Under the pieces are notes generated by a model. It saw only the letters and a list, made by a program, of their open reading frames with translations, searched no databases and was not told the origin of the DNA. This document shows positions 1-62,163 of a stretch of DNA of 62,163 bases, piece after piece (positions within the stretch are counted from its first letter, which is position 1; each line of letters begins with the position of its first letter). Both the position numbers and the translations under genes were made by a program. The DNA comes from a virus. The stretch covers positions 1 through 62,163 of IMG/VR virus record IMGVR_UViG_3300013126_004346; one strand, 5' to 3'.

Positions 1-396
1 TAAAACAAAGTTATCTCCATAACTGAAAGGAGCAAACTTACCAATACCATAATAACCAATAGCAGAATTGCTTTCACGCTTTGTAGATTCGCCGTAATAG
101 CAATAAAGATTTTTAATATCATCAGCAGAAAGGCCATTACCAAAATCTCTGATAGTTAAAGTAGGGTCTAGCTTGCTAGGAAGTTTTACTTCGATAGGAC
201 GCTTGCTACCAGCTTCGATATTAGCGTCTTGTGCATTACAAGCGATCTCACGCAAAACTGCGAGAGGCTTGTTGGAATACAACTGATTGCGAAGAATGTT
301 AAAGATATAAGGAAGTCCAGATTGCTTGATTCCAAAACTTACAGAATCAAAACTATCAGACTCTACGACTTTGATTGGCTTTTCGATTAATTTCAT
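1..396 (-). CDS. rIIA: rIIA-like GHKL ATPase, N-terminal fragment
   Basis: My translation gives 132 residues starting at the ATG at 394-396; the frame is still open at base 1, so the C-terminal part lies outside the window. Three Bergerat-fold ATP-site elements are visible: LREIACNAQDA (N box), IRDFGNGLS (G1 box) and GYYGIGKFAPFSYGD (G2 box). The last resembles the GIGSKSPFAY segment of T4 rIIA. T4 rIIA is a membrane-associated protein linked to lysis inhibition and exclusion of rII mutants by lambda lysogens; its molecular role is not settled. A topoisomerase or MutL origin is less likely because of the Lys-Ser/Ala-Pro-Phe-Ser/Ala-Tyr signature. Confidence 0.82.
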   Translation of the reverse strand, partial: MKLIEKPIKVVESDSFDSVSFGIKQSGLPYIFNILRNQLYSNKPLAVLREIACNAQDANIEAGSKRPIEVKLPSKLDPTLTIRDFGNGLSADDIKNLYCYYGESTKRESNSAIGYYGIGKFAPFSYGDNFVL

Positions 397-402
397 ATAT
401 TG

Positions 403-431
403 AATTTAAATTGATTTTAAATCTGTGTCAA
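403..431 (-). promoter_or_regulatory. sigma70-like promoter, -10 six bases before ATG
   Basis: On the minus strand TTGACA (431-426), 17-bp spacer, TAAATT (408-403), then 6 bases to the ATG at 396. The expected start site is at or beside the ATG, so the rIIA-like mRNA would be leaderless. Confidence 0.6.
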
Positions 432-439
432 ATTTTATT

Positions 440-1555
440 TTATTCGTAGCTATCTCTGTCAATAGCAATCACATAAGGAAATCTTGGCACATCGTCTGGC
501 GTATAATTGAAAAATTTTATTGTGGCTTTCTTACCTACTAATTTATTTTTGTCTTTGAGCAGTTGAGCGAGGTAAGTAAAATCACCTTTGATATTACTTT
601 TAAACGCTCTGCCATTTTTATTTTCAAACACCATATATCCCGCAGTCCCTTTTCTATTACCTTCGCCTTCAACGACTTGTTTAATCTTAAATTCTTCATC
701 CATAAACTCTTTTCTTTTAAGAAGATGTTTGCTACGCTTATTCTCGTAGGTTCGATCTAATCTAACCATTTGACCCTCATAACCATTTTCCATATACATT
801 TCGTATGCTTGAGTTAATTCTTTCTCATTGTTTACTTTTAAAGTAGTAACAACAACAATACTAATGTATTTTCTTTTGGTAAGAGCATCAGAAAATAATT
901 CATACCTTCTATAAAAAGAATCGCTTTGATCTAGTATTCCAATTCTAGGTGCATCATATACCCAATACTCAATATGGTCTGCACTTTCTTCTAATTCTTC
1001 GTCAGTAGGTTTTGATCTTTTAACAAGCGAACAAATTTTATTAAAATCATTTGCAAACTTATCACAATATAATTCGCCATCTAAAATAGCGTTTGGATAA
1101 TCTTTAAAAAACTTTTCTAGATTTTCTCTAATATGAGGAGCAGAGATAATAGCTTTACCATTTCTGCTAAACATACCATCTTTTGTTACAATACATCTAA
1201 TACCATCTAATTTAGGTTGAGAGAAAACAGGATAATTAATATCGTGATCTTCATACTTGTGAGCAAGCATAGGCTCAAAGTATTGAGTTTTATTAATGTC
1301 TTTTACATTTTCAAAGTAACCAGACTCTAGCTTTTGTTTTCTCTTTGCTTCTGCTTCTTTGATTGCCTGTTCTTCTGCGGTGGTAGCATTTGCTCTACCA
1401 GCATTTTTTACTTTGCAATCCGTCCATTCATTTGTAATTTTATTATCGCTATCTGTATGTCCAGAAATTGTGCGATATTGATTACCTTTAACTTCAATAG
1501 TCCACTCTTGAATTTTTCCAGTTTTTGTCTTTTTATAAATTGTAGGCAACTTCAT
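440..1555 (-). CDS. ATP-dependent DNA ligase with WGR-like N-terminus
   Basis: 371 aa. The nucleotidyltransferase core has motif I QPKLDGIR with the adenylated lysine at about K115, ILDGELYC (about 157-164), YEGQMVR (about 257) and a KRK motif (about 280), the usual order for ATP-dependent ligases. It ends in a short OB-like tail. Residues 1-50 (KIQEWTIEVKGNQYRTISGH...) resemble a WGR domain, which binds nucleic acid in other proteins. It would seal nicks during phage replication and repair. UvdE nearby would supply the incision step of a repair route. The start is supported by a promoter with its -10 box six bases upstream. Confidence 0.92.
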   Translation of the reverse strand: MKLPTIYKKTKTGKIQEWTIEVKGNQYRTISGHTDSDNKITNEWTDCKVKNAGRANATTAEEQAIKEAEAKRKQKLESGYFENVKDINKTQYFEPMLAHKYEDHDINYPVFSQPKLDGIRCIVTKDGMFSRNGKAIISAPHIRENLEKFFKDYPNAILDGELYCDKFANDFNKICSLVKRSKPTDEELEESADHIEYWVYDAPRIGILDQSDSFYRRYELFSDALTKRKYISIVVVTTLKVNNEKELTQAYEMYMENGYEGQMVRLDRTYENKRSKHLLKRKEFMDEEFKIKQVVEGEGNRKGTAGYMVFENKNGRAFKSNIKGDFTYLAQLLKDKNKLVGKKATIKFFNYTPDDVPRFPYVIAIDRDSYE

Positions 1556-1561
1556 AATTTC

Positions 1562-1590
1562 AGTCTATACTGAATTATCCAAGCTGTCAA
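1562..1590 (-). promoter_or_regulatory. sigma70-like promoter, -10 six bases before ATG
   Basis: Minus strand TTGACA (1590-1585), 17-bp spacer, TAGACT (1567-1562), 6 bases to the ligase ATG at 1555. The -35 box overlaps the last codons of the preceding AbrB-like gene. Confidence 0.6.
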
Positions 1591-1790
1591 ATTTTGTTTT
1601 TTTTTGATTTAGAAGGAGTTGCGACTTTCAATAAACTCCAAGTGCCATCTTTATTATCGTGCCAATCAATCGTATCACCAGTTTTCCAGCCAACCTTTTT
1701 TAAAAGAGAGTTAGGCAACTCAACATATAAATAGCCATTTTCTTCTTTTATTTCAAGAATATGAGGAGTTTTAGGTTTAGATTTTTTCAT
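1587..1790 (-). CDS. AbrB/SpoVT/MazE-like swapped-hairpin protein
   Basis: 67 aa. The segment VELPNSLLKKVGWKTGDTID followed by W-S-L-L-K has the spacing of AbrB/MazE-type DNA-binding domains (beta strand, LP..LL...W..GD.I, beta strand). Such proteins are transcription factors or antitoxins. No toxin gene is adjacent, so a regulatory role is more likely than a toxin-antitoxin pair. Its start overlaps the stop of the 29-codon ORF upstream (ATGA), indicating translational coupling. Confidence 0.72.
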   Translation of the reverse strand: MKKSKPKTPHILEIKEENGYLYVELPNSLLKKVGWKTGDTIDWHDNKDGTWSLLKVATPSKSKKNKI

Positions 1791-1876
1791 TCTATATAAC
1801 CTTGGGGTTCAATATCTTTAAATAAATCTTTTAAGTGTTTTAAATCTTCTGGTGGTGGGTCAAATAGATTATTCAT
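1787..1876 (-). CDS. 29-aa conserved-position small protein
   Basis: A short ORF starting MNNLFDPPPEDLKHLKDLF and ending in IEPQGYIE. It overlaps the upstream gene by ATGA at 1876-1873 and the downstream gene by ATGA at 1790-1787, filling the gap exactly. That double coupling is the main argument that it is translated. It is rich in acidic residues, leucine and proline, and no domain is recognised. Confidence 0.55.
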   Translation of the reverse strand: MNNLFDPPPEDLKHLKDLFKDIEPQGYIE

Positions 1877-2526
1877 CTAGGAGTTAAGAAAGTGATAACT
1901 TTTCTAATCACAGGAAATCTAATCCACTCAATGAATCTTGTCGCAAAATAAAGTTTTCTACTAGCATACCATCCAAACCTATCAAGAGGCTGAACATAAT
2001 AATTGTAATAAAATTTATAAACTGGACATTTCATTTTATTTTTATGGGTTTCTGTTTCTTTATCCCATATAATTTGCTGTTCGATTCTATCTTTAGATGA
2101 ATATTTAGAATAATCTTTAACAATAGTTAATTCTTTAATTACTCCATTAACTACAACGCATCGCCAATCTGGATAAAAGTCAGTTCCATCAATAGTGTCT
2201 CCATAAACAACACACCCAAAAATAAAAGTGCCAGTATAATCTTCTCTCCAAACTTGCTCTTTTTTATCTTGAACAAATCGTCTATCTAAAATAAAAGCAA
2301 ATCGGTTTCCTTTATTTTTAGCCTTTTCTTCGGCTGTAAGTTCTTCGTAATGACCTTCTATTTTTTCTTCAAACAATTTATTATCACGAAGAATAAAAGT
2401 ATTTAAATAGTTTTCTTCTAGTTCTTTTGTTTGATATTCTTCATCACGCCAATTACGATTAAGCGTTTGTAGGGTAGCGTCCAGAGGAAGCTCCTGTTCT
2501 ACTTTAACATAATTAAATAAGCCCAT
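1873..2526 (-). CDS. conserved phage protein of unknown function (MGLF.Y family)
   Basis: 217 aa. The N-terminus MGLFNYVKVEQELPLD...YQTKELEENYL follows a pattern common in phage hypothetical proteins (MGLFDxI..E.PLP...FQTK.L...L.T..I). No catalytic motif is recognised. The C-terminus is basic and aromatic. It starts a minus-strand operon and has a strong promoter with TAATAT seven bases before the ATG. Confidence 0.7.
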   Translation of the reverse strand: MGLFNYVKVEQELPLDATLQTLNRNWRDEEYQTKELEENYLNTFILRDNKLFEEKIEGHYEELTAEEKAKNKGNRFAFILDRRFVQDKKEQVWREDYTGTFIFGCVVYGDTIDGTDFYPDWRCVVVNGVIKELTIVKDYSKYSSKDRIEQQIIWDKETETHKNKMKCPVYKFYYNYYVQPLDRFGWYASRKLYFATRFIEWIRFPVIRKVITFLTPR

Positions 2527-2533
2527 ATACTAT

Positions 2534-2562
2534 ATATTAGTCTAAATTAGCCTCTTTGTCAA
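2534..2562 (-). promoter_or_regulatory. sigma70-like promoter, -10 seven bases before ATG
   Basis: Minus strand TTGACA (2562-2557), 17-bp spacer, TAATAT (2539-2534), 7 bases to the ATG at 2526. The whole promoter lies in the last codons of the upstream 87-aa gene (FDKEANLD), showing how compressed the layout is. Confidence 0.68.
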
Positions 2563-2800
2563 ATACAAATTTTTGGCATCCTTGATGCTCAAAAGTTAAT
2601 AATCCATATCTGTGACTATTCTTATTAGAGCATACTCCCCAATCGTTTCCTAACTCTCCTTTTAATTGTAAATAATATTTGCATCCCATAGAACAATCTG
2701 GATAATTTAATTCTGGATTTGACCACCTTTCTACCTCGCCAAAAGGTTTATAATCTTCTGGTAATTTTTTAACCATATTTAATAATTCATTATGATTCAT
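2537..2800 (-). CDS. small cysteine-motif protein, possible zinc binder
   Basis: 87 aa. The core has PDCSMGCKYYLQLKG, then GNDWGVCSN, then GLLTFEHQGCQKF, with four cysteines placed as in small bacterial proteins that end in a GLLTFEHQGC-type motif (tentatively DUF3027-like). Zinc binding is inferred from Cys spacing only. It overlaps the end of uvdE by ATGA, so it is translated from the UvdE transcript. Confidence 0.62.
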   Translation of the reverse strand: MNHNELLNMVKKLPEDYKPFGEVERWSNPELNYPDCSMGCKYYLQLKGELGNDWGVCSNKNSHRYGLLTFEHQGCQKFVFDKEANLD

Positions 2801-3693
2801 AGTTTAGTAAAAGATTGTTCTTTCATTTTTAATTCAAAATCTACATCTACATTATGTCCGTATGTGTCGGGCAAACGAGTGGCGTAATCAGCGTGTTTGC
2901 GTGGGTTTTTATGTCCAACAATACTTTCTGAATAGTGAAATAATGGAATATGATTGCCCCAAGTAATTCTTGCAAGATGAAATGCTTGTTCCTCTGATAG
3001 ATTATCTGGATGACATTTGTGATGAAGATAATCAAAGGTAATAGGAATATTAGATACAGAATGAAAATACTTCATAAGTTTCTTGACTGACCAACAAGTA
3101 TCTTTGTCATCGTTCTCAATAACTAATCTAGACTTTACATCATCTGATAGTCGGTCAAAGTTGCTCATAAACTTTTTGACAATAGCATTTAGATCGCCCT
3201 TTGCATTATGTATGTGCATATTCATCGGTGCGTCATAGTTAAGAGGACAACCAATTTGCGTCATAAACCAACCATAGTGATTTAATTCTTTGATTGTTTT
3301 ATCTACTGCATTGTCATTATCACTAGCAAGAACATTAAATTCACTAGGATGACAAGATATGCGAACATTAGTAGATTGAATTAGTTTCTTGATACTATTG
3401 AATGATGCAATTATTCGAGTATAGTCTGGTAAATATTCGAGTTTAACATTTGCTTTATCATAAGTAATAAGAGGAAATAAATCTGATGAAAGTCTGTATG
3501 TATGATTGCGGTCAGCACAATATTTAATATAATGATATGTTGTAAGCATATTATTAAGTATGCGTGAAGAAAGAGTAGCTAACGCTTCTTTTCTATCCAT
3601 CGCAGAGAAGCGGGCATAAGTCATTGTATTGAACTTAATAGGTTCTTCTTTCTCCGCTAGAGATAATACGATACAGCAAACACCTTTACGCAT
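2797..3693 (-). CDS. uvdE: UV damage endonuclease UvdE/UvsE
   Basis: 298 aa, the usual length of bacterial UvdE. Metal-site motifs of this TIM-barrel family are present: RISCHPSEFNVLAS, NMHIHNAKG, LVIENDDK, FDYLHHKCHPD and PLFHYSES. UvdE nicks 5' to UV photoproducts and other distortions, starting alternative excision repair, and the ligase encoded 1.2 kb away could seal the product. The promoter places the start six bases after the -10 box. Confidence 0.93.
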   Translation of the reverse strand: MRKGVCCIVLSLAEKEEPIKFNTMTYARFSAMDRKEALATLSSRILNNMLTTYHYIKYCADRNHTYRLSSDLFPLITYDKANVKLEYLPDYTRIIASFNSIKKLIQSTNVRISCHPSEFNVLASDNDNAVDKTIKELNHYGWFMTQIGCPLNYDAPMNMHIHNAKGDLNAIVKKFMSNFDRLSDDVKSRLVIENDDKDTCWSVKKLMKYFHSVSNIPITFDYLHHKCHPDNLSEEQAFHLARITWGNHIPLFHYSESIVGHKNPRKHADYATRLPDTYGHNVDVDFELKMKEQSFTKL

Positions 3694-3699
3694 TATTAA

Positions 3700-3728
3700 A
3701 TATTATACTGGATTGTCAAATTTGTCAA
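3700..3728 (-). promoter_or_regulatory. sigma70-like promoter, -10 six bases before ATG
   Basis: Minus strand TTGACA (3728-3723), 17-bp spacer, TAATAT (3705-3700), 6 bases to the uvdE ATG at 3693. A second TTGACA lies inside the spacer. The element overlaps the end of the upstream gene. Confidence 0.65.
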
Positions 3729-4104
3729 GCGATGGTTCAAAATATCCCGCAGAATTAATTTTTGTGGCTCCGTGAAATTTATATTTGATCGTAAAATCAT
3801 TTGGATGAATTAAAGAAAGAAATTTTCTATTATTATCATCTTCGTAAAGATAGTATTCTTGTCCAATAATACATTCAATTCTACATTCAAAAGTATCAAC
3901 AAAATTATTCCAATCGTGGAGTTTTACTAAACTATCATATTCTGTTTTAAGTTCTTCTAAACGAGTTTTAATTTTTTTGTTTAAATTTAAATGTCTAACT
4001 TCTTGTAGCTTATTTAAATCTGCAAGTTCAATTTTTGGTGCAGAATATTCCGCTATATATGAAGAACTTGCTCGATCCTCTAACACTCTTTTAAAGTCTG
4101 TCAT
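3703..4104 (-). CDS. hypothetical protein, 133 aa
   Basis: 133 aa, mixed charge, with a predicted helical middle part (LNKKIKTRLEELKTEYDSLVKLHDW) and a C-terminal part with HPNDFTIKYKFHGATKINS. No family recognised. It starts within the last codons of the preceding 74-aa ORF (4-base overlap), as in the other operon members here. Confidence 0.6.
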   Translation of the reverse strand: MTDFKRVLEDRASSSYIAEYSAPKIELADLNKLQEVRHLNLNKKIKTRLEELKTEYDSLVKLHDWNNFVDTFECRIECIIGQEYYLYEDDNNRKFLSLIHPNDFTIKYKFHGATKINSAGYFEPSLDKFDNPV

Positions 4105-4325
4105 TTGTAAATATATGTTGATGAGGTATTACGCTTTTTTAATTCTTTTTTAATCAATGATTTTTGAGTTTCTTCTTTCCAAGAAATGCTATCAAAGTTT
4201 TCTTTAAACCTATCAGAAAAACAATTTCTAGGAGAATCCCCTTTTCCTGCACCAAAAAAGGGATTATTTGGCGTTTTTTCGTTCACAAATTTAACTTTTA
4301 TTATTTGGCGTTTTTTTGTTCGCAA
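4101..4325 (-). CDS. small phage protein with GxGKGDxxRN motif, start uncertain
   Basis: Up to 74 aa. The conserved-looking part is NPFFGAGKGDSPRNCFSDRFKENFDSISW, similar in style to small phage proteins with FGxGKGDxxR. The first residues are read from a tandem repeat and may not belong to the ancestral protein. A GTG at about 4284 inside repeat copy 1 is an alternative start that removes them. I favour a shorter product but cannot decide. Confidence 0.5.
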   Translation of the reverse strand: MRTKKRQIIKVKFVNEKTPNNPFFGAGKGDSPRNCFSDRFKENFDSISWKEETQKSLIKKELKKRNTSSTYIYK

Positions 4326-4402
4326 ATTTATACTTGCGTTTATTTGAAATTTTTTGATTCCTATTTCTAGTTTTATTTGGCATTTCTTCGTTCACAAATT
4401 TC
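4264..4402. repeat. degenerate tandem repeat, period about 37 bp
   Basis: Three good 30-bp copies at 4264-4293, 4301-4330 and 4373-4402 (plus strand TTATTTGGCGTTTTTTCGTT and onward), and one eroded copy at 4340-4369. Read on the minus strand they give KFVNEKTPNN-like peptides in two frames, because the unit length is not a multiple of three. The repeat covers the end of the 85-aa gene and the start of the 74-aa gene. Confidence 0.75.
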
Positions 4403-4548
4403 CATATTTTCCCTTTGGTATCTAAGTCGCAACTCCAAAGCATAAGAGTTCTATATAATGAATAGCCGTAACCTTGACCATAAAGCATTATCGTTCTACT
4501 AATAATATCACCAATAAAGTAGAATAAATAAGATAAAACGATCTTCAT
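4291..4548 (-). CDS. small membrane-associated phage protein with repeat-extended C-terminus
   Basis: 85 aa. Residues 1-50 (MKIVLSYLFYFIGDIISRTI..., GYSLYRTLMLWSCDLDTKGK) form a hydrophobic N-terminus followed by a conserved-looking LMLWSxDLDxxxxIW segment seen in small phage proteins. The last 35 residues are encoded by the tandem repeat and probably were added by repeat expansion. A perfect-spacing promoter lies six bases before the ATG. Confidence 0.6.
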   Translation of the reverse strand: MKIVLSYLFYFIGDIISRTIMLYGQGYGYSLYRTLMLWSCDLDTKGKIWKFVNEEMPNKTRNRNQKISNKRKYKFANKKTPNNKS

Positions 4549-4554
4549 AGATAT

Positions 4555-4583
4555 ATTATAATATTTATTAAATTAAATATCAA
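4555..4583 (-). promoter_or_regulatory. sigma70-like promoter, -10 six bases before ATG
   Basis: Minus strand TTGATA (4583-4578), 17-bp spacer, TATAAT (4560-4555), 6 bases to the ATG at 4548. The consensus -10 box leaves no room for a ribosome binding site in the mRNA. Confidence 0.7.
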
Positions 4584-4804
4584 TCAAATTTTTTAGTTTG
4601 TTCTGGTATAAAATTAATTAGTGCTTCGCTGCCATATATTTGGTAGCTAAAAATTTTATATTGCTTTCTCTCTAATAATTTCCTTAATTCATTTAAATAT
4701 TCACTTTTTGCATATACCACAATCGTTTCTCCATCATCTAAATCAATTCCGTATTCATCCGTAAATTCAGAGCATATTGCTAATGCTTCGCTTTTATTGC
4801 TCAC
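4580..4804 (-). CDS. hypothetical protein, 74 aa, GTG start
   Basis: 74 aa from a GTG at 4802-4804; no in-frame ATG lies nearby. The sequence is acidic with an alternating beta/alpha pattern (ETIVVYAKSEYLNELRKLLERKQYKIFSY). No family recognised. It is followed directly by the promoter of the 85-aa gene. Confidence 0.5.
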   Translation of the reverse strand: MSNKSEALAICSEFTDEYGIDLDDGETIVVYAKSEYLNELRKLLERKQYKIFSYQIYGSEALINFIPEQTKKFD

Positions 4805-4817
4805 ATATATTTTTACA

Positions 4818-5432
4818 CTATTTTAGCCAAACTGAAGTAGGATTAAAAGCTTCTGTATCTAAATAACTCCAAACCTTCCAGTCTTTTCTGCCTTTTGAGC
4901 ATTCAATTATGTTCCACAATAATGCGTGAAGATCATCTATTTTCCAAACGTCATCTAATAATTTTTTGCCCATGAATCTAGATTGATGAGCTACGTGATC
5001 TGCATAGCTATATGCAAAAGCTGAAAATGGTGGAAGTATACAGCCCATAGACGAAAGCACTCCTTGTATTCTTGAAGAAATTTCTTTACCTCCAACAGAA
5101 TGCATTGTAACTATCGCGGCGGCGGGCTTCCCTAATAAATGTTTTTTTCCTTCAATTTCGGTCATTTTTTCAAAAAGTTGTTGCATAGGAGATCCCCAAG
5201 AATCCCAATATGTTCCTGTGCAAAAAATTAACGCATCGCTATCTTTAATAAGATGTCTAACTTTAGGCCAATAAAAATCTTTATGGAGATGAAGGATTTT
5301 TATTTTTATATTAGAGTCAATAGAGTAGATCTTTTTCTTTATTTTTTTTATTAGTGATCCAGTATTGCCATTCTTTCCGCCGATAGATCCGTTAATAATT
5401 GTAATTATTATTTTCTTTTCTAGAGATTTCAT
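4818..5432 (-). CDS. flavodoxin-like NAD(P)H-dependent FMN reductase
   Basis: 204 aa. It starts with a flavodoxin-type beta strand and phosphate loop (IIITIINGSIGGKNGNTGSL), followed by ALIFCTGTYWDSWGSPMQQLFEKM and AAAIVTMHSVGGKE, typical of the FMN_red family (PF03358). Such enzymes reduce FMN or small electrophiles, or feed electrons to other enzymes. In a phage it could supply reducing power for ribonucleotide reductase, but nothing in the sequence shows this. Confidence 0.8.
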   Translation of the reverse strand: MKSLEKKIIITIINGSIGGKNGNTGSLIKKIKKKIYSIDSNIKIKILHLHKDFYWPKVRHLIKDSDALIFCTGTYWDSWGSPMQQLFEKMTEIEGKKHLLGKPAAAIVTMHSVGGKEISSRIQGVLSSMGCILPPFSAFAYSYADHVAHQSRFMGKKLLDDVWKIDDLHALLWNIIECSKGRKDWKVWSYLDTEAFNPTSVWLK

Positions 5433-5682
5433 TTACATGATCCTTTATTATATTATACAATCTTTGTTCTTCTGGATTTGCTTCTCTCTCTATTTGATTA
5501 AAATTATAAAATATATATTCTTTTAGTTGATGATGTTTAAATCTATGAACGCCTTTTGATTCATCTCCTAGTTTATATACATATCTAAAAGGTAAACTTT
5601 CGTTTTTTATTTTATACAAATTTCCATATTTGAGAAATTTTTGTTCGCTTTTATCTAAATAATTTAATATTTTTTTTAACAT
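5392..5682 (-). CDS. hypothetical protein, 96 aa
   Basis: 96 aa, rich in Lys, Asn and Tyr, mostly helical. It contains KYGNLYKIKNESLPFRYVYKLGDESKG and a charged tail. No family recognised. Its start shares bases with the stop of the upstream gene (TAATG), and its end overlaps the flavodoxin-like gene. Confidence 0.5.
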   Translation of the reverse strand: MLKKILNYLDKSEQKFLKYGNLYKIKNESLPFRYVYKLGDESKGVHRFKHHQLKEYIFYNFNQIEREANPEEQRLYNIIKDHVNEISRKENNNYNY

Positions 5683-5885
5683 TAAATTATTCCAAAAACT
5701 TTTAATAAAACCATAGAAGAAATAATAGCACTTAATAAACTGCTACAAGTTCTAATAATTTCTAATTTATGATTATGATGATCAACCCATATTTCGAAAG
5801 GGTCTCTTAATTTTCCTTTTGCTAAAAGTTTTCTTTTTTGTTTTTTTGATAATTTTAAATTAGATATATCTTTAATTGTAATCAT
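5682..5885 (-). CDS. small protein with one C-terminal membrane segment
   Basis: 67 aa. A basic N-terminal part (SKKQKRKLLAKGKLRDPFEIW) is followed by one hydrophobic helix (SSLLSAIISSMVLLKVFGII), consistent with a tail-anchored inner-membrane protein. Start overlaps the end of the glycosyltransferase gene by four bases. Function unknown. Confidence 0.52.
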   Translation of the reverse strand: MITIKDISNLKLSKKQKRKLLAKGKLRDPFEIWVDHHNHKLEIIRTCSSLLSAIISSMVLLKVFGII

Positions 5886-6964
5886 TGTTTTAATGTATTT
5901 AAAATATTATTTGCAAAATTTTCGCTACTAAATTTATCTTGTAGCTTTAACCCTTCTTCATTTAACTTGTTATTTTTCACTTTTTCTATAGCCTTTTCAC
6001 AAGCAAAAATAAATTCCTCTTCATCAAAATCAAAGATATTTCCTTGATTAAATGGTGCGCCTCTTTGAAAGAACATATTATCATATACTTCTATTTTTCC
6101 AGAAGGTTTTACCAATGTAGAATTTTTTTCGTCTGCCCATTCTTTATAAGCGTGAGCATTTAGTATTACTCCATGCTTTCCTAAAGCAATAGATTGAAAT
6201 TCGGGTAAGCCCCAACCTTCTCCACCGCTCATACCGATTATAATGTCTGCACTATTTAAATAGTCATTATACAAATTATTTTTTGGTAGCATTCCTAAAA
6301 ATTGAATATTAAAATAATTTTGACCCATTAAAATTGATTTTACCAACGTTTCATTATCTTCTGGTTTTATAAATGGATTGTATATAGCGCATTGAAGAAA
6401 ATAATCTTTATTGTTTCCAAATTTTTTTATCCAAGCTCTTATAATTTTTTGATGATGCTTTCTTTTTTCTAGTTTGCCGACAAGATTAAAAGTTATCCTT
6501 CCGTCAGTAAAATATTTTTTATCTAATCTTTTAAAATTGTATTTATCGAAAGCCAATGGTATATGCTCTACGTTAGAGCAGCCCATTTGTTTAAATAACT
6601 CGCAGGAGTATTTTGAAGAAAATATAACTTTTTTCTGATTGTTAACTATATTAACTTCTTCTGGTGTCGGACTATCTAATTCATAAAACGAAAATAGCGT
6701 AGTCTCGTTCGAGAAGCTTTCTAATGATCCATTTAAATGCCAGAGCTTAAAACATGGATCTTTTCTCTTAATTTTCTTAAGATAAGAAACACTAGCCTGT
6801 TTTATCCAATTAAAAAATTCTTGATCATCGTTTTGTTGGGAGAGATCAATGTTGTTTCCAATTGGAATTATGTTTAAGTCAATTTTTTTTTTAAATAATT
6901 CTCTTAGCAATAAGACTGAGGTTTGGCCGAAGCTTACCCCATTAATTGGGATATTTAAATTCAT
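5882..6964 (-). CDS. GT-B fold glycosyltransferase, family 4-like
   Basis: 360 aa. The C-terminal half shows the GT4 pattern: FNLVGKLEKRKHHQKIIRAW (about 180-200), IQFLGMLPKNNLYNDYLNSADIIIGMSGGEGWGLPEFQSIALGKH (about 240-285), with the donor-binding acidic residue in GEGWGLPE. The N-terminal acceptor domain is divergent. It lies 20 kb from the main glycan island, so the phage uses glycosyltransferases in more than one place. Acceptor unknown. Confidence 0.85.
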   Translation of the reverse strand: MNLNIPINGVSFGQTSVLLLRELFKKKIDLNIIPIGNNIDLSQQNDDQEFFNWIKQASVSYLKKIKRKDPCFKLWHLNGSLESFSNETTLFSFYELDSPTPEEVNIVNNQKKVIFSSKYSCELFKQMGCSNVEHIPLAFDKYNFKRLDKKYFTDGRITFNLVGKLEKRKHHQKIIRAWIKKFGNNKDYFLQCAIYNPFIKPEDNETLVKSILMGQNYFNIQFLGMLPKNNLYNDYLNSADIIIGMSGGEGWGLPEFQSIALGKHGVILNAHAYKEWADEKNSTLVKPSGKIEVYDNMFFQRGAPFNQGNIFDFDEEEFIFACEKAIEKVKNNKLNEEGLKLQDKFSSENFANNILNTLKQ

Positions 6965-7284
6965 AGAATTTCTTCTACTTCTTCATCAACTTCTTGCTTT
7001 ACGGGCTTTTTGTTTTGTGTAGCTACAACCTTTTTAACGGTAGGTTGTTCGGCGTTATTTTGTTTTTCCGCAAGAGGGGCAGAAACGTAGATCCTGTAGT
7101 CTGGAGCCTTGTCGTTATTATTTTTATTTTTATTAGAAAAAACGACAATCTTTAGTTCTCTCTCGATCCCTAATTCGTCTACTTTAACGTATCCAGAAAG
7201 ATACTTTTGATTTTTCCCTTCGCGCTTCCATAGTGCGCCTACATCTCTTTTTGCCCAATCTGATTTTACATTAGTTTCACTCAT
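6961..7284 (-). CDS. small acidic-tailed protein, possibly DUF736-like
   Basis: 107 aa. The middle has LKIVVFSNKNKNNNDKAPDYRIYV, like the K..(N)..APDYR(I/V)Y pattern of DUF736 proteins, and the N-terminus has DWAKRDVGALWKREGKNQKYLSG. The last 40 residues are low-complexity and end in EVDEEVEEIL. A good Shine-Dalgarno (AAGGAG, 7 bases before the ATG) supports the start. Function unknown. Confidence 0.6.
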   Translation of the reverse strand: MSETNVKSDWAKRDVGALWKREGKNQKYLSGYVKVDELGIERELKIVVFSNKNKNNNDKAPDYRIYVSAPLAEKQNNAEQPTVKKVVATQNKKPVKQEVDEEVEEIL

Positions 7285-7304
7285 ATTTTTCTCCTTGTTT
7301 AGAT

Positions 7305-7333
7305 ATAATACAATGTATATTATATTTTGTCAA
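7305..7333 (-). promoter_or_regulatory. sigma70-like promoter with a normal leader and SD
   Basis: Minus strand TTGACA (7333-7328), 17-bp spacer, TATTAT (7310-7305), then a 20-base stretch containing AAGGAG before the ATG at 7284. Unlike most promoters here it leaves a leader with a ribosome binding site. It lies within the last codons of the sigma gene. Confidence 0.72.
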
Positions 7334-7934
7334 ATGAATTTTGACTATTCATTTTAATATTAATTAGTTTTAAAGCTTTATTATGTATATTTATAACTGT
7401 TTGGGTGCTGAGTTTTAATCTTTTACCAATATTATGCCAAGATAAAGTTTTATTGCTTTTATTAAAATATCTAAGTTTAAATATTTTTATCATTCTTTTG
7501 TCTTTCATTTGAGATAATATTTCAAAAATAAAATCAGCCTTGTCTTTATCTAAAATTGATAGATCTTCTCTGGCTTGAATTTGTTTTTTTTCTAAAATAT
7601 TTTTTATATTTTCATCATTCATAGATATTGCTTGCTGTGTTTTATTTATTAAATTTAAACAATGATATCTCATTTGATTGCCTAGCCAAGTAGAAAATTT
7701 AACATTTTTATCTGGATCAAAATTTAATGCTGATTTATATATTATATATGTTTTATCTTCGCTTATATCTTGAAGATCGAATCCAGAATTTAATAAAACA
7801 TTTTGGTATCTTTTTATCATCTGATGACAGATTCCGCTATGCCTTAATTCTAGCTCTTTAAGTGCATCACTTGAATTATTATTTTTTACTTGATAAACTA
7901 ATTCTATATCATTACAATTATGGCAGTCTTGCAT
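7320..7934 (-). CDS. phage RNA polymerase sigma factor (sigma-70 superfamily)
   Basis: 204 aa. Region 2-like part: HSGICHQMIKRYQN, DKTYIIYKSALNFDPDKNVKFSTWLGNQMRYHCLN (about 30-85), with the FSTWL...R core contact typical of region 2.3-2.4. Region 4-like helix-turn-helix: LSWHNIGKRLKLSTQTVINIHNKALKL (about 165-192). It probably redirects host RNA polymerase to a phage gene class, most likely late genes. Its start overlaps the dNMP kinase gene by 17 bases. Confidence 0.85.
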   Translation of the reverse strand: MQDCHNCNDIELVYQVKNNNSSDALKELELRHSGICHQMIKRYQNVLLNSGFDLQDISEDKTYIIYKSALNFDPDKNVKFSTWLGNQMRYHCLNLINKTQQAISMNDENIKNILEKKQIQAREDLSILDKDKADFIFEILSQMKDKRMIKIFKLRYFNKSNKTLSWHNIGKRLKLSTQTVINIHNKALKLINIKMNSQNSFDKI

Positions 7935-8496
7935 TTGCGGATATTTCCTTAAATTTTTTTTCGTATTTTTTATATAAAATATCTTTATTCGGTTCAGGTT
8001 TCCAGTTTATCTTAAAATCTGCTTGCTTTCTTATTTTAACGATATTTTCTTTTTCTTCTTTATTTGCTGGCTTATTATTTTTTAACGTAATCGAAACTAA
8101 TAAACCATTATTTTTTTTCTTTAACCAAAAAAGTTCGTCTTCTTCATATTCAAAATATCTTATATCTGTTACGACTGGTATAGTTTGGGTAGATATGCAT
8201 TCATCTATTTCGTATTGAATTTTATTTGTCCAATATTTACCCTTTGTAAACTCTCTTTTTAATTTACCATAAACAACCATAAGAGGTCTAACAAATTCTT
8301 TGTCTTTACCGTTTATGTTTAAAATATCTACAGAAAAGTTTTGAGATACAAAATCTTTTAAGTCTTTTTTTAAATTATCTGCTAATGCAATTCTTTTCGT
8401 TTTTATATTATTTTTAAGGCAATATCTATTGAATAATTCAAAAAATGTATCTTTTCCAGATCTAGCAAATCCTGTTACTCCTATTGGCTTAATCAT
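7918..8496 (-). CDS. deoxynucleoside monophosphate kinase
   Basis: 192 aa. P-loop GFARSGKDT at about residues 9-17, then IALADNLKKDLKDF and VVTDIRYFEYEEDEL, matching the dNMP kinase family of T4 gene 1. It would phosphorylate dNMPs to dNDPs, linking dCMP deaminase, ThyX and RNR products to the dNTP pool. A promoter with a short leader precedes it, and it is co-transcribed with the sigma gene. Confidence 0.85.
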   Translation of the reverse strand: MIKPIGVTGFARSGKDTFFELFNRYCLKNNIKTKRIALADNLKKDLKDFVSQNFSVDILNINGKDKEFVRPLMVVYGKLKREFTKGKYWTNKIQYEIDECISTQTIPVVTDIRYFEYEEDELFWLKKKNNGLLVSITLKNNKPANKEEKENIVKIRKQADFKINWKPEPNKDILYKKYEKKFKEISANARLP

Positions 8497-8500
8497 TTTT

Positions 8501-8529
8501 TAGACAATTATATTAGTTTATATTATCAT
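8501..8529 (+). promoter_or_regulatory. sigma70-like promoter, -10 eight bases before ATG
   Basis: TAGACA (8501-8506), 17-bp spacer, TATCAT (8524-8529), 8 bases to the ATG at 8538. It overlaps the divergent minus-strand promoter. Confidence 0.45.
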
Positions 8530-8548
8530 AAAATATAATGAATGTCAA
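8520..8548 (-). promoter_or_regulatory. sigma70-like promoter of dNMP kinase-sigma operon
   Basis: Minus strand TTGACA (8548-8543), 17-bp spacer, TAATAT (8525-8520), 23 bases before the ATG at 8496. No clear Shine-Dalgarno in the short leader. Opposes the plus-strand promoter in the same 41-bp divergent gap. Confidence 0.62.
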
Positions 8549-8900
8549 TGAGTTTCTGAATTTATTGACCGTTTCCTCTTTGCCAGCATTTATTCTTATA
8601 ATTTGGTTTAAAACTCATGCGTTCGTGGAATATTTAAATTTATTTAAATTAAATAAACTTTTTAAAATAAATGAATATTTAGAATATAAAAAACAAAATA
8701 TGTTGATTGAATATTCAGATTTTATACTGCTTAAATATAATAGTTTTTTTACAAGGTTGATTACATGTCCATTTTGCTTGAATTTCTGGCTTTCTTTAAT
8801 AGTCTCTATATTCTTTGGAAATTTTAGCTTTATATATATATCATCTATATATATTATTAGTCTTATGATATATTTTACAATGTGTAAATTATCAATATGA
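8538..8900 (+). CDS. small membrane protein, DUF1360-like
   Basis: 120 aa with an N-terminal hydrophobic helix (about 9-30) and two C-terminal ones (about 78-118). Between them, FTRLITCPFCLNFWLSLIV matches the R.(L/I)TCPFC..FW motif of DUF1360 membrane proteins found in bacteria and phages. Biochemical role unknown. Confidence 0.62.
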   Translation: MNVNEFLNLLTVSSLPAFILIIWFKTHAFVEYLNLFKLNKLFKINEYLEYKKQNMLIEYSDFILLKYNSFFTRLITCPFCLNFWLSLIVSIFFGNFSFIYISSIYIISLMIYFTMCKLSI

Positions 8901-9193
8901 ATAAAGTAATTATCGCTGTTGAATCCTCGCAAAATTTTTACGAATTAATTAATCTGCAATTAGTAGATTTTAAAAATAAAAATAATATTTTAGAAAATTT
9001 TTATGTACATTTTCATTCGGCAATTCATGGGTGTGCGTGCAAAAAGAACTACCATCTTGAAGAAGCCAATAGAATCTATGAGCAAGGTCTTGCAACTCTT
9101 GACCCCTCTTTAAAAGAAGAAATGAAAAATATTTTAAATGCTAGTCAAATTTTATTTTTTAAAGATAAAAAAATACTTCTTTTCCAATTTTAG
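8897..9193 (+). CDS. hypothetical protein, 98 aa
   Basis: 98 aa, overlapping the DUF1360-like gene by ATGA. The segment FYVHFHSAIHGCACKKNYHLEEANRIYEQG has a His/Cys cluster that could bind metal. No family recognised. Confidence 0.55.
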   Translation: MNKVIIAVESSQNFYELINLQLVDFKNKNNILENFYVHFHSAIHGCACKKNYHLEEANRIYEQGLATLDPSLKEEMKNILNASQILFFKDKKILLFQF

Positions 9194-9194
9194 C

Positions 9195-9223
9195 TTGCAA
9201 TAAATCTATATTTATTTTAGTAT
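9195..9223 (+). promoter_or_regulatory. weak sigma70-like promoter close to ATG
   Basis: TTGCAA (9195-9200), 17-bp spacer, TAGTAT (9218-9223), 9 bases to the ATG at 9233. Spacing matches the other near-leaderless promoters; the boxes are less good. Confidence 0.35.
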
Positions 9224-9232
9224 TGTACTACT

Positions 9233-9697
9233 ATGAAATTAGTATTATTACAATTATACTTATTTTTTATATCTTTTGGTTATTCTCAAAATGAATTACT
9301 AAATAAAGCTAATTCTGGAGATCACGCTTCTGCAACAATGGTAGGAATATATTATAAAAATGGAGAAAATGGATTTGAAAAAAATACATCCGAGGCAAAG
9401 AAATATTTTAAAATTGCAGACGATAATGGTAGAAAAGAAGGAAATTTTGTCGGAGCATTTATGCTTGGTGTTTTAGAATATCAAAATAATCCAGAAAAAT
9501 CTTTTGAAATTTGGGCTAAAATGAGGCATGATAATGAAATTCATAAAGCTAAATTTAAAAAAGAAATCAAGCATTCAGAGATAATAAAAAATCAAAAAGA
9601 GATTTTATCTGAATTAAAAAACATAAAAAAACAAAATTCTAATTTACGAAGAAGAATCGCTGACGATTTAGAAGATGGAATAGCTAGTCAAGAATAA
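9233..9697 (+). CDS. secreted Sel1/TPR-like repeat protein
   Basis: 154 aa. A signal-peptide-like N-terminus (hydrophobic residues 3-15, then GYSQ). Residues 20-100 carry Sel1-type pairs: ANSGDHASATMVGIYYKNG..., TSEAKKYFKIADDNGRKEGNFVGAFMLGVLEY. The C-terminal 50 residues are charged and probably coiled coil. Sel1 repeats mediate protein contacts. Export would place it in the host envelope, but no lysis or exclusion role can be read from the sequence. Confidence 0.68.
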   Translation: MKLVLLQLYLFFISFGYSQNELLNKANSGDHASATMVGIYYKNGENGFEKNTSEAKKYFKIADDNGRKEGNFVGAFMLGVLEYQNNPEKSFEIWAKMRHDNEIHKAKFKKEIKHSEIIKNQKEILSELKNIKKQNSNLRRRIADDLEDGIASQE

Positions 9698-10806
9698 TGA
9701 ATATTGCATTTAAAGAAGCTTTGGGATACGACGATATCGCATTGCTACCTAATTTTTCAGATATTTCTTCAAGAAAAGAAGTTTGTACGATAACTAAAAT
9801 ATCTAAAAACAAATACATTGATTTGCCTATTATTCTATCTCCTATGGATACAATATCATCGGTAAAATCTTGCATTAAAATAAATAAATTAGGCGGCGCT
9901 GGTGTTTTGCATAGATTTATGTCCTGTGAAGAGCAAGCCGCAAAAGCTAAAAAGATCAGAGAAGAAAGTAATTTTTGTGTTACGGCTATAGGATTAAAAG
10001 ATGCCTTTGAAAGAATAAAAATTACTAATTCATATACAGACATCTATTTTTTAGACACGGCTAATGGTTTAGCTAAAAATGTTGAAGATTTTTTATGTTG
10101 GTATAAAACGTCTTCTTTTATACAAGATATAATTGTTGGAAATACATTAACAAAGGAAAGCGTTTACAGACTTGCTAATTTAAAAGCTGATGGATTTAGA
10201 CATTTAATTGGGCCTGGAAGTATGTGCCTAACTCAAATTAAAACTGGTATTGGTTGTCCAAGTGTTACTGGTTTGTCATATGCTTGGAAAGCGGTAAGAA
10301 ATTTTCAATTGGCTAATTTAGATTATTTTAGACAAGAAAATCCGAAAGAAGAAAACAGGCCGAGTATTCTCGCTGATGGAGGAATTAGATATCCTAGAGA
10401 TTTAGTTAAAGCCATAGTAAGCGGGGCTGATGCTGTTGTCTGTGGTAGGATTTTCGCAGGGCTTGCAGATGTTATAGATGAAGAAAATATAATAGAAAAA
10501 GATGGCAAAAGATATGGTAAATATAGAGGCATGGCTAGTCAAGATGTAGTAGAAGATTACGAGCTTTATGATGGAACGAAAAAGAATTTGTTTGTAGAAG
10601 GCGATAAAACTCTTGTGCCATTAATTGAAGATCTAACAATTGAAGATGTTGTTTATGATTTTGTAAATGGTTTAAGAAGTTCCATGAGTTATTTAAATTT
10701 TAAATCTATTGAAGAAATGCGAGGATCTCTTTGGACAGGCAAAACAAAAGCTATTCGAGTTTCTCCAAATAATGCATATGAGAGTTTCGCCCATGGAAAA
10801 ATTTGA
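9697..10806 (+). CDS. GMP reductase / IMP dehydrogenase family enzyme, GMP reductase favoured
   Basis: 369 aa without CBS domains (GMP reductases are about 345 aa, IMPDH usually about 490 with CBS). Family motifs: SPMDTISS (about 48), IGPGSMCLT with the catalytic cysteine at C177, ILADGGIRYPRDLVKAIVSGADAVV, KYRGMASQ and NGLRSSMSY. The Asp-Arg-Tyr flap of IMPDH after GMGS is not visible. The region around VEGDKTLVP is closer to the GMP reductase layout. GMP reductase makes IMP from GMP with NADPH. With the adenylosuccinate synthetase 1.5 kb downstream this would turn guanine into adenine nucleotides. IMPDH activity cannot be excluded. Start shares bases with the previous stop (TAATG). Confidence 0.8.
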   Translation: MNIAFKEALGYDDIALLPNFSDISSRKEVCTITKISKNKYIDLPIILSPMDTISSVKSCIKINKLGGAGVLHRFMSCEEQAAKAKKIREESNFCVTAIGLKDAFERIKITNSYTDIYFLDTANGLAKNVEDFLCWYKTSSFIQDIIVGNTLTKESVYRLANLKADGFRHLIGPGSMCLTQIKTGIGCPSVTGLSYAWKAVRNFQLANLDYFRQENPKEENRPSILADGGIRYPRDLVKAIVSGADAVVCGRIFAGLADVIDEENIIEKDGKRYGKYRGMASQDVVEDYELYDGTKKNLFVEGDKTLVPLIEDLTIEDVVYDFVNGLRSSMSYLNFKSIEEMRGSLWTGKTKAIRVSPNNAYESFAHGKI

Positions 10807-11458
10807 ATATTTAATTATATCTGATATCCATTTAGGCGATAAAGACTGTCGGGCTGAAGAACTATTAAAAGTTCTTAAAAATAAACAAAGTAAAAATATT
10901 ATAATTGCTGGAGACTTATTTGATCATCATAATCTTTCGAGATTAAAAAAAGACCATTGGAGAGTTTTATCAAAATTAAGAAAATTATCTAAAAGAAAAA
11001 AAATTATATATTTGATTGGTAATCATTGTTTTTTGAAAGCAGAATTCATGAGTATACTTTTGGGATTTGATTGTAGAGACGAATTAATTTTAGATGTTAA
11101 TGGAAAAAAGATTTTAGTGGTACATGGAGATATTTTCGATATTTATTTTACTAAATTTAAAATATTAACTAATTTTATTATTAAATGCTATTACTTGGTA
11201 AGACATTATACTCCATATGCAGATGATTTTTTTAGATTATTTAAAGCTAGAAAAGGTGGTTTTATAGAAAGAAGCTCTAGAGTCAAAGAAAATGCTTTAA
11301 AATATTTAAAAATGAAAAATTATGATGTAATAATCTGTGGTCATACTCATTTTCCAGAATATGATAAAGACTATATAAATAGTGGTAGCTTTTGCGAAAA
11401 AGAGTCTGCTTTTGTAACAATTGATCAAAAAGGCAAAATAAAATTAGAAAAAATATGA
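10793..11458 (+). CDS. calcineurin-like metallophosphoesterase (LpxH-like)
   Basis: 221 aa from the ATG at 10793; a longer reading frame from 10709 overlaps the previous gene by about 100 bases and lacks support. All five metal-site motifs are present in order: DIHLGD (about 9), GDLFDHH (about 38), GNHC (about 74), HGDIFD (about 110) and GHTHFPEY (about 182). The layout resembles UDP-2,3-diacylglucosamine hydrolase (LpxH) and related phage phosphoesterases. Substrate unknown; a nucleotide-related role fits the neighbours as well as a lipid one. Confidence 0.83.
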   Translation: MEKFEYLIISDIHLGDKDCRAEELLKVLKNKQSKNIIIAGDLFDHHNLSRLKKDHWRVLSKLRKLSKRKKIIYLIGNHCFLKAEFMSILLGFDCRDELILDVNGKKILVVHGDIFDIYFTKFKILTNFIIKCYYLVRHYTPYADDFFRLFKARKGGFIERSSRVKENALKYLKMKNYDVIICGHTHFPEYDKDYINSGSFCEKESAFVTIDQKGKIKLEKI

Positions 11459-11865
11459 GAATATCTTTTGAAGATATGGCTATTGAAATAGCCAAGATAA
11501 GTTCTTTGAGATCCGAAGATCAACATAAAAAAGTTGGTTGTTCAATAATAAATCAAGAAGGCAGACTTCTCTCAATAGGATATAATGGTCTTCAGGCTAA
11601 ACAAAATATTAATGATTCTTTTTGGAATGATAGAGAACAAAGAAGAGCTTATGTAATTCATGCAGAAACAAATGCTCTTTCTTGTATAACTAGATATGAT
11701 AAACCATATCTGCTTGCCTCAACTCTTTTGCCATGTTCTTGCTGTGCAATGAATATTGTCTCATATGGAATAAAAAAAGTTATATATTTAGAAGATTACG
11801 ACAGAGACCAAAAATCAATAGATATCTTTAAATTTTATAATATTGAGCTTAAAAAAATAAATTGA
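11455..11865 (+). CDS. dCMP/deoxycytidylate deaminase family
   Basis: 136 aa. Zinc site HAETNAL (about 65) and LPCSCCAMNI (about 92), with the proton-shuttling Glu in HAE, as in dCMP deaminases (GYNG near residue 43 also matches). It would make dUMP, the substrate of the phage ThyX. Overlaps the phosphoesterase gene by ATGA. Confidence 0.86.
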   Translation: MRISFEDMAIEIAKISSLRSEDQHKKVGCSIINQEGRLLSIGYNGLQAKQNINDSFWNDREQRRAYVIHAETNALSCITRYDKPYLLASTLLPCSCCAMNIVSYGIKKVIYLEDYDRDQKSIDIFKFYNIELKKIN

Positions 11866-11890
11866 TTTATTTACAAATATAATATATACT
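11862..11890 (+). promoter_or_regulatory. sigma70-like promoter close to ATG
   Basis: TTGATT (11862-11867, overlapping the deaminase stop), 17-bp spacer, TATACT (11885-11890), 9 bases to the ATG at 11900. Confidence 0.5.
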
Positions 11891-11899
11891 TATAAAACA

Positions 11900-12103
11900 A
11901 TGAATAAAGCTAAAGCAAATGTCCTAAAAAGAATGATTGGTAAAAGAGTAGTTGTTATTAAAGACCATGTAAAAAATGAATATGCACATGGTAGAGTATT
12001 AGATTGTTCTGGAGAAGACACGTTGAAGGTGGAAATCTTTGAAGATAAAGTTTACAACATAAATATCTTTGATATAAGATCACCATGTCCAGATTATCCA
12101 TGA
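11900..12103 (+). CDS. hypothetical protein, 67 aa, SH3-like pattern
   Basis: 67 aa: MIGKRVVVIKDHVKNEYAHGRVLDCSGEDTLKVEIFEDKVYNINIFDIRSP alternates short beta strands in the way of small SH3-like barrel proteins; this is a fold guess only. It ends in an ATGA overlap with the next gene. Confidence 0.5.
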   Translation: MNKAKANVLKRMIGKRVVVIKDHVKNEYAHGRVLDCSGEDTLKVEIFEDKVYNINIFDIRSPCPDYP

Positions 12104-12327
12104 GTGAAGATTTACCAGAAAATATAAATTTAAACCATATAACGCCTTATATTAAGGCTTATGATAGAGCGCCAATACACAGGCTTGCACCAAAAATGCA
12201 AAGAAATGATTTATGTAAGGTTTCTGGTAAAAAATTTAAAAATTGCTGTGGACAAGGAAATCAAATTAATTATTGCAAAGTAATGTTAGAAAGTTTTTTT
12301 GAAAAAGATATAAAAAATGGAAGTTGA
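12100..12327 (+). CDS. SEC-C motif mini-protein
   Basis: 75 aa from the ATG at 12100, chosen because it overlaps the previous stop by ATGA (an ATG at 12085 is possible). It carries RNDLCKVSGKKFKNCCG, the SEC-C zinc motif found at the C-terminus of SecA and in many small proteins; one cysteine of the usual CPCGSGKK form is changed. Function beyond zinc binding unknown. Confidence 0.68.
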   Translation: MSEDLPENINLNHITPYIKAYDRAPIHRLAPKMQRNDLCKVSGKKFKNCCGQGNQINYCKVMLESFFEKDIKNGS

Positions 12328-13321
12328 GTTTGTTGATGTAATTTTTGGGCTTTGTTGGGGTGATGAAGGCAAGGGTAAAATTAGTAATGCTATATCAAAA
12401 GATTATGATGCTGTTTGTCGTTGGAATGGAGGATCAAACGCTGGACATACGGTTTATATAAATGAAAAGAAGCACAAAACTCATATTGTCCCTTGCGGAA
12501 TATTTTCTTCTAAAAAAAGTATTATTGGTCCGAACTGTGTAATTAGCGTAGATGGTTTTTATAAAGAGATAGAATATTTAAAAAATGAAGGATTTGATAC
12601 ATCTTTAATAAAGATTAGCCCAAAAGCTCATATTGTAACTCAATCTCATATAGATTATGATTTGAAATTTTTAAAAGAAAAACTCGGAACAACTGGACAA
12701 GGAATTGCTCCAGCCTATGCAGACAAAATGCTAAGAATAGGAAAGCTTGCTAAAGATTTTATAGATAAAAAATATATATGGGATGGTGAATTATATGGTA
12801 AAATATTGTGTGAAGGTGCTCAAAGTTTTTGGCTTGACATAAACTATGGAGATTATCCATACGTTACAAGTAGTGAGACTTTACCGTATTCTGCTTGCTC
12901 GCTAGGATTTTCTCCAAAAAAAATAAGAGATATAATTGGTGTGGCGAAAATTTATGATACAAAAAGCGGTAAAGATCCATTATTTCCAGAAACTTTATGG
13001 GACGATCCTATTTTAAATAAAATTATAGAGCTTGGAAAAGAGTTTGGCTCAACAACTGGAAGAAAAAGAATTGTTAATTGGTTGCGACTAAATAATCTAA
13101 TAACTGCAATAAAATTATCTGGAGCCAATAAAGTAATAATAAATAAATGTGATATTCTACAAGAAATAAATGAATATAAAATATTATTAGATGATGAATA
13201 TGGGCCGAATTTTATAAAATTTATAGACTTTGAATCAATGAAATCATATATTACTAATGAACTAAAGAAAATAAAAGATTTTTCTGAGGTTATTTTTTCT
13301 GGTAATAAAAATGGAATTTAA
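12317..13321 (+). CDS. purA: adenylosuccinate synthetase (archaeal-size PurA; PurZ0-like possible)
   Basis: 334 aa, close to archaeal and phage forms (about 340) and shorter than bacterial PurA (about 430). It has GLCWGDEGKGK with the catalytic Asp at D16, GGSNAGHTV with the catalytic His at H44, EGAQSFWLDINYGDYPYVTSS and GSTTGRKR. NKCDIL matches the nucleotide-binding (T/N)KxD site. PurA joins Asp to IMP. Typical phage PurZ, which acts on dGMP in the 2-aminoadenine pathway, replaces the Asp; here it is kept, so PurA activity or a PurZ0-like enzyme are the two options. No DatZ, MazZ or DpoZ is seen in the window. Confidence 0.88.
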   Translation: MEVEFVDVIFGLCWGDEGKGKISNAISKDYDAVCRWNGGSNAGHTVYINEKKHKTHIVPCGIFSSKKSIIGPNCVISVDGFYKEIEYLKNEGFDTSLIKISPKAHIVTQSHIDYDLKFLKEKLGTTGQGIAPAYADKMLRIGKLAKDFIDKKYIWDGELYGKILCEGAQSFWLDINYGDYPYVTSSETLPYSACSLGFSPKKIRDIIGVAKIYDTKSGKDPLFPETLWDDPILNKIIELGKEFGSTTGRKRIVNWLRLNNLITAIKLSGANKVIINKCDILQEINEYKILLDDEYGPNFIKFIDFESMKSYITNELKKIKDFSEVIFSGNKNGI

Positions 13322-13529
13322 ATTAATAAAATCTAAACCTCATTATAAAAAGTATATAAATAAGTTTAAAGATACTCATTTATCTCAAGCAATATTTAAA
13401 GATAATAATGATTCTCCAAATGAATATCCCTGCCTATGCTATACTTATGTAAGTAATGATATTAATGGTATTGGGTATAAAAGTGTTTTTGTGTATAAAA
13501 AAGATTTTAATTTATTTTCTAATGTTTAA
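13311..13529 (+). CDS. hypothetical protein, 72 aa
   Basis: 72 aa overlapping the end of purA by 11 bases. Lys/Asn/Tyr-rich, with YPCLCYTYVSNDINGIGYKSVFVYKKDF. No family recognised. It ends in a convergent overlap with the HNH gene. Confidence 0.45.
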   Translation: MEFKLIKSKPHYKKYINKFKDTHLSQAIFKDNNDSPNEYPCLCYTYVSNDINGIGYKSVFVYKKDFNLFSNV

Positions 13530-13889
13530 AATAAAATCTATAGTTTCTTTTTTAGTAAAATCATTCTTCATAACATTTATGCAGTAACATACAAATTCAA
13601 CATTGCCTTGAATATATCCTTTATTTGGATCTATCCTATCTAAACTCAATTTAGTGGGACTTTTCTTTATGTCTTCATCTTGAGAACTTCTCGGAATTTC
13701 CATTTTTATATTTGTATATGGACATAAACCGTTCTGATTATCGTAAATCTTTTTGAGGTATTCTAAAGTCAGATCAGTTTGCTCTCCTCTTTCTCTACTA
13801 CGAGACCTTGCTTTATTTAAAGAGTATTTGAATGGACTATATTTGTCCAATCTACATTTATAATTTTTTTTTGATTTTATTTTATGCAC
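13512..13889 (-). CDS. HNH-type endonuclease-like protein
   Basis: 125 aa from a GTG at 13887-13889. The C-terminal part (NGLCPYTNIKM..., LSLDRIDPNKGYIQGNVEFVCYCINVMKNDF) has the SLDRIDPxKGYxxGNVxxVCxxxNxMK layout of phage HNH-related homing nucleases. The first His of a standard HNH is not obvious, so activity is uncertain. It lies 21 bases downstream of the tmRNA on the same strand and may be read through from the tmRNA promoter. Confidence 0.68.
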   Translation of the reverse strand: MHKIKSKKNYKCRLDKYSPFKYSLNKARSRSRERGEQTDLTLEYLKKIYDNQNGLCPYTNIKMEIPRSSQDEDIKKSPTKLSLDRIDPNKGYIQGNVEFVCYCINVMKNDFTKKETIDFILNIRK

Positions 13890-13910
13890 AAATTAATTTA
13901 TTAAATTTCT

Positions 13911-14298
13911 TGGACCCGAAAGGAGTTGAACCTTTGTCTTTTAGAGAACTTAAATTAAAATACTACAGGTTTATTTCTTTTTATTTTTTGCCTTTTATAG
14001 ATAAAGAACAAACATAATTGGCGATTTTATTTTTAATACTAAATATTAATAGAATAAAAAAACTATTAGTATAAAGACATCTAAATACGCAATATTCCAG
14101 TAGATGTGTCGTGGATATCACGCTGTAGAACTTAGGCTACAGAAACGGTCTCCTCAGCTAGAGAGACTCTAGCAGAGATATGACCTTTGTATTTAGCTGT
14201 TTTGGCAGTTAATACTTTTAAGGCTTTTTAAAGAGACCCACCTAAACCTCTACCTGCATTTTAATCTCGATTCCTAAAATCGAAACCAGTACGGGCCC
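13911..14298 (-). ncRNA. ssrA: phage-encoded tmRNA (transfer-messenger RNA)
   Basis: The acceptor stem pairs 5' GGGCCCG (14298-14292) with 3' CGGGTCC (13918-13912). It includes the G3-U70 wobble that marks tRNA-Ala and tmRNA, followed by discriminator A; CCA is not encoded. The T arm is AAAGG-TTCAACT-CCTTT. The 5' domain has ACTGGTTTCGA, the tmRNA D-region signature. A reading frame starts after TTAACT at GCC (14206-14204). It encodes a 24-residue tag that begins AKTAKYKGHI and ends EETVSVA. The TAA stop (14134-14132) sits in the loop of the hairpin CTGTAG/CTACAG. Length is about 388 nt. tmRNA with SmpB rescues stalled ribosomes and tags the nascent protein for proteolysis. No smpB is seen here. 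Confidence 0.92.
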
Positions 14299-14318
14299 AA
14301 TGTTAAAGAACTATATTT

Positions 14319-14347
14319 ATATTACAATAGATTTTGACTTTTATCAA
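14319..14347 (-). promoter_or_regulatory. sigma70-like promoter of the tmRNA
   Basis: Minus strand TTGATA (14347-14342), 17-bp spacer, TAATAT (14324-14319). The mature tmRNA 5' end is 21 bases beyond the -10 box, leaving a short 5' precursor for RNase P. Its -35 box lies 2 bp beyond that of the divergent plus-strand promoter. Confidence 0.6.
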
Positions 14348-14362
14348 TAAATATTATATAAT
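14334..14362 (+). promoter_or_regulatory. sigma70-like promoter, -10 seven bases before ATG
   Basis: TTGACT (14334-14339), 17-bp spacer, TATAAT (14357-14362), 7 bases to the ATG at 14370. Together with the tmRNA promoter it forms two back-to-back, interleaved promoters. Confidence 0.7.
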
Positions 14363-14369
14363 AATATAT

Positions 14370-14525
14370 ATGGAAAAAATTTTGAATTTATTAAATCAAA
14401 TTATAGAAAAGCACGAATGGGAAGATTCTAGAAATCCTGATAGGAAACCTGGAGATACTTGGGATTTGTATCATTTAAAATTATTAAAAAAAATGTTAGA
14501 GGAATATAGTAATGCCAAAAATTAA
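14370..14525 (+). CDS. small protein, 51 aa
   Basis: 51 aa from the ATG at 14370 (MEKILNLLNQIIEKHEWED...RKPGDTWDLYHLKLLKKMLEEY). A reading-frame extension upstream runs through the promoter and is rejected. Helical and acidic, with a DTWDLYHLKLLKKML segment; function unknown. Confidence 0.6.
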   Translation: MEKILNLLNQIIEKHEWEDSRNPDRKPGDTWDLYHLKLLKKMLEEYSNAKN

Positions 14526-14679
14526 AAGAAACAAATATTACGCAATTTACTCGAAAAATGATAATTTCTTGCACGGAGTTTTTCCTTTAAATAAAGAAGG
14601 ATTAAAAAAAGCTAAAAATTATATATCTGAAATTTCTAGTAAGAAAAAACGAAATCCATATTATATAGAAGAAAAATAA
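14512..14679 (+). CDS. small basic protein, 55 aa
   Basis: 55 aa starting MPKIKRNKYYAIYSKNDNFL and ending NPYYIEEK, overlapping the previous gene by 14 bases. Very basic, with an AIYSKNDNFLHGVFPLNKEGLKKA stretch. Coding is supported by the tight overlap and by a sensible protein-like composition; no family recognised. Confidence 0.55.
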   Translation: MPKIKRNKYYAIYSKNDNFLHGVFPLNKEGLKKAKNYISEISSKKKRNPYYIEEK

Positions 14680-14684
14680 TTTAT

Positions 14685-14712
14685 TTAACATAAACTAATT
14701 CTCAGATGTAAT
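14685..14712 (+). promoter_or_regulatory. possible sigma70-like promoter close to ATG
   Basis: TTAACA (14685-14690), 16-bp spacer, TGTAAT (14707-14712), 9 bases to the ATG at 14722. Confidence 0.4.
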
Positions 14713-14721
14713 TATAAATAG

Positions 14722-15357
14722 ATGAGTTTTTTAAATGCAAATATCCCTCCAATTGAATGTTATGTAAGAGGAAATTATTTAAGAAATCAAGAAGATAGTC
14801 ACGATAAATATTTTCAAGTTTTAATATTTGGAGTAACATCGTTACCTTCTCAAGTCCCACTTTTTAATTTTATCATGGAAGATGGTGGAATTTGGTGGCA
14901 TGCACCAATTAGTGCGTTTTGCTCAAAAGAAGGTGTTCCAGAGCAAGATATTCATGAACTAGAATTATGGGATAGTTTTAGTTATCATATAGCAGTAACT
15001 AAATTTTCTATATTTCAAAATAAGAAATTAAAATTTTTATCTAGAAATGGGAAAGAGCATTTTGGAACATATTTATTTACGCTTGATTGGGCGCATAGTG
15101 ATTATAATGAACTTAATTTTGGGTTCAGTGAAAATCCTGGACAACATAAGTGTGGACATGTACTACAATTAGATAATGGTAATTTTGCTATACAACCAAA
15201 TAATAGATTAAGATTATATGATCCAAATTTTGTTACAAAACAAGGACAAAATCTTATTGAACGTAAAGTAAATAGTCATATTTATAGTGTTGAAAATTGT
15301 CCTAAATGGGTAAGCGAAGATTCTGATAATTACGAATATAAAATAAATCAAATTTAA
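14722..15357 (+). CDS. conserved large-phage protein, probably virion-related
   Basis: 211 aa. The N-terminus (NANIPPIECYVRGNYLRNQ...GVTSLPSQVPLFNFIMEDGGIWWHAPISAFC) is of a type I associate with proteins conserved across large marine and freshwater phages; no function is assigned to it. Trp/Tyr-rich, no membrane segment. A structural or virion-assembly role is a guess from the conservation style and the neighbouring genes. Confidence 0.6.
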   Translation: MSFLNANIPPIECYVRGNYLRNQEDSHDKYFQVLIFGVTSLPSQVPLFNFIMEDGGIWWHAPISAFCSKEGVPEQDIHELELWDSFSYHIAVTKFSIFQNKKLKFLSRNGKEHFGTYLFTLDWAHSDYNELNFGFSENPGQHKCGHVLQLDNGNFAIQPNNRLRLYDPNFVTKQGQNLIERKVNSHIYSVENCPKWVSEDSDNYEYKINQI

Positions 15358-15391
15358 TTAGTAGATTATATATAAATTGATATAATATTAT

Positions 15392-15736
15392 ATGCCAGAA
15401 TATATTTATCAACATCCTAATACAGAAAAAATTATAACTATCATGCAAAGCGTTCATGATAATCATGAATATATAGATGAAAATGGTTTAAAATGGAATA
15501 GAATATTTACTTCTCCACAATTAAATACTCAAGGAAAATTATCAGCTGAATCTAATCAAAAAGATTTTGCAGAATATACCAAAAATCATAAGGGTACGAT
15601 TGGAGATTTATGGGATAGAAGTGCTGAGCTTTCAGAAAAAAGAACTAAAATATATGGAAAAGATCCTATTAAAGATAAATATTTTAAAGATTGGAGTAAA
15701 AAAAGAAAAGGCAAAAAGCATCCATTAGATAATTAA
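15392..15736 (+). CDS. conserved phage protein (MPEYIYQHP family)
   Basis: 114 aa. MPEYIYQHPNTEKIITIMQSVHDNHEYIDENGLKWNRIF followed by HKGTIGDLWDRSAELSEKR and a basic C-terminus. The first part resembles FmdB-like small regulators without the zinc cysteines. A TATAAT box lies five bases before the ATG with no good -35 box. It converges with the next gene, their stops overlapping. Confidence 0.62.
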   Translation: MPEYIYQHPNTEKIITIMQSVHDNHEYIDENGLKWNRIFTSPQLNTQGKLSAESNQKDFAEYTKNHKGTIGDLWDRSAELSEKRTKIYGKDPIKDKYFKDWSKKRKGKKHPLDN

Positions 15737-16410
15737 TTTCCTTTCCATTCTTGATACTGTTTAACAGTTTCACTTCTTAAGTCTTTTTCTTCAGCATATT
15801 TACCATCTATTACACCCTCTTCACCTTCACAACATTCATGGCTTACTTTCATTTTTTGCTTATAGTAAGTAAAATCTAATTGTTTATTCCAAGAAAATGT
15901 CCCCTCTCCATGTAGTTCACCACCATTCAACATAAGTCCATCATGAGAAGGAGAAACAGAATCGGGAATGCCGATAACCTTTCCTCGACCTACAAAAGTA
16001 CCTGCTTTTTCAGGGCCATATAATACATTTGGGCCAAGTACTTTATCTCTAGTACCATTTATAGTTGCTGGATTCCAATATTGACATTTACATTCACTAT
16101 TTAAACTTTCCCCTTTTACATAAACAATTTTTTGAGAGATAGCAGCATATTTTTTTCTTTGAAATTCGGGTTTGCTATAATCAAACTTGATCTGGCTGCA
16201 AGGACAAGACCCCATAACAATCTCTGTGTGTGATTTAAATACAAAACCGAGGCCGTGGGCGGCAGGATTATATTTTCCATCAAAGGTATTACTATACAAT
16301 ACAGTGCCACGAAAACTACAACCTATTGCGTCTTTTCCATCCCAAATTCTAGAGGCATCATATTCATATTCTGTCTTAATAAAGTTTGATTCACAATCAC
16401 AGCATGCCAT
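15733..16410 (-). CDS. cysteine-rich hypothetical protein, 225 aa
   Basis: 225 aa with Cys pairs at the start (MACCDCESN), in the middle (MGSCPCSQIKFDY, ECKCQYW) and near the end (SHECCEGEEG). Gly/Tyr-rich, predicted beta. AAGGAG lies 13 bases before the ATG. It sits just downstream of the 557-aa probable virion gene on the same strand, so a virion role is plausible but not shown. Confidence 0.55.
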   Translation of the reverse strand: MACCDCESNFIKTEYEYDASRIWDGKDAIGCSFRGTVLYSNTFDGKYNPAAHGLGFVFKSHTEIVMGSCPCSQIKFDYSKPEFQRKKYAAISQKIVYVKGESLNSECKCQYWNPATINGTRDKVLGPNVLYGPEKAGTFVGRGKVIGIPDSVSPSHDGLMLNGGELHGEGTFSWNKQLDFTYYKQKMKVSHECCEGEEGVIDGKYAEEKDLRSETVKQYQEWKGN

Positions 16411-16426
16411 ATATTTTATTTACTCC

Positions 16427-18100
16427 TTATTTTTTAAATTTAGAAACTCTTTTTAGAGCTCTATTTAGATTTTGTTCAATAGCTATTCCAGACAAATAAT
16501 TTATTGAAAGTTTTTTAATTTTTTGATTTATATTATATCTTGCGTTTTTTTGGCTTTCAATTAGAGAAGTATATAAATTTTCACCGTATCCTCTTCCAAT
16601 TACATTAAATTCATTATTTTCTATACTTACATATTGCTTAAGCCCACTTGAGCCATAATATAGACGACCAGATTCATTAAATCCTTGATAAGATAAGTAT
16701 TTAGTTATCATCCTGTCTTTAGAATCATTCGTTCCAAATCCTGTATATAAAAGATATAGAGGGAAATACATTCCAACATCTTTATTGTATTCTGTAGTTA
16801 TAAATTCTATTGTAAATAAAGTTTCTTTAGGAATAATACCATCCCATGTTCCAGTATTAAAATTTTTACTTCCTGTATATATATCTTTATAAAATCTATA
16901 GAACAGAGTATCTTTAATTGGAGTTAATTGACGAAGATGTTGATCGGAATTTATAGCGAAATAATTATAATAACCAGAAATACCAAAACAATCTACAGGA
17001 TTAACAAGACCCGACTCAAGATTATCAATAGTAAGGCCTGATGCATGAAAACCAGTTTGGTTAGTGCATCCAGTCTTAAATATACTCTCTATAAATTGAC
17101 TTGTGTGTTCTCCAGAAAAACGACTTCTTATTCCAGTTGAGGGAAATACTTCGCCAGTAAAATACTGTGATCCTAGAAATAGAGAATTTATTATAATTCC
17201 AGAAGGAAATCTTTTATAACTAATGTTTGAGTATAAACCTGTTTGTTTTACAGGAACATAAACTAAACAATTAGCTTTTCCAGTAGATAAACCATGAGGA
17301 GAAATATAACATATTTTAGAACTAACTCCTGTTCCAGTTGATATCGTTATTATGCCATTTAAATTTTTAAACCCTTCTAAATGTAAATGAGAAGCAGCTA
17401 ATTTTAAAGGTATTGGATATTTATTAAAAGACCAAGTATCTACAGTATTTGGATAAGTTAGATAAAAATTTGAATAAGATGGATTTCCACTTACAATACC
17501 ATTTGTGTTTCCAGTCGTCCATTTTCTAAATGCAAAAGACTGTTTAAAAGCTGCGCCACTAATAAAATTAGAATTTCCAACGTAAACAGTATTATTTTTT
17601 CTATAGTTTTTAGTTGAGTCGTATGTAAAACTTTGTCCAGTTAATATGCTAGAATTTGAAAAAGAAGTACTAAAAGCATGTCTAGCGTATACTATTTCAT
17701 CATCTGCACCAAGTATATAATCATCACTATTTTTAATCGGATTATAATTTTTAATTGAATTGAGATAATCATTTGCTTCATAATTTGCTAAAGAATTTTC
17801 TAAATAAAAGTAACCAAGTTGGCCATATGCTGGAAGTTTTAAATTAAATTCTGAATAATTTTCAGAAATATTTATTGGAATTTCATACATTTGATAAGTC
17901 TCATATGAACTCTGAGATTTTATTAAATCTTTTATAACTAAAACTGGTTTTGGAAGTCTTAAGGTCCCTTTATTTATAATATCTATAGTTGCTTTTTGTA
18001 ATTTTTTATGAGTAATTTTATCTGAATCTACAAATTGTGTATCTTCAGAAGCTTGAATAAAAGCCCCTAGACCCAATTTAATTAATTGCTTCTTAGTCAT
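16427..18100 (-). CDS. probable virion protein, 557 aa
   Basis: 557 aa, beta-rich, with many short TG/SG turns (ILTGQSFTY, STGTGVSSK, FTGEVFPSTG, NQTGFHASGL), a composition typical of phage tail or appendage proteins and shared with the protein at the right end of this window. The last 50 residues are basic and helical. No domain recognised. Its 5' leader contains a group I ribozyme core. Confidence 0.6.
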   Translation of the reverse strand: MTKKQLIKLGLGAFIQASEDTQFVDSDKITHKKLQKATIDIINKGTLRLPKPVLVIKDLIKSQSSYETYQMYEIPINISENYSEFNLKLPAYGQLGYFYLENSLANYEANDYLNSIKNYNPIKNSDDYILGADDEIVYARHAFSTSFSNSSILTGQSFTYDSTKNYRKNNTVYVGNSNFISGAAFKQSFAFRKWTTGNTNGIVSGNPSYSNFYLTYPNTVDTWSFNKYPIPLKLAASHLHLEGFKNLNGIITISTGTGVSSKICYISPHGLSTGKANCLVYVPVKQTGLYSNISYKRFPSGIIINSLFLGSQYFTGEVFPSTGIRSRFSGEHTSQFIESIFKTGCTNQTGFHASGLTIDNLESGLVNPVDCFGISGYYNYFAINSDQHLRQLTPIKDTLFYRFYKDIYTGSKNFNTGTWDGIIPKETLFTIEFITTEYNKDVGMYFPLYLLYTGFGTNDSKDRMITKYLSYQGFNESGRLYYGSSGLKQYVSIENNEFNVIGRGYGENLYTSLIESQKNARYNINQKIKKLSINYLSGIAIEQNLNRALKRVSKFKK

Positions 18101-18109
18101 TATGCTTAG

Positions 18110-18390
18110 CCTGGCTTACAAAACTGCGCACTCCACTTTTTCTGTGTGTACCGACGCGTTTCGTATTCAAGCATTTTGTTTATGCTAAATTGTTTATATT
18201 TAGCTTCTCTATATCACTATAAAGATCAGACTATATCTTCTTGCTTTTGCAAGTTCGGGCGCTCGTGGGCAATATTATTGTTGGGACTCAATCGCCTAGT
18301 CGTTACACCTTACAACCTATCTTTCCCAGTTGTCTTGGCTCGGTATAATCTCAAAGAGACTTCCACCGAATTCACCCAAAATGGCCATTT
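18110..18390 (-). ncRNA. group I intron-type ribozyme core in a leader region
   Basis: Conserved group I elements appear in order on the minus strand: GGTGGAAGTC (18367-18358), ACCGAGCCAAGAC (18344-18332), AACGACTAGGCGATTGAGTC (18304-18285) and GATATAGTC (18237-18229). P7 forms as GACTA with TAGTC. Other hairpins fit the fold: ACAAC...GTTGT (P6), CTTGC-AAAA-GCAAG and GCTAAAT...ATTTAGC. The exact ends and splice sites are not resolved. No coding exon exists on this strand upstream; the plus strand there holds the divergent gene at 18464. The ribozyme therefore lies in the leader of the 557-aa gene. A reading frame on the plus strand from 18146 across this RNA is an artefact. Confidence 0.82.
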
Positions 18391-18392
18391 AA

Positions 18393-18419
18393 ATTATAAA
18401 GAACTACAAGTAGTTACAA
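18393..18419 (-). promoter_or_regulatory. possible promoter directly before the group I core
   Basis: Minus strand TTGTAA (18419-18414), 15-bp spacer, TATAAT (18398-18393). If used, transcription would start near 18386, leaving almost no 5' exon. Confidence 0.35.
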
Positions 18420-18463
18420 CTATAGCACCCAAAAGAGAAAAGAATAGTGTATATATAATATAT

Positions 18464-19036
18464 ATGCCAAATTTAAAACCATTTAGAGATTATAGCGAAC
18501 ATTTTGTATTAAATATATTTTCTTGTAATACAGTTGCAACGAAAGGCACTCTTGTTAAACCAGTGAGAAGTTGGAAAGATAATGGTGGCACAGATTCTTC
18601 AACTGCAGGACCATTAAATCTAACATCTACTTCAGTTGGTCAAAAATTTAATTCAACACTAAATAATTTTTTTGATATTAACGCTTCCGTCACTATAACA
18701 GTAAACTATAATGATACGCCAAAACCAATTGGTATACTTTTGAAAGATGTAAAAGAAGAAGACGAAAATGGAAATCTTCTAGTATATAATCCACGAAAAG
18801 TTGCAGAGATGGATGTAGCAGTAAAAGATTATCAGGCAGTACCAATATTAACTAAAGGACTTATACTTGTAAATGATATCGATATTTCTCGTGGAGGAGG
18901 GGATCCAGATCTTGGAGACGCAGCTTATGCTGGAGACAATGGAAAAATTGCAACAAACGGAACGATTTTAATTGGTACATTTTTAAGCCCAAAAGATGAA
19001 AATGGATATTGCTTAGTTAACTTGAATATGGGCTAA
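18464..19036 (+). CDS. probable virion (head decoration-like) protein, 190 aa
   Basis: 190 aa from the ATG at 18464 (MPNLKPFRDYSEHFVLNIF), which follows a TATAAT box by four bases. The reading frame continues upstream to 18146 but that part overlaps the group I RNA and has unrelated composition. Features: DYSEHFVLNIFSCNTVATKGTLVKPVRSW, a Thr/Asn-rich beta middle and AYAGDNGKIATNGTILIGTFLSPKDENGYCLVNLNM. The small beta-rich makeup suggests a capsid or decoration protein; this is inference. Confidence 0.65.
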   Translation: MPNLKPFRDYSEHFVLNIFSCNTVATKGTLVKPVRSWKDNGGTDSSTAGPLNLTSTSVGQKFNSTLNNFFDINASVTITVNYNDTPKPIGILLKDVKEEDENGNLLVYNPRKVAEMDVAVKDYQAVPILTKGLILVNDIDISRGGGDPDLGDAAYAGDNGKIATNGTILIGTFLSPKDENGYCLVNLNMG

Positions 19037-19056
19037 ATTAAAAATTAATATCTAAT

Positions 19057-19078
19057 TACCAAACTGGTAGAAAATTTT
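19057..19078. terminator. weak hairpin between convergent genes
   Basis: TACCA-AAC-TGGTA (19057-19069) followed by GAAAATTTT in the 55-bp gap between convergent genes. The stem is short, so termination activity is uncertain. Confidence 0.25.
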
Positions 19079-19091
19079 ATATATGCTTAAT

Positions 19092-19607
19092 TTAAAACCA
19101 AACTTCATTATGTATTATTCTTAATACTTTAATCCAATCTTTAAGATGATCTGATATTTCTTCTTTATTTGAATTTATAAAACCATTTTTAGCAATCCAA
19201 TAATAGATATTCTCTGATGGATAAGATCTTCTTGTTTTTTCTAAGCTTTTATAAAAAAAACCTAAAAATACAAGAACAGATTTTGCCGTCTCCTCATTAT
19301 GTTCAAGATTAAAAGTATATTTATTTTGTAATGGATATTCTATAAGATCATAGAATTTATTTCCTACTGTTTCTGAAATATATTCTTTTTCTTCAAATGA
19401 ATATTTTAAATCTTTGCTGTATTTAATAATTGTAAGCTCTGCGAAAACTGGAAAACTAATATCTACAATCCCATCTATATGATCTTCGGATACTTTATTT
19501 AAAATTTCTGGCAAACAATCTGGATCTTGTAGAAGTAGAAAAGTTTTTTCTTCTGATAATTTTAATTTTTTAGCAAAGAAATCTATATCCCTATCAGAAA
19601 GAGTCAC
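19092..19607 (-). CDS. hypothetical protein, 171 aa, GTG start
   Basis: 171 aa from a GTG at 19605-19607. Acidic and helical: LSDRDIDFFAKKLKLSEEKTFLLLQDPDCLPEIL, later YYWIAKNGFINSNKEEISDHLKDWIKVLRIIHNEVWF. No family recognised. Same strand and close spacing as the membrane protein upstream. Confidence 0.5.
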   Translation of the reverse strand: MTLSDRDIDFFAKKLKLSEEKTFLLLQDPDCLPEILNKVSEDHIDGIVDISFPVFAELTIIKYSKDLKYSFEEKEYISETVGNKFYDLIEYPLQNKYTFNLEHNEETAKSVLVFLGFFYKSLEKTRRSYPSENIYYWIAKNGFINSNKEEISDHLKDWIKVLRIIHNEVWF

Positions 19608-19628
19608 ATTAACTATTACAGTTAATTT

Positions 19629-19961
19629 TTATTTTTTATTCATTAAATATTGCTGTATAGTTTCAAAATTACGATCAAGTTTCGCTTCTATTCTATCGAA
19701 ATAAGATTCAAAAGATTCTTTAGTTACATAAGTAGTACTAACTTTGAGGGCTAAATCTGCTATTTCTTGTTGATGTTTCCTGCCCTCTTCTTCAACTTCT
19801 TTTCTTAAAGCTATAAAATCCGTAAAGGTTTTATCATTTATATTTTTTATTAGGTCTTCCTGTCTGTCAAATAATGAAAATACTCTAGTAAATAACCATC
19901 CACCTAAAAAGGTTAATGCTCCTAGGACTATATTAAATAAAGAATTTAAATCAAAATGCAT
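19629..19961 (-). CDS. N-anchored coiled-coil membrane protein
   Basis: 110 aa. One membrane helix near the N-terminus (FNIVLGALTFLGGWLFTRVF), then a long charged helix with heptad pattern (about 30-108). This layout is common for phage hemolysin XhlA-like or spanin/holin-associated proteins, but no lysis gene is visible next to it. Confidence 0.58.
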   Translation of the reverse strand: MHFDLNSLFNIVLGALTFLGGWLFTRVFSLFDRQEDLIKNINDKTFTDFIALRKEVEEEGRKHQQEIADLALKVSTTYVTKESFESYFDRIEAKLDRNFETIQQYLMNKK

Positions 19962-20001
19962 ACATATATTTACACTTATAGATTGGTATTTTTAATTAAA
20001 A

Positions 20002-20202
20002 TTATGGTAAAGTAGCATGACCATCATTTGGTATTTTAGCCAGTTCTATAGCCGCATAATGAGGCGGTAAAAGCCTTCTGTAATGCTCTAGAACATGCTG
20101 ATAATATTTGCATTCAATTTGTCCAGCTAATCTATGGAGTATAGATTCGCATTCTTTAATATTAAGTTGATTGACTTTTTTCTTTTTTTTATTTTCTGTC
20201 AC
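20002..20202 (-). CDS. hypothetical protein, 66 aa, GTG start
   Basis: 66 aa from a GTG at 20200-20202. A Lys-rich start (ENKKKKKVNQLN) and a helical part with ECESILHRLAGQIECKYYQHVLEHYRRLLPPHYAAIELAKIP. Function unknown. It follows nrdB on the same strand and may be in that operon. Confidence 0.5.
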   Translation of the reverse strand: MTENKKKKKVNQLNIKECESILHRLAGQIECKYYQHVLEHYRRLLPPHYAAIELAKIPNDGHATLP

Positions 20203-20228
20203 ACCATATAATACACTATTAGATCGTA

Positions 20229-21293
20229 TTATAACTTCATTTCGCTAAAATCATCGTCAGATATATCGGTTTTTCTTGCGCCAATTTTATATGTTGAAAT
20301 TTCTGTTTCTTGTGGCGCTACTTGAACTTTACTACTATCTAAATAACTATCTAGCCAACCAGCGATTGGGTTGTCTTTTTGATTAAAAATTTTCTTATAT
20401 CCTAATGATCGTAAACGAGCATCACAAAGCCATTTTGAATATCCAGCTAGAACTTCAGCATTTAGTCCTAATAGGGATCCTTTACTAAAAAGATATTCTG
20501 CCCATTCAATCTCATTCTTAGCGGCTTGTTCATAAAATGCATAAACTTTATCTTCGCTCTTTTTAACAATAGAAGTAAAGCCTTCTTTATCTTCTTCTCT
20601 AAGAATCTTTATGAGATTTTGAGTAGTTGCAAAATGCAGCGCTTCATCTCTTTGAATAAATTTAATAATCTTAGCGTTACCTTCCATCTTTCCACGATAT
20701 CCAAAATAAAAAGAGCAAGCAAAACTTACATAAAACACAAGACCTTCCATTACGTTGACTGAAAGAATACAATCAAAAATCTTTTGTTTTAGATCTTTTT
20801 TATCATCATTTCCAAGAATTTTATCAAAATTATTTCTGATCAGTTCTGCGCGAGATACAATTTCCTTATCTTCCATAATACTATCAAAAAATTTACTAGC
20901 ATCTGGATGCACGTTATTAAGTAAGTAAGAGTAAGAATAACTATGTATACCCTCAAATCTTTGCCAAGTATTCATGCAAATTTCAAGTTCTGGATTACTC
21001 ACATAATCTTTAAGAGAATGAATGCTTCGAGAAAGCATGCTATCACCTAATGTTTGAAATTTTAAATTAGTATCAAATACAAATCTTTCTTGGCCAGCAA
21101 GATCTTTGTAATCGCCGCGATCTTTATTGAGAGCAATTTCATGTGGCCACCAAAAAAATTCTTCTTGTTTTTTAAAGAGTTCAAAAAAAATAGGATATTT
21201 AAATCGATCATATCTTTGAAGATTTAAATCTTCTCCAAAAAATAATGATTGTTTTGTATGATCTACATTTTTTAAATTTAAAACGCTTTTCAT
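20229..21293 (-). CDS. nrdB: class Ia ribonucleotide reductase, beta subunit
   Basis: 354 aa. Diiron and radical site: WQRFEGIHSYSYSYLL, where Glu and His are followed four residues on by the radical Tyr as in E. coli (E115, H118, Y122), and KFIQRDEALHFATTQ for the second Glu/His set. The C-terminus (DISDDDFSEMKL) is the acidic tail that docks into NrdA. It supplies the tyrosyl radical for NDP reduction. The start overlaps the methyltransferase gene by ATGA. Confidence 0.95.
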   Translation of the reverse strand: MKSVLNLKNVDHTKQSLFFGEDLNLQRYDRFKYPIFFELFKKQEEFFWWPHEIALNKDRGDYKDLAGQERFVFDTNLKFQTLGDSMLSRSIHSLKDYVSNPELEICMNTWQRFEGIHSYSYSYLLNNVHPDASKFFDSIMEDKEIVSRAELIRNNFDKILGNDDKKDLKQKIFDCILSVNVMEGLVFYVSFACSFYFGYRGKMEGNAKIIKFIQRDEALHFATTQNLIKILREEDKEGFTSIVKKSEDKVYAFYEQAAKNEIEWAEYLFSKGSLLGLNAEVLAGYSKWLCDARLRSLGYKKIFNQKDNPIAGWLDSYLDSSKVQVAPQETEISTYKIGARKTDISDDDFSEMKL

Positions 21294-21901
21294 AAATTAG
21301 TGAATTTTTGTTCTTGCAGATCAAATTTTAGTTGATTATCTTTTACACTAATTAAATTTAATTGATTTTTATATTCTTTATTAATCCATACATCATCAAC
21401 ATGGACTTCACTCAAATTAGCATTTCTATCTGTATAAAGTAACTCATATGCTAGTTCATAACCATTTGAATTTAATATAGATCTAGAAATATCTTTCGTT
21501 TTGTCTTGTCTATATGCATCTACTTCAAAAGTCATAACTTTAAACTTTAAATTATTAGTAGTAAAGTATTCTAGCATTTCTAAAGTAACTTCTGGTGGAT
21601 CTAAATCTAAAGAAAGATAATCAATAACATCAACATTATTAGATTTTAATAAAAACTTATAATTTAATAATCTAGCATCTGCGACATAATAAGCCGTCTT
21701 TGGTCTTTGCGACCATCCTTGTGTCCAAGCAGGATGCATTTCGACTCCTATGCCTTTCCAATTTCTATATTTTTCAAAAAAATAAGTATTATTCCAAGTT
21801 TTATATTCTTGTGCTCCTAGGTCAACGAAAAAACCATTTTCTTGTTGATTTAAGATAATATCTACTATTCTATCTTGACCAATTTGAGATACATATTCCA
21901 T
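21290..21901 (-). CDS. FkbM-like SAM methyltransferase inside the nrd operon
   Basis: 203 aa from the ATG at 21901; an in-frame start at 21925 would overlap nrdA. Motifs: VSQIGQDRIVDIIL, GFFVDLGAQEYKTWNNTYFFEKYRNWKGIGVEMHP (SAM-binding motif I region with acidic end of beta-2), VDVIDYLSLDLDPPEVTLEML. The layout is that of Methyltransf_21/FkbM proteins, with QEY in place of the usual A..G. The related protein at 36471 shares DYLSxDxDP. Substrate unknown; sugar O-methylation is usual for the family. Confidence 0.7.
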   Translation of the reverse strand: MEYVSQIGQDRIVDIILNQQENGFFVDLGAQEYKTWNNTYFFEKYRNWKGIGVEMHPAWTQGWSQRPKTAYYVADARLLNYKFLLKSNNVDVIDYLSLDLDPPEVTLEMLEYFTTNNLKFKVMTFEVDAYRQDKTKDISRSILNSNGYELAYELLYTDRNANLSEVHVDDVWINKEYKNQLNLISVKDNQLKFDLQEQKFTNL

Positions 21902-21908
21902 ATATTTA

Positions 21909-24170
21909 TTATAGCTTACATGCACCAGAAGAGCAATCTTTATTTTCTGTTTGATGCATTAGCTGCTCCTTATCGCCATCATCTGTATTATTATAATATA
22001 AACTTATTAATCCAAGTGAATAAGCATACATTATTTCTTTCATAACTTTTGCATCTGGCAAAATATGATTTTCATAATGACTATAATTATAGTATACATT
22101 AGTTGATATAGCCATGTCAATATATTTTTGTATAATTGCATTAATTTTTAATAATCCAAAATTATCTTTAAAATCATATGCTAATTCATAATTATTTTCA
22201 TATTTGCCAATTCCAGGCACAAGAACAGGCAGCTTGCCCATTTTACTCATTTTGTATGTTATTAAACTTCTTATAGGTTCAACCCCATTAGTAGAAGATT
22301 GAATTACCGAACTACTTTCGCATGGCATACAGGCAGATAGAGTAGAATGTCTTAATCCAAATTCTTTAATATCTTTTCTTAATTTTTCCCAATCAAGTGA
22401 TAATTTGCGCTTGCATATTTCATCAACTTTATCTTTATATGTATCAATTGGTAATATACCTTTAGCGTATTTTGTTCTATCAAATTTATCGCACTTACCT
22501 TTTTCTTTAGCCAATTCTAAACTAGATTTTAATAAATAATATTGAAAATATTCCATCCACTCATCTAGTTCTGGTAATGTTTTATCAGAATTATATTTTA
22601 ATTCATTTTTAGCAAGATAGGCGGCGAGATTAGTTATACCAACTCCAAGACTACGACGTTTTTTTGCAAAATTTTCAGCAGCAATATTAAAATAATCTTG
22701 AAGTTCGATGATTTCATCAAGAAATCTTACGATAAGATCGCAGGTCTTTTCAAGATCTTGCCAATTTTTAATTTCTAACATATTAACTGCCGAAAGTATA
22801 CACATACCAATTTCACCTTCTTTATCATGATAATCGTTTAATGGAATAGTTGGATGAATAACTTCTGTGCAAAGATTACTCATTGTCACTTTATCAAGCC
22901 ATGCCCCATGATTATTCGCGTGATCAACATTTAGTATATATATTCTACCCGTTTCAACTCTTTCTTTAATTATAAGTGAGAATAATTTTCTAGCAGATAC
23001 TTTCTTTTTAATTTTTAATTTTTTAGATTCGCATTCTTTATATACTTTATCAAAGTTTTTTGTCCCCCATGCTTCATATAATTCTGGAACTTCTGCATTA
23101 TTAAATAAAGTTATGTCTTCATCTTTAAGAACTCTATCATAGAACAATTTACTCATGCCAACTGTATAATCAAGTTTACGAACACGATTATCATCTGTGC
23201 CAGCATTATTTTTTAATACAACAATGTCTTCTATTTCATAGTGCCACCATTGAATATTACAAGTAGCGCTTCCTCCCCTTAAACCATTTTGTTGCCAAGC
23301 TTTGACGCTACTCTCATAAATTTTCAAAAAAGGAATTAAACCTGTGTGCACAACTTCACCATTTTTAATAGGAGATCCAAGTGCTCGGATTTTACTAACA
23401 TCTATTCCAATTCCACATCTATTTGCGGTAGCCATACTAACAGCAGTAGCACTTGCAGTAATACTCTCTTTTGTATCATCTACTCCAATAAGACAACAAC
23501 TTGCATAATTTCTACTAGAAGTTCTTACTCCTGCCATTACTGGTGTTGGTAGATTAATCTTATGTTTACTAATAGCATCATAGAATTTACGAACATAATT
23601 TAATCTTGTTCCAGCTGGATAATTTATAAAAGCATAAGCAGCTATTAATATGTAAGCAAATTGAGGTGTTTCGTATATGATACCATTAGTTCTATTTTTA
23701 ATTAAATATTTATCACATAATTGTTTTATTCCAGCGTAAGTAAATATATAATCTCTATCATGATCTATAAATTCTCCAATTTTATTTAGTTCATCTTCGG
23801 TGTATTTTTCTAAAAGAATAGGATCATAAGTTTCATTTTTTATGCCATTTTGTATAAATTCGATAAGCCTTGGAGCATGTTTTCCTTTCCAAACTTCTTT
23901 TCTTAATTGATAATTTAAAAGTCTTCCAGCTACAAATTGATAATTTGGTTTTTGAATAGAGATTAAATTAGCCGCGCTTTCGATTAAAAGTTTATGTATT
24001 TCTTTTGTAGTTATTCCATCGTTAATATTTATTTTGGCATTTATTTCGATATCAGTTAAACTAACATTGCTATAACCATCAATCGCCCAGTTAATAACTT
24101 TATGGATTTTATCTAAATCAAATTTTTCAGACGAACCATTTCTTTTTTTTACATAAAAATTTTTAGTCAT
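21909..24170 (-). CDS. nrdA: class Ia ribonucleotide reductase, alpha subunit
   Basis: 753 aa from the ATG at 24168-24170 (MTKNFYVKKRN); a TTG two codons upstream is less likely. An N-terminal ATP-cone (about 1-90) gives allosteric activity control. The core has YASCCLIGVDDTKESI, MATANRCGIGIDVSKIRALGSPI, NLCTEVIHP with the active-site Cys, and ACMPCESSSVIQSSTNGVEP. The C-terminal redox pair is CSSGACKL. Together with NrdB it makes dNDPs. A structured RNA lies between its promoter-like element and the start codon. Confidence 0.95.
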   Translation of the reverse strand: MTKNFYVKKRNGSSEKFDLDKIHKVINWAIDGYSNVSLTDIEINAKININDGITTKEIHKLLIESAANLISIQKPNYQFVAGRLLNYQLRKEVWKGKHAPRLIEFIQNGIKNETYDPILLEKYTEDELNKIGEFIDHDRDYIFTYAGIKQLCDKYLIKNRTNGIIYETPQFAYILIAAYAFINYPAGTRLNYVRKFYDAISKHKINLPTPVMAGVRTSSRNYASCCLIGVDDTKESITASATAVSMATANRCGIGIDVSKIRALGSPIKNGEVVHTGLIPFLKIYESSVKAWQQNGLRGGSATCNIQWWHYEIEDIVVLKNNAGTDDNRVRKLDYTVGMSKLFYDRVLKDEDITLFNNAEVPELYEAWGTKNFDKVYKECESKKLKIKKKVSARKLFSLIIKERVETGRIYILNVDHANNHGAWLDKVTMSNLCTEVIHPTIPLNDYHDKEGEIGMCILSAVNMLEIKNWQDLEKTCDLIVRFLDEIIELQDYFNIAAENFAKKRRSLGVGITNLAAYLAKNELKYNSDKTLPELDEWMEYFQYYLLKSSLELAKEKGKCDKFDRTKYAKGILPIDTYKDKVDEICKRKLSLDWEKLRKDIKEFGLRHSTLSACMPCESSSVIQSSTNGVEPIRSLITYKMSKMGKLPVLVPGIGKYENNYELAYDFKDNFGLLKINAIIQKYIDMAISTNVYYNYSHYENHILPDAKVMKEIMYAYSLGLISLYYNNTDDGDKEQLMHQTENKDCSSGACKL

Positions 24171-24269
24171 AATCAAGCAACGTAATGTATCTTACATTAT
24201 TTTTACGAAAGAAAAAAGTAAAAAGAATTATTTTATTAACAAAAAGGAAAAAAGCTATATGAAGTGTAT

Positions 24270-24560
24270 TAAAAAATTACTTCCCAATGAGTTCTCCAAA
24301 GCGGAGCTTTCCCTGTTTTTTAGGGTTATCAAAGCCTATTAGTCAAACTTCCCAATCGAGTCTATAAAGCCTTTCGGCCCCTAGCACTTATCAGACACCG
24401 GTAGAACTGTCATTTGCGCGCTAGCCCTTACACCTACACACCCACTAAATATAGTGGTTTTCTGGGTCGCAAGCTCCGTTAGCGTTGCCCACGTATCGAC
24501 TAATAAGACTTATCGTTTTTCGGAGTACGACAAACCTTATCCGCTAATTGGGCGGTATGT
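24270..24560 (-). ncRNA. structured RNA of unknown family upstream of nrdA
   Basis: This gene-free stretch is clearly richer in G+C than its surroundings and folds on the minus strand. Hairpins: CCACTA-TATT-TAGTGG (24457-24442), GCC-GAAA-GGC (24378-24369), AAAGC-TCC-GCTTT (24310-24298), CCGC...GCGG near 24555, and a 27-nt stem at 24490-24464 (GCAA/TTGC and GCT/AGC around AACGG). A 17-nt imperfect direct repeat (ACTTCCCAAT...) lies at 24279-24295 and 24347-24363. It has its own promoter at 24567-24595. I could not match it to RNase P, tmRNA, 6S, group I or a known riboswitch. It may be an independent ncRNA or the nrd leader. The rest of 24177-24631 shows nothing else. Confidence 0.6.
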
Positions 24561-24566
24561 TAGTAT

Positions 24567-24595
24567 ATAGTAATATTTTTCTATTTAAATGTCAA
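24567..24595 (-). promoter_or_regulatory. sigma70-like promoter of the unknown RNA / nrd operon
   Basis: Minus strand TTGACA (24595-24590), 17-bp spacer, TACTAT (24572-24567). The predicted start is near 24560, at the beginning of the GC-rich structured region. Confidence 0.6.
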
Positions 24596-24631
24596 ATAAA
24601 AAGTGTAATAATAATAAAATAAGGAGCTTTC

Positions 24632-24922
24632 ATGCAAGAAAAATTCAATATTACAAAAAATGATATTAAAAATGGCGAAAAAACAATACCATCTAATTGC
24701 GCTATAGCCAAAGCAATAAAAAGAGAAATGAAAACAAAAAATATAAAACTAGGAAATGTTTCTGTACTTCCAGACGATGTTTCTTTTTCTATATTTAATG
24801 AAAATACAAAAAGATTTAAAACATATAATGCTCGCATGCCTTTATATGGTAAAGAATTTATAAAAGCTTTTGACTCTGGTTTAAGAGTTAAACCATTCGA
24901 ATTAGAATTAAATTTTAAATAA
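24632..24922 (+). CDS. hypothetical protein, 96 aa
   Basis: 96 aa with a good AAGGAG eight bases before the ATG. Begins MQEKFNITKNDIKNGEKTIP; later SVLPDDVSFSIFNENTKRFKTYNARMPLYGKEFIKAFDSG. No family recognised. First gene of a plus-strand block. Confidence 0.6.
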   Translation: MQEKFNITKNDIKNGEKTIPSNCAIAKAIKREMKTKNIKLGNVSVLPDDVSFSIFNENTKRFKTYNARMPLYGKEFIKAFDSGLRVKPFELELNFK

Positions 24923-24931
24923 TAAAAATTT

Positions 24932-25741
24932 ATGAAGCGTCAAATTGAAATTGATATTACTGAAGGTGCATCAAAAAAAGGTAAAGCTCCTTTAAACAAA
25001 CCCTTTAGGCTACCAAAAGGAAATAAAAAGAAATTTGGCGTTTATGTAAAAAATCAAAAAGGCAACATCATAATGGTTAAATTTGGTGACCCAAATATGT
25101 CTATTAAAAGAGATAATCCAGCCAGAAGGAAAGCGTATAGATCAAGACATGGTTGCGATAATCCAGGTCCTAAATGGAAAGCAAATTATTGGAGTTGTAA
25201 AATGTGGAGCGCTAAACCAGTAAGTAAAATAACTGGATCTTGCGGAAAACCAAATTGTGGTTCTGTTCAAAATTTAGAAGATGAAGTTACGCTTGAAGTT
25301 GATGTTCAAGCTAAAGGAAAGGGTCTTTGGTACAATATTCAACAAAAAAAGAAAAGAATGGGCAAAAATTATCGTCCAGCACAAGAAGGATCTAAAGATA
25401 GACCAAGTCAAGAGGCTCTTAAAAAAGCTCAAGGATCTGATTACGAAAATGAAACTTATGAATGGGATGGCGAAACAGAATTTGACCAAAATGAACTTTT
25501 AAAAATGGACGCTTCATTAGCTCAAGTTGAAGAAGTAGAAGATGTTGAAGATGAACTAGAAGATTATGAAGAAGAAGAAAACTGCAGTAATTGTGAAAAT
25601 GAAGAATATAAAAAAATGACGGTTACAGAAGGGCAAAAACTTAACGAATTTTTAAAACAATGTATTCCTACAAAGCAGGGCGACGATAAGAATAAGTTTA
25701 AATCTTGCTTACAGGACTATAAAAATAAAAATAAAAAATAA
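24932..25741 (+). CDS. conserved phage protein, basic Cys domain plus acidic C-terminus
   Basis: 269 aa. Residues about 25-105 contain KKFGVYVKNQKGNIIMVKFGDPNMS, RDNPARRKAYRSRHGCDNPGPKWKANYWSCKMW and a CGKPNCG pair, a block I associate with conserved proteins of large phages. Residues about 195-220 are strongly acidic (EEVEDVEDELEDYEEEENCSNC), then a helical end. The basic half suggests nucleic acid or capsid contact; function not known. Confidence 0.62.
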   Translation: MKRQIEIDITEGASKKGKAPLNKPFRLPKGNKKKFGVYVKNQKGNIIMVKFGDPNMSIKRDNPARRKAYRSRHGCDNPGPKWKANYWSCKMWSAKPVSKITGSCGKPNCGSVQNLEDEVTLEVDVQAKGKGLWYNIQQKKKRMGKNYRPAQEGSKDRPSQEALKKAQGSDYENETYEWDGETEFDQNELLKMDASLAQVEEVEDVEDELEDYEEEENCSNCENEEYKKMTVTEGQKLNEFLKQCIPTKQGDDKNKFKSCLQDYKNKNKK

Positions 25742-25779
25742 ATTGAACATAATCTCTATAGTGTAATCTATAGCAGATA

Positions 25780-26313
25780 GTGAATAAGCTTAAAAATTTA
25801 TTCAGTTGGTTTGGATGGAAAAGTAAACTAACATTAGTACTTTTAATAAATGGGGCGATAGCTTATTATTCATTAAATATAGGATTTAATTTAGCAAAAA
25901 ATCATAGTATATCCAAACTTCCAAACTCTTGCTTTGTTGATTCTGTTGCGTTTGCTTCTAATGCTAATTATATACTATCTCAAGAAAATACATGGGCTCA
26001 AATCTTTGCTTTTCAATTTCATTATACAGACGAATTAGATAACATAAAAGTCATTTTTGATAAAACCTTAATAGAGTATGTGGTATCTATACCAAAACAC
26101 AGAGGGCATGCAATATGTGTTTTTGAGCACAAGGGAATGCTTTGGGTTTATGATAGTAACTATGGCACAATGCCAGTTGGAGTTGCTGGTAATAGAGCAG
26201 AGTATCAAATTAGAGTAACCAAATGGATAGAAGAAAAATATAAAGCTATAGTTTTTAATAGTATTTTAATAGACGATGACGCAGAGAGAACTAAAGCATG
26301 GATAAAAGAATAA
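25780..26313 (+). CDS. membrane-anchored papain-like cysteine peptidase candidate
   Basis: 177 aa from a GTG at 25780. A hydrophobic segment at about 17-37 would anchor it. A possible Cys-His-Asp triad appears in family order: SCFVDSVAFA (Cys47), HRGHAICVFEHKG (His about 110) and LWVYDSNYGT (Asp about 123), as in papain-like NlpC/C39/transglutaminase folds. Whether it acts on peptidoglycan or protein is unknown. Followed by two small membrane proteins with overlapping starts. Confidence 0.5.
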   Translation: MNKLKNLFSWFGWKSKLTLVLLINGAIAYYSLNIGFNLAKNHSISKLPNSCFVDSVAFASNANYILSQENTWAQIFAFQFHYTDELDNIKVIFDKTLIEYVVSIPKHRGHAICVFEHKGMLWVYDSNYGTMPVGVAGNRAEYQIRVTKWIEEKYKAIVFNSILIDDDAERTKAWIKE

Positions 26314-26483
26314 CTAAATTAATTAGAGATGTTAAATTAATAGCACCATCTTGTAATAATACTGAACAATTTATAGCTGAATTTTGGAAATATCATAAAA
26401 GAAAAAATAAGAAAAGAAACATTCTCTGGTTCTCGGTCTTGGCTGTAATCTTCTTCATATGTTGGATCTTATCAAAAAATTAA
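26298..26483 (+). CDS. small single-pass membrane protein, 61 aa
   Basis: 61 aa with a basic region (KYHKRKNKKRN) followed by a C-terminal hydrophobic helix (ILWFSVLAVIFFICWIL). Overlaps the genes on both sides. Function unknown; part of a three-gene membrane cluster. Confidence 0.55.
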   Translation: MDKRITKLIRDVKLIAPSCNNTEQFIAEFWKYHKRKNKKRNILWFSVLAVIFFICWILSKN

Positions 26484-26734
26484 AGGATTGGTGGAATAAA
26501 CTTGAACATTACGAGAAGTTCTTTTTTATTGTTTTTATTCCAGCTATTTTGTTTACAATTTACGGAATCAGCGATCTTTACATTAATCATTTTGATCTTC
26601 TTTCTAAAGATCACCATATGGGATTTTTTCTTAGGTTCTTTTTTCCGATCTCTTTAGCTCTTTTAGTTACCAGCTTAGAGCGCAGAAGAAGAAATAAGCT
26701 AGTTAAAAATATTAAAGATTATTTAGATAAATAA
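26459..26734 (+). CDS. small two-helix membrane protein, 91 aa
   Basis: 91 aa with two hydrophobic segments (FFFIVFIPAILFTIYGISDLY and FFLRFFFPISLALLVTSL) and a basic C-terminus (ERRRRNKLVKNIKDYL). The hairpin topology and positive tail are compatible with a class II holin, but there is no endolysin next to it. Overlaps the previous gene by 25 bases. Confidence 0.55.
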   Translation: MLDLIKKLKDWWNKLEHYEKFFFIVFIPAILFTIYGISDLYINHFDLLSKDHHMGFFLRFFFPISLALLVTSLERRRRNKLVKNIKDYLDK

Positions 26735-26809
26735 TTATTTAATCCTAGCCTCTAAATAGAATATATATATTAACACAGCGGCACAAATTAATATACTAGC
26801 AGTAGTCAT
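26735..26809 (-). CDS. possible 24-aa membrane peptide
   Basis: A minus-strand ORF in the 118-bp gap: MTTASILICAAVLIYIFYLE, ending ARIK. One hydrophobic helix with a basic end. A TGTAAT box lies seven bases before the ATG. Short ORFs arise by chance in AT-rich DNA, so this is tentative. Confidence 0.3.
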   Translation of the reverse strand: MTTASILICAAVLIYIFYLEARIK

Positions 26810-26852
26810 ATTTTGAATTACACCATATAAGAAACCTGTGTAATATAAATAT

Positions 26853-27137
26853 ATGCCAATACCCCAAAGAAAAGACAACGAAAAACAAGGTGATTATATG
26901 GGCCGCTGTATGGAATTCATGAAAGATGAAAAATATCCACAAAAACAAAAAGTCGCAATTTGTTTAAATACTTTTCGTGGACCACAAAAGAAAGCTAAAG
27001 CGGATATTGAGCTAGATATAAATAATCCTGATTTAGAAGTAAAAAATAATTCTAATAAACAAGAAATTCTTGAGGTTGATATTTCTGAAACAGAAGCCTA
27101 TCAAAAAGCATATAAAAGCAAAACAAGAAACATATAA
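26853..27137 (+). CDS. small conserved phage protein (MPIPxxxxxE...RCM family)
   Basis: 94 aa. MPIPQRKDNEKQGDYMGRCMEFMKDEKYPQKQKVAICLNTFR matches a short phage domain with RCM...E(Y/F)P..Q..AIC...(Y/F)R. The second half is a charged low-complexity tail. In other phages it precedes or fuses to structural or prohead genes; function unknown. Confidence 0.62.
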   Translation: MPIPQRKDNEKQGDYMGRCMEFMKDEKYPQKQKVAICLNTFRGPQKKAKADIELDINNPDLEVKNNSNKQEILEVDISETEAYQKAYKSKTRNI

Positions 27138-27138
27138 T

Positions 27139-27324
27139 TTAAGATAATTTATTTTTCTGTCTTTTTTCTTCTAAAAATCTTATTATTTTATAATAATCGC
27201 CTTCTTCAATTAAATAGTTTTCTCCAGCGGTTTCAGATCTTTGTAAGATCTCATGAATAAATTCTTCATGAATAATATTGTAATTTTTAAACCAATTATA
27301 ACCTTTGGGATAAAAAGTTTTCAT
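27139..27324 (-). CDS. hypothetical protein, 61 aa
   Basis: 61 aa (FYPKGYNWFKNYNIIHEEFIHEILQRSETAGENYLIEEGDYYKIIRFLEEKR). Helical, aromatic and charged; no family recognised. Its start abuts the stop of the upstream small gene. Confidence 0.5.
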   Translation of the reverse strand: MKTFYPKGYNWFKNYNIIHEEFIHEILQRSETAGENYLIEEGDYYKIIRFLEEKRQKNKLS

Positions 27325-27516
27325 TTAGGATAAATTATATTTTTTTAAATTTAAATTCGATATTATTTTTTTATGCATAGATAGCCTATTTGTTAACGCC
27401 AGAATGTCTGCTTGATTTGGGGGTATGGTATTTTGCAATTCTTTTATTTTATTTTCGATACCCTCTATTGTTTTTTCTGTTTTAAATATAGAATTATTTA
27501 TTTCTTCTAAATCCAT
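27325..27516 (-). CDS. small coiled-coil protein, 63 aa
   Basis: 63 aa with heptad-like spacing (INNSIFKTEKTIEGIENKIKELQ, then LALTNRLSMHKKIISNL). Probable antiparallel coiled coil. A near-consensus promoter lies seven bases before the ATG. Confidence 0.55.
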   Translation of the reverse strand: MDLEEINNSIFKTEKTIEGIENKIKELQNTIPPNQADILALTNRLSMHKKIISNLNLKKYNLS

Positions 27517-27523
27517 ATGCTAT

Positions 27524-27552
27524 ATTATATATAATTATTATTAATTTGTCAA
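27524..27552 (-). promoter_or_regulatory. near-consensus promoter, -10 seven bases before ATG
   Basis: Minus strand TTGACA (27552-27547), 17-bp spacer, TATAAT (27529-27524), 7 bases to the ATG at 27516. The best example in the window of a promoter that can only give a leaderless mRNA. Confidence 0.75.
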
Positions 27553-27561
27553 TTTTAATAC

Positions 27562-27590
27562 TTGATATAATTTTAAATTGATATTATAAT
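27562..27590 (+). promoter_or_regulatory. sigma70-like promoter of the glycan island
   Basis: TTGATA (27562-27567), 17-bp spacer, TATAAT (27585-27590), 8 bases to the ATG at 27599. Divergent from the promoter at 27524-27552. It is the only clear promoter for the 15-kb run of overlapping genes that follows. Confidence 0.7.
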
Positions 27591-27598
27591 ATAGAATT

Positions 27599-28153
27599 AT
27601 GGAAGGCAATAAATATTATGTTGGTCCTGATAAAGAAGCGCAAGAAAGATATGAACTTACTAAAAAATATGAAGCCAATAGTTTAAAACCAGGCTTTAAA
27701 CCTCCATTTGTAAACTTACCAATTACAACAATCAAAGAAAATTATAAAGAAAACGTATTATTAGATGATAAAAATATTAATAACATCAAATATATTGGTT
27801 TAAAATCAGGTGGGTCACTCGGCTGTCATTGGCACAAAGAAAACTTTCATTTTGTTATTTTAATGAAAGGTATATTAAATTATTATGAAAAGCCTTTAGA
27901 AAATACAAAAGGAGTTTTTTTGGATAGAATAAAGATTGGTCAAATGTTTTATATACCACCTATGGTAGAGCATGACATATTTGCTGAAGAAAATGATTCT
28001 CAGTTTTATATTTTTAGCCATAAATCTCTAGAAAAAGAAAAAATCGATACATTCAAATCATCTTATGATATTAAGAATTTTCCTTTAATATCTAGAGAAA
28101 GTACACCTAGCGAAATACAATATATAAAAAGATTTTCATATGAACGTAATTAA
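27599..28153 (+). CDS. cupin-fold protein, first gene of the glycan island
   Basis: 184 aa. Cupin motif 1: GGSLGCHWHKENFHFVILMKG (about 78-98), motif 2: GQMFYIPPMVEHDIFAEE (about 117-135). The His/Glu metal ligands are present. Similar single-domain cupins act on NDP-sugars (RmlC- or FdtA-type epimerases and isomerases) or bind sugars. Role inferred from the neighbours. Confidence 0.72.
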   Translation: MEGNKYYVGPDKEAQERYELTKKYEANSLKPGFKPPFVNLPITTIKENYKENVLLDDKNINNIKYIGLKSGGSLGCHWHKENFHFVILMKGILNYYEKPLENTKGVFLDRIKIGQMFYIPPMVEHDIFAEENDSQFYIFSHKSLEKEKIDTFKSSYDIKNFPLISRESTPSEIQYIKRFSYERN

Positions 28154-29048
28154 TATTGGCGGACACGGAATAGGAGATTGCATTTTATCTCTACAGATTG
28201 CCCATCTTTTAAATAAAAGACATATACCCACCACCAATCTAATTTCTTCAAGAAACGAAGTATATAAACCATTATGGTATGCATTTGGAAACGTATTAGA
28301 AATTAATAGAATTGATGAAAAATATTCAGATGATAATGCATTATTAAATGAACCAGAATATATAAAAGAATTAAAAATAAAATACGAATCAGATATATTA
28401 ACGTACAATGTACCAGATCTTTTATTTAAAAATCAATTTGCATTTAATTATGAAGAATATGGACTAAATCCTCAGATAATAAAAAAAACAAGACTACTTA
28501 CAAATCATTTTCTTAAAAAAGAAAACATAATTTATTGCGGACTTTCCACGACTACTCCTAATTACTTATATAGAGATATACCGACTTTACTTAAATCATT
28601 AGCCGAACATCTTCCAAATTATACTATATACTTTCCTAAATTATCTAAATGGGACAAAGAGATAGATTATAATTGTAATTTTGATATAAACTATCCATCG
28701 AATGTTTTAATTGAGGAAGATCCAGATTTTCATAAATCATTAGATATTTTATTCAAAAGCAAATATGGAATTTTTACTTGTAATGGCCCAAGCCATATAG
28801 CGTATCATCTCGGAATACCAAGACTCATTCTTGATCCACAATTTAATAAAATTCCATGGATGGCTAGATGGAAAGAAGATTATGAAGAATGCATAAATAT
28901 AGAAACACATTTTAATGACATAAGTAAAATTGTATATAACAACATCAATCATCCAGAAACAACATTAATAGATAGAAAAATTCTGCTACATTTACTAAAA
29001 AATGGATATAATTCTTGGAAAGAAATTTTCCTGCTAAAAGAAAAATGA
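28140..29048 (+). CDS. GT9-like (heptosyltransferase-type) glycosyltransferase
   Basis: 302 aa. The N-terminal loop NIGGHGIGDCILSLQIAHLL has the G.GD.(I/L).....A.L pattern of family 9. The C-terminal part has DPDFHKSLDILFKSKYGIFTCNGPSHIAYHLGIPRLIL, where GPSHIAYHLGIP is the donor-site motif. Overlaps both neighbours. Donor and acceptor unknown. Confidence 0.7.
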   Translation: MNVINIGGHGIGDCILSLQIAHLLNKRHIPTTNLISSRNEVYKPLWYAFGNVLEINRIDEKYSDDNALLNEPEYIKELKIKYESDILTYNVPDLLFKNQFAFNYEEYGLNPQIIKKTRLLTNHFLKKENIIYCGLSTTTPNYLYRDIPTLLKSLAEHLPNYTIYFPKLSKWDKEIDYNCNFDINYPSNVLIEEDPDFHKSLDILFKSKYGIFTCNGPSHIAYHLGIPRLILDPQFNKIPWMARWKEDYEECINIETHFNDISKIVYNNINHPETTLIDRKILLHLLKNGYNSWKEIFLLKEK

Positions 29049-29995
29049 ATAAAATTTTAATTATTGGAGGTTGTGGATATGCTGGTAGTGCACTTTTTAA
29101 TTTTTTAAAAGATAAAAATTACGAAGTTACATCAGTAGATCTAGAGCTTTTTGGAAATCCAGGTATATCAAATTTAAAAGAAAATTATAAAAACTTAACA
29201 AAAGAATATTTATCGAATTTTACAGATGTTATTTTATTTGCCGGACATTCTAGCGTAAAGATGTGCGAAACTAATATGATGGGAGCATTTAAAAATAATG
29301 TTCAATATTTTTTAGAACTTACGGAGAAAATATCTATAAATCAAAAATTTATTTATGCTAGTAGTTCTAGCGTTTATGGAAACGTTAACAGAAATATAGT
29401 TACAGAGGAATGTGAAGAATATGTAGCTGGAAGTTTTTATGATTTATCTAAAGCTGAAATAGATCATTATATGAAAATTTCAGACAAAATAAATTACTAT
29501 GGTTTAAGATTTGGAACAATTAATGGATATGCTCCAAACATTAGGAACGACGTAATGATAAACGCTATGGCTTTTTCCGCAATTAAAAATAAAGAAATTA
29601 AAGTATTTAATCCAATGATAAGAAGACCAATTTTGTATATAAAAGATTTATGCAGAGCAGTGGAAACGATTATATTGAATGGAAATTTTCAAACCAGAGG
29701 AATTTACAACTTAGCTTCTTTTAATTCGACACCAGATATAATTGGTAGAAAAACGGCAGAAGTTTTTGAAAATATAAAATTAAGTATATTCGAGAGGAAT
29801 CCAACACCCGAAGAATCTATTAATAAAAAATTAGTTTCCAAAGCTTATGATTTTGCAATATCTTCAGATAAATTTATTTCAACATTTGATTTTATTTTTG
29901 AAGGGACAATAAAAGACATCGCCTTAGAATTAAAAGAAAAAGAGGCAGAAATTATTATCTCAAACAATAGAAATAAAGAGAATATTTTAATATGA
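29045..29995 (+). CDS. NAD-dependent nucleotide-sugar epimerase/reductase
   Basis: 316 aa from the ATG at 29045, chosen for its ATGA overlap with the previous stop. SDR fold: IIGGCGYAGSALFNFL (NAD site), FAGHSSVKMC, YASSSSVYG, and the catalytic YDLSK (about 155). RRPILYIKDLCRAVETI is typical of extended SDR sugar epimerases such as GalE- or ColC-like enzymes. A likely step is C3/C5 epimerisation or C4 reduction of the 4-keto sugar made by Gmd and the 3-dehydratase (inference). Confidence 0.8.
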   Translation: MNKILIIGGCGYAGSALFNFLKDKNYEVTSVDLELFGNPGISNLKENYKNLTKEYLSNFTDVILFAGHSSVKMCETNMMGAFKNNVQYFLELTEKISINQKFIYASSSSVYGNVNRNIVTEECEEYVAGSFYDLSKAEIDHYMKISDKINYYGLRFGTINGYAPNIRNDVMINAMAFSAIKNKEIKVFNPMIRRPILYIKDLCRAVETIILNGNFQTRGIYNLASFNSTPDIIGRKTAEVFENIKLSIFERNPTPEESINKKLVSKAYDFAISSDKFISTFDFIFEGTIKDIALELKEKEAEIIISNNRNKENILI

Positions 29996-30771
29996 GAATA
30001 GGAATTACCACAATTGGATATGAATCAAAAGATCTATTGAATAGATGTTTTGTGGCTTGGAATGAAATTAAAAAAAATAAAAGCTTAATACCTAATTTAG
30101 AAGATCTAAGAATATGCTTTGCTCATGGATGCTTTGAGGAAACTTACAAATTAGGATTTCCGATATATTCAGTAGACAATACGCACGAGATTGCCAAAAA
30201 AATGAAAGAGGAAGAAATAATTGATGATTTAATTATATATGATACTCCTCAAAAAGAATATGTCATGTGGACAAACAATTTATTAAAACTAAAAGAATCA
30301 AATATAGATTTACTTATAATGGTTAATATAGACGAAATATGGACCGTCGAAGAAGTGCAAAAATTAATTAATTATATAAACAATAATGACCTTGTTGATT
30401 ATTTTAAAATTAATTTTAAAAATTATTGTATAGATTATGAAACTTGGGTAGATGATTTTATTGTGCCGAGGGCTTGGTTCGTTAATAAGAATAAAGGTTT
30501 AAAAAGATTTTATCAAGACGAATTAGTGGAATATGAAGATGGGACGAAAGACATAAACAGAGCGAATTTAATTGTCCCTAAAAATTTAATTTTTCCAAAA
30601 CACTATAGTTGGGTAGGAACAAAAGAATATTTAAAAAGAAAATTAGATTTTCAACAATTAAGATTTGGAATTTGCTCTTATTCTTGGGATGAAAATAATG
30701 ATAAACTCCAATTGAACCAAGATTTTTATACTAGGTTCAACGTACCAAAACCAATTTTAAATAAGGACTAA
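29992..30771 (+). CDS. putative GT-A type glycosyltransferase
   Basis: 259 aa. The start MRIGITTIGYESKDLLNRCFVAW and LLIMVNIDEIWTVEEVQKL resemble GT-A proteins in which a D-x-E/D-like acidic motif (here NIDEIW) follows a hydrophobic strand. A later FPKHYSWVGTKEYLKRKL segment resembles other sugar transferases. Family cannot be fixed. Overlaps the epimerase gene by ATGA. Confidence 0.6.
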   Translation: MRIGITTIGYESKDLLNRCFVAWNEIKKNKSLIPNLEDLRICFAHGCFEETYKLGFPIYSVDNTHEIAKKMKEEEIIDDLIIYDTPQKEYVMWTNNLLKLKESNIDLLIMVNIDEIWTVEEVQKLINYINNNDLVDYFKINFKNYCIDYETWVDDFIVPRAWFVNKNKGLKRFYQDELVEYEDGTKDINRANLIVPKNLIFPKHYSWVGTKEYLKRKLDFQQLRFGICSYSWDENNDKLQLNQDFYTRFNVPKPILNKD

Positions 30772-30774
30772 TAT

Positions 30775-32013
30775 ATGAAAGATGTAATACAAATAACTCA
30801 ATGTAGGCTTTGTAAAAGCTCAGAAATTAAAACAATACTTCCTTTTGGAGAGGTTGCCCTTGCCAACTCATATCCAGAAAATCAAAATGAAAGCGAAGAT
30901 TTATTTCCACTAACTTTAATGAAGTGCGCAGAATGTGGACATATTCAGTTAAAAGAAACGATAAACCCTGATAGATTATTTTTAAATTATCTTTATTCAA
31001 GCTCAGATTCGCCAGCTTTGGTGAAACATTTTAATGAATATGCAAATGATATAAAAAATAGATTTAACTCCGAAAAAAAAGTAACAATTCTAGACATAGG
31101 ATCAAATGATGGAATCCTTTTAAAGGAATTTGAAAATATTGAATTTGGAAATTTAATTGGAATTGATCCTGCAAAAAATATTTCTGAAAGAGCTAAATCA
31201 ATAAAAAATGCCACGATCATAACTGATTTTTTTAATTTAGAAAGTTCTGAAAAAATTAAGTCTAAATTTGGACCAATAAATATTATTTGCGCTAATAATG
31301 TATTTGCTCACGTAGACAAACTAGAAAGCATGATTGAAGGAATAGCAAACTGCATAGATCAAGATGGTGTATTTGTTTTTGAAAACGCTTATTTATTAGA
31401 TACAATTAAAGGATTATATTTTGATCAAGCTTATCATGAGCATTTACAATACTACGGCATAATCCCGCTGGTAAAATTTTTAAGAAAATACGGATTAGAA
31501 ATTTTTGATATAAAAAGGGTTAACACGCAAGGCGGATCATTTAGAATTTTTACCAAAAAAATAAACAGCCAAAAGCATCAAATTACAAAAAATGTTCAAG
31601 ATTTTATCGAAAAAGAAAACGAGTTTGGCCTATACGAAGATCAAACATATATTGATTTTTCTGAAAAATTGAGCAAACTAAAATTTGATTTACAATCATT
31701 AATAAAAAAAATAATTAATGAAAATAAAACAATATGCTGCTACGGATGTCCAGCAAAATTTGCGTTATTCTCTAAATTCTTTGAATTAGAAAATGACATA
31801 ATAAAATATGTAGTAGATGATTCTTCTTTAAAACAAGGAAGATTTTCTCCAGGAAAAAAAATTCCTATAGTAAGCAAAAAACATTTTTACGACAATCCAA
31901 CGGACTATTGCATTATTTCCGTATGGAATATGGCCGAATCAATTATAAAAAATAATGAACAATATAAAGGTAAATTTATAATACCCATGCCAACCTTGAA
32001 AGTAATAGAATGA
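30775..32013 (+). CDS. NDP-4-keto sugar C-methyltransferase
   Basis: 412 aa with the three-domain layout of TylCIII/TcaB9-type enzymes. An N-terminal zinc domain comes first (CRLCKS ... LMKCAECGHIQL, four Cys at about 9-66). A central SAM domain follows (ILDIGSNDGILLKEF, about 105-120; FVFENAYLLDTIKGLYFDQAYHEHLQYY, with the Tyr-His-Glu-His catalytic segment). A C-terminal Methyltransf_14 Rossmann domain comes last (ICCYGCPAKFAL, about 320-330). It adds a methyl branch next to the 4-keto group of an NDP-hexose. A second copy is at 35195. Confidence 0.88.
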   Translation: MKDVIQITQCRLCKSSEIKTILPFGEVALANSYPENQNESEDLFPLTLMKCAECGHIQLKETINPDRLFLNYLYSSSDSPALVKHFNEYANDIKNRFNSEKKVTILDIGSNDGILLKEFENIEFGNLIGIDPAKNISERAKSIKNATIITDFFNLESSEKIKSKFGPINIICANNVFAHVDKLESMIEGIANCIDQDGVFVFENAYLLDTIKGLYFDQAYHEHLQYYGIIPLVKFLRKYGLEIFDIKRVNTQGGSFRIFTKKINSQKHQITKNVQDFIEKENEFGLYEDQTYIDFSEKLSKLKFDLQSLIKKIINENKTICCYGCPAKFALFSKFFELENDIIKYVVDDSSLKQGRFSPGKKIPIVSKKHFYDNPTDYCIISVWNMAESIIKNNEQYKGKFIIPMPTLKVIE

Positions 32014-32879
32014 AAATCTTTGACGCATTTTGTTTTAATAATGAACTTGACCTATTAGAATTAAGATTAAATATTCTTAATGATATTGTTGATTATTTTG
32101 TAATAGTTGAAAGCGAAAGCAATTTTTATGGTCAAGAAAAACTATGTTATTTTATTGAAAACAAAGATCGATTCGATAAATTTAAAGAAAAAATTATTAG
32201 TATAAAATTACCTAAATATAACTTTGGAAATCCATTAATAAATGATGCATTTCAAAAAAATATGTCTTTTAAAAGCGTAGCTCATTTAATGACCGATGAG
32301 GATATATTCATGTATTCGGATGCAGACGAAATACCAAATCCGAAAGCTATTGAAGAAAACAAAACAAATTTATTTAAACCAATAAGATTTAAACAAAATT
32401 TTCATAATTATTATATCAATGTTTTAGTTAAAAAACCGATTGTTTGGCACGGCACAATAATGGCTACTAAAAGATCTTTAGAGCAAATATATTTAAAATA
32501 TTATAATCCAAATAATGAATATCAACTTTTAGCAAATTTAAATTATGGAATTTTTAGTCTAAGGCTTGATGGAGACAAAGATCAGTGGAATTTAGTTAGA
32601 GTTGTAGAAAATGGCGGATGGCACTATACCTATTTAGTTCCAAGAGAAAATCCAACCGAATTTATTTTAAATAAATTAAAAAATCATAGCCATGTAGAAT
32701 TATCAAATGATAATACAGCCAACGTAAATAATGTAGAAAACGCTCTAAAAAACCTTTCTAGCATAAATGCGACAACCATGCCTTGGGGACTAGAAAAAAT
32801 AGACTTAAACGAAACAAATACTCATCAATTCTTGTTAAATAATATTGACAAATATAGATATTTATTATACAATTCATAA
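32010..32879 (+). CDS. glycosyltransferase family 17-like
   Basis: 289 aa. MKIFDAFCFNNELDLLELRLNIL...VDYFVIVESESNFYG (1-45), MTDEDIFMYSDADEIPNP with the DxD motif (about 95-110), FHNYYINVLVKKPIVWHGTIMATK and GGWHYTYL match family 17 (PF04724, the beta-1,4-N-acetylglucosaminyltransferase family). Bacterial and phage members are of unknown specificity. Confidence 0.85.
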   Translation: MKIFDAFCFNNELDLLELRLNILNDIVDYFVIVESESNFYGQEKLCYFIENKDRFDKFKEKIISIKLPKYNFGNPLINDAFQKNMSFKSVAHLMTDEDIFMYSDADEIPNPKAIEENKTNLFKPIRFKQNFHNYYINVLVKKPIVWHGTIMATKRSLEQIYLKYYNPNNEYQLLANLNYGIFSLRLDGDKDQWNLVRVVENGGWHYTYLVPRENPTEFILNKLKNHSHVELSNDNTANVNNVENALKNLSSINATTMPWGLEKIDLNETNTHQFLLNNIDKYRYLLYNS

Positions 32880-33803
32880 TTGTATATAATGAATATAGCT
32901 TTTTATATTATAACATATAATCGACCAAATATTTTAGCTCAATCAATTAGAACGGCTATTAATAATACCTCTGTAAAACCTAATGAAATTTGGATAATAG
33001 ACGATGGATCTACTCCAGATCTAAAAAGCGCACTCTTAAATTATAGCATAGAAAATTCAAGTAAAATACCAGTTAATTTATTAATTCATGGAGTTAATCT
33101 TGGTATAGGATATTCCTTTGAAAGAGTTTATAGTCTTATAAATCAAAATGAAGATTTAGATATTGCATGCATAATAGAATCAGACTATATATGGAGAAAA
33201 GATTGGTTAAAAGATGTTTTAGATATTTTCGAAAGTCAACAAAATTGCATAGCAATTGCTGGTGCGGATCATCCAGATATGCACGACAGATCTAAGACCC
33301 ATAGAATTTTTCCAGAAATAATGAAAGATTTTTTTGGAGAAGATTTAAAGTCTAGAGAATATTTATATAAACCATTTTTTATAGACACAAATTCCGGTAA
33401 GATAGAAGTTCAAGGAGTTAGTAATTCTTGTGGGTGTTCAATTTTAAATTGGAAAAGATTAAAACGCGCAATAAATTATTTGGAGACAAATGGTAAAGTT
33501 CCGATTAATGATTTTTGGAAAAGAATGGATAAAGGATTTCATAAAAATGTCCCAAACAATACGAGAAAACAAGCTTCGGACGGATGGATGAGCACAACGA
33601 TTTCAAAGTATGGAGAAATGTACTTGGAATCTATAGGAATAGATATTACAAAAAATTTTCCATTCCTAAGCATTTGTGATTATAGCATATCTGAACATAT
33701 TTGCGGAGGAGGAGTTAATGGCTATGTGGCTCCAGAAGGAGCTACATTTATTCGTTCTCCGAAATGGAATAATCAATATTTAGATAAAAACCCAAGGAAT
33801 TAA
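32880..33803 (+). CDS. GT2-like glycosyltransferase
   Basis: 307 aa from 32880; the ATG at 32889 (MNIAFYIITYNRPNIL) is an equally good start. GT-A features: IITYNRPNILAQSIRTAI, IWIIDDGSTPD, and IACIIESDYIWRKDWLKDV as the metal-binding acidic segment. Acceptor unknown. Confidence 0.78.
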   Translation: MYIMNIAFYIITYNRPNILAQSIRTAINNTSVKPNEIWIIDDGSTPDLKSALLNYSIENSSKIPVNLLIHGVNLGIGYSFERVYSLINQNEDLDIACIIESDYIWRKDWLKDVLDIFESQQNCIAIAGADHPDMHDRSKTHRIFPEIMKDFFGEDLKSREYLYKPFFIDTNSGKIEVQGVSNSCGCSILNWKRLKRAINYLETNGKVPINDFWKRMDKGFHKNVPNNTRKQASDGWMSTTISKYGEMYLESIGIDITKNFPFLSICDYSISEHICGGGVNGYVAPEGATFIRSPKWNNQYLDKNPRN

Positions 33804-33806
33804 TAT

Positions 33807-35198
33807 ATGAAAACACAAAAAATAATTATTACTGGTGGCCTAGGATATATTGGTACGGAATTATGTAAATTATATTCAGGTGAAACAAGATTTAAAAATA
33901 TTATAGTGACAGATAACAGATTTATATCTGAAAGAGTAAGACAATTAAGAGATTGGGGTTTTAATTTTATTCAAGGAAATATTTTAGATGAAAAATTTAC
34001 AGAAAGCTTGATTAAAGACGCAGACATCGTTTATCATTTAGCTGGAGTAACAGATGTAGCATATGTAAAAACTGAAGAAACTCCAGAAAAAGATGAACAA
34101 ATAAAAAAAACGGCAATAGAGGGAACCAGTAATATTTTAAAATTTTTATCTAATGACGCAAAGATAGTTTTTCCTTCAACACATGTTGTTTTTGAAGGCT
34201 ATGAAAAAACAATGTTTGATCTTAAGGAGGAAGCAGAAACTAAACCCGTTTTGACTTATGCTAAATGCAAAGTAAAAAATGAAGAGGATATTAAAAATTC
34301 AAATAAAAATTATATTATTTTAAGGCTTGGTTCAGTTTACGGTTATTCTACAGATACTATGCGAATAAATATTATGCCTAATTTATTTTCAAAAATGGCA
34401 TCACAAAATCAATCAATTAAATTATTTTCTGGAGGAGTTCAAAGAAAAAGTTTGGTTTCCGTTTTAGACGTTGCCAGATGTTTTAAATTTATGGGCGAAG
34501 CATTTATAAAAAATGAAATCTTTCACTTAAGCAACGAAAATGCTACAGTAAAAGAAGTAGCGGAAATTTGCAAAAAATATAGCCCAAAGTTGAGCATAAT
34601 TGAAACAAATGATCCAATTCCAAATTTTGGATATACATTATGCAATAAAAAACTTTTATCTACAGGATTTAAGTTTTTATATAATTTAGAAAATTCTATT
34701 AAAGAAATGATTGAAAATTGGTCGCCAAGAAATATTAACTCTAATTTAGAATTTATAATTCGTGGGGAAAAAGAATTTATAGATGAAAGAGGAAAAATAA
34801 GTAATTATGAACTTACGGAACCAATTAATTTAATTGGATATATTGAATCTAAAGCAGAAACAATAAGAGCAAATCATTATCATCCAATACAAGAGCAAAA
34901 ATGTTTGTTAATAAAAGGAAAGTATATAAGCGTGACAAAAGATTTATCTTATAAAAATGGAGAAATAGAGATTAGAGTTATAAAACCAGGAGATATAGCG
35001 GTTATAAAACCAAACGTTGCCCACGCGATGGTCTTTACTGAAGATTCAATTTTTCTAAATTTAGTTCGAGGAGAAAGAGAACACGAAAATTATGGAGTAA
35101 CCCACACAATTCCATATTTATTGGTAAATGAATCATTTAAAGAATATCTATTAAATGATAGAATCGAGAATAATAAGATTCAATCTTGGATAAAATGA
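33807..35198 (+). CDS. sugar epimerase/dehydratase fused to a cupin
   Basis: 463 aa. Residues 1-305 are an extended SDR: ITGGLGYIGTELCKLY, VYHLAGVTDVAYV, FPSTHVVFEG, catalytic YAKCK (about 150) and QRKSLVSVLDVARCF. Residues about 310-463 form an RmlC-like cupin: NHYHPIQEQKCLLIKGKYIS, GDIAVIKPNVAHAMVF. The fusion would join epimerisation or reduction and isomerisation of one NDP-sugar in one protein. AAGGA precedes the ATG. Confidence 0.82.
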   Translation: MKTQKIIITGGLGYIGTELCKLYSGETRFKNIIVTDNRFISERVRQLRDWGFNFIQGNILDEKFTESLIKDADIVYHLAGVTDVAYVKTEETPEKDEQIKKTAIEGTSNILKFLSNDAKIVFPSTHVVFEGYEKTMFDLKEEAETKPVLTYAKCKVKNEEDIKNSNKNYIILRLGSVYGYSTDTMRINIMPNLFSKMASQNQSIKLFSGGVQRKSLVSVLDVARCFKFMGEAFIKNEIFHLSNENATVKEVAEICKKYSPKLSIIETNDPIPNFGYTLCNKKLLSTGFKFLYNLENSIKEMIENWSPRNINSNLEFIIRGEKEFIDERGKISNYELTEPINLIGYIESKAETIRANHYHPIQEQKCLLIKGKYISVTKDLSYKNGEIEIRVIKPGDIAVIKPNVAHAMVFTEDSIFLNLVRGEREHENYGVTHTIPYLLVNESFKEYLLNDRIENNKIQSWIK

Positions 35199-36466
35199 AT
35201 ATTAAATATAGACAAACATGTAGAATTTGCGGAAACCCAAACTTAACAGAAATAATCGATTTGGGATATCAACACCTTCAAGGCTCTTTTCTAAAGCAGG
35301 GCAAAGGACAAACATCTTTGAGAAAGATACCCAATAAAATTGTAAGATGTGATGTTTCTAAAAAAGAAAACGCTTGTGGTTTAGTTCAAACCGCACACAC
35401 AATACCTCCAAAAATAATGTATTCAAATTATTGGTACGAATCTAATATCAGCCAGACAATGAGAGATCATTTAAAAAATATTACTGAAAAAGCATTAAAG
35501 ATTATACCTAATCCTAAAAAAGTTTTAGATATAGCGATGAACGACGGAACTCTTCTATTAAATTATAAAGAAGGAATTGAATTATATGGAGTAGATCCTT
35601 CGGATATAACAACTAAAGTCAAACAGAAATATACAAATATTAAAATTTATAATGATTTATTTCCTTGCGCAGAAATGGAAAAGGATAAATTAGAAAAAAG
35701 TTTTGATATAATTACTTCAATTGCTTGCTTCTACGATTTAGACGATCCTTTGGATTTTTGTTTAAACGTAAATAAGTTTCTTTCAGATGATGGAATTTGG
35801 ATTTTCGAAATGGCATATTTACCATTTATAATAGACAATCTATGTTATGACACATTTTGCAGCGAACACTTAGAGCATTATCATTTAGCGCCAGTTGAAT
35901 ACTTATTAGATAAAGCTGGATTAAGATTAATATATGCTGAACTAAACGACATAAACGGAGGAAGCATATGCTGTTATGCTGTTAAAAAATCTAATTTTAA
36001 ATATGACTCCGAAGATAAAACTAAAGCATTGATGAATTTAAGATTTAAGGAATTTGACTTAGCTTTAGACGAATCAAAAATCTACGAAGATTTTAAAAAT
36101 AGAATAGTAGCGCAAAAATATGAACTTGTTAAATTTTTTAATGAAGAAGTAATCAAGAATAAAAAAACGGTTCATTTGTATGGAGCATCAACAAAAGTAA
36201 ACACTTTACTAGGATATTGTTTTGGCGATGATATATTAAAATATATTCAATATGCAGCAGAAAGAAGCGAAGAAAAATTCGGATCTAAAACATTAAGTGG
36301 CATAGAAATAATATCTGAAAAAGAAAGCAGAAAACTTGAACCCGACTATTATTTAGTTGGGCCATGGCACTTTAAAAGAGAAATATTGAATAGAGAAAAA
36401 GAGGCTTTGGTACAAGGTATAAAGTTTATTTTTCCTTTACCAAAATTTGAAGTAATAGGCCAATAA
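35195..36466 (+). CDS. NDP-4-keto sugar C-methyltransferase, second copy
   Basis: 423 aa from the ATG at 35195 (ATGA overlap). Same three-domain layout as 30775: zinc Cys at CRICGNPN and at VRCDVSKKENACGL, SAM motif VLDIAMNDGTLLLNY, catalytic FEMAYLPFIIDNLCYDTFCSEHLEHYHL, and a C-terminal HLYGASTKVNTLL domain. Sequence identity to the first copy looks low, so it probably acts on a different position or sugar. Confidence 0.86.
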   Translation: MNIKYRQTCRICGNPNLTEIIDLGYQHLQGSFLKQGKGQTSLRKIPNKIVRCDVSKKENACGLVQTAHTIPPKIMYSNYWYESNISQTMRDHLKNITEKALKIIPNPKKVLDIAMNDGTLLLNYKEGIELYGVDPSDITTKVKQKYTNIKIYNDLFPCAEMEKDKLEKSFDIITSIACFYDLDDPLDFCLNVNKFLSDDGIWIFEMAYLPFIIDNLCYDTFCSEHLEHYHLAPVEYLLDKAGLRLIYAELNDINGGSICCYAVKKSNFKYDSEDKTKALMNLRFKEFDLALDESKIYEDFKNRIVAQKYELVKFFNEEVIKNKKTVHLYGASTKVNTLLGYCFGDDILKYIQYAAERSEEKFGSKTLSGIEIISEKESRKLEPDYYLVGPWHFKREILNREKEALVQGIKFIFPLPKFEVIGQ

Positions 36467-36470
36467 AACA

Positions 36471-37118
36471 ATGGCAATTTCGCAACAAGATTTATTTGTA
36501 AATTTACTGCTTCCAAATAAAAATGGATTTTTTTTAGATATTGGCGCAGGAGATGGAGAATCTCAACCTTGTCAAACTAATACCGCTTGGCTAGAAGAAT
36601 TAGGGTGGAAAGGCATATTATTAGAATATGAAAAAAAATATTGTGATCATGCAAAAAAATTTAGAAAAAATTCTATAGTTGTTCAAGGTGACGCATATGC
36701 TATAGATTATAGAAATATGTTTAGATCTTTTAATGCGCCAACAGCGATAGATTATCTTTCAGTTGATATTGATCCATGGTATTCACAAATTGCAAATGTA
36801 CAAATACTGAGTTTTCTTCCTTGGAGAGAATACGATTTTAAAATTATAACAATAGAACATGATTTATATAATACGGAAGTAGGAAAATTTCAAAAACCAG
36901 CTTTAGCAAATTTTTTTAAAAATGAAATTTTAAAAGATTATAAGATAATTGCGGAAGACGTTGGACTAGTATATGATGGAAAAAAATATCTAGAAGATTG
37001 GTTTATAAATATAAAATATATTAAAGAGTTTAATATTAAAAATATAGAAAACTTATATTATTTAAAAGAAAATCCAAATAATATTATTATGGATCTATGT
37101 AAAAAACAAATAAAATGA
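36471..37118 (+). CDS. FkbM-like SAM methyltransferase
   Basis: 215 aa. GFFLDIGAGDGESQPCQTNTAWLEELGWKGILLEYEKKY is the SAM-binding region. DYLSVDIDPWYSQIANVQIL and FKIITIEHDLY resemble the copy in the nrd operon (21290-21901). Family members O-methylate sugars. Overlaps the next gene by ATGA. Confidence 0.75.
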   Translation: MAISQQDLFVNLLLPNKNGFFLDIGAGDGESQPCQTNTAWLEELGWKGILLEYEKKYCDHAKKFRKNSIVVQGDAYAIDYRNMFRSFNAPTAIDYLSVDIDPWYSQIANVQILSFLPWREYDFKIITIEHDLYNTEVGKFQKPALANFFKNEILKDYKIIAEDVGLVYDGKKYLEDWFINIKYIKEFNIKNIENLYYLKENPNNIIMDLCKKQIK

Positions 37119-38104
37119 AAATAGCTTATTTAGATTTAAATGAAGATGATCTTATAGAGGATTATTCGTTAACTCCAAATAAATATGGAGGAGGAAGGAT
37201 TATAGCGGCAAGTCTTTTGGATAAATTAAAAGATTTTTTTATATACTCTAATATTAAATCGTTTGACAATATAGACGATAATAAAAAAAATCAATGCTTT
37301 AGTCTAGATTTAAATTCTAGAAGAGCAATTAAATCTGGACTACCTTTAAAAAATTATATAAAAAATGCAGATGAATATGATATATTTTTTCATCATCATG
37401 CTGATGTTTTCTTAAATTTAGAAAACTGCAAAAGTCAAAAACAGGCTGTATGGCCTGTTGGCTGGGCAGAAACGGTGCATTCAAAAACAAAAAACATTTT
37501 ATTGTTTGATCCAGAAGTTCAGGCTACGAAATATTCAGAATTTGCAAAAATATATAAAATAGTAATTGGACCTAGATTTGAAAAATTTCAAGAATACAAA
37601 AAAGAAGATTTTATTTTTCAATGCTCAAGGCACTGTAACGAATATCAATCAATTCAGTTAGCTCAATTATGTAATAAACATAATATTAAAATATATTTTG
37701 CTGGCCCAATAGTCCCAGGATACGAATTATTAAATTTTATAGACAATAAAAATAGTTTTTATTTAGGCTCAATATCTCAAGAGATAAAAATTGCTTTTAT
37801 GAAAAAAAGCAAATTCAACGCTCAATTGCAAACTTATCCGATATCGGCTACTTTAACTGGAAAAGAGTGCTCCAGCTATGGAGTTTCAATTATGGCTTCA
37901 GAAATCGGAGGGTGGAAAAATTATATAAAACATGGAATAAATGGATTTTTTATAAGAAATGAAAATGATTTTTTCAACGCATGGGAAAATAGAGATAAGA
38001 TAAAACAAAAAGATTGTTACGAACTTGGATTAGAACATTCCGAAGAAAATATGATTGCTTTAGTGATTCAATCTTTGACAAACATTTTAAATAATGAAAA
38101 TTAA
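37115..38104 (+). CDS. GT-B glycosyltransferase, family 4-like
   Basis: 329 aa. NKYGGGRIIAASLLDKL at about 22-38, FQCSRHCNEYQSIQLAQLC at about 169-187, then SFYLGSISQEIKIAFMKKSKFNAQLQTYP and CSSYGVSIMASEIGGWKNYIKHGINGFF, which follow the GT4 C-terminal pattern. The E-x7-E motif is changed. Substrates unknown. Confidence 0.72.
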   Translation: MKIAYLDLNEDDLIEDYSLTPNKYGGGRIIAASLLDKLKDFFIYSNIKSFDNIDDNKKNQCFSLDLNSRRAIKSGLPLKNYIKNADEYDIFFHHHADVFLNLENCKSQKQAVWPVGWAETVHSKTKNILLFDPEVQATKYSEFAKIYKIVIGPRFEKFQEYKKEDFIFQCSRHCNEYQSIQLAQLCNKHNIKIYFAGPIVPGYELLNFIDNKNSFYLGSISQEIKIAFMKKSKFNAQLQTYPISATLTGKECSSYGVSIMASEIGGWKNYIKHGINGFFIRNENDFFNAWENRDKIKQKDCYELGLEHSEENMIALVIQSLTNILNNEN

Positions 38105-39122
38105 TTTTTATGATGATGATAATAGATCTTTAACGGATCCAAACTATTTTAAAAAAATGAATAGTTTTGGAGTGGTAGCTTTTAATATGAATAAAGCCTT
38201 AAAGCAAATCGGATTCTACGGAGAACTAGACGAGGCAGATTGGGTTGGAAAATGCGGTTCATTAGACCCATTTTTTCAATATAAAGATAAAAAAAGTTTT
38301 TATATAAATGTTTGGGAGACAAATAATACAATCCCACATTATTTATTAGATAACGCAAGAAATAAAATAATTTTTGGACTATCAGAAAAAATAACAAATA
38401 TCTGGAAAAAGTATGGATTTAAATCAGAAACAATTTATGCAGGATGCGACACCGAATATTGGCAACAATCAAAGGAAAAGAATAAAAATCAATTTATATT
38501 TTGTCACGTTAATCATTCTACAGTAAGAAGCGCTTTAGAATTAACAGTACAAGCCTTTATTAAGGCTTTTAAATCTAATGAGAATGTCAAATTAATAATT
38601 AAAGATCATCCAGAAAATAAAATTTTTCATGATTATATAAAAAGCTTTAATTGTAAAAACATCGAGTACATTTTTGAATTTTGGGAAGCGGATAAAATTA
38701 AAGATCTATATAGCGAAAGTCATGTAACATTAAATGTTTTAAGGTCGGCCAGCTTTGGAATGCCGCTTCTCGAATCTTCTGCATGTAATAGTCTATGTTT
38801 AACTGGAAATGTCAGTCCAACTAATGAAATAGTAAATTCTAGTTTTGCGGCAATGATAGAATCAAACGGCGAAATACCCGTATATCCATATATTGAAGAA
38901 GCCGAAGTTAGATTCGGATTAAAAAATTATTACGGCAGATTTTCTTATCCAGAAATACCTTATTTTTGGAATTTTGATGTGGATATTTATTCTCAAAAAA
39001 TGTTAGAGATTTATAATAATTGGTCTTTGTATGAAAAATTAGATAAAAGAACTCCAGTTGTAAAAAATTGGAAATGGGAAAATTCAGCTAAAAAGCTAGT
39101 TTCAGTATTGCAAAATTATTAA
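38094..39122 (+). CDS. GT-B glycosyltransferase, tandem paralogue 1
   Basis: 342 aa. Shares with the next gene FxxxNxALKxI, FYINVWETNN, CDTEYWQQSK, FCHVNHSTVRSALELTVQAFIKAFKSNENVKLIIKD, LYSESHVTLNVLRSASFGMPLLESSACNSLCLTG and a C-terminal RTPVVKNWKWENSAKKL. This is a GT4-like donor domain. The 11-base overlap with the previous gene indicates coupling. Confidence 0.75.
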   Translation: MKINFYDDDNRSLTDPNYFKKMNSFGVVAFNMNKALKQIGFYGELDEADWVGKCGSLDPFFQYKDKKSFYINVWETNNTIPHYLLDNARNKIIFGLSEKITNIWKKYGFKSETIYAGCDTEYWQQSKEKNKNQFIFCHVNHSTVRSALELTVQAFIKAFKSNENVKLIIKDHPENKIFHDYIKSFNCKNIEYIFEFWEADKIKDLYSESHVTLNVLRSASFGMPLLESSACNSLCLTGNVSPTNEIVNSSFAAMIESNGEIPVYPYIEEAEVRFGLKNYYGRFSYPEIPYFWNFDVDIYSQKMLEIYNNWSLYEKLDKRTPVVKNWKWENSAKKLVSVLQNY

Positions 39123-39131
39123 AATAAATTT

Positions 39132-40178
39132 ATGATACATTTATTTGAAGCAGACCCAAGATTTTATAACGATCCGACTTTCGAGGAGAATCATGGTTCT
39201 TTTTCAGTTATAAACTACGGCATAAATAATGCTCTAAAAAAAATTAATTTATATTCAGATATTGATTCAGCGGAATATGTTGGAATACCAACGAGTTTAG
39301 ATTTTAATTTTAATTATAAAAATAAAAAAATCTTTTATATTACAGTTTGGGAAACAATTAATAAATTAACAAATTATCATATAAATCATTTATCAAATAA
39401 AAATACTTATCTATTTGGCATGAGCGATCAAATAACTAATCTTTATTTAAAAGAAAACATAAGATGTAAAACTCTTCATTGTGGTTGCGATTCAGATTTT
39501 TGGCATCAAACAAAACCTAAAAATGAAATATTTACTTTTTTACATATAAATAGCAGCAACGTTAGATCTGGTTTAGATCTTACATTACAAGCATTTCATA
39601 TGGCATTTCAAAATAACCAAAATGTTCAACTTATTATTAAAGATACAAACGCAAATGTCGATACTCTAAAACAAAGAATTAACGAGTTTGTTCAAAAAGG
39701 AACAAATATTAAATATATTTCAGAAAGAATGGGAAAATCTCAAATAAGAGATTTATACTCTAGCTCTCATGTAGGATTAAATTTATTAAGAATGACATCT
39801 TGGGGTTTTCCGCTTCACGAAATGTCAGCATGTAATTGTTTGTCATTAACAGGAGATTTTGAACCAACGAATATATTAATAAATAAAGACTATGGAGTTT
39901 TATTAAAACCAAGCCGAGAAGTAGAAATTATAAATAAATTATCAGAACTTGTAAATTATTGGGGCCTATTAAATTGTTATTCAGGATTTAATTATTCCGA
40001 AAGTCCAAGATTTTATGATTTTAATATAGAAGAATATGCTAATTTAATAAAAAATATTTATGAAAATTGGAATTTTTATAGTAAAATTGATACAAGAAAT
40101 CCCATAATAGATAAATGGAAATGGGAATATACAGCTAAAAATTTAATTCTAGGGTTAAAAGAATATGATAACATTTAA
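39132..40178 (+). CDS. GT-B glycosyltransferase, tandem paralogue 2
   Basis: 348 aa, a clear paralogue of the preceding gene (FYITVWETIN, CDSDFWHQTK, NSSNVRSGLDLTLQAFHMAFQNNQNVQLIIKD, SACNCLSLTGDFEPTN, RNPIIDKWKWEYTAKNL). The pair arose by tandem duplication and has diverged well beyond DNA similarity, so each probably has its own acceptor. Confidence 0.75.
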   Translation: MIHLFEADPRFYNDPTFEENHGSFSVINYGINNALKKINLYSDIDSAEYVGIPTSLDFNFNYKNKKIFYITVWETINKLTNYHINHLSNKNTYLFGMSDQITNLYLKENIRCKTLHCGCDSDFWHQTKPKNEIFTFLHINSSNVRSGLDLTLQAFHMAFQNNQNVQLIIKDTNANVDTLKQRINEFVQKGTNIKYISERMGKSQIRDLYSSSHVGLNLLRMTSWGFPLHEMSACNCLSLTGDFEPTNILINKDYGVLLKPSREVEIINKLSELVNYWGLLNCYSGFNYSESPRFYDFNIEEYANLIKNIYENWNFYSKIDTRNPIIDKWKWEYTAKNLILGLKEYDNI

Positions 40179-40863
40179 TTTTAAACATCCAATTCATTCA
40201 GATTACTCTAATGAGTTAAAAAATTTTTATAATATATTTTCAAAATATGTAAAATCGAACGATTGGGCGATTGATATTGGCGCCGGAGTAGGTGACACTA
40301 CGTTAGTTTTGGGCGAATTAGTAGGTGAAGGAGGTAAAGTCATTTGTCTTGAACCATCAATAACCTATGATTTACTTATAAAAAATATACAAATTAATAA
40401 AGATTTTATTAAAAGAATACAACCCTACAAAATTGGTGCGTATAATAGATATTGTATAAAGAAAATTGTTACAAGTCCGCAAAGAGATAATGGGGGTATT
40501 GTAGACGATTTATTTTCTTCGGAAGGAAGAAATAATAGATCAAATGGATATGATATTGATGTAGTAAATATGAATAATTTTTTATTTGAAAGATATTCAG
40601 AGGAAGAGAGATCAAGGATAAAATTCATAAAAATAGATACCGAAGGACTAGATTTTTTAATATTAAATAATTTAAGGCCGTTTATAAATAAATATAAACC
40701 AATAATATTTATTGAATGGTGGAATAATGAGTTGCTATCTGACGTTATATTTGATATAATTAATCAAATAAATTATAATTCAATTAGGGATGACAATTTT
40801 CAAAAAACAGGACCAGAAGAATTTCCTCAAAGGGCTCAAAATTTAATTTTAATACCACAATGA
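40165..40863 (+). CDS. FkbM family methyltransferase
   Basis: 232 aa. AIDIGAGVGDTTLVLGELVGEGGKVICLEPSITYDLLIKNI (SAM site and acidic motif) and IKFIKIDTEGLDFLILNNL, the I(K/D)xDxEG signature of FkbM proteins, followed by KPIIFIEWWN. Likely O-methylates a sugar of the glycan. Overlaps both neighbours. Confidence 0.85.
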   Translation: MITFNFKHPIHSDYSNELKNFYNIFSKYVKSNDWAIDIGAGVGDTTLVLGELVGEGGKVICLEPSITYDLLIKNIQINKDFIKRIQPYKIGAYNRYCIKKIVTSPQRDNGGIVDDLFSSEGRNNRSNGYDIDVVNMNNFLFERYSEEERSRIKFIKIDTEGLDFLILNNLRPFINKYKPIIFIEWWNNELLSDVIFDIINQINYNSIRDDNFQKTGPEEFPQRAQNLILIPQ

Positions 40864-42023
40864 ACTGGCCTCTAAATATAAATAATTTTACATTTCTTGA
40901 TAGATTAAAAATATGTCAATTTATATTAAATCCTAAAAATAGATGGACACAGGATACTCAAGTAAAAAAGATAGAAAAAGCTATGGCAAATTTTGTAAAT
41001 TCTAAATACTCAGTTTTTGTTTCTAATGGATCAACAGCAAATACAATATTAAGTCAATATATTAAAGACTCGACAAATAAAAATGTAATAGTTTTCCCCT
41101 CGACAACATGGCAAACCTCATGCTCTCCATGGATAAGAGAAGGATTTATGCCACATTTTATAGACATTTCTTTAGAAGATTTTTCAATTAATAAAAAAGA
41201 ATTATTAAAATTTGTAGAAAAAAATCATAAAAAAATAGCTTGTATTTTTCCAACTTCCTTAATTGGATTTTGTCCAGATATAGATTTTTATTTAGAATTA
41301 GAAAATAAATATAATATAAAAGTCATGTTTGATAATTGCGAAAATACTTTAGGAGATTTTAGGGGAAAAAATATTTCTTCATATTTTACTTCTACTACTT
41401 CGTCATATTTTGGGCACCAAATTCAATCCATAGAAGGAGGATTTATTTTTACTAATTCATTAAAAGAATATGAATATTTTCTAATGCAAAGAAACCACGG
41501 TATGACTAGAAGTTTAAAAGCTTATGGATTAAACCCTGCGAACTACATAAATAAGAACGTGGATGAATTATTTGATTTTTATAGTTTAGGAAGTAATTTT
41601 AGAAATACAGATTTAAATGCTTTTATTGGATTATTAGATATTAACAGAATAAATACATATAAAGAAAGAAGGATTAATTTATATAAATTATATAAATCAT
41701 TATTAGACAAAAATAAATTCTATTTACCGCCAGAAAGAGAACATTGTCAAGATGTGGCTTTTTGTCTACCGATTATTGTTAAAAATCAAAATAAGTTTTT
41801 ATATGAAAAAGCTTTTAATTTATGTAAAGAAAAAGGAATAGAGTATAGACCAATTATTTCTGGTTTTCTTGGATATCAAACATGCTATAAAAAATTTATG
41901 AAAAATCATAATAAATATAGAAATTCAATATATTTACATAACTATGGTTTTTATGTAGGTTTATATTCTAGCCTTCAAGAAAAGTGTATAATAGATTTTG
42001 CAAATAAATTAAACAAACTATAA
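40860..42023 (+). CDS. PLP/PMP-dependent sugar 3-dehydratase, ColD/E1-like
   Basis: 387 aa of the DegT/DnrJ/EryC1/StrS fold: SNGSTANTILSQY (PLP phosphate site), FPSTTWQTSCSPWIREGFMPHFIDI, and MFDNCENTLG around D158, the EDNCxxLG-like motif of dehydratases. The segment SSYFGHQIQSIEGGF has His186 where aminotransferases carry the Schiff-base lysine. This is the hallmark of ColD (GDP-4-keto-6-deoxymannose 3-dehydratase) and the CDP-sugar enzyme E1. ColD uses Gmd's product, and gmd lies 1.2 kb downstream. E1 needs an iron-sulphur cluster; no Cys set for it is seen, so a ColD-like reaction is favoured. Glutamate would regenerate PMP. Confidence 0.84.
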   Translation: MNWPLNINNFTFLDRLKICQFILNPKNRWTQDTQVKKIEKAMANFVNSKYSVFVSNGSTANTILSQYIKDSTNKNVIVFPSTTWQTSCSPWIREGFMPHFIDISLEDFSINKKELLKFVEKNHKKIACIFPTSLIGFCPDIDFYLELENKYNIKVMFDNCENTLGDFRGKNISSYFTSTTSSYFGHQIQSIEGGFIFTNSLKEYEYFLMQRNHGMTRSLKAYGLNPANYINKNVDELFDFYSLGSNFRNTDLNAFIGLLDINRINTYKERRINLYKLYKSLLDKNKFYLPPEREHCQDVAFCLPIIVKNQNKFLYEKAFNLCKEKGIEYRPIISGFLGYQTCYKKFMKNHNKYRNSIYLHNYGFYVGLYSSLQEKCIIDFANKLNKL

Positions 42024-42025
42024 AA

Positions 42026-42832
42026 ATGAATAATATTTATTGGGGTTGGTTAGGAGGATTAGGTGGTCCCGATTGCGGAATTGGAGATTTTATTTCTCAA
42101 TTACCAGGCATAGATTATTATTCTTTAGATTTAGAATCACAATTATATTTTGAAATTGCAAATGCAAAATTTGAATGTCTTGTACCAAAAAGAAAAAATA
42201 TTTTTATAGTTAAAGATAAACTTCAGCATCCAAATACCATTATTCCTAATCATACGAATTGGAATAATCATTGTACAGCAGTATGGCTACCTCAAATAGA
42301 AAAGTTTAAAGGAAATTGGTCTCAAAAAAAAGAAAATTTTGCATATCCATATTTACCGATAGACTTAAATTTAAGAAATCATTTGTTATTTAAATTAAAT
42401 CTAAACGATAAAAAATTTATAACCTTGAATAAGATTGCTTATCATGCTCAAAGAAATTGGAATGAAGAAGGTTGGAATTATTTAATAAAATTATTACATA
42501 ATTTAAATTATTCTATAGTTAATATAGGATTAAAAAATTCCCTAAAAAATTCTATACAATATACTTTAAATGAAAATGTAATAGATATTGAAGATTTTAA
42601 TTTAGATTTGAATGAAATTGGCCATGTAATGTCTGCATCTGAAGCGTGTATTTCTGTAAATTCCGGACTCTTTCATTTAGCAACGACTTTTCAAACCAAA
42701 CATGTTATAGTAATTTCTAACATGAATTTACCGGACTGTCCATTTTGGATGTACCCAAACACCAAAGAACTAAATATGGAAGATCCAATAGAATCTATTG
42801 GAAATAATATATTAGATATATTATCTAAATAA
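42026..42832 (+). CDS. GT9-like glycosyltransferase, divergent
   Basis: 268 aa. The N-terminus IYWGWLGGLGGPDCGIGDFISQLPG is glycine-rich. KFITLNKIAYHAQRNWNEEGWNYLIKLLHNLNYSIVNIG and EIGHVMSASEACISVNSGLFHLATTF follow the family 9 C-terminal domain (SGxxHLA). Shorter than usual members. Acceptor unknown. Confidence 0.65.
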   Translation: MNNIYWGWLGGLGGPDCGIGDFISQLPGIDYYSLDLESQLYFEIANAKFECLVPKRKNIFIVKDKLQHPNTIIPNHTNWNNHCTAVWLPQIEKFKGNWSQKKENFAYPYLPIDLNLRNHLLFKLNLNDKKFITLNKIAYHAQRNWNEEGWNYLIKLLHNLNYSIVNIGLKNSLKNSIQYTLNENVIDIEDFNLDLNEIGHVMSASEACISVNSGLFHLATTFQTKHVIVISNMNLPDCPFWMYPNTKELNMEDPIESIGNNILDILSK

Positions 42833-42835
42833 ATT

Positions 42836-42864
42836 TTAGAATTTTTATAAAAAATATTTATAAT
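42836..42864 (+). promoter_or_regulatory. sigma70-like promoter, -10 seven bases before ATG
   Basis: TTAGAA (42836-42841), 17-bp spacer, TATAAT (42859-42864), 7 bases to the ATG at 42872. Starts the DUF4254-like/gmd transcription unit. Confidence 0.5.
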
Positions 42865-42871
42865 TAATTTA

Positions 42872-43222
42872 ATGGATAGAGTAAATAAAATTAGTGAACT
42901 CTTACTGGAAGAAATTTCTGAAAGATTTGATAAAGAGCCTTTGGATATTAAAGATTTAGAATTTAGCGAAACTTTTGCAGAAATTTTAGATAGATTTATA
43001 GTTTTGCATATTAGAATGTGGAAATTAGAAGACGCCGCAGGGCAAACGGCAACGGATTCTGAATTAGCAGATATTAAAAGAAAGGTAGATTACTGCTTCA
43101 AAGACAGAAGGCCCAAACTAATAAAAGCTATAAATAGTTTTTTAGATATTTATATAAGCAAAAATCATACTAAAATATTTTCTGAAGAAAATGTTAAATT
43201 GTATCAAGGATTTAAAAATTAA
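42872..43222 (+). CDS. DUF4254-like small protein next to gmd
   Basis: 116 aa. EILDRFIVLHIRMWKLEDAAGQ resembles the (I/L)xDR(I/L)x(I/V)LxxRxxxLE motif of small helical proteins that sit next to glycosyltransferase genes (DUF4254/DUF6165-type). Mostly helical, no catalytic motif. Stop and gmd start share bases (TAATG), so it is coupled to gmd. Confidence 0.6.
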   Translation: MDRVNKISELLLEEISERFDKEPLDIKDLEFSETFAEILDRFIVLHIRMWKLEDAAGQTATDSELADIKRKVDYCFKDRRPKLIKAINSFLDIYISKNHTKIFSEENVKLYQGFKN

Positions 43223-44274
43223 TGAAAAAAATAATTATAACTGGCGTAACAGGACAAGACGGATCTTATATGGTAGATTTTTTATTAAAGAATACAGATT
43301 ATATGATTTATGGAGTTAGGCGCAGATCTTCAAATCCAAATTTAATAAATGTAAAACATAATATAGAAAATCCAAGATTTAAATTTATTACCGCAGATCT
43401 TTCAGATAGTAATTCTATAGATGAAATAGTAAAAGAAATAAAGCCAGATTATTTTATTAATTTCGCAGCCCAATCGTTTGTTGGAAGCAGCTGGCAAATT
43501 CCTCTTCAAACATTTGATGCCACGGCATTAGGAGTTTTAAGATGTTTAGAAGCTATAAGAAAATATGCTCCAAAGTGTAGATTTTATTCTGCTGGTTCTA
43601 GTGAAGAAATGGGAGATGTTTTATATAGTCCGCAAAATCTTGAACATCCTATTAGGCCAAGAAGTCCCTATGGTGCGGCAAAAGCGGCGGCAAGACACAT
43701 AACAAAAGTTTATAGGGAATCTTATAATCTTTTTGCAATTCATTCGATACTTTATAATCATGAAAGCGAAAGGAGAGGCGAGGAATTCGTAACAAGAAAA
43801 ATTACAAGAAATGTAGCAAGAATAAAATCTGCTATAGATCATAATTTAAAATTTGAACCTCTTGAACTAGGAAATTTAGACGCAAAAAGAGATTGGAGTC
43901 ATGCAGAAGATTTTGTAGAGGGAATATGGTTAATGTTAAATCAAGACAAACCTAAAGAATATATTTTATCTTCTGGAGAAACCCACACAGTAAGAGAATT
44001 CGTAGAAAAAGCTTTTGCAAAAGCTGGAATTAATGGCAAATGGGTACATGTTGATGACGGAGACGCAGGTGAAATTTTTTGCATAGAAAATAGAAATGGC
44101 ATATATGATATATTAATGAAAATAAATCCTAAATTTTATAGACCCGCAGAAGTAGATTTATTACTAGGTGACGCAACAGAGGCTAAAAAAGATTTAGGCT
44201 GGTTACCAAAAGTTTCATTTGACAAATTAATTGAAAGAATGGTAATATCAGATATTGAAAATTACAAACCATAA
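43222..44274 (+). CDS. gmd: GDP-mannose 4,6-dehydratase
   Basis: 350 aa. ITGVTGQDGSYMVDFLL (NADP site), YGVRRRSSNPNL, FINFAAQSFVGSSW, FYSAGSSEEMGDV, catalytic SPYGAAKAAA, NHESERRGEEFVTRKI and LGNLDAKRDWSHAEDFVEGIWLM are all specific to Gmd. It makes GDP-4-keto-6-deoxymannose, the precursor of GDP-fucose, rhamnose, perosamine and colitose. The ColD-like enzyme upstream points to a 3,6-dideoxy sugar. Confidence 0.95.
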   Translation: MKKIIITGVTGQDGSYMVDFLLKNTDYMIYGVRRRSSNPNLINVKHNIENPRFKFITADLSDSNSIDEIVKEIKPDYFINFAAQSFVGSSWQIPLQTFDATALGVLRCLEAIRKYAPKCRFYSAGSSEEMGDVLYSPQNLEHPIRPRSPYGAAKAAARHITKVYRESYNLFAIHSILYNHESERRGEEFVTRKITRNVARIKSAIDHNLKFEPLELGNLDAKRDWSHAEDFVEGIWLMLNQDKPKEYILSSGETHTVREFVEKAFAKAGINGKWVHVDDGDAGEIFCIENRNGIYDILMKINPKFYRPAEVDLLLGDATEAKKDLGWLPKVSFDKLIERMVISDIENYKP

Positions 44275-44593
44275 ATTATGTCAATTTATAGTTAAAAAAT
44301 TTATTACCAAAAATATTGATTGGCCAAGAGAAATAAAAATAGCTCAAAAATTAATCAAGATTTATCCAGAATATATATTTTGGAATAGTTTAAAATTTAT
44401 TACATTACCAAGCTTAGCTTGGTTTTTAACGAAGGATGGTGAAAATTTTCTAGCTATAGAAAAGAAAAAAGAGCAATTAGATATAAAAAGAATTAAATTT
44501 AAATTAAATAAAATCAAAGTTTTTGAGGATAAAAAAGTTTGCCAAAAACCAAAAAACGTGCTAGAATTTATAAGATATGGGAAGAAAACCTAA
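44255..44593 (+). CDS. hypothetical protein, 112 aa, TTG start
   Basis: 112 aa if started at the TTG at 44255 inside the end of gmd; no in-frame ATG lies nearby. Basic, with DWPREIKIAQKLIKIYPEYIFWNSLKFITLPSLAWFL then a Lys-rich C-terminus. No family recognised. It ends 17 bases into the recombinase gene. Confidence 0.5.
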   Translation: MKITNHKLCQFIVKKFITKNIDWPREIKIAQKLIKIYPEYIFWNSLKFITLPSLAWFLTKDGENFLAIEKKKEQLDIKRIKFKLNKIKVFEDKKVCQKPKNVLEFIRYGKKT

Positions 44594-45722
44594 AGAAGAA
44601 GTTCAACAACAATCTGTTGGTCCTAGCGCATCAGATAGACTTCTTTCCTTTTTAAAGGAAAATAAAGAAGATCATTATAATTTTGAAGATGAAGTTTATT
44701 ATAAAGTATCAACCGGAAGCCTTAATCTAGATATCGCGACAGGCGGTGGCCTATCTCCTGGACTACATAGGTTCATCGGAATGAATGAAGGTGGTAAAAC
44801 TTCTGAAGCACTTGAGGTCGCGAAAAATTTTCTTAAAACAATTAATGGTTCAAGGGCCTTACTTTTTAAAGCCGAAGGAAGATTAAGCAAAGAAATTAAA
44901 GATCGGTCAGGATTAAAATTTGTTACAAACCCATCTGAATGGGTAGATGGAACGTGCTTTGTTTTTGAATGCAATATATTTGAAACAGTTTCAGAATTAA
45001 TGAAAGATCTAATTCAATCTAATGATGAAAATAAAAAGTACATTTTTATTCTTGATTCGGTTGATGGTCTTATTACGAAAGGGGATAAAGAAAAAACTTT
45101 AAGTGAAGCGACTAAGGTAGCGGGTGGAGCAGTCATATCTTCAATGCTTATGAAAAAAATTTCGCTTGCATTATCAAAGCGTGGACATATAGCAATATTT
45201 ATTAGTCAAGTTCGTTCTGATATTAAACTTGATCCATATGCCGCAAATAAAGATGTAAGACAAACTACAGCTACTGGCGGGAATGCATTATTACATTTTG
45301 CTAATTGGATTCTTGAATTTGAACCTCGTTATAATAAAGATCTTATTCTTGAAAAACCAAATGAAAAATATGACGCGGTAAAGAATAAAATCATTGGACA
45401 TAATGTAAAAATTGGCATTAAAAAATCAACAAATGAATCTACAAATTCTAAAGTTCAATATCCAATTAAATATGGTAGAAAAGAAGGTTCATCGGTTTGG
45501 AAAGAATATGAAGTAATTGATCAAATTTTATCTTGGGAATTTGCAAGCGCTAAAGGAGCATGGGTTACGTTCTCTGATGAAATTATTGAAGAACTTAAAA
45601 AATCCAACATTGAACTTAAAAAACAACATCAAGGTATTGACAACTTAAGATCCTATTTAGAAGAAAATAAAACAATAACTGATTATTTTTACGACAAATT
45701 TATTAAGACTCTTGCATCATGA
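44577..45722 (+). CDS. RecA/UvsX-like recombinase
   Basis: 381 aa. Walker A GMNEGGKT (about 63-70), Walker B YIFILDSVDGL (about 153), and HIAIFISQVRS in the L1 region (about 205). TATGGNALLHFANWILEF at about 225-242 matches the RecA L2 region. A KTSEALEVAKNFL helix follows the P-loop. It would drive strand exchange and recombination-dependent replication, working with the nuclease, helicase and SSB-like protein in the same block. Confidence 0.86.
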   Translation: MGRKPKEEVQQQSVGPSASDRLLSFLKENKEDHYNFEDEVYYKVSTGSLNLDIATGGGLSPGLHRFIGMNEGGKTSEALEVAKNFLKTINGSRALLFKAEGRLSKEIKDRSGLKFVTNPSEWVDGTCFVFECNIFETVSELMKDLIQSNDENKKYIFILDSVDGLITKGDKEKTLSEATKVAGGAVISSMLMKKISLALSKRGHIAIFISQVRSDIKLDPYAANKDVRQTTATGGNALLHFANWILEFEPRYNKDLILEKPNEKYDAVKNKIIGHNVKIGIKKSTNESTNSKVQYPIKYGRKEGSSVWKEYEVIDQILSWEFASAKGAWVTFSDEIIEELKKSNIELKKQHQGIDNLRSYLEENKTITDYFYDKFIKTLAS

Positions 45723-46138
45723 GGTTATTAAATATTAACGGTAAACTCGTTAATAAAAACATAAGAAAGTGTTTAGTTAATTGGGAAGGAAAAAGTAGAA
45801 GTAAACTACAATTTAAATTCAAACAATTTTTTTATCCATATTGGAAAAATCATATAGTTTACGAGGAGTTTCCAGTATACGGAACAATGCTTAAAGTCGA
45901 TTTTTTAAATGCAACAAAACGGATAGCAGTCGAGATACAAGGCAATCAACACGAATCCTTTAATGAATTTTTTCATGAAAGCTCAAGGCTTAAATATCTT
46001 CAAAGCATAAAAAGAGATGTTCAAAAAGAAAAATGGCTAGAAATGAATGATTTTAAATTCTTAGAATTGTATGAAAGTGACCTCAAAAACTTAACACCAC
46101 AATATATAGAAGAAAAGTGCGGAATATTGATCATTTAA
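45719..46138 (+). CDS. PD-(D/E)XK nuclease-like protein
   Basis: 139 aa. KVDFLNATKRIAVEIQGNQH gives the D-(x)n-ExQ core with a following His, as in Vsr/DUF559-type PD-(D/E)XK nucleases; the N-terminal KSRSKLQFKFKQFFYPYW precedes the core. Overlap with the recombinase gene suggests a recombination function such as DNA-end or junction processing. Confidence 0.7.
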   Translation: MRLLNINGKLVNKNIRKCLVNWEGKSRSKLQFKFKQFFYPYWKNHIVYEEFPVYGTMLKVDFLNATKRIAVEIQGNQHESFNEFFHESSRLKYLQSIKRDVQKEKWLEMNDFKFLELYESDLKNLTPQYIEEKCGILII

Positions 46139-46150
46139 GTGTAAAAGCTT

Positions 46151-46453
46151 GTGGTGACGAATAAAAAAAAGTTTAATTTTCCTAATAATCTTCTTAAACA
46201 ATTAGATGAATGTAGTTTTGGTGGATATATTTTATTTAATTTTAACTCAAAAGGAGACCCGCAGGTTTTTACAAAATTTGACAATCAAATGAATGCTATG
46301 GCATTATTATATTATGTTGGATCTTGGATTAGCACGGTAGATCAAATTAATATGGATGCAACAGCTGATGCGATTTTAAGGCAAGATGATAGAAATAATG
46401 GCGACAATTTAGATGATTTAGATGGTGATGATCAAGACGAAAAAAACACATAA
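46151..46453 (+). CDS. hypothetical protein with acidic tail, 100 aa
   Basis: 100 aa from a GTG at 46151. PNNLLKQLDECSFGGYILFNFNSKGDPQVFTKFDNQMNAMALLYYVGSWI, then a strongly acidic tail (RQDDRNNGDNLDDLDGDDQDE). The acidic C-terminus is like those of phage replication accessory proteins. Function unknown. Confidence 0.52.
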   Translation: MVTNKKKFNFPNNLLKQLDECSFGGYILFNFNSKGDPQVFTKFDNQMNAMALLYYVGSWISTVDQINMDATADAILRQDDRNNGDNLDDLDGDDQDEKNT

Positions 46454-46462
46454 ATAGCAAAC

Positions 46463-46491
46463 TTGACTTTAATTTTAAAAATTGGTAAGAT
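46463..46491 (+). promoter_or_regulatory. sigma70-like promoter close to ATG
   Basis: TTGACT (46463-46468), 17-bp spacer, TAAGAT (46486-46491), 10 bases to the helicase ATG at 46502. A perfect TATAAT at 46491-46496 overlaps it with a 22-bp spacer. Confidence 0.5.
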
Positions 46492-46501
46492 ATAATATAT
46501 A

Positions 46502-47986
46502 ATGATATATTCCTTACAGGTAGAAAGACACGTTTTAAGTGGACTTTTGAAATACCAAGATTTATTTTCTGATGTAGATGTATTCTTAAACGAAAATGAT
46601 TTCTTTCATGAAGTACATTCTGTAATATATGCAGTTTATAAAAATACAAAATATAAAGGGGAAAAAGTAGATAAAGTTCTTTTGGCAGAAAAAATTAAAA
46701 ATTTAGGAATATCTTTTAAAGATGAAATTAATATATATGATTATATAGATAATCTTTCGTTTTCTCAAATCACAGAACAAGCCACAATGGACGCCTGTAA
46801 AGAATTAATAAAATTAAGAATAAGAAGAGAAATTAGTGAAACCGCAGATAAACTAAAAACTTATGTAAATAAAAGTCCAGAAGAAGATATAGATAGAATT
46901 ATCTCACAAGCAGATGTGATTTACAATCAAAAAATATCGTCATATGTATCAAATGACGAACCAATAAATTTATTTAAAGATGTAGAAGATGTTATAGAAG
47001 AACTTGGAAATTCTCCAAAAGAAGACGTAGGATTAATAACTCCATATCCAGAATTTAATAGATTGTATGGTGGTTTAAAAAATGGAAATATTTATGCAAT
47101 AGTTAGTAGACCTGGACAAGGAAAATCGACTTGGATTAATGACATATGTTTTAATATAGGAATATCTGCTAAAAATAAAACTAAAACATTAATTTTAGAT
47201 ACAGAAATGCAAACCTTTGATATTCAATTAAGAATGGTTTCTTCATTATCTGATGTACCAATGTGGTATCTTGAAACCGGCAATTGGAGAAAGAATGAAG
47301 AGATGACTAGAAAAGTTAGGGCTGCTTGGGCATTAGTAAAAAATTATGAATATTATCATTATCATGTCGGGTCTAAAAATATTGACCAGATATGTTCTAT
47401 TATTAGAAGATGGTATATGTCAAAAGTCGGTAGAGGTAATCAAGCTTTAATTGCGTATGATTATGTAAAATTAACTGGAGAAAAGGTAGGCCAAAACTGG
47501 GCAGAGCATCAAGCTATTGGAGATAAAATTGATAAACTAAAAAGAATTTCGGAAGAAATAAAATGTCCCATAATTACAGCCATGCAACTGAATAGATCTG
47601 GCGAAAACTTTAATAGAAATGCATCTAATGTTACAGATGATAGTTCAGCCATAGCCTTGTCAGACAGGCTCCAATGGTTTGCTTCATTTGTAGCGATTTT
47701 TAGAAGAAAAACCTTAGACGAATTAGCTTTAGATGGTCAAGAGTTTGGAACTCATAAACTTATACCAACAAAAACTCGATTTCAAGGAAGAGAAGCGGCT
47801 GGGCATCAAGATTTGGTAAGAAGATTAGATGCTGCCGGTAAAGAAGTTTGGGCGCAAAATTATTTAAATTATAATGTTCATAATTTTAAGATAGAGGAAA
47901 GAGGTTCTTTACATACAATAGCAGAAAGACAAAGAGAAAGATATCAACTTGACGATAGAAATAGCAATGATGGCGAGATTTTATGA
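46502..47986 (+). CDS. dnaB: replicative DNA helicase, DnaB-like
   Basis: 494 aa, usual DnaB length. N-terminal helical domain (LQVERHVLSGLLKYQDLF...DFFHEVHSVIYAVYKN, 1-110). Walker A SRPGQGKST at about 203-211, Walker B-like ALIAYDYVKL (about 318), ITAMQLNRSGE (H3 Gln) and ALSDRLQWFASFVAIFRR with the Arg finger region. It unwinds DNA at the fork and recruits the primase encoded downstream. Confidence 0.93.
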   Translation: MIYSLQVERHVLSGLLKYQDLFSDVDVFLNENDFFHEVHSVIYAVYKNTKYKGEKVDKVLLAEKIKNLGISFKDEINIYDYIDNLSFSQITEQATMDACKELIKLRIRREISETADKLKTYVNKSPEEDIDRIISQADVIYNQKISSYVSNDEPINLFKDVEDVIEELGNSPKEDVGLITPYPEFNRLYGGLKNGNIYAIVSRPGQGKSTWINDICFNIGISAKNKTKTLILDTEMQTFDIQLRMVSSLSDVPMWYLETGNWRKNEEMTRKVRAAWALVKNYEYYHYHVGSKNIDQICSIIRRWYMSKVGRGNQALIAYDYVKLTGEKVGQNWAEHQAIGDKIDKLKRISEEIKCPIITAMQLNRSGENFNRNASNVTDDSSAIALSDRLQWFASFVAIFRRKTLDELALDGQEFGTHKLIPTKTRFQGREAAGHQDLVRRLDAAGKEVWAQNYLNYNVHNFKIEERGSLHTIAERQRERYQLDDRNSNDGEIL

Positions 47987-48642
47987 GCGTAAAACTTATA
48001 TCAATCACTAGTCCGGATATAAATGAAATAAAAAATGCGGAGGATTTAATTGCTTTTTGTGCTCGCGTTAGCAATCCAAATAACCAAATTAATATAGAAA
48101 CTGCGCCAAAGTTATTAAAATTTTTAATAAAACATAAACATTGGTCACCGTTCGAAATGGTTGATATGACTTTAGAATTAAAAACCAGCAGAGCGATTGC
48201 CGCGCAAATTTTAAGACATAGATCATTTTCTTTTCAAGAATTTAGCCAAAGATATAGCGCGGCAAATGATTATGAAGATATAGAATTAAGACTACAAGGA
48301 GACAAAAATAGACAAGTTGGAGAACAGCTATTGCCAATAAATACAAAAGCCTATGATCAAATATCGAACTTATTAGCAGAATCAATCTCTTTATCTCATC
48401 ATTGTTACGAGACGATGATTGAAAATGGTATCGCTAAAGAAGTCGCTAGAATGGTGCTTCCATTAACAACTCAAACCACAATGTATATGAAAGGCTCTTT
48501 GAGAAGTTGGATTCATTATATAGACCTAAGAACAGAAAAAAATACGCAAAAAGAACACAGGATTTTAGCTGAACAATGTAAAAATATTTTTATAAAAAAA
48601 TTTCCAATAATATCTGAGGCATTAGAATGGAAGAAAATATAA
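47983..48642 (+). CDS. thyX: flavin-dependent thymidylate synthase
   Basis: 219 aa. The ThyX motif RHRSFSFQEFSQRY (RHRxxSxxxxSxRY) is at about 77-90. FCARVSNPNNQ, HWSPFEMVDMTLEL and LRSWIHYIDLRTEKNTQKEHR also match. It makes dTMP from dUMP with FAD and methylene-THF, using dUMP from the phage dCMP deaminase. Overlaps dnaB by ATGA. Confidence 0.96.
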   Translation: MSVKLISITSPDINEIKNAEDLIAFCARVSNPNNQINIETAPKLLKFLIKHKHWSPFEMVDMTLELKTSRAIAAQILRHRSFSFQEFSQRYSAANDYEDIELRLQGDKNRQVGEQLLPINTKAYDQISNLLAESISLSHHCYETMIENGIAKEVARMVLPLTTQTTMYMKGSLRSWIHYIDLRTEKNTQKEHRILAEQCKNIFIKKFPIISEALEWKKI

Positions 48643-49535
48643 ATAACGTATATCAAATATTAACAAATATTGGCTACTCTTTAAAAGATTATGGTCGAGA
48701 GTATAGGACCAAGCCAATCTACAGAGACAGCGATAATGATACTGTATTAAGAATATATAAAGACTCTGGATTTTGGGTGGACTTCAAAGAAAATACTAGC
48801 GGAGATTTACCAAGCTTAATTAAATTAAGTCTTAAACTAAATTCTCATGAAGAAGCAAAAAAATGGTTAAAGGAAAAAAATTTTGCGCCAGTTAATATTA
48901 TTAAAGACAAACCCAAAATAAAAGATAAAAAAATATTCGACAAAGAAGTGCTTACCAAATTAAATCCCGACCATATTTATTGGATAAACCGAGGAATAGA
49001 AGCAGAAGTAATAAAAGAATTCCAAGGCGGAGTAGCTTCTGGTGGTAAAATGAAAAATAGGTATGTCTTTCCAATATTTAATTTAAATAAAGATTTAATT
49101 GGATTTTCTGGAAGAGATATAACCAATCAAAGCAAAATAAAATGGAAACATCTAGGAGACAAAAGCTCTTGGAGTTATCCAAGCCATTTAAATTTAGATA
49201 TTTTAAATGAAAAAAAAGAGATATTTTTAATTGAAAGCATAGGAGATTGTTTGTCTTTATGGCAAAATGATATTAAAAACACGATAGTAACATTTGGTTT
49301 AGAAATAAGCATTTCTGTATTAAATTTACTTCTAAGGATAGATCCGAATAAAATTTATATTGCATTTAATAATGATTCAGAAAAAAATAATGCCGGTAAT
49401 TTTGCAGCAGAAAAAGCAAAAAATAAACTTTTAAGATATTTTGATCGTAATCAAATCGATATAAAATTACCAATTAAAAAAGATTTTGGAGAAATGACGA
49501 AAGAGGAAATTTCAGAATGGAAAACGAAAATTTAA
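48627..49535 (+). CDS. DnaG-like primase with zinc-less N-terminus
   Basis: 302 aa. Residues 20-70 follow the CHC2 zinc-domain pattern (PIYRDSDNDTVLRIYKDSGFWVDFKENTSGDLPSLIKL) but the Cys/His ligands are absent. The middle part (IYWINRGIEAEVIKEFQGGVASGGKMKNRYVFPIFNLNKDLIGFSGRDI) is the RNA polymerase domain. The Toprim part is EIFLIESIGDCLSLW and IYIAFNNDSEKNNAGNFAAEKAKN. It should make primers for the phage Pol III. Confidence 0.85.
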   Translation: MEENINNVYQILTNIGYSLKDYGREYRTKPIYRDSDNDTVLRIYKDSGFWVDFKENTSGDLPSLIKLSLKLNSHEEAKKWLKEKNFAPVNIIKDKPKIKDKKIFDKEVLTKLNPDHIYWINRGIEAEVIKEFQGGVASGGKMKNRYVFPIFNLNKDLIGFSGRDITNQSKIKWKHLGDKSSWSYPSHLNLDILNEKKEIFLIESIGDCLSLWQNDIKNTIVTFGLEISISVLNLLLRIDPNKIYIAFNNDSEKNNAGNFAAEKAKNKLLRYFDRNQIDIKLPIKKDFGEMTKEEISEWKTKI

Positions 49536-50491
49536 AAATATTATCTGCTTCTAGAATAAAAACTCTTGAAACCTGTTCTTGGGTTTATTGGAATAATTAT
49601 CATACTAAAGTCCCACAATCTCAAAATGATGGAGCCTTAAGAGGAACGATTTGTCATACAATATTTGAGCTACTTTTAAGTCCTAAACATAAAAATCATT
49701 TTGATAAGATTATAAAGAAAAATTCTATTAAAGGGAGCAAACCCGTAACTAGACTAGTAAAGCGATTAAAGGCAAAAGTGGGACTAAATGAATCTAATTT
49801 TGAATTACTTGATCAAATGATTTTAGTTGGTTTAAAAAATGATTTTTTTGGAGAGGGCGGTAAAATAGTTAAACCAGAATATTCATTTGAAATTAAAAAT
49901 GATCAGCCCAAATATCATATCAAAGGCTTTATAGATAAACCAATTAAAAAGAAAAAAGAAATGCATATCATTGATTATAAAAGTTCTAAATATAAATTTA
50001 GAGGAGATGATCTTGAAGCAAATTTTCAAGCAATGATGTATAGTTTAGCTAGCAAAAAACTTTGGCCTAAATTAAAACCAATTGTTAAATTTTTATTTTT
50101 AAGATTTCCTAAACAACCAATACAGGAGCTATCTTTTACTGAAGAACAAATTAATGGATTCGAATACTATTTGGAACATATTAATGATTATATTAATAAT
50201 TTCAATGAAGATTCTGCAAAAGCAAATTTTGCTGCCGATAATGAAAAAAATAAATGGATGTGTCAAATCGGGGGATGGAAATGTCCTTATAAAGACCCTT
50301 TCGAATATTACGTAAAATTAAATAAAAATAATGAAATAATTGAAACAAGTTTACAAAATAATTTTAAAGACCTAAGTGGATTTACAGTAGAAAAAAGAAA
50401 ATATCAAGGATGCCCCAAATGGAATACTAATAGTAAACGAAAAGATGAATTTTTAGAAAAAACAAATAAAACAGATGATTTTTTAGATTGA
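49517..50491 (+). CDS. RecB-family PD-(D/E)XK nuclease
   Basis: 324 aa. LSASRIKTLETCSWVYWNNY and LRGTICHTIFELLL (His motif), IKGFIDKPIKKKKEMHIIDYKSSKYKF (D...DYKS catalytic core at about 140-160), then QAMMYSLASKKLWP (QhXXY-like motif). Cys near the ends (CSW, CQIGGWKCPY) could hold a Cas4/AddB-type Fe-S cluster. Likely processes DNA ends in recombination. Confidence 0.83.
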   Translation: MENENLKILSASRIKTLETCSWVYWNNYHTKVPQSQNDGALRGTICHTIFELLLSPKHKNHFDKIIKKNSIKGSKPVTRLVKRLKAKVGLNESNFELLDQMILVGLKNDFFGEGGKIVKPEYSFEIKNDQPKYHIKGFIDKPIKKKKEMHIIDYKSSKYKFRGDDLEANFQAMMYSLASKKLWPKLKPIVKFLFLRFPKQPIQELSFTEEQINGFEYYLEHINDYINNFNEDSAKANFAADNEKNKWMCQIGGWKCPYKDPFEYYVKLNKNNEIIETSLQNNFKDLSGFTVEKRKYQGCPKWNTNSKRKDEFLEKTNKTDDFLD

Positions 50492-50516
50492 TGATATTAA
50501 GTATTTATAGTAAAAT
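50488..50516 (+). promoter_or_regulatory. sigma70-like promoter, -10 six bases before ATG
   Basis: TTGATG (50488-50493, overlapping the nuclease stop), 17-bp spacer, TAAAAT (50511-50516), 6 bases to the ATG at 50523. Drives the split polymerase genes. Confidence 0.5.
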
Positions 50517-50522
50517 CTTAAC

Positions 50523-51287
50523 ATGAATATATTACCTATATTTAAATCTCATTACAGTATAGGCAGATCAATTTTGACTTTGGAGGACGAGGAGTATTCT
50601 GAGAAATATCCAGATTCAATAATTCAAATTGCAAAAGATAATAATTTCAAAACATTATATCTTGTAGAAGATAATATGACGTCCTTTTTACAAGCTTATA
50701 CAAATACTAAAAAATATAATATAAATTTAAGGTATGGATTAAGATTAACTATAACAGATAATATTTTAGAAAAAAAAGAAGATAATAAAAACAAAAACTC
50801 TAAAGTAATAATATTTTTTAAAAATGATAAAGGATACAGAAAGCTTATAAAATTATTTAGCATCGCCGCAAAAGAGGGTTTTTACTACGAACCAAGAATT
50901 GATTATAAAACTCTAAAGGAAAATTGGTCTGACGAAGATCTTTTGTTATGCATTCCTTTTTATGATTCTTTTATATTTAACAATCTTTTAAGAGGATATC
51001 TATGTATGCCTGAAATAGAATTTACCAAGCCTATTTTCTTTTTAGAAGAAAATGAAATGCCTTTTGATAAACTTTTAAGAAATAAAGTAATAGAATATAC
51101 AGAAAAAAATAAATGCGATACAATCGAAGTAAAAAGTATATATTATAAATTAAGAAAAGATTTTAAATCATATCTGACTTTTAGATGTATTAATTCTAGA
51201 ACAACTTTAAATAAACCTGAATTAGAACACATGACTAGTACGGAATTTTGTTTTGAAAATTGGTTGGAGAAAACTAAACATGGATGA
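50523..51287 (+). CDS. Pol III alpha PHP-like N-terminal domain as a separate protein
   Basis: 254 aa. FKSHYSIGRSILTLEDEE...SIIQIAKDNNFKTLYLVEDNM, NLRYGLRLTIT and FFKNDKGYRKLIKLFSIAAKEGFYYEPRIDYKTLKE reproduce the PHP domain at the start of DnaE/PolC. The HxH metal motif is reduced (SHYS), so the domain is probably catalytically dead and structural. It ends where DnaE would continue, followed by the exonuclease gene. It would assemble with the polymerase encoded at 52113. Confidence 0.8.
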   Translation: MNILPIFKSHYSIGRSILTLEDEEYSEKYPDSIIQIAKDNNFKTLYLVEDNMTSFLQAYTNTKKYNINLRYGLRLTITDNILEKKEDNKNKNSKVIIFFKNDKGYRKLIKLFSIAAKEGFYYEPRIDYKTLKENWSDEDLLLCIPFYDSFIFNNLLRGYLCMPEIEFTKPIFFLEENEMPFDKLLRNKVIEYTEKNKCDTIEVKSIYYKLRKDFKSYLTFRCINSRTTLNKPELEHMTSTEFCFENWLEKTKHG

Positions 51288-51918
51288 GCATTTATTAAGA
51301 TATAATAAAAATAAAACATTTGTTTTAATCGATTTTGAAACATTCAATCTTTGTTTGAACTTTTGTCATAACTTGCCTTGGCAAGTAGGCATGATTAAAG
51401 CAAAAGGAGATTTTAAAGTAGATAATAAAAATTTTTATATTAATTGGGATACTGATTTAAAAATTAGTCAAGATGCAGCAAGAATCACGAGATATGATCA
51501 CAAGAAAGTAGAAAAACAAGGTTTAGATGTAAAAGATGCGTTTCCAACAATAAAGGATTGGTTAGATCATGCAGATTATATTATCGGGCATAATGTTTTA
51601 GGATTTGATGTTTATTTAATTAAAGAACTTTATAAATCCATGAATTGTCATTGGGATCATCTTTTAAATAAAATAATTGATACAAATTGTATTGCAAGAG
51701 GAATAAAATATAATATTCCATACAAGAAAGAAGAAAATCTTTTAGAATATCAATATAAAATATATCATACCAAAAGAAAAGACGTAAAAAGTTCTTTAAC
51801 AGTTTTAGGAAAAGAAAATGGTATAGAGCACGACTACGAAAGGCTTCATGACGCTTTAAATGATCTTGACTTGAATTTAAAAATATGGAATAAATTAAAA
51901 TGGCAGGTAAATATTTAA
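51280..51918 (+). CDS. DnaQ-like 3'-5' proofreading exonuclease
   Basis: 212 aa from the ATG at 51280, which overlaps the PHP gene's stop region. Exo motifs: FVLIDFETFN (Exo I, D and E), YIIGHNVLGFDVYLI (Exo II) and ERLHDALNDLDLN (Exo III with HxxxxD). The position between PHP and polymerase genes matches the exonuclease inserted within the PHP region of PolC. It should proofread for the phage replicase. Confidence 0.88.
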   Translation: MDEHLLRYNKNKTFVLIDFETFNLCLNFCHNLPWQVGMIKAKGDFKVDNKNFYINWDTDLKISQDAARITRYDHKKVEKQGLDVKDAFPTIKDWLDHADYIIGHNVLGFDVYLIKELYKSMNCHWDHLLNKIIDTNCIARGIKYNIPYKKEENLLEYQYKIYHTKRKDVKSSLTVLGKENGIEHDYERLHDALNDLDLNLKIWNKLKWQVNI

Positions 51919-51919
51919 T

Positions 51920-52120
51920 ATGGCTTCATTAGATGACATTTATGATATTGTTGAAAAAATGGATAAATCTAATATAGAATATCTATTGATAACTATTCAA
52001 AAAGGTAAAAAGAATGGTAAGGCGGATGTGTTCTATAATTTAAATGATAAAAATTCTTTTAAGGTATTAGCCCAAGGGTTAAAAGCTTTTCAAGATCAAA
52101 TAGATAAAGAAAATGATTGA
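51920..52120 (+). CDS. small protein between exonuclease and polymerase genes
   Basis: 66 aa, MASLDDIYDIVEKMDKSNIEYLLITIQKGKKNGKADVFYNLNDKNSFKVLAQGLKAF. Alpha/beta, charged. The last 8 bases overlap the polymerase gene. It may be a small replisome subunit, by position only; no family recognised. Confidence 0.6.
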   Translation: MASLDDIYDIVEKMDKSNIEYLLITIQKGKKNGKADVFYNLNDKNSFKVLAQGLKAFQDQIDKEND

Positions 52121-54674
52121 TTTAAAAAATTTCGATAAAAATTTTGCCAATATAGATCTTCCTCTTCATGGAGTAAGATTGCCAGAATTTGAAATATCTA
52201 ATCACTACAAACATAAACTTGAAATTAGTGAAGATTCATCAAATTATGACTTCCTAAGAGCACTAGCTTTAAAAAAATTCAAAGAATTAAATGTAAAGAA
52301 GAATTCGGACGAATATAAGAAATATATAGATAGAGCAAAACATGAGCTAGAAACTATTAAAGAATTAGAGTTTGTTGACTATATTTTATTAGTTTGGCAT
52401 GTTATTAATTATTGTAAAGAAAATAATATACCAGTAGGGCTAGGTAGAGGTTCAGCCGCTGGATCCTTAATCTTATATTTAATCGGAGTTACGAATATAG
52501 ACCCAGTAAAATATGACCTTTATTTTGAAAGATTTATATCCAAGATTCGCGCTAAAAAGCAGGTTGTTGATGGAATAACCTATTTAGATGGTAGTTTGAT
52601 GTGTGACGTTGATTTGGATATTTGTTATTATAATAGACATAAAGTACTTCAATATCTAGAAGATAAGTTTAAGGGCAAAACGAGTAAAATTTTAACTTTA
52701 AATACTTTAAGTGGTAAATTATTAATAAAAGAATGTGGAAAAATAATTGGAGAAAAAACAGATCAAGAAATGACCGAAATCTCATCTTTAATACCTAAGA
52801 TATTTGGTCAAGTGAAAGATATTGAAGAAGCTTACGCAGAGGTCTCAAAATTTAAAGAATGGTGTGATCAAAATAAAGAAATATATGAAATAGCTTTAAA
52901 ATTAAGAAATTTAATTAAAAATAAAGGAGTTCATCCTTCTGGTGTATTACTTTCTCATAGCGAATTAGAATCTGCATGTCCAACCGAATTTTCTAGTGAT
53001 AAAGAGCCAGTTTCAAGTTTTGATATGAATTGGGCAAGTTTATTTAATATTAAATTAGATATTTTAGGACTTAGAAGCGTTTCGGTAGTGGATGATGTTT
53101 GTAAGAACATTAATATAAAATTACAAGATATAAATTTGAACGATGAATCTATTTATAGAAATTTACAAGATTTAAGAAGTCCTCACGGCCTGTTCCAAAT
53201 TGAAGCGGAAACTAATTTCAGAGTTTGCCAAAAAGTTAAACCAAAAAATTTAGAAGAGTTAAGTGGCGTATTAGCTTTGGCTAGACCTGGCGCACTTCAA
53301 TTTGTAGAAAAATATGCAAAACATACTAACACAGACGAATATGAAACCATCCATCCATTTTTTGATGATATTCTTAAACATACTGGCGGCGTTGCGCTTT
53401 ATCAAGAGCAATTGATGCAAATGGCGCATAAAATTGGATTTACTTTAGATGAAGCAGAAATCTTAAGAAGAATTGTAGGTAAGAAAAAAACTGACGAAAT
53501 TAAAGCTTGGCAGAAAAAAATTGAATTAAAAATAAAACAAAATAAACTACCAAAAGAAGTTGGAGATATTCTATGGAAAATTTTGGAAGATTCTGCAAAT
53601 TATTCTTTTAATAAATCCCACTCAATAGCTTATGCGGCTTTGGCAGCTATTACAATTTATTTAAAATTCAACTACCCACAACAATTCTTTTTATCTTTAC
53701 TAAAGATGACTAGACATGAGCCAGATCCTATTGGCGAAATTTCTAAAATACAACAAGAGATGGCTGCATTTGGAATTAAGCTTTTAAAACCTCATATTAT
53801 TAAATCCGAAATGGACTTTTCGATCGAAGGAAATGATATTAGATTTGGCTTGCTTTCAGTAAAAGGCATTTCTGATAAATCAATAGAAAAATTAAATAGT
53901 TTCAGAAATAAATACTCTAATAAATTTGAAATATTTCAAGCCGCAGAAGAAGCAGATCTTAACATAGGAGTTCTATCTTCTCTTATTCAAGCTGGAGCTT
54001 TAACAGGATTTAAGCAATCAAGATCAAAAGTTGTTTTAGAGGCACAGCTTTGGAACATATTAAAAATGAATGAAAAGAAATATTGCATAGCTTTTGCTGA
54101 TAAGTTTGATTATGATCTAATTAAAATTATAAAACACCTAAATACCTTTACTGACGAAAAAGGCAAAGTTATTATAAAAAGCGCTAGATTAGAGACTATT
54201 AAAAAGAAATATGAACCATACTTAAAAATATATAATCAAAATAGCAAAAGCGAAGGATTTGCAAACTGGTATTACGAAAAAAGACTTTTAGGATATTCAT
54301 ATGAAAAATCTTTAAAAGAAATATTTAAAGAAAAAAGAGAAAACTTAATGTCTGTAAGTGAGATATTAGACTCGCCAATTAATTCAAAAGTTGCATTAGT
54401 AGGAGAAGTATATGAAGTATATTCTGGAGTTTCTAAAAATGAAAAAAAGACTAGATTTCTTAAACTTAAAGTATCAGACGAAACAGCAATGATTAATGTA
54501 CTACTATTTAATGATTATATTGATAATAATAGAACTTTAAATAATAAGAACTATGAAGAAAATAATATAGTTATAGTAAAAGGAACAAAAAAAGATGATT
54601 GCATATTTGCAGACATAGCGGCTATTCAAGATAATCAGATATTTATGAAATTAAGCGAAGTAAAAAATATTTGA
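52113..54674 (+). CDS. dnaE: DNA polymerase III alpha catalytic subunit lacking PHP domain
   Basis: 853 aa. The palm has GLGRGSAAGSLILYLIGVTNIDP (about 107-130), catalytic Asp pair in CDVDLDI (about 165), and the third Asp in KLDILGLRSVSVV (about 314). Fingers and later motifs: HGLFQIE, LALARPGALQFVEKY, GVALYQEQLMQMAHKIGFT, FNKSHSIAYAALAA. A HhH region (FGLLSVKGISDKSIEKL, about 583-600) and a C-terminal OB fold (about 755-845) follow. The PHP domain is supplied by the protein encoded at 50523. No beta-clamp peptide was identified with confidence. Confidence 0.93.
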   Translation: MIDLKNFDKNFANIDLPLHGVRLPEFEISNHYKHKLEISEDSSNYDFLRALALKKFKELNVKKNSDEYKKYIDRAKHELETIKELEFVDYILLVWHVINYCKENNIPVGLGRGSAAGSLILYLIGVTNIDPVKYDLYFERFISKIRAKKQVVDGITYLDGSLMCDVDLDICYYNRHKVLQYLEDKFKGKTSKILTLNTLSGKLLIKECGKIIGEKTDQEMTEISSLIPKIFGQVKDIEEAYAEVSKFKEWCDQNKEIYEIALKLRNLIKNKGVHPSGVLLSHSELESACPTEFSSDKEPVSSFDMNWASLFNIKLDILGLRSVSVVDDVCKNINIKLQDINLNDESIYRNLQDLRSPHGLFQIEAETNFRVCQKVKPKNLEELSGVLALARPGALQFVEKYAKHTNTDEYETIHPFFDDILKHTGGVALYQEQLMQMAHKIGFTLDEAEILRRIVGKKKTDEIKAWQKKIELKIKQNKLPKEVGDILWKILEDSANYSFNKSHSIAYAALAAITIYLKFNYPQQFFLSLLKMTRHEPDPIGEISKIQQEMAAFGIKLLKPHIIKSEMDFSIEGNDIRFGLLSVKGISDKSIEKLNSFRNKYSNKFEIFQAAEEADLNIGVLSSLIQAGALTGFKQSRSKVVLEAQLWNILKMNEKKYCIAFADKFDYDLIKIIKHLNTFTDEKGKVIIKSARLETIKKKYEPYLKIYNQNSKSEGFANWYYEKRLLGYSYEKSLKEIFKEKRENLMSVSEILDSPINSKVALVGEVYEVYSGVSKNEKKTRFLKLKVSDETAMINVLLFNDYIDNNRTLNNKNYEENNIVIVKGTKKDDCIFADIAAIQDNQIFMKLSEVKNI

Positions 54675-54699
54675 CATAACATTAAATATATAATAATAT
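54671..54699 (+). promoter_or_regulatory. sigma70-like promoter close to ATG
   Basis: TTGACA (54671-54676, overlapping the dnaE stop), 17-bp spacer, TAATAT (54694-54699), 9 bases to the ATG at 54709. Confidence 0.6.
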
Positions 54700-54708
54700 T
54701 CAATATAT

Positions 54709-55248
54709 ATGATATCATTTTATAAACCTAATAGTAAAAATACTGGAACAGCTTGTAGTTTTTCAGTTAATCCTAAAGACGAATCAATTTGGAGTTCTTT
54801 AATTAAACAAAGCTCTTGGAATGAATCTAAGAAAATAGGATCTTTTTCTGAAAATCAAAATAATCCAAGTAAAAGTGTTAAAATTAAATTTTCTTTAACA
54901 GAAGCAGCCGGTATTTTAGATGCTTTAGAAAGGAATTCTGAATTCTCTGCATATCATACATCAGACAAACAAGTAACAAGAATTAAACTAGCGCCTTATA
55001 TCAAAGACGCGAAACAAGTAGGATATTCATATATGGTATCTAAAGAAGATAAACAGAATAGCGAAAATAAACAAGCATACCTTATAGGTTTTTATTTTAA
55101 TGAAGCAAGGCTTTTGAAAGAATTTTTAAGTTATGCATTAACTTCTGTATTTGATTCTCAAAGAGTAGAAATGATTAAAAAATTAAAAAATTCAAATAAA
55201 GAGAATAAAAATGTAGCTACAGAAACCGAAGATGCAGATCTTTGGTAG
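54709..55248 (+). CDS. putative single-stranded DNA-binding protein, whirly-like
   Basis: 179 aa. KSVKIKFSLTEAAGILDALERNSEFSAYHTSDKQVTRIKLAPY followed by GYSYMVSK and a helical LLKEFLSYAL segment is the strand-strand-helix order of PC4/whirly-type ssDNA-binding phage proteins. The end (TETEDADLW) is a short acidic tail with a terminal aromatic, like SSB tails that bind partners. Position after the replicase fits. Strong own promoter suggests high expression. Confidence 0.6.
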   Translation: MISFYKPNSKNTGTACSFSVNPKDESIWSSLIKQSSWNESKKIGSFSENQNNPSKSVKIKFSLTEAAGILDALERNSEFSAYHTSDKQVTRIKLAPYIKDAKQVGYSYMVSKEDKQNSENKQAYLIGFYFNEARLLKEFLSYALTSVFDSQRVEMIKKLKNSNKENKNVATETEDADLW

Positions 55249-55250
55249 TA

Positions 55251-57170
55251 ATGAAAAAGAAAAAGATTTTATATCAATCTGACTTTAGTTTAGCTAAAAC
55301 TGGATTTGGTAGATCTTGTAGAGCTATACTTGCGTATTTACATAAAACTGGTAAATATGAAGTCGTAAATTATGCTTGTGGATTACAATATTCTCATCCA
55401 GAACTTAAAAAAACTCCTTGGAAATCAATTGGGTCTTTACCAGATAATCCTCAAGAAATAGAACAATTAAACAAAGATCCACATTTAGGCAGACTAGCAG
55501 GATACGGAGGTTACTATCTTGATAAAGTTATATCTGAAGAAAAACCAGATGTCTATATTGCTGTCCAAGATATTTGGGGGATAGATTTTGCTATACCAAA
55601 AAAATGGTTTAATAAAACAAATTCAGTTTTATGGACCACATTAGATTCACTTCCAATATTACCTTCAGCGGTAGAAGCTGCAAAAAAAGTAAAAAATTAT
55701 TGGATATGGAGTGATTTTGCCACTAAAGCATTAAATGATATGGGGTATTCAAATGTAAAAACCGTTCATGGTCCACTTGAAACTAAAAATTTTTACCGTT
55801 TAGAAGAATCCGAAAGACAAAATCTTAGAAAAAAATTTAGAATTCCATTAGATGCATTTATAATAGGATTTGTATTTAGAAACCAACTTAGGAAAAGCGT
55901 TCCAAATTTATTAGAAGGATATGCTCTTTGGAAAAGATCTAATCCAAGTATTAAAAATACTTTTTTACTTTTGCATACCCATTGGAGCGAAGGTTGGAAT
56001 ATTTATAAATTAGCCGAAGAATATAATATTCCTAAAAATGAAATTCTAACTACTTATGTATGCAAAAAATGTTTAAATTATGAAGTCAAGCCTTTTCAAG
56101 GTCAAGACTTAGATTGTCCAATATGCGGAGAAAAAAAGGGGCAGATTACAACTAACGTAGGATTGGGGGTTACAGAAGATCAATTAAATGAAGTATATAA
56201 TCTTATGGATGTATACTGTCATCCTTTTACAAGCGGTGGTCAAGAGATACCCATACAAGAAGCAAAGTTAACGGAACTAATTACATTAGTTACTAATTAT
56301 TCTTGTGGAGAAGAAATGTGTAAAGAAGAAGCTGCCAGTTTTCCATTGGAATGGAGTGAATACAGAGAGCATGGAACAGAATTTATTAAAGCATCCACAA
56401 AACCCAACTCAATAGCCAAACAACTTAATAAAGTATATAATATGACTCCATTTAAGAGAAGAGAAATGGGGAAGAAAGCTAGAGAATGGACGATAGAAAA
56501 TTTTTCGGTTGAAACGATTGGAAAATTTATTGAAGATTTTATAGATAATTCACCAGAAATAAATTATGATTTTGATTTAAACAAAGAAGATCAAAAAGAT
56601 CCATATATTCAAATAGAAAATATAAAAGAAGATTCGGCGTGGATTTCTCAATTATATCATAAAATTTTAAAATTAGCAGAAATAGACGAAAATGATGATG
56701 GACATAAACATTGGATGGAACAACTTAGAAAGGGAGCGAAAAGAGAAGATGTAGAAAGATATTTTAGAGAAGTAGCTTTAAAAGAAAATGAAAAAAATAA
56801 ACAACAGTCATTTGAAGATATTTTAGATAAGGATGACGAAGGCAAAAGAATATTATATGTTATGCCTGAGAGCGCTGGAGATGTTTTTATGGTGACTTCT
56901 TTATTCGAAAGTTTAAAAGAAACTTATCCAGAATACAATTTATATGTTGCTACAAAAAATCAATTTTTCCCTATATTAGAAGGAAACCCTTATATTCATA
57001 AAGTAATTTCTTATATTCCTCAAATGGATCAACTTTTATGGTTAGAAGGATTTGGTAATCATAAAGGATATTTTGATATAGCTTTTATTCCATTTGTAAA
57101 TACTCAAAGAATATTAACTTATATACATAATGGAAAAGATAGAATTGCTTTTAATTTGGAGAAAAAATGA
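55251..57170 (+). CDS. multidomain glycosyltransferase: GT4 with zinc ribbon, DUF4214-like and GT9 N-half
   Basis: 639 aa from the ATG at 55251. Residues 1-430 are a GT4-type GT-B enzyme (SLAKTGFGRSCRAILAYL; IIGFVFRNQLRKSVPNLLEGY; VYCHPFTSGGQEIPIQEAKL). A zinc ribbon (CKKC at about 270, CPIC at about 290) is inserted between its two donor-domain parts. Residues about 480-515 (DDGHKHWMEQLRKGAKREDVERYFREVAL) resemble DUF4214. Residues about 525-639 (RILYVMPESAGDVFMVTSLFESLKETYP) are the N-terminal half of a family 9 enzyme whose other half is the next gene. Acceptor may be a virion protein. Confidence 0.75.
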   Translation: MKKKKILYQSDFSLAKTGFGRSCRAILAYLHKTGKYEVVNYACGLQYSHPELKKTPWKSIGSLPDNPQEIEQLNKDPHLGRLAGYGGYYLDKVISEEKPDVYIAVQDIWGIDFAIPKKWFNKTNSVLWTTLDSLPILPSAVEAAKKVKNYWIWSDFATKALNDMGYSNVKTVHGPLETKNFYRLEESERQNLRKKFRIPLDAFIIGFVFRNQLRKSVPNLLEGYALWKRSNPSIKNTFLLLHTHWSEGWNIYKLAEEYNIPKNEILTTYVCKKCLNYEVKPFQGQDLDCPICGEKKGQITTNVGLGVTEDQLNEVYNLMDVYCHPFTSGGQEIPIQEAKLTELITLVTNYSCGEEMCKEEAASFPLEWSEYREHGTEFIKASTKPNSIAKQLNKVYNMTPFKRREMGKKAREWTIENFSVETIGKFIEDFIDNSPEINYDFDLNKEDQKDPYIQIENIKEDSAWISQLYHKILKLAEIDENDDGHKHWMEQLRKGAKREDVERYFREVALKENEKNKQQSFEDILDKDDEGKRILYVMPESAGDVFMVTSLFESLKETYPEYNLYVATKNQFFPILEGNPYIHKVISYIPQMDQLLWLEGFGNHKGYFDIAFIPFVNTQRILTYIHNGKDRIAFNLEKK

Positions 57171-58315
57171 AATTAATAGAAACATACGCTGCAAATTCTG
57201 GACTTCAAATATCTAAACCATTTATATATGAAAAATATTTTCCACTACTTATAGAAAAATTTATAACAATTCATAAAGAAGTAAAATATCCTTCTAGACA
57301 ATATTTATATTGGCAAGAAGTAGTTGATATATTAGAACCAATACTATCAAAACAAAATATACAAATAGCTCAAATTGGAACAAACGAAGACAAACCTTTA
57401 AATGGCGTTTTCTCCTTATTAGGAAATACGACATTTAATCAACTTGCTTTCGTAATGAAAAACTCTTTGTTGCATGTAGGAGTAGATAGTTTTCCTGTTC
57501 ATTTAGCATCATTTTACGATAAGAATATAGTTTCTATATATTCAAATACAAATTCTAACAATATGGGTCCATATTGGGGAGATAAAAAAAAGCATATTCT
57601 AATTGAGGCGGATAGAAAAGGCAATAAGCCAACATATAGTTTTGATGAACATCCTAAAACCATTAATACAATAAAGCCAGAAGCCATATCTAAAGCAGTT
57701 CTAAATCTTTTAAATATAAAAAATGAAAAATTACCAAAAAGCATATATTTTGGAGAAAATTATCAAAATAAAACTTTAGAAATTATACCAGACCAACCAA
57801 TTGATCCAAATCAAATTCCAATTCCAAATATTATTGTAAGGATGGATTATCATTTTAATGAGGAAATTTTAGCTTTTTGGCTTCAGCATAAACAATGCAT
57901 TATTCTTACAAATAAGCCAATAAATATTGATCTACTTAATAATTTTAAAAATAATATATTACAAGTTATTTATATAATAGAAAAAGATAATGATTTTAAA
58001 TTTGTTAAAAGCTTGAAGAATAAAGGAATTCAATTTGGTATGATATCCTATATGGAAGCAGAAGAATTAAATGAATATAAAATAGATTACATGGATTATG
58101 GACTTATTATAGAAAGGAAGAAACAAACTAAAAACTCTGTAGATATTAAAAATATTAATAATCTTTATTATAAATCAAGCAAAATTTTATTATCAGGAAA
58201 AGGACAATTTATATCTAAATATCAATGGACAAATCAAATCGATAATAATAAAGTGGTTGATGACTCTTCATTTTGGGAAGATTTAGATACATATTATTTA
58301 TTTAAACTTGACTAA
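57167..58315 (+). CDS. GT9 C-terminal half plus extra Rossmann-like domain
   Basis: 382 aa, ATGA overlap with the previous gene. Residues 1-185 continue a family 9 fold: IQIAQIGTNEDKPLNGVFSLLGNTTFNQLAFVMKNSLLHVGVDSFPVHLASFYDKNIVSIYSN (donor site VDSFPVHLA). Residues 200-382 (MDYHFNEEILAFWLQHKQCIILTNKPINIDLL...) form another alpha/beta domain. The two genes together make one complete GT9, so they were probably one gene or work as a complex. Confidence 0.7.
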   Translation: MKLIETYAANSGLQISKPFIYEKYFPLLIEKFITIHKEVKYPSRQYLYWQEVVDILEPILSKQNIQIAQIGTNEDKPLNGVFSLLGNTTFNQLAFVMKNSLLHVGVDSFPVHLASFYDKNIVSIYSNTNSNNMGPYWGDKKKHILIEADRKGNKPTYSFDEHPKTINTIKPEAISKAVLNLLNIKNEKLPKSIYFGENYQNKTLEIIPDQPIDPNQIPIPNIIVRMDYHFNEEILAFWLQHKQCIILTNKPINIDLLNNFKNNILQVIYIIEKDNDFKFVKSLKNKGIQFGMISYMEAEELNEYKIDYMDYGLIIERKKQTKNSVDIKNINNLYYKSSKILLSGKGQFISKYQWTNQIDNNKVVDDSSFWEDLDTYYLFKLD

Positions 58316-58336
58316 AATTTAAATATGATTTATCAT
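58308..58336 (+). promoter_or_regulatory. sigma70-like promoter, -10 eight bases before ATG
   Basis: TTGACT (58308-58313, overlapping the end of the previous gene), 17-bp spacer, TATCAT (58331-58336), 8 bases to the ATG at 58345. Confidence 0.6.
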
Positions 58337-58344
58337 TATAATTA

Positions 58345-59121
58345 ATGAGCGAAACAGAATCTACGGTAATATCTCCAAATATTTCATTTTTTACTAGTGA
58401 AAAAGATGAAGCTCCTTGCTTAAATTGTCCACCTAAAAATATTAAAAGAAATTCATACGGTCTTCTTGAAGACGAAAGCATTAAATATATCTTCAACGAA
58501 GATGGATCAATAAATTGGCGAGCTATGGTAAAATCGCAATATCTAGTACCAAATCGCCAAAGAACTCAAGAAACTGATATATCAAAATTAGAAGATAAAG
58601 ATCTTTTGATTTTATTAGGAGGAATTAAAGAATTAGCTCAAATAAGAGGATATACAGATGTAAGTTATAATGTAGTTTCGGCAACCGACTCTTATTTTGC
58701 TACTAGTTGTAAAATAACATGGACTCCTAATTATGAAACCCAAGGTCAAAAAGTAACTTTTGAAGCTTTAGCAGATGCCTCTATACAGAATACCAAAAGT
58801 TTTGCAAGATTCTTTTTAGCTGCAATTGCAGAAAATAGAGCTTTTGTTAGATGTGTAAGAAATTTTTTAAAAATTAATATTGTATCTCAAGAAGAACTAG
58901 GGGACGCTAAATTAATAGATGAATCTCCTTCTCAGGAAAATCCAACATCTCCACACGCTCTCTTAGATAAGATAATGAAAGAAAAAAATATATCATTTGA
59001 TAATCTAAAATCAAAACTTATAAAAGAAAAATTTGAAAATGCCGAAGCCGTGAAGAGCGTTCTAGATATACCAAAATCAAAAATATTTGAGCTAATAGAA
59101 AGAATTAAAAAAATAAATTAA
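58345..59121 (+). CDS. conserved phage protein, possibly Rad52/ERF-like annealing protein
   Basis: 258 aa. The central part (LLILLGGIKELAQIRGYTDVSYNVVSATDSYFATSCKITWTPNYETQGQKVTFEALADAS followed by NTKSFARFFLAAIAENRAFVRCVRNFLKINIVSQEEL) has beta strands then a helix with A..RA..RC.R..L, as in Rad52/ERF-type annealing proteins. The last 55 residues look like a small helical domain. The match is by pattern only. Its stop overlaps the convergent gene. Confidence 0.5.
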   Translation: MSETESTVISPNISFFTSEKDEAPCLNCPPKNIKRNSYGLLEDESIKYIFNEDGSINWRAMVKSQYLVPNRQRTQETDISKLEDKDLLILLGGIKELAQIRGYTDVSYNVVSATDSYFATSCKITWTPNYETQGQKVTFEALADASIQNTKSFARFFLAAIAENRAFVRCVRNFLKINIVSQEELGDAKLIDESPSQENPTSPHALLDKIMKEKNISFDNLKSKLIKEKFENAEAVKSVLDIPKSKIFELIERIKKIN

Positions 59122-60665
59122 ATAGTTTTTTTTCTATTACTATTAGGAATATCTTTTTCTTGGAAATAGACTTCTGCAGCGCCTCCTGGAGAAATAATTT
59201 CTTTTTTACTTGCATCCCTTCCGGCCCAATCTAAAACTGGAGGAATTTTTAAAGTTGCTGGAAATTTAATATCAAATTGAGAATTATCTACCGCGCCCCA
59301 TGGCGCAGCAAATGCGACAAATGTATTTTGAACAAATTCTATTGTCGGAGGCCTGAATGTATCTTCTTTAAATTGTACTGGATACATAGAAAATCCATAT
59401 TCTATATCTTTTTGAAAAGAAGGTTGATCTATTTCTTTTTGTTTTTCATTTTGCTCTAACGAAGCCAACTCTTCTTTCCATGGTATTAATAGTTCTCCTA
59501 CTGGTATTCCATCTCCATAATTAGAAGCTCCTTGTCCAACTGGCAAAAATAATTTGTCTAAAACTCCAGCTGTATAAACATATACAAATGGATAATATAC
59601 GGTATTTGTATGTCTTTTTTTTATATATTTATTAAAAATACCATTTTCTTTTCCTTTATAATCTTCTCGATCAAGAGTTGTTTTTTTCTTTTTTTTATCA
59701 TAAATAAAATTTGGTCTAAAGAAATAAGCGCTACAATCAATAAATATTCCTCTACCATAACCTTGAATATTTTTTTCTAAATTTTCTAAAAATTCTTTCT
59801 GATTCTCTCCTTGTTTATTTTTTATTTTTTTATCTATAGATTTTCTTGTAGCGAACCCCACATTTTCTTCTTCCAATTGTTTCTTGGCTTTTTTATAATA
59901 TGCCTCTACGGTTTTTTCTTTTATTTCTTTTTGTTTATTTAAATTAAAACTTAACGAAGAATTATTTGTTCTTGATGAAGCTAAAGAAAGCATATTTGTA
60001 ATTAAAGGGCCACCGGCCATTAAATGATTTGAATGAGTAAATTCTGCATTGCCAAAATCAGTATTAAGCTTATTATATTCTATTTGATTTACATAATTAG
60101 TAAATTTTAATGATCCTACTGTTATTTTATTTGCGGCTTTATCTTTTTCATCGATATCAAATTCAGGAGTTAAGACTCTTTGACCTAAAATTATAGAATT
60201 TTTGTTTTTATTTAAATAGCCTTTCTTTTTTATTCTAAAATTTCTAACATATCTTTGAGCATATTGAATTACATTTTTTCTAGCGGGAATACCTATCCGT
60301 TCAGCGGCAATGCCTAAAGCAATTCTAGACACAGGTATTTTAAATTTGTCTAAATCTTCTTCTTGTATAGGTTCTACTTTTAATTGAAATTCTCCTTGTG
60401 GATTAGGAGTTAAAGGAAATGGAGATTTTTTGTATCCAATGAATTGAAGTTTTAATTGAGATATTCCCCAAAATAACCTAGTAAAAGATATAACATCGTA
60501 TGGTATAAAATCAAATTTAAATATTCCAGCGCCCCTTCCATTTGCAATTTGCCAATATTTATATCCTAGTGGACTATTCGCATAAAGATCACCATTTATT
60601 GGTATGTTTCCAAATCTTATTGATCTATTAGAAGATCTTTGTAAAATTTTTGGATAATTTTTCAT
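59118..60665 (-). CDS. probable virion protein, 515 aa
   Basis: 515 aa. N-terminal PINGDLYANSPLGYKYWQIANGRGAGIFKFDFIPYDVISF; a middle part with charged helix (about 260-300, KEKTVEAYYKKAKKQLEEENVG); DCSAYFFRPNFIYD; and a Pro-rich end. No family recognised. The position in a minus-strand run with a FG-GAP-like protein suggests a tail or baseplate role. Confidence 0.55.
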   Translation of the reverse strand: MKNYPKILQRSSNRSIRFGNIPINGDLYANSPLGYKYWQIANGRGAGIFKFDFIPYDVISFTRLFWGISQLKLQFIGYKKSPFPLTPNPQGEFQLKVEPIQEEDLDKFKIPVSRIALGIAAERIGIPARKNVIQYAQRYVRNFRIKKKGYLNKNKNSIILGQRVLTPEFDIDEKDKAANKITVGSLKFTNYVNQIEYNKLNTDFGNAEFTHSNHLMAGGPLITNMLSLASSRTNNSSLSFNLNKQKEIKEKTVEAYYKKAKKQLEEENVGFATRKSIDKKIKNKQGENQKEFLENLEKNIQGYGRGIFIDCSAYFFRPNFIYDKKKKKTTLDREDYKGKENGIFNKYIKKRHTNTVYYPFVYVYTAGVLDKLFLPVGQGASNYGDGIPVGELLIPWKEELASLEQNEKQKEIDQPSFQKDIEYGFSMYPVQFKEDTFRPPTIEFVQNTFVAFAAPWGAVDNSQFDIKFPATLKIPPVLDWAGRDASKKEIISPGGAAEVYFQEKDIPNSNRKKTI

Positions 60666-61375
60666 TTTTTATCATCTTCTTTTAATTTAAAATCTGGTGG
60701 AAAATATAAATATGTTCCACCAAAAAATGGAATACCATAAGTTATTGGATATCCATCATAATTAAATAATTGTAAAATAATATTGTCTTTTACAATTTGC
60801 ACTAAAGTCTGATTTATATTTTGTCCCCCAATTGTAAAATTAGCGCTTTTACCTTTTAAATTAATATTAGGAGAAAAATAAGCCAATGGTATATATGCGT
60901 ATTTTTGTCTTCTTGGTAAAGTACTATCTTTTATAGAACCGTCATTATCATATTCAAGTTTTGGTTCAAAACCAATTAATTCTGGAAAATCTCTCCAAGC
61001 TGGTTCTGTAGATTTTGGATTACTTTTTGCAGATTCTGGACCTACTTTTATTTCTGCATTTTTTACAGTCAAATTTGTTTCAATTTCTAATTCAATATAG
61101 ACTATAGAATTTGGGCCCGCTTCAATTTCTTCTCCTAATTTTTTTATTATATGTCTATCAGTATTTTTTTCTTCAGCTTTTATCAAGCTTTCTGTTTCTT
61201 TATCTAAATATTCTTGAGCTATCATTATATCTTTCATATTAAAAGATTTATATATAACAGAATCTTTATTTACTACTATTAGCGTTTTGCCTTTGTCATC
61301 TAATTTAATTTCAACATCAAATGGTGTTGCTATTGTTACTGGAGAACCTACGCTGACAGATTTTCTTATAGACAT
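60662..61375 (-). CDS. hypothetical virion-associated protein, 237 aa
   Basis: 237 aa, beta-rich, with VEIKLDDKGKTLIVVNKDSVIYKSFNMKDI, a VYIELEIETNLTVKNAEIKVGPESA strand pair, and YGIPFFGGTYLYFPPDFKL at the end. GGAG lies about 11 bases before the ATG, and a four-base overlap links it to the next gene. Structural role inferred from neighbours. Confidence 0.55.
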   Translation of the reverse strand: MSIRKSVSVGSPVTIATPFDVEIKLDDKGKTLIVVNKDSVIYKSFNMKDIMIAQEYLDKETESLIKAEEKNTDRHIIKKLGEEIEAGPNSIVYIELEIETNLTVKNAEIKVGPESAKSNPKSTEPAWRDFPELIGFEPKLEYDNDGSIKDSTLPRRQKYAYIPLAYFSPNINLKGKSANFTIGGQNINQTLVQIVKDNIILQLFNYDGYPITYGIPFFGGTYLYFPPDFKLKEDDKK

Positions 61376-61376
61376 A

Positions 61377-62163
61377 TTAATTTACTCCAAATCTATCTCC
61401 GGTAGGAGGAATTATTGGGGTGTTTAATTCTGTATTACCGGTTAGTATTATATTATAACTAAATCCAGATAAACCACTATTTAAATTTATATTTAATAAT
61501 GCTAGATCTGTACTTTGAAAATCTGGTTGATTTGTATAACTTACTGCAAATCTTTTTATATTAACTAAATTAGTTGAAAATCCAGTATAATTTGTAAAAA
61601 TACCGCTTTCATTAAAATATCCTGTATTTTTAATATTAGTAAAAGATAAATCATTTAATTCATATAAATCCCATAAACCAGTAAATGGTCGATATCCTAA
61701 TAATCCAGTTATTTCTTTTTCTATTGTCCCAGTTATTAATTTTTCAAAATATCCAGTTATAAACATTCCAGTAGTTAAATTTCCTGTAAAAATAACTCCT
61801 GATAATGGAGTTATTTGGACATTAAAGTTTTGTCCACCGGTAAAAAATTCATTTTCTAAAAATGGTGCATTTCTTGAGCCTTGAGAAATTATTCTAAAAT
61901 TATTTCCTAACTCTCCAGAAATTAACGATTCTAGCATTAAACGTTCTTTTAAATTTATATAATTAACATATCCTGCATTCCCTAGTCCATCTATAGTCGC
62001 TCCATAAGCACCAGCAAATAACGCATCTCCATTGTTATTTAAAGATACTGCAGCGCCAAAGCTCTCTCCACCTATAGGATTATATTTTGTATCGTCTCCT
62101 GTAAAAATTAATATTTGAGACCAACTATTTCCACCTCCAGTGAAGATGTAAACTGCTCCTGCA
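61377..62163 (-). CDS. large virion/appendage protein with FG-GAP-like repeats, C-terminal part
   Basis: The frame is open from the right end of the window to the stop at 61377, giving 261 visible codons. The internal methionine at 61937 is not the start. Residues near the right edge (AGAVYIFTGGGNSWSQILIF, then GGESFGAAVSLNNNGDALFAGAYG) match the FG-GAP/integrin-like beta-propeller repeat (GxVYxF...W.Q......G..FG..V.L...G..L..GA). The rest is a TG-rich beta region like that of the 557-aa protein. Likely a tail fibre or other adhesive appendage. Confidence 0.68.
   Translation of the reverse strand, partial: AGAVYIFTGGGNSWSQILIFTGDDTKYNPIGGESFGAAVSLNNNGDALFAGAYGATIDGLGNAGYVNYINLKERLMLESLISGELGNNFRIISQGSRNAPFLENEFFTGGQNFNVQITPLSGVIFTGNLTTGMFITGYFEKLITGTIEKEITGLLGYRPFTGLWDLYELNDLSFTNIKNTGYFNESGIFTNYTGFSTNLVNIKRFAVSYTNQPDFQSTDLALLNINLNSGLSGFSYNIILTGNTELNTPIIPPTGDRFGVN

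Follow-up and report, generated by a model that had tools for sequence, protein, structure and literature searches.

The window analyzed here is a whole IMG/VR virus record (IMGVR_UViG_3300013126_004346; 62,163 nt, or 62 kb), probably a genome fragment, and it carries a tmRNA gene with an HNH/endonuclease VII-like gene directly behind it (Table 1). tmRNA releases stalled ribosomes and marks the incomplete proteins on them with a tag. ARAGORN called a single tmRNA in the window, with the coding part at 93-167 of the gene, and found no tRNA there. The RF00023 covariance model matched 13908-14298 over its full length (model positions 1-374) with 106.7 bits (E 1e-40), above the curated gathering score of 47 bits. 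A sequence-only reading of this DNA had proposed a complete phage-borne tmRNA and had named a minus-strand ARAGORN run and RF00023 as its checks; both call the gene at 13911-14298 and, together with 56 relatives, they bear the proposal out.

Table 1. Genes and RNA features at and around the tmRNA locus, in window coordinates.
Feature	Position	Strand	Basis and remarks
IMPDH/GMP-reductase-like gene	9697-10806	plus	
Adenylosuccinate-synthetase-like gene	12317-13321	plus	Shorter than PurA; WGDEGKGK retained
HNH/endonuclease VII-like gene, immediately downstream of the tmRNA	13512-13889	minus	PHROG 3322, E 5e-26; many relatives have a member of this family behind the tmRNA
One-piece tmRNA gene	13911-14298	minus	ARAGORN; RF00023; covariation in relatives; mature RNA about 388 nt before CCA
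Acceptor stem, 3' strand and discriminator A, without encoded CCA	13911-13918	minus	Sequence; relatives alike
T arm AAAGG-TTCAACT-CCTTT	13919-13935	minus	Compensatory changes in the stem
Hairpin CTGTAG-CCTAAGTT-CTACAG, tag stop codon in loop	14123-14142	minus	100% paired in relatives, with little variation
Tag reading frame, 24 codons and TAA	14132-14206	minus	ARAGORN; pN/pS for codons 1-18 in relatives
Acceptor stem, 5' strand GGGCCCG	14292-14298	minus	Sequence; partner 13912-13918 (CGGGTCC); G3-U70; pairs 5 and 6 show compensatory changes
Leader box AGTTCTTTAACATT, immediately upstream of the 5' end	14299-14312	minus	Conserved in relatives; boxA-like
Predicted sigma70-type promoter TTGATA-N17-TAATAT	14319-14347	minus	20 nt upstream of the mature 5' end; same place in nearly all relatives
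Ferredoxin-family protein gene	14722-15357		PHROG 'ferredoxin'
Run of about 25 same-strand genes	27599-51918	plus	200-460 aa each

The elements on which the sequence-only reading had built its case could all be found in the sequence, namely the G-U at acceptor pair 3, the T loop TTCAACT, the motif ACTGGTTTCGA in a D-region signature that reads TGGTTTCGA / ACTGGTTTCGA, and a frame of 24 codons whose TAA sits in the hairpin loop. The G3-U70 acceptor stem and T arm expected of an RF00023 member are thereby present, as is an open tag frame that stops in a hairpin and is conserved as protein. The tmRNA strand folds better than 100 of 100 shuffles (z-score -4.4). Its gene ends in TCC-A-AGA, and since CCA is not encoded, an enzyme must add it.

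Relatives of the gene were found in other viral contigs. The first two were reached via the neighboring ferredoxin gene, and a degenerate pattern for AKTAKYKG then returned 73 stretches in IMG/VR, of which 61 held a tmRNA according to ARAGORN and a few more when read by eye. In an alignment of 56 distinct IMG/VR tmRNAs, standard pairs filled 97.8% of 3,012 pair cells, vs. 33-50% when the partner was slid by one to three columns. Changes on both sides were seen at 17 pairs (238 cells), a level reached by no shuffle, and all five T-stem pairs showed compensatory changes. The co-varying pairs and the model match whose absence would have spoken against a tmRNA are therefore both in evidence. G3-U70, the identity rule by which the earlier reading expected the RNA to be chargeable with alanine, is kept in all relatives, eight apparent exceptions being due to a one-base misalignment of the 5' end. 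The first stem of PK1 and both helices of PK2 were supported, with covariation, and the second stem of PK1 and PK3 were poorly resolved in this alignment. In four loci (L120, L126, L127, and L128) and in tmRNAs with a second tag type (L186, L194, and L289), the PK3-PK4 region is swapped for a different module that is about 32 nt longer; because the remainder is alike, this replacement suggests module exchange within tmRNA genes. A trailer such as AGTAAACGAATCCCTCTGTCTGCATTTTTATTAGA recurs directly 3' of the tmRNA (L085, L090, L110, L115, L132, L153, L289, and others), with and without an HNH gene; it resembles a tRNA 3' end (CGAATCC…CTCCA) and is possibly a decayed tRNA or a displaced gene end.

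A promoter-like sequence of the form TTGNNA-N17-TATAAT precedes the tmRNA in nearly all relatives and matches up to 12 of the 12 consensus bases. Between it and the 5' end lies the leader box, which varies among relatives (..CTCATT, ..GATATT). BoxA is an antitermination element of rRNA leaders, and we take the leader box to be similar to it; by this analogy the box may be an antitermination or processing signal. A string resembling a T4-type late promoter (TATAAATA) also precedes the window tmRNA and was rejected, as relatives do not conserve it. Among the 56 genes of the window, 11 have a Shine-Dalgarno-like site upstream (background 6%).

The tag (AKTAKYKGHISARV…) reads in full AKTAKYKGHISARVSLAEETVSVA, a long peptide of net positive charge with an unusual SVA end, just as the sequence-only reading had described it. 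Among 46 distinct tag sequences of this kind (type 1), codons 1-18 gave a pS of 0.33 and a pN of 0.02 (ratio 0.06), a pattern that points to strong purifying selection on this part of the frame. The terminal S-V-A is nearly constant in type 1 tags, but the hairpin that holds the stop codon also fixes these residues. A second, diverged type, AK[STP]AKLKGSFSLRVSH.K..LIAA, has exactly 24 residues as well. Both types have AKxAKxKGxxSxRVS in common and differ in their last eight residues, which makes the N-terminal part the more conserved one. Further long tags were found in other IMG/VR tmRNAs (L175, L178, L200, L205, L209, L220, L231, L234, and L245; e.g., ANDQSFAMTVAEADALLNSFEFEAAEALAA), among which an AExNVI.YDFSY type recurs, and phage tags often seem to be longer than the usual bacterial ones.

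The surroundings of the gene are those of a phage: a virus record, phage genes on either side, and conservation in related viral contigs. Next to the tmRNA lie the adenylosuccinate-synthetase-like and ferredoxin-family genes, and further away are genes for both ribonucleotide reductase subunits, DNA polymerase III alpha, and a sigma-like factor. Together with the IMPDH/GMP-reductase-like gene, the synthetase-like gene points to purine nucleotide supply. A PurZ assignment (2-aminoadenine DNA) for the latter was set aside, given that WGDEGKGK is kept and that it scores better as PurA. In the long run of plus-strand genes, the few that were scanned include a C-methyltransferase and a RecA-like protein, and much of the run may consist of sugar or glycan genes. 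The largest related contig (171,916 bp) carries the same tmRNA, four tRNAs, and a terminase that reaches at most about 28% identity, in alignments covering no more than two thirds of it, among the cultured-phage matches listed. A BLASTN search of INPHARED phage DNA gave no match to the tmRNA, and no close cultured relative was found for the phage lineage. Family searches found neither SmpB nor ClpP in 24 related records nor psbA, a cyanophage sign, in 27, both sets being incomplete records; a T4 gp23 family search was without a match, as was its control, which makes it uninformative.

We consider it likely that the locus encodes a functional, phage-borne, one-piece tmRNA that works with host partners, rescues stalled ribosomes, and tags their proteins. 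This is the best explanation for the full-length RF00023 match, the tag called by ARAGORN, the covarying pairs, the retained G3-U70, the low pN/pS, the promoter, the recurrence in dozens of contigs, and the failure to find SmpB or ClpP in the 24 related records, which would leave the phage dependent on host factors. Ribosome rescue is the likely role judging from the tmRNA anatomy. Transcription would be driven by the gene's own sigma70-type promoter, after which host enzymes would trim the RNA and add CCA, host AlaRS would charge it with alanine via G3-U70, and host SmpB would bind it. During infection, the RNA would enter ribosomes stalled on broken mRNA and add the 24-residue tag, ending at the hairpin TAA; host proteases would probably degrade the tagged product, and ribosomes would stay usable while mRNA is being destroyed. 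The earlier suggestion that tagging is redirected away from host proteases finds no support in the tags compared, and the LIAA end of sister phages is close to the common ALAA.

What counts against this explanation is the stronger conservation of the tag's N-terminal part relative to its end, since a mere degradation signal would have no need of it. The tag might then not be mainly a degradation signal at all: its first 15-18 residues (AKxAKxKGxxSxRVS) could have a separate job, for instance to bind a factor of the host or the phage, to guide the proteins that carry the tag, or to shield those proteins from proteolysis by the host, with rescue still taking place. In favor of such a job, codons 19-24 have a pN/pS of about 1.1 in the type 1 tags, driven by codons 19 and 21, vs. 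the far lower value for codons 1-18, and both tag types are 24 residues long and have the N-terminal motif, while their last eight residues differ. However, SVA and LIAA are both small hydrophobic ends, like those of degradation tags, and SspB is a proteolysis adaptor that binds the E. coli tag. The conservation would fit adaptor binding as well as another function, and it may also reflect needs of the resume-codon region; on balance, we regard a separate job for the N-terminal part as rather unlikely.

The gene at 13512-13889 has an HNH-type nuclease domain (PHROG 3322, 1035, and 3118) and is without the N-terminal part present in most relatives. Of 41 genes scanned directly downstream of the tmRNA on the same strand, 32 matched a PHROG endonuclease/HNH family, and by BLASTP these 32 form one family. 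Other tmRNA loci have unrelated genes, or none, at this position, and the HNH gene is absent from the same place in L032 and L075; the gene is thus tied to one locus and is present in some relatives and absent from others. Conversely, querying IMG/VR with the HNH protein returned 22 close loci, and ARAGORN found a tmRNA just upstream in 19 of them. For two others (L316 and L325), reading the same contigs (L093 and L104) by eye revealed the tmRNA, and the last locus (L317) is truncated by the end of its contig. Close relatives of the HNH gene therefore directly follow a tmRNA wherever the upstream DNA is readable, and were found nowhere else. Because of this exclusive linkage, the gene is probably a free-standing homing nuclease that spreads the locus between phages, homing being the simplest reading that we infer from it. 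A bolder proposal, to which we assign a low probability, is that the tmRNA and its own HNH homing nuclease form a mobile cassette whose conserved N-terminal tag sequence acts beyond degradation and lets the phage put a label of its own on stalled proteins.

Returning to a functional phage-borne tmRNA, a bacterial origin of the DNA itself was weighed. Phages are known to integrate at tmRNA genes (PMC3029335), and the window could in principle be a piece of bacterial chromosome, or an attachment site that remained after integration into a host ssrA, misfiled as virus. This is very improbable, since the gene is complete and no fragment, it lies in an IMG/VR virus record among phage-type genes, and it recurs in contigs as long as 172 kb, of which the largest has a terminase. 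Moreover, the tag pattern gave 9 matches in 84,980 species genomes, none of them in a tmRNA, and a looser motif was found in none of 1,462 genomes sampled from four phyla (those of a Bacteroidota, a Patescibacteria, a Pseudomonadota, and a verrucomicrobial genome), so that no host was pointed out. A passive relic, in which a host tmRNA acquired by the phage drifts without function, is likewise very improbable and is contradicted by the covariation and pN/pS results: tmRNA fragments are known in phages and prophages, with mycobacteriophage DS6A retaining only the tRNA-like part (PMC4131195, PMC9004378), but the window gene is not degenerate, because its 56 relatives show compensatory changes throughout, keep G3-U70 and, in nearly all cases, the sigma70-type promoter, and preserve an intact tag frame in which most changes are synonymous.

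tmRNA genes in phages are already known. They occur in Bacillus phage G, in cluster C mycobacteriophages (Bxz1 group), and in Wildcat (PMC4131195), in huge phages (PMC7162821), and, in two-piece form, in Melnitz and Pelagibacter phage Mosig (PMC9004378). The sequence-only reading was right that phages carry them, whereas its "a few phage groups" falls short of the 402 of 18,146 phage genomes reported (PMC9004378). Against this background, the window tmRNA is one more such gene, from an uncultured phage group without close cultured relatives. New are the tag family with its two related 24-residue types (…SVA and …LIAA), which occurs in no bacterial genome tested and whose string was found in no paper by full-text literature search, and the HNH endonuclease linked to the tmRNA in both search directions. 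Phage tmRNAs are known yet hardly studied, and some 60 environmental phage contigs amount to a natural alignment for comparing the RNA, its tag, and the two alternative ends of that tag. With these contigs it becomes possible to test how a phage benefits from having a ribosome-rescue RNA of its own, and whether the tag has a role beyond that of a destruction mark. Given the exclusive tie to a single HNH family, genes of this kind may be able to spread by homing, as in the tRNA region of T4.

In T4, the free-standing nuclease SegB favors inheritance of its linked tRNA region (PMC2988022), and the window resembles it in that a nuclease gene adjoins phage tRNA-type genes. SegB is a GIY-YIG nuclease within a tRNA cluster, whereas the window gene is HNH/endonuclease VII-like and lies beside a tmRNA, with homing being our inference. 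Like the bacterial one-piece tmRNA (RF00023, ssrA), the window RNA has the G3-U70 acceptor stem, the T arm, the D-region signature, and PK1, followed by a tag frame that starts from an Ala codon, a stop in a hairpin loop, and further pseudoknots, and its core shows no departure from known tmRNA. It differs from the bacterial RNA in its 24-residue tag family, absent from the bacteria tested, in the SVA end, in the lack of an encoded CCA, and in being carried by a phage. With the tmRNAs of phage G, the Bxz1 group, Wildcat, Melnitz, and Mosig it has in common a place in a lytic-type phage genome and a need for host partners. Its tag is unlike those that we read in phage G (AKLNITNNELQVA) and Mosig (GEDNFALAA) and, in contrast to the two-piece RNAs of Mosig and Melnitz, it is a one-piece tmRNA.
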